Assembly (NCBI GenBank): GCA_014383605.1
Contig: JACNHM010000578.1
Coordinates: 1 to 5,032, forward strand
Direction: 5' to 3'
From: Chloroflexota bacterium
GTDB lineage: Bacteria; Chloroflexota; Anaerolineae; UBA3071
DNA length: 5,032 nucleotides
This document shows positions 1 through 5,032 of this stretch, piece by piece. Position 1 is the stretch's first letter. The number at the start of each line of letters is the position of its first letter. The notes under the pieces were generated by a model. The model worked only from the letters and a program-made list of their open reading frames with translations, was not told the origin of the DNA and did not search any database. A program made the translations under genes and the position numbers.

Positions 1-83
1 GGGCGCTGGGGACCTTCCCGGCCGCCGAGTTGCTGCCCCTGGCCTTGGGCCACGCTCAGAGGCTGATCCGTTACGGGGCGTGA
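1..83 (+). CDS. C-terminal end of an unidentified protein (partial)
   Basis: The frame with codons starting at position 3 is open from the window edge to a TGA at 81-83 and gives 26 residues ending in HAQRLIRYGA. Third codon positions are almost all G or C, as in the carboxylase gene downstream, while frame 1 stops at 64-66. This makes frame 3 the likely coding frame. The visible tail is Leu/Ala-rich and probably helical (AAELLPLALGHAQRLIRYG). That is too little to assign a family, and I do not recognise it. It is separated from the carboxylase gene by 153 bp of repeat-rich DNA, so a shared transcript is possible but not shown. Confidence 0.6.
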   Translation, partial: ALGTFPAAELLPLALGHAQRLIRYGA

Positions 84-85
84 GG

Positions 86-157
86 GTGGTGGGTTGGTGG
101 GTTGGTGGGTTGGTAGATTGGTAGATTGGTAGATTGGTGGGTTGGTAGATTGGTAGA
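86..157 (+). repeat. 8-bp tandem array, TTGGTRGR, about nine units
   Basis: Starting at 94 there are eight uninterrupted 8-bp units, each either TTGGTGGG or TTGGTAGA, in the order G, G, A, A, A, G, A, A (94-157). A ninth unit with one mismatch sits at 86-93. Only two positions of the unit vary, and they switch together, so two unit types are mixed. The array starts three bases after the upstream stop codon and lies in the leader of the carboxylase gene. It produces a low-complexity open frame on the minus strand that is not a gene. Confidence 0.95.
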
Positions 158-171
158 CGGGTGAGCCTTCG

Positions 172-215
172 CCCAATGTCCCAATGTACCAGTTTCCCAA
201 TCTACCAATCCACCC
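172..215 (-). repeat. Facing degenerate 8-bp array, complementary to the first
   Basis: Reading the + strand in 8-bp steps gives CCCAATGT, CCCAATGT, ACCAGTTT, CCCAATCT, ACCAATCC, then ACCC. This is the complementary sense of the array at 86-157. Positions 197-209 (CCAATCTACCAAT) are an exact 13-bp reverse complement of 117-129 and of 125-137. The transcript can therefore form a long imperfect hairpin in alternative registers, with the loop around 158-171. The pairing is seen directly; any function (transcript stability, attenuation or none) is inference. Confidence 0.85.
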
Positions 216-226
216 GCGTACACTAC

Positions 227-232
227 GGAGGT
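227..232 (+). promoter_or_regulatory. Shine-Dalgarno site of the carboxylase gene
   Basis: GGAGGT lies four bases before the ATG at 237. It sits just after the repeat arrays, so a hairpin formed by 117-209 would end about 18 bases upstream and leave the site free. Confidence 0.85.
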
Positions 233-236
233 TGAG

Positions 237-1787
237 ATGACCATTGATCCCAAGATCCAGGCACTGTACGACATGCGGGAGCAGGCTCAACTGGGCGGCG
301 GGCCGGCGCGCATTGATCGCCAGCACGCCCGCGGCAAGCTGACGGCCCGCGAGCGCATCGAGCGGCTGCTCGATCCCGGCTCCTTCCGCGAGCTGGACAT
401 GTTCGTCACCCACCGCACGGTGGGCTTCGGCATCGAGGAGCAGAAGTACCTCGCCGACAGCGTGGTCACCGGCTGGGGCGCGGTGGACGGGCGGCTGGTC
501 TACGTCTTCTCGCAGGATTTCACCGTCTTCGGCGGCAGCCTGGGCGAGGTGCACGCCGAGAAGGTGTGCAAGATCATGGACCTGGCCATGAAGAACGGCG
601 CACCAGTGATTGGCCTCAACGATTCGGGCGGGGCGCGCATCCAGGAGGGCGTGGTCTCGCTGGCTGCCTACGCCTACGTCTTCCTGCGCAACGTGCTGGC
701 CTCCGGCGTGGTGCCGCAGATCTCGGCCATCATGGGGCCCTGCGCTGGCGGCGCCGTCTACTCGCCGGCCATGACCGACTTCACGCTCATGGTCAAAGGC
801 ACCAGCTTCATGCACATCACCGGGCCGGAGGTGATCAAGGCCGTGACGCGGGAGGAGGTGACCTCGGAGGAGCTGGGCGGGGCCATGACCCACAACTCCA
901 AGAGCGGCGTGGCCCACTTCGCCGCCGAGGACGAGGAGGACTGCCTCGCCCTCACGCGGCGGCTGCTCAGCTATATGCCGCAGAACAACATGGAAGACCC
1001 GCCCTTCCTGCCCACCGCCGATCCCGCCGGGCGCATGGACGAGGCGCTGGACAGCATCGTGCCCGACAGTCCGATGAAACCCTACGACATGAAGGAGATC
1101 ATCCACCGCGTGGTGGACGACGGCCAGTTCCTGGAGGTGCACCAGCATTGGGCGCAGAATATCATCGTCGGCTTCGGCCGGCTGGGCGGCTTTTCGGCGG
1201 GCATCGTGGCCCAGCAGCCCATGGTGCTGGCCGGCGTGCTGGACAGCAATTCCTCCATCAAGGCGGCGCGCTTCGTGCGCTTCTGCGATTGTTTCAACAT
1301 CCCCATCGTCACCTTCGAGGACGTGCCCGGTTTCCTGCCCGGCGTGACCCAGGAGCACGGCGGCATCATCCGCAACGGGGCCAAGTTGCTCTACGCTTAC
1401 TGCGAGGCCACCGTGCCCAAGATCACCATCATCACCCGCAAGGCCTACGGCGGGGCCTACGACGTGATGAGCTCCAAGCACATCCGCGGCGACATCAGCT
1501 ACGCCTGGCCGGCGGCGGAGATCGCCGTCATGGGGCCGGACGGCGCGGTGAACATCATCTTCCGCAAGCAACTCGCCGAGGCGGAGGACCCCGAGGCGGA
1601 GCGGGAGCGGCTGGTGGCCGAATACCGCGCCCAGTTCGCCAACCCCTACGTGGCCGCGGCGCGGGGCTACATTGACGACGTCATCGAGCCACGGGAGACC
1701 CGCCCGCGGCTGATCGAGGCGCTGCAGATGCTGCGCAACAAGCGGGACGCCAACCCGCCGAAGAAGCACGGGAACATACCGTTGTAA
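237..1787 (+). CDS. pccB: Acyl-CoA carboxylase, carboxyltransferase beta subunit (PccB/MmdA type)
   Basis: This 516-aa protein has the usual full length of the biotin-dependent carboxyltransferase beta family. The family moves the carboxyl group from carboxybiotin to an acyl-CoA, most often propionyl-CoA to methylmalonyl-CoA, in the cytoplasm. Both crotonase-fold halves are visible. The N-terminal half has the family opening around residues 22-60, [14 protein letters not shown] (91-104), [11 protein letters not shown] (128-138) and the oxyanion-hole loop [12 protein letters not shown] (167-178). The C-terminal half has [21 protein letters not shown] (361-381), [11 protein letters not shown] (401-411) and the usual KKHGNIPL end. 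Asp409 in GGAYDVM appears to match the Asp that favours propionyl-CoA in actinobacterial PccB/AccD5 enzymes; this alignment is from memory. A decarboxylase alpha subunit (MmdA) is the main alternative, because the biotin carboxylase and biotin carrier genes that would settle it are not in the window. The start is fixed by GGAGGT four bases upstream. Confidence 0.95.
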
Positions 1788-1789
1788 CG

Positions 1790-1824
1790 ACGAATGACGA
1801 AGGACGGATGACGAATGACCAAAG
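1790..1824 (+). repeat. 7-bp tandem array, ACGAATG-like, five units
   Basis: Beginning two bases after the carboxylase stop codon, the sequence reads ACGAATG, ACGAAGG, ACGGATG, ACGAATG, ACCAAAG. Units 1 and 4 are identical, and the others differ by one or two bases. It fills half of the 68-bp gap before the antitoxin gene. It shows no inverted symmetry, so it does not look like a terminator. Confidence 0.85.
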
Positions 1825-1841
1825 GTTCAGGGAGGGAATGT

Positions 1842-1848
1842 AGGAGAT
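1842..1848 (+). promoter_or_regulatory. Shine-Dalgarno site of the putative antitoxin gene
   Basis: AGGAGAT lies seven bases before the ATG at 1856. It supports that start over any downstream ATG. Confidence 0.75.
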
Positions 1849-1855
1849 AATTTCA

Positions 1856-2185
1856 ATGGCCAAGATCACGATCACTAAAGATAATGTGCCGACGTCCGAG
1901 GAGTTTCGGCGAATGTTGGCTGAGGCGATGGCTGAGAGCAATCCGGTGAACGATTTGCTGGAGGTTGCAGAAGAGTTATATGAATACGAACAGCGGTATG
2001 GCGTGACCTCTGCCGAGTTCTATGAGCGTTTTCAGCGTGGTGAACTGGACGATGAGTTGCAGCATTGCATCCGTTGGGCAAGTGCCTATGACGTATTTGT
2101 CAAACTGAAAACACGCGTGGAAACGGCTTTGATGCGAGAGGCCGTGTGGCGTTTGGAACCGACAGAGGAATTGGTGCCAGCCTGA
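1856..2185 (+). CDS. Putative antitoxin of a TumE-type toxin-antitoxin pair
   Basis: This 109-aa, mostly helical, charged protein has an N-terminal beta-like segment (MAKITITKDN) followed by helices. Its most distinctive stretch is residues 44-60, YEQRYGVTSAEFYERFQ, followed by RGELDDELQHCIRWASAYDV. I recall similar small proteins encoded directly upstream of TumE/DUF6516-type toxins, with the pattern 'YE..YG..S.EFY..F..GEL...'. The antitoxin role is inferred mainly from position: its TGA overlaps the ATG of the next gene (TGATG at 2183-2187). No helix-turn-helix or ribbon-helix-helix domain is evident, so self-repression by direct DNA binding cannot be claimed. Sampled GC is clearly lower than in the carboxylase gene, suggesting separate ancestry of this pair. 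Confidence 0.8.
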   Translation: MAKITITKDNVPTSEEFRRMLAEAMAESNPVNDLLEVAEELYEYEQRYGVTSAEFYERFQRGELDDELQHCIRWASAYDVFVKLKTRVETALMREAVWRLEPTEELVPA

Positions 2186-2568
2186 TGCTTTTCCGCTACT
2201 TGTCTCGGCTCTACGATACCATCCACTCGCGAGGTGACATCGAGGTCGAGGACTTTGATGCGCCACAGCCCTCCAGATCGTTGGGGCGTATCGCGGGCCA
2301 GTTGCGTTTCTATGACGGATCCCTTCTTGACTTTGTGGAAGAGATAGAGTTGAGAAGGGAACGAGAAGTGGTCAAGATCTACTACAAATACCATTACCAA
2401 CGTGCTGATGGAAGTCGTGTCTTCCGCTACGACAACGCCCCCCATCATCCTGAGTTGCTCAACTTCCCTTGCCACGTTCACATCGCGGATCAGGTGCAAC
2501 CGGCCGATCCGCCGGATTTGCATGATGTTCTGCGGAAGATTGACGGCTATCTGCACGGTTCGGCGTGA
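2185..2568 (+). CDS. TumE family (DUF6516-type) toxin-like protein
   Basis: This 127-aa protein matches the TumE family pattern as I know it. It has a core GRIAGQLRFYDGSLLDFVEE (34-53), then KIYYKYHYQ (64-72), the hallmark FRYDNAPHHPEL (80-91) and a terminal His-containing motif FPCHVH (94-99). The family is annotated as the toxin of type II toxin-antitoxin modules, and its biochemical target is not something the sequence shows. Relatives usually carry an extra His where Cys96 sits here; that point is from memory. An upstream in-frame GTG at 2146 would add 13 residues, but the ATG at 2185 overlaps the stop of the preceding gene by one base and has no strong Shine-Dalgarno of its own (only AGAGGA, 15 bases away). 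Coupled translation from 2185 is therefore preferred. The gene is AT-rich compared with its surroundings (24 G+C of 60 at 2341-2400). Confidence 0.85.
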   Translation: MLFRYLSRLYDTIHSRGDIEVEDFDAPQPSRSLGRIAGQLRFYDGSLLDFVEEIELRREREVVKIYYKYHYQRADGSRVFRYDNAPHHPELLNFPCHVHIADQVQPADPPDLHDVLRKIDGYLHGSA

Positions 2569-2607
2569 GCTTGTATCTTGACGCCGCCCTGGAGAAAGGG
2601 CAAGACC

Positions 2608-2613
2608 GGAGGT
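2608..2613 (+). promoter_or_regulatory. Shine-Dalgarno site deciding the start of the NTPase gene
   Basis: GGAGGT is four bases before the ATG at 2618 and overlaps the alternative GTG at 2612. It can only serve the ATG, so the longer GTG-started product with two extra residues is unlikely. Confidence 0.8.
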
Positions 2614-2617
2614 GAGC

Positions 2618-3529
2618 ATGGGCTACCTGCAGGACTTTGTGGGTCGGGAAGAGGAGTTGGATATCTTCTGCCAGATGCTGCGCGGCGAGCGGCGGGAGCG
2701 GGTGCTGGACATCTGCGCCGGCGGCGGCACGGGCAAGAGCTACCTGCTGTGGCGGATACGCCAGGAGTGCGGGGAACGGAGTGTGCCCTGCGGCCTAGCC
2801 GGGTTCGCCGCCACCTGGCAGCCCGACCCGCTCAAGCTGATGTGCGAGCTGGCCGAGCGAGTAGGTCAGAGGCACTTTCCCAACTTCCGCGAGCAGGTGG
2901 GACGCAGCCTCGCCTCGCTGCCTAGCAAAGGGGACGTGGCCTCGCTGCGGAAGCAGTTGGAAATACACCGCCGGAACCTGGTTGACCTTGAGATGCAGCG
3001 TGCCCAATATGGTATCGACGTGCCGGTACGCGTCTCCCGGGCGATCGAACACGAGGAGGCCGAGATTGCCCGATTGAGGGAGGCGGAGAAGCAACTGGCA
3101 GAGGACCAGGAACAACAATTGCGAGCGCTCTCACTCGCATTCTGCGACGAACTGTCAGCTCTGACCGCCGAACGGCCGGCGGTGCTGTTACTGGATGGCT
3201 ATGAGCACACCCCCAGTGAGGCGGCCAACTGGATCCAGGATTGGCTGCTGCAAAAGAGCATTCGCGAGCAAGAGACGCGGCTCATCGCTGTGCTGGCCGG
3301 GCAGCCAGCCGGGGTACGACCTTGCTTCGAGCCCTGGGGCAACTGGTGGCGGGTGGTGGTGCAGCGCCAGCGGTTGAGCGCGCTGCGATACGAGCATGTG
3401 CGGGAGTACTACTGCGACAAATGCGGACTGACGCTGGAGGAGGCACACTTACGCGCCTATCACATCGTGGTACAGGACGATCCGTACATGATGGCCCAAA
3501 TCGCTGCCAATCTGGGAGGATGCCGATGA
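2618..3529 (+). CDS. STAND-like P-loop NTPase with inserted helical hairpin
   Basis: This 303-aa protein opens with YLQDFVGREEELDIF (3-17), the entry motif common to STAND/AAA signalling ATPases. It then has Walker A AGGGTGKS (34-41, with Ala at the usual first Gly), Walker B VLLLDGYE (189-196) and a sensor-like strand RLIAVLAGQPAG (221-232), where Gln stands at a place many STAND proteins use Arg. Next comes a helical lid-like region LSALRYEHVREYY (253-265). Residues about 108-165 form a charged two-helix module placed between Walker A and Walker B. It has no transmembrane segment or signal peptide and is presumably cytosolic. The protein stops where a winged-helix and repeat domain would be expected; these occur in the next gene, which overlaps by ATGA (3526-3529). 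The role is inferred to be a nucleotide-controlled switch working with that partner. Other P-loop ATPases are possible, but the order of motifs favours STAND. Confidence 0.88.
   Translation: MGYLQDFVGREEELDIFCQMLRGERRERVLDICAGGGTGKSYLLWRIRQECGERSVPCGLAGFAATWQPDPLKLMCELAERVGQRHFPNFREQVGRSLASLPSKGDVASLRKQLEIHRRNLVDLEMQRAQYGIDVPVRVSRAIEHEEAEIARLREAEKQLAEDQEQQLRALSLAFCDELSALTAERPAVLLLDGYEHTPSEAANWIQDWLLQKSIREQETRLIAVLAGQPAGVRPCFEPWGNWWRVVVQRQRLSALRYEHVREYYCDKCGLTLEEAHLRAYHIVVQDDPYMMAQIAANLGGCR
2945..3097 (+). other. Helical hairpin module inside the NTPase (residues 110-160)
   Basis: Two long charged helices, LRKQLEIHRRNLVDLEMQ (110-127) and RAIEHEEAEIARLREAE (141-157), flank a short link AQYGIDVPVRVS. 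The pattern 'L...L..H..NL..LE.Q.A.YG.DVP......IE.E.A.I..L' is one I recognise from Chloroflexota and cyanobacterial multidomain proteins. There it usually sits beside NTPase, TIR, caspase-like or repeat domains. In this protein it sits within the NTPase fold rather than at an end. Its function is unknown; a protein-protein adaptor is a reasonable inference. Confidence 0.6.
3514..3520 (+). promoter_or_regulatory. Internal Shine-Dalgarno for the second STAND gene
   Basis: GGGAGGA lies within the last codons of the NTPase gene, five bases before the ATG at 3526. It overlaps another in-frame ATG at 3520, which is thereby excluded as the start. Together with the ATGA overlap it argues for real re-initiation rather than a sequencing frameshift. 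Confidence 0.75.
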
Positions 3530-4824
3530 ACGAAGAAGAGATGTTGCGCTTGGTGCAAAGCGATTTGTCTTTCGAACAATTGCGGGCCGAGGTGACCGAG
3601 CGGCTAGTGCAGCGGGTCGAGGAGGAGGAACCGCAATGGGGAGCCTTGCTGCGGGCGGCGGCCATCCCCCGCCGCCTGGATACCGCCGTAGTGGGCGTGC
3701 TGCGCGGCGCGCCCGATGACGACGCGGGCAACCAGGCCGCCCTGCAGCGCTTGACCGCCCTCTCCTTTGTCCTCCCCGACCCGGAGGGGGAGAGCTACAC
3801 TCTGCACGAGGAGACCCGCTCCGCACTGCTCGAAGATTGGCAAATCCCTGAGCGGAGGCCACAATACGTGGCCCTGAGCCAGGCGCTGTGGACACACTTC
3901 CAGGGGCGGGATCCATTGGAGGCTCTCTACCACCGATTCGTCGTGGATCCTGAGGCTGCCTTTGATGAATTCGAGCAGCGTATCCAGAACGCCAGTGGGC
4001 TCTACCATCAGACGGCGTGTGGGGCACTGATAATAACAGCCGAAGAGCAGTCCCGCGAGTTAGACACTTGGCAGCGACTTTGGGTGCTCTGCTATCGGGC
4101 TCCACTAGCGCGAGTGGGAGGGATGATGACCTTACCGCCAATTGTCTTGCCCTCAGAATTGCTCCATGTGGGAAGCCTTACCTCCAGTGCTGAGATTCTT
4201 CTAGACGCATACTCGCACATCAATGCAGAAAGCACGTTGGAACAGTTCGAGCGCTTTGCGCACGCAGCCGATGAGTTACGCGAGAAGGGGGGCGATTGGA
4301 TCGGTTGTGCTATCGCGTTGCTTCATCTGGGGGATCGTTGCTTAGAGGTGGGAAGGCTAGAATCTGCACGGAAGTACTATGAGCAATCTAGACGTGTTAT
4401 CAGACCACTCGTCGTGCCCGAACAACGCCACAACGAGGCCGTCGCCATCTATGCCCTGGGCCTCGCAGACCTTTTCTTGGGCGACGAGAAGAAAGCACTA
4501 GATGAGCATGAACGAGCGACGGAGTTGTTTGCGCGAGCGCAAACCCACTGGCAAGTCATCGGAAACAAGAGACTGTACCAACTATGCGAGCGGGCTTTGG
4601 AGTTGATCGAGGGATTGAGGAGATTCGTTGCGGAGGCTCTGTCTCGAGGAGGAAAAACAATGTTGGAGGTAGTGGAGGGAGAAGAAGAGTTGTTCGGCAG
4701 GTTCATACGTGATCATGATGGAAGAATCTGGTTTCTTCCCGTGCTAATGCATTCTTCGCCGAGGATAATCGGAGAAGAAAGGACAAACATGGGATGCAGT
4801 GAGAGCACGAACGCAGTTGGATAA
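3526..4824 (+). CDS. Winged-helix and TPR-like partner of the STAND NTPase
   Basis: This 432-aa soluble protein continues the usual STAND domain order. Residues about 15-105 (SFEQLRAEVTERLVQRV, then LLRAAAIPRRLD, ALQRLTALSFVLPDP and YTLHEETRSALL) look like the winged-helix region that follows the NTPase in STAND proteins. Residues about 107-250 are helical without a clear motif. Two TPR-like helical pairs follow at about 258-291 (ALLHLGDRCLEVGRLESARKYYE) and 304-338 (AIYALGLADLFLGDEKKALD). The last 55 residues or so do not fit a TPR and include an unassigned segment, DGRIWFLPVL (398-407). The start at 3526 is supported by GGGAGGA and by the four-base overlap with the NTPase gene. GC falls along the gene, from 46 of 60 at 3661-3720 to 28 of 60 at 4741-4800. 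It probably acts as the sensing or autoinhibitory half of a two-polypeptide switch; this is inference. Confidence 0.86.
   Translation: MNEEEMLRLVQSDLSFEQLRAEVTERLVQRVEEEEPQWGALLRAAAIPRRLDTAVVGVLRGAPDDDAGNQAALQRLTALSFVLPDPEGESYTLHEETRSALLEDWQIPERRPQYVALSQALWTHFQGRDPLEALYHRFVVDPEAAFDEFEQRIQNASGLYHQTACGALIITAEEQSRELDTWQRLWVLCYRAPLARVGGMMTLPPIVLPSELLHVGSLTSSAEILLDAYSHINAESTLEQFERFAHAADELREKGGDWIGCAIALLHLGDRCLEVGRLESARKYYEQSRRVIRPLVVPEQRHNEAVAIYALGLADLFLGDEKKALDEHERATELFARAQTHWQVIGNKRLYQLCERALELIEGLRRFVAEALSRGGKTMLEVVEGEEELFGRFIRDHDGRIWFLPVLMHSSPRIIGEERTNMGCSESTNAVG
4646..4653 (+). promoter_or_regulatory. Strong Shine-Dalgarno before an internal in-frame ATG
   Basis: GAGGAGGA lies six bases before the ATG at 4660, which encodes Met379 of the winged-helix/TPR protein. 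Initiation here would give a separate 54-aa product equal to the non-TPR C-terminal tail. Whether it is used cannot be told from sequence. Confidence 0.45.
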
Positions 4825-4835
4825 GATGATTTCAT

Positions 4836-4843
4836 GGAGGAGG
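4836..4843 (+). promoter_or_regulatory. Strong Shine-Dalgarno of the 25-codon small ORF
   Basis: GGAGGAGG is five bases before the ATG at 4849. It is the longest Shine-Dalgarno-like match in the window and lies outside any assigned gene, which is the main reason to believe the small ORF. Confidence 0.65.
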
Positions 4844-4848
4844 CAACG

Positions 4849-4926
4849 ATGCCTGAGAAAACCATATCCATTGCCAAGGCAGCAGAGATGGCCCAGCAGG
4901 CGGCAGAGGCCTGGGAGAAGGTGTGA
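4849..4926 (+). CDS. Possible 25-aa microprotein, Ala-rich amphipathic helix
   Basis: ATG at 4849 to TGA at 4924-4926 encodes 25 residues, beginning MPEKTISIAKAAEM and ending AEAWEKV. After a short start it is a continuous Ala/Gln/Glu/Lys helix with hydrophobic residues spaced as in an amphipathic helix, and it has no Cys or signal peptide. It lies 24 bases after the winged-helix/TPR gene, so it may be the third cistron of the same transcript. The reason to call it is the ideal Shine-Dalgarno; a leader peptide or a chance ORF remain possible. I recognise no family. Confidence 0.5.
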   Translation: MPEKTISIAKAAEMAQQAAEAWEKV

Positions 4927-4965
4927 GCCTGATCTGGTGGAGGTTGCAGCAACAGATAACATGAT

Positions 4966-4972
4966 AGGAGGT
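4966..4972 (+). promoter_or_regulatory. Shine-Dalgarno of the gene running off the window
   Basis: AGGAGGT lies five bases before the ATG at 4978 and supports a new gene start there rather than at the in-frame ATG at 4987. Confidence 0.75.
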
Positions 4973-4977
4973 ACTCG

Positions 4978-5032
4978 ATGAGCAGCATGGTCAATACATT
5001 GACACTCCAGAAGGAAGCCATTCCGTTAGTCC
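4978..5032 (+). CDS. Start of a gene, possibly a DUF433-type antitoxin (partial)
   Basis: The frame from ATG 4978 is open to the window edge and gives 18 residues, MSSMVNTLTLQKEAIPLV. It has a consensus Shine-Dalgarno at the right distance and begins 51 bases after the small ORF. The ending 'L.L...AIPL' resembles the N-terminus of DUF433 proteins, small antitoxins often paired with PIN-like toxins and common in Chloroflexota and cyanobacteria. Eighteen residues cannot establish this. That a gene starts here is fairly sure; the family is a guess. Confidence 0.6.
   Translation, partial: MSSMVNTLTLQKEAIPLV

Follow-up and report, generated by a model that had tools for sequence, protein, structure and literature searches.

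A STAND NTPase core divided between two neighbouring, often overlapping genes in Chloroflexota

STAND switches, among them the NLRs, normally combine in one chain an NTPase and the winged helix by which it is locked. MalT, a STAND regulator of E. coli, is a single polypeptide in which the NBD is followed by the lid, then the winged helix and a TPR-type arm, with a DNA-binding domain at the C terminus. Separated parts of the plant NLR Rx can reportedly function in trans when supplied as fragments. In two studies of EAD-coupled conflict systems (Kaur et al. 2020, PMC7159879; 2021, PMC8195603), EADs are presented as adaptors, mostly at protein termini, through which effectors are recruited. Among the literature matches listed, a set mostly outside the subscription literature, none described a STAND core divided at the border of NTPase and winged helix. 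Here we describe a pair of genes that divides the core at this position and probably belongs to an old family of such pairs in Chloroflexota.

The window, by which we mean the entire 5,032-nucleotide stretch of Chloroflexota DNA that was analysed, contains two genes on the forward strand that the original prediction had read as one STAND protein divided between overlapping cistrons. Gene 1 (2618–3529) encodes a 303-amino acid STAND NTPase with a helical lid. Its reading frame is open from 2612/2618 to 3529, and the ATG at 2618, which is preceded by a Shine-Dalgarno-like GGAGG (2608–2612), agrees with the starts of full-length homologues in the alignment. The NTPase core motifs that had been claimed for gene 1 are all present: Walker A (GGGTGKS, residues 35–41; 2720–2740), Walker B (LLLD; 3185–3196), the strand LIAVLAG and the helical lid. 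G39 and K40 of Walker A and D193 of Walker B are invariant in alignment A3 (15 sequences). Gene 1 encodes a P-loop NTPase in which both Walker motifs are present, and its NBD has a fold of the STAND/AAA+ class; Pfam models AAA_16 (4.4e-6) and AAA_22 (2e-5) match it slightly under their cut-offs. Gene 2 (3526–4824; 432 amino acids) encodes a winged-helix-like region and a TPR-like arm. The ATGA at 3526–3529 joins the two genes as a start/stop overlap, and GGGAGGA (3514–3520), within the end of gene 1 and five bases ahead of the second ATG, provides gene 2 with its own Shine-Dalgarno sequence; both can be read directly in the DNA, as predicted. GGGAGG also lies ahead of the second start in L117, L119, L130, L167, L172 and L173.

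Where the core is cut was addressed by comparison with MalT. The profile of fused family members, which carry both parts in one protein, aligns to MalT 28–352 (hhalign E 3.3e-13, one comparison) and places the cut before the winged helix, which supports the predicted boundary between NTPase/lid and winged helix. The TPR part proposed for gene 2 was upheld by a TPR_12 match above the Pfam cut-off (9.5e-9), which supplies the superstructure-forming repeats of a STAND protein, with a predicted role as sensor. Its putative winged helix (3583–3900, approximate limits) was delimited through the identity of relatives and through the fused members, which bring the family into register with the winged-helix region of MalT; the WHD profile by itself aligned weakly to MalT (probability 0.3, E 0.19), short of significance. 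MalT is the top structural row for the model of the window NBD, for which Foldseek gave no match below 1e-3 (best, RdrA at 1.6e-3) and PDB sequence searches gave no convincing relative (best E 0.038). The predicted model of gene 2 is poor (pLDDT 57) and retrieved generic TPR matches, with the STAND-TPR structure 6mfv at rank 43. In the PDB sequence search with gene 2, the best 60 of 76 matches cover the TPR part of the profile only.

A protein search with gene 1 returned 19 matches, one of which was the window's own. Fourteen of the 18 others are 306–307 amino acids long and 65–71% identical, three are shorter (175, 204 and 279 amino acids) and one of 287 amino acids is 44% identical; the C-terminal ends agree within one residue in an alignment of 16 of these 18. 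The search left out candidates longer than 1.75 times the query, a limit that hides fused proteins, and genomes were therefore surveyed. Scans of general genome contigs and of viral contigs with profile A1 found no relative, so Anaerolineae genomes were reached through the neighbouring carboxylase. Among 396 genomes of the class, 53 matched profile A3 at 1e-10 and 49 matched A1 at 1e-6; in these scans, as in a scan of 400 genomes of the phylum, scoring covered only five candidates from each of most genomes, which makes absences weak. We examined 63 regions selected from the matches, and the resulting figures are counts rather than frequencies. With the window included, they comprise 64 NBD-bearing ORFs in Chloroflexota: 32 split (a WHD ORF starts near the NBD stop), 27 fused (a tail of more than 150 amino acids extends beyond the NBD within one ORF, with a WHD match there in 20 of the 27) and five without class. 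Two of these five are L178, in which the next ORF begins at an ATGA and which appears split by eye, and L121, an NBD with no WHD ORF behind it. Of the 32 split loci, 17 offer a 4-base ATGA or GTGA overlap. Since this overlap recurs and both proteins have conserved relatives, the pairing exceeds chance.

The phylum scan gave matches at 1e-15 in 19 of the 400 genomes, in 22 rows that represent 21 genes. Sixteen of the genes were examined, G001 (already covered) and four with frames of 775–1204 amino acids that may be fused being omitted, and the set is biased to short frames as a result. Fifteen of these 16 loci are split with a WHD ORF next, one of them (L240) with its NBD in two frames; the sixteenth, L221, stops at its contig end. 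Samples of three other phyla at E 1e-15 matched in 0/199, 1/193 (a 1233-amino acid frame) and 0/199 genomes, a weak result with 11–12 candidates per genome, and a further sample of other phyla matched in 0/10 genomes at 1e-10; the empty scans (0/199, 0/199 and 0/10) ran without a positive control, so absence there is uninformative. The STAND core, which is expected in its entirety in a single polypeptide, lies in separate genes in the window, in 31 other survey loci and in 15 of 16 further loci. The original prediction had proposed to see if homologues are encoded by neighbouring genes or by a single fused one; the surveys show pairs cut at the same place, alongside the 27 fused genes.

Two features of the window pair go beyond the original prediction. 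The first is a helical hairpin of ~64 amino acids (2921–3112; two long helices in the model) inserted in the NTPase, where it fills the stretch ahead of Walker B; 15 of 16 aligned homologues share it with the window (P0018 partly; P0019 not). The hairpin has no Pfam match. Matches to it occur in 16 further ORFs or ORF ends, at a terminus in 15 of the 16 and internally in L087. Pfam scans of ten carriers identified SIR2 in L088 and L103, CHAT-TPR in L087 and AAA in L096, L107, L108 and L112, and nothing telling in the remaining three. The hairpin thus resembles an EAD in being small, non-enzymatic, helical and common to effector proteins (seven of the ten scanned carriers), and departs from the terminal position of EADs in being internal to the window NTPase. 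By analogy, we suggest that it works like a mobile, EAD-like adaptor. Among 47 NBD genes scanned (46 split genes and L221), the hairpin occurs in that of the window only, which counts against our explanation; G001 contains hairpin effectors, yet its split NBD (L117) is without a hairpin.

Other members carry recognised modules on the first gene. An effector domain precedes the NBD in three split first genes, namely CHAT in L125, HD-CE in L183 and TIR in L277. L132 has a trypsin-like domain; its ORF ends 38 bases short of the contig end and its partner is unseen. EAD7 lies inside the NTPase, ahead of Walker B, in L126, L174, L204, L205, L207 and L208 (above the Pfam cut-off) and in L136 (below it), and is C-terminal in L192.

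Several further observations concern these genes and their surroundings. An AGxD-type motif chosen by eye, [IV]AG[GR]x[IVL], is present in the NTPase insert of L117–L120, L122, L123, L167, L237 and L238, and all nine of these split genes are without EAD7 and without the hairpin. Upstream in L118 (4484–4960), a small protein matches EAD7 weakly (0.019) and contains an IAGRDI motif that resembles VAGGSI inside the NTPase of the next gene. A small protein, with one membrane helix by eye, is also found directly or shortly ahead of the split NBD gene in L180 (1584–1898), L190 (minus strand) and L178 (minus strand). In L282 and L284, an ATPase-like gene that ends in a window-type hairpin is preceded by a long gene whose product consists of propeller-like, WxG-type repeats, perhaps another sensor/NTPase gene pair.

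For members with effectors, a role in phage defence is plausible; for the window pair it is more conjectural. There is nonetheless a considerable chance, although we lean away from it, that the family comprises conserved signalling or transcription-type STAND proteins, as MalT is, rather than a defence system. Six genomes that we call Herpetosiphon-like, because contig 1 of G497 is presumably the Herpetosiphon aurantiacus chromosome, argue for such a role: their pair looks orthologous and conserved, unlike patchy defence genes, which counts against our explanation. In 15 pairwise comparisons among them, dN/dS was 0.01–0.09 for gene 1 and 0.04–0.13 for gene 2, low values which indicate that purifying selection has retained both genes in these genomes. 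In addition, the genes next to L234, L237, L242 and L244 resemble, by eye, genes for metabolism or transport, and PADLOC has no model that matches either window protein at 1e-3 or the NBD of L234. These points are opposed by the CHAT, TIR and HD-CE effectors and the EAD7 adaptors of other members, and by the position of the window pair itself. It adjoins two small genes that match PADLOC candidate-defence models, PDC-M44A (1856–2185) and PDC-M44B (2185–2568; TumE by Pfam), which follow a carboxyl-transferase gene (237–1787).

We considered this pair, a TumE-type toxin and its partner, as an effector of the STAND genes and found no support for it, as a homologue of TumE's partner also lies behind the carboxylase of L117 (by eye), ~4.3 kb from the STAND genes there. 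The intergenic region at 86–210 consists of low-complexity ggttggtgg and ttggtagat units followed by a roughly complementary stretch, ccaatctaccaat. At the other end of the window, a further reading frame begins with MSSMVNTLTLQKEAIPLV (4978–5032) and runs off the contig.

The second unpredicted feature is that homology between gene 2 and its relatives ends near residue 196. The first 190 codons are 60–68% identical to P0021, P0025, P0026, P0027 and L117, and P0021–P0027 share the window gene 2 up to approximately residue 196 and diverge after it. No protein besides the window's own matched residues 196–432 among 1951 candidates, and a tblastn search of the fetched loci with the arm gave two weak matches (29 and 32% identity). 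Downstream of gene 2 and in frame with it lies a 25-codon remnant with its stop, MPEKTISIAKAAEMAQQAAEAWEKV (4849–4926, forward strand); 16 of its last 17 residues are those of the very end of P0021, and 11 of 14 agree with P0024. The simplest reading of this one contig is that the TPR arm of the window (4111–4824), for which no relative was found, is probably a replaced cassette whose predecessor left its end downstream. We find it doubtful that the window copy is instead decaying, with gene 2 a truncated relic that has lost a proper TPR array. Gene 2 is short (432 amino acids versus 484–543 in its seven closest relatives), and the lack of homologues for its second half and the orphan tail would fit decay; the ORF, however, continues without a stop across the new part, in which TPR repeats are still recognised, and the motifs of gene 1 are intact. 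The WHD-TPR protein of L234 begins with a zinc-ribbon-like stretch, CPTC...CPRC.

The gene pair and the position of the cut are conserved, and split genes cluster strongly in trees. In a first tree of 64 NBDs, three changes between split and fused were required, versus a mean of 19.6 after shuffling; a single clade of all 32 split genes was rejected on this tree (p-AU 0.012), which counts against our explanation. A second tree contained 80 rows (49 split, 27 fused and four unassigned), with L178, L277 and L278 added as split and L279 as fused, and with L198 (a long row), L240 and L221 omitted. It required two changes versus a shuffled mean of 22.5, and 26 of the 27 fused genes form one group (96/92); a single change occurred in 0/200 bootstrap trees. 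The remaining fused gene, L129, is placed among split genes and is a natural fusion of the two parts. A WHD tree of 52 rows likewise has two changes. With the trees unrooted, either arrangement may be the older.

The two parts also share much of their history. NBD and WHD distances are correlated across 46 pairs (Mantel r 0.83; maximum 0.21 in 2000 permutations), and the nearest neighbour in NBD and in WHD agrees in 23 of them. The correlation indicates that pairs usually stay together and speaks against free exchange of partners. L276 (G024) is a WHD-TPR gene ahead of which no NBD was recognised over 3.5 kb, as far as the contig end, in a genome that has three split pairs; this orphan second gene and the orphan first gene L121 leave room for some partner exchange. 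The same two orphans would fit the idea that the pair is real while its products act apart, as an independent ATPase and a TPR adaptor with nothing but expression in common. We regard this as improbable, given that the cut lies inside a core that functions as a single unit in other STAND proteins, that L129 joins the parts, that the subunit histories are correlated and that the genes are adjacent in 32 and 15 loci. A single STAND gene broken by frameshift or assembly error at 3526 is hardly credible: the domains follow one another as in a one-protein STAND and fused relatives exist (27 of 64), but gene 2 has its own Shine-Dalgarno sequence, the nearest tree relatives (L117, L119 and L118) are all split, the same cut, often with the same ATGA, recurs in independent assemblies and so excludes assembly error as its cause, and the 32 of 64 and 15 of 16 split loci together with the NBD tree refute breakage for the family.

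We therefore favour, with some confidence, the view that the window pair is a member of an old Chloroflexota family of STAND switches whose core resides in two neighbouring, often overlapping genes and operates as a two-part switch. Many bacteria of this one phylum seem to build an NLR-like switch from adjacent genes for a motor and a sensing arm. We infer that the two proteins form a complex that switches upon binding a ligand and delivers an output. Subunit 1 comprises the P-loop NTPase and lid, to which an effector (CHAT, TIR or HD-CE) or an adaptor may be added, the helical hairpin in the case of the window; subunit 2 would comprise the winged-helix-like region and a fast-changing TPR arm. 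In the proposed model, subunit 2 binds subunit 1 much like the winged helix packs against the rest of the core in MalT or Apaf-1, and keeps subunit 1 in an ADP-bound, closed state. Binding of a ligand to the TPR arm would shift subunit 2, whereupon subunit 1 would exchange its nucleotide and assemble, and the adaptor would gather the effector. More tentatively, the family might represent a natural two-subunit NLR-type switch in which the nucleotide-locking winged helix sits on an exchangeable sensor subunit, unrelated adaptors are plugged into one site inside the NTPase subunit, and replacement of cassettes renews the TPR arm; sensor, switch and effector could then be swapped independently of one another.

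If a conserved two-gene family keeps NTPase and lock apart, autoinhibition would become directly testable in biochemical work by adding, removing or swapping the lock protein. The family also displays an adaptor port inside an NTPase domain. It suggests that Chloroflexota have a conflict-type system which PADLOC models did not recognise here.

The window pair resembles MalT in the order of its parts, from NBD and lid through a winged-helix-like region to a TPR-type arm, and the alignment of the fused-member profile to MalT 28–352 is in keeping with this. It differs from MalT, a single polypeptide with a DNA-binding domain, in being cut before the putative winged helix and in having no DNA-binding domain by Pfam in either protein. 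Single-chain STAND-TPR proteins of Anaerolineae (e.g., L128) belong, by profile, to these NBD and WHD families and also have TPR repeats, whereas they are encoded by one gene and 26 of the 27 fused genes group apart in the tree. The Rx fragments are likewise separate parts of an NLR, but they are laboratory products, whereas the Chloroflexota pair is a natural gene arrangement. EAD7, CHAT and TIR link the EAD-coupled conflict systems (PMC7159879, PMC8195603) to the NTPases described here; EADs are described as mostly terminal there, whereas in the Chloroflexota family EAD7 is embedded in the NTPase domain, and a separate protein provides the WHD-TPR arm.
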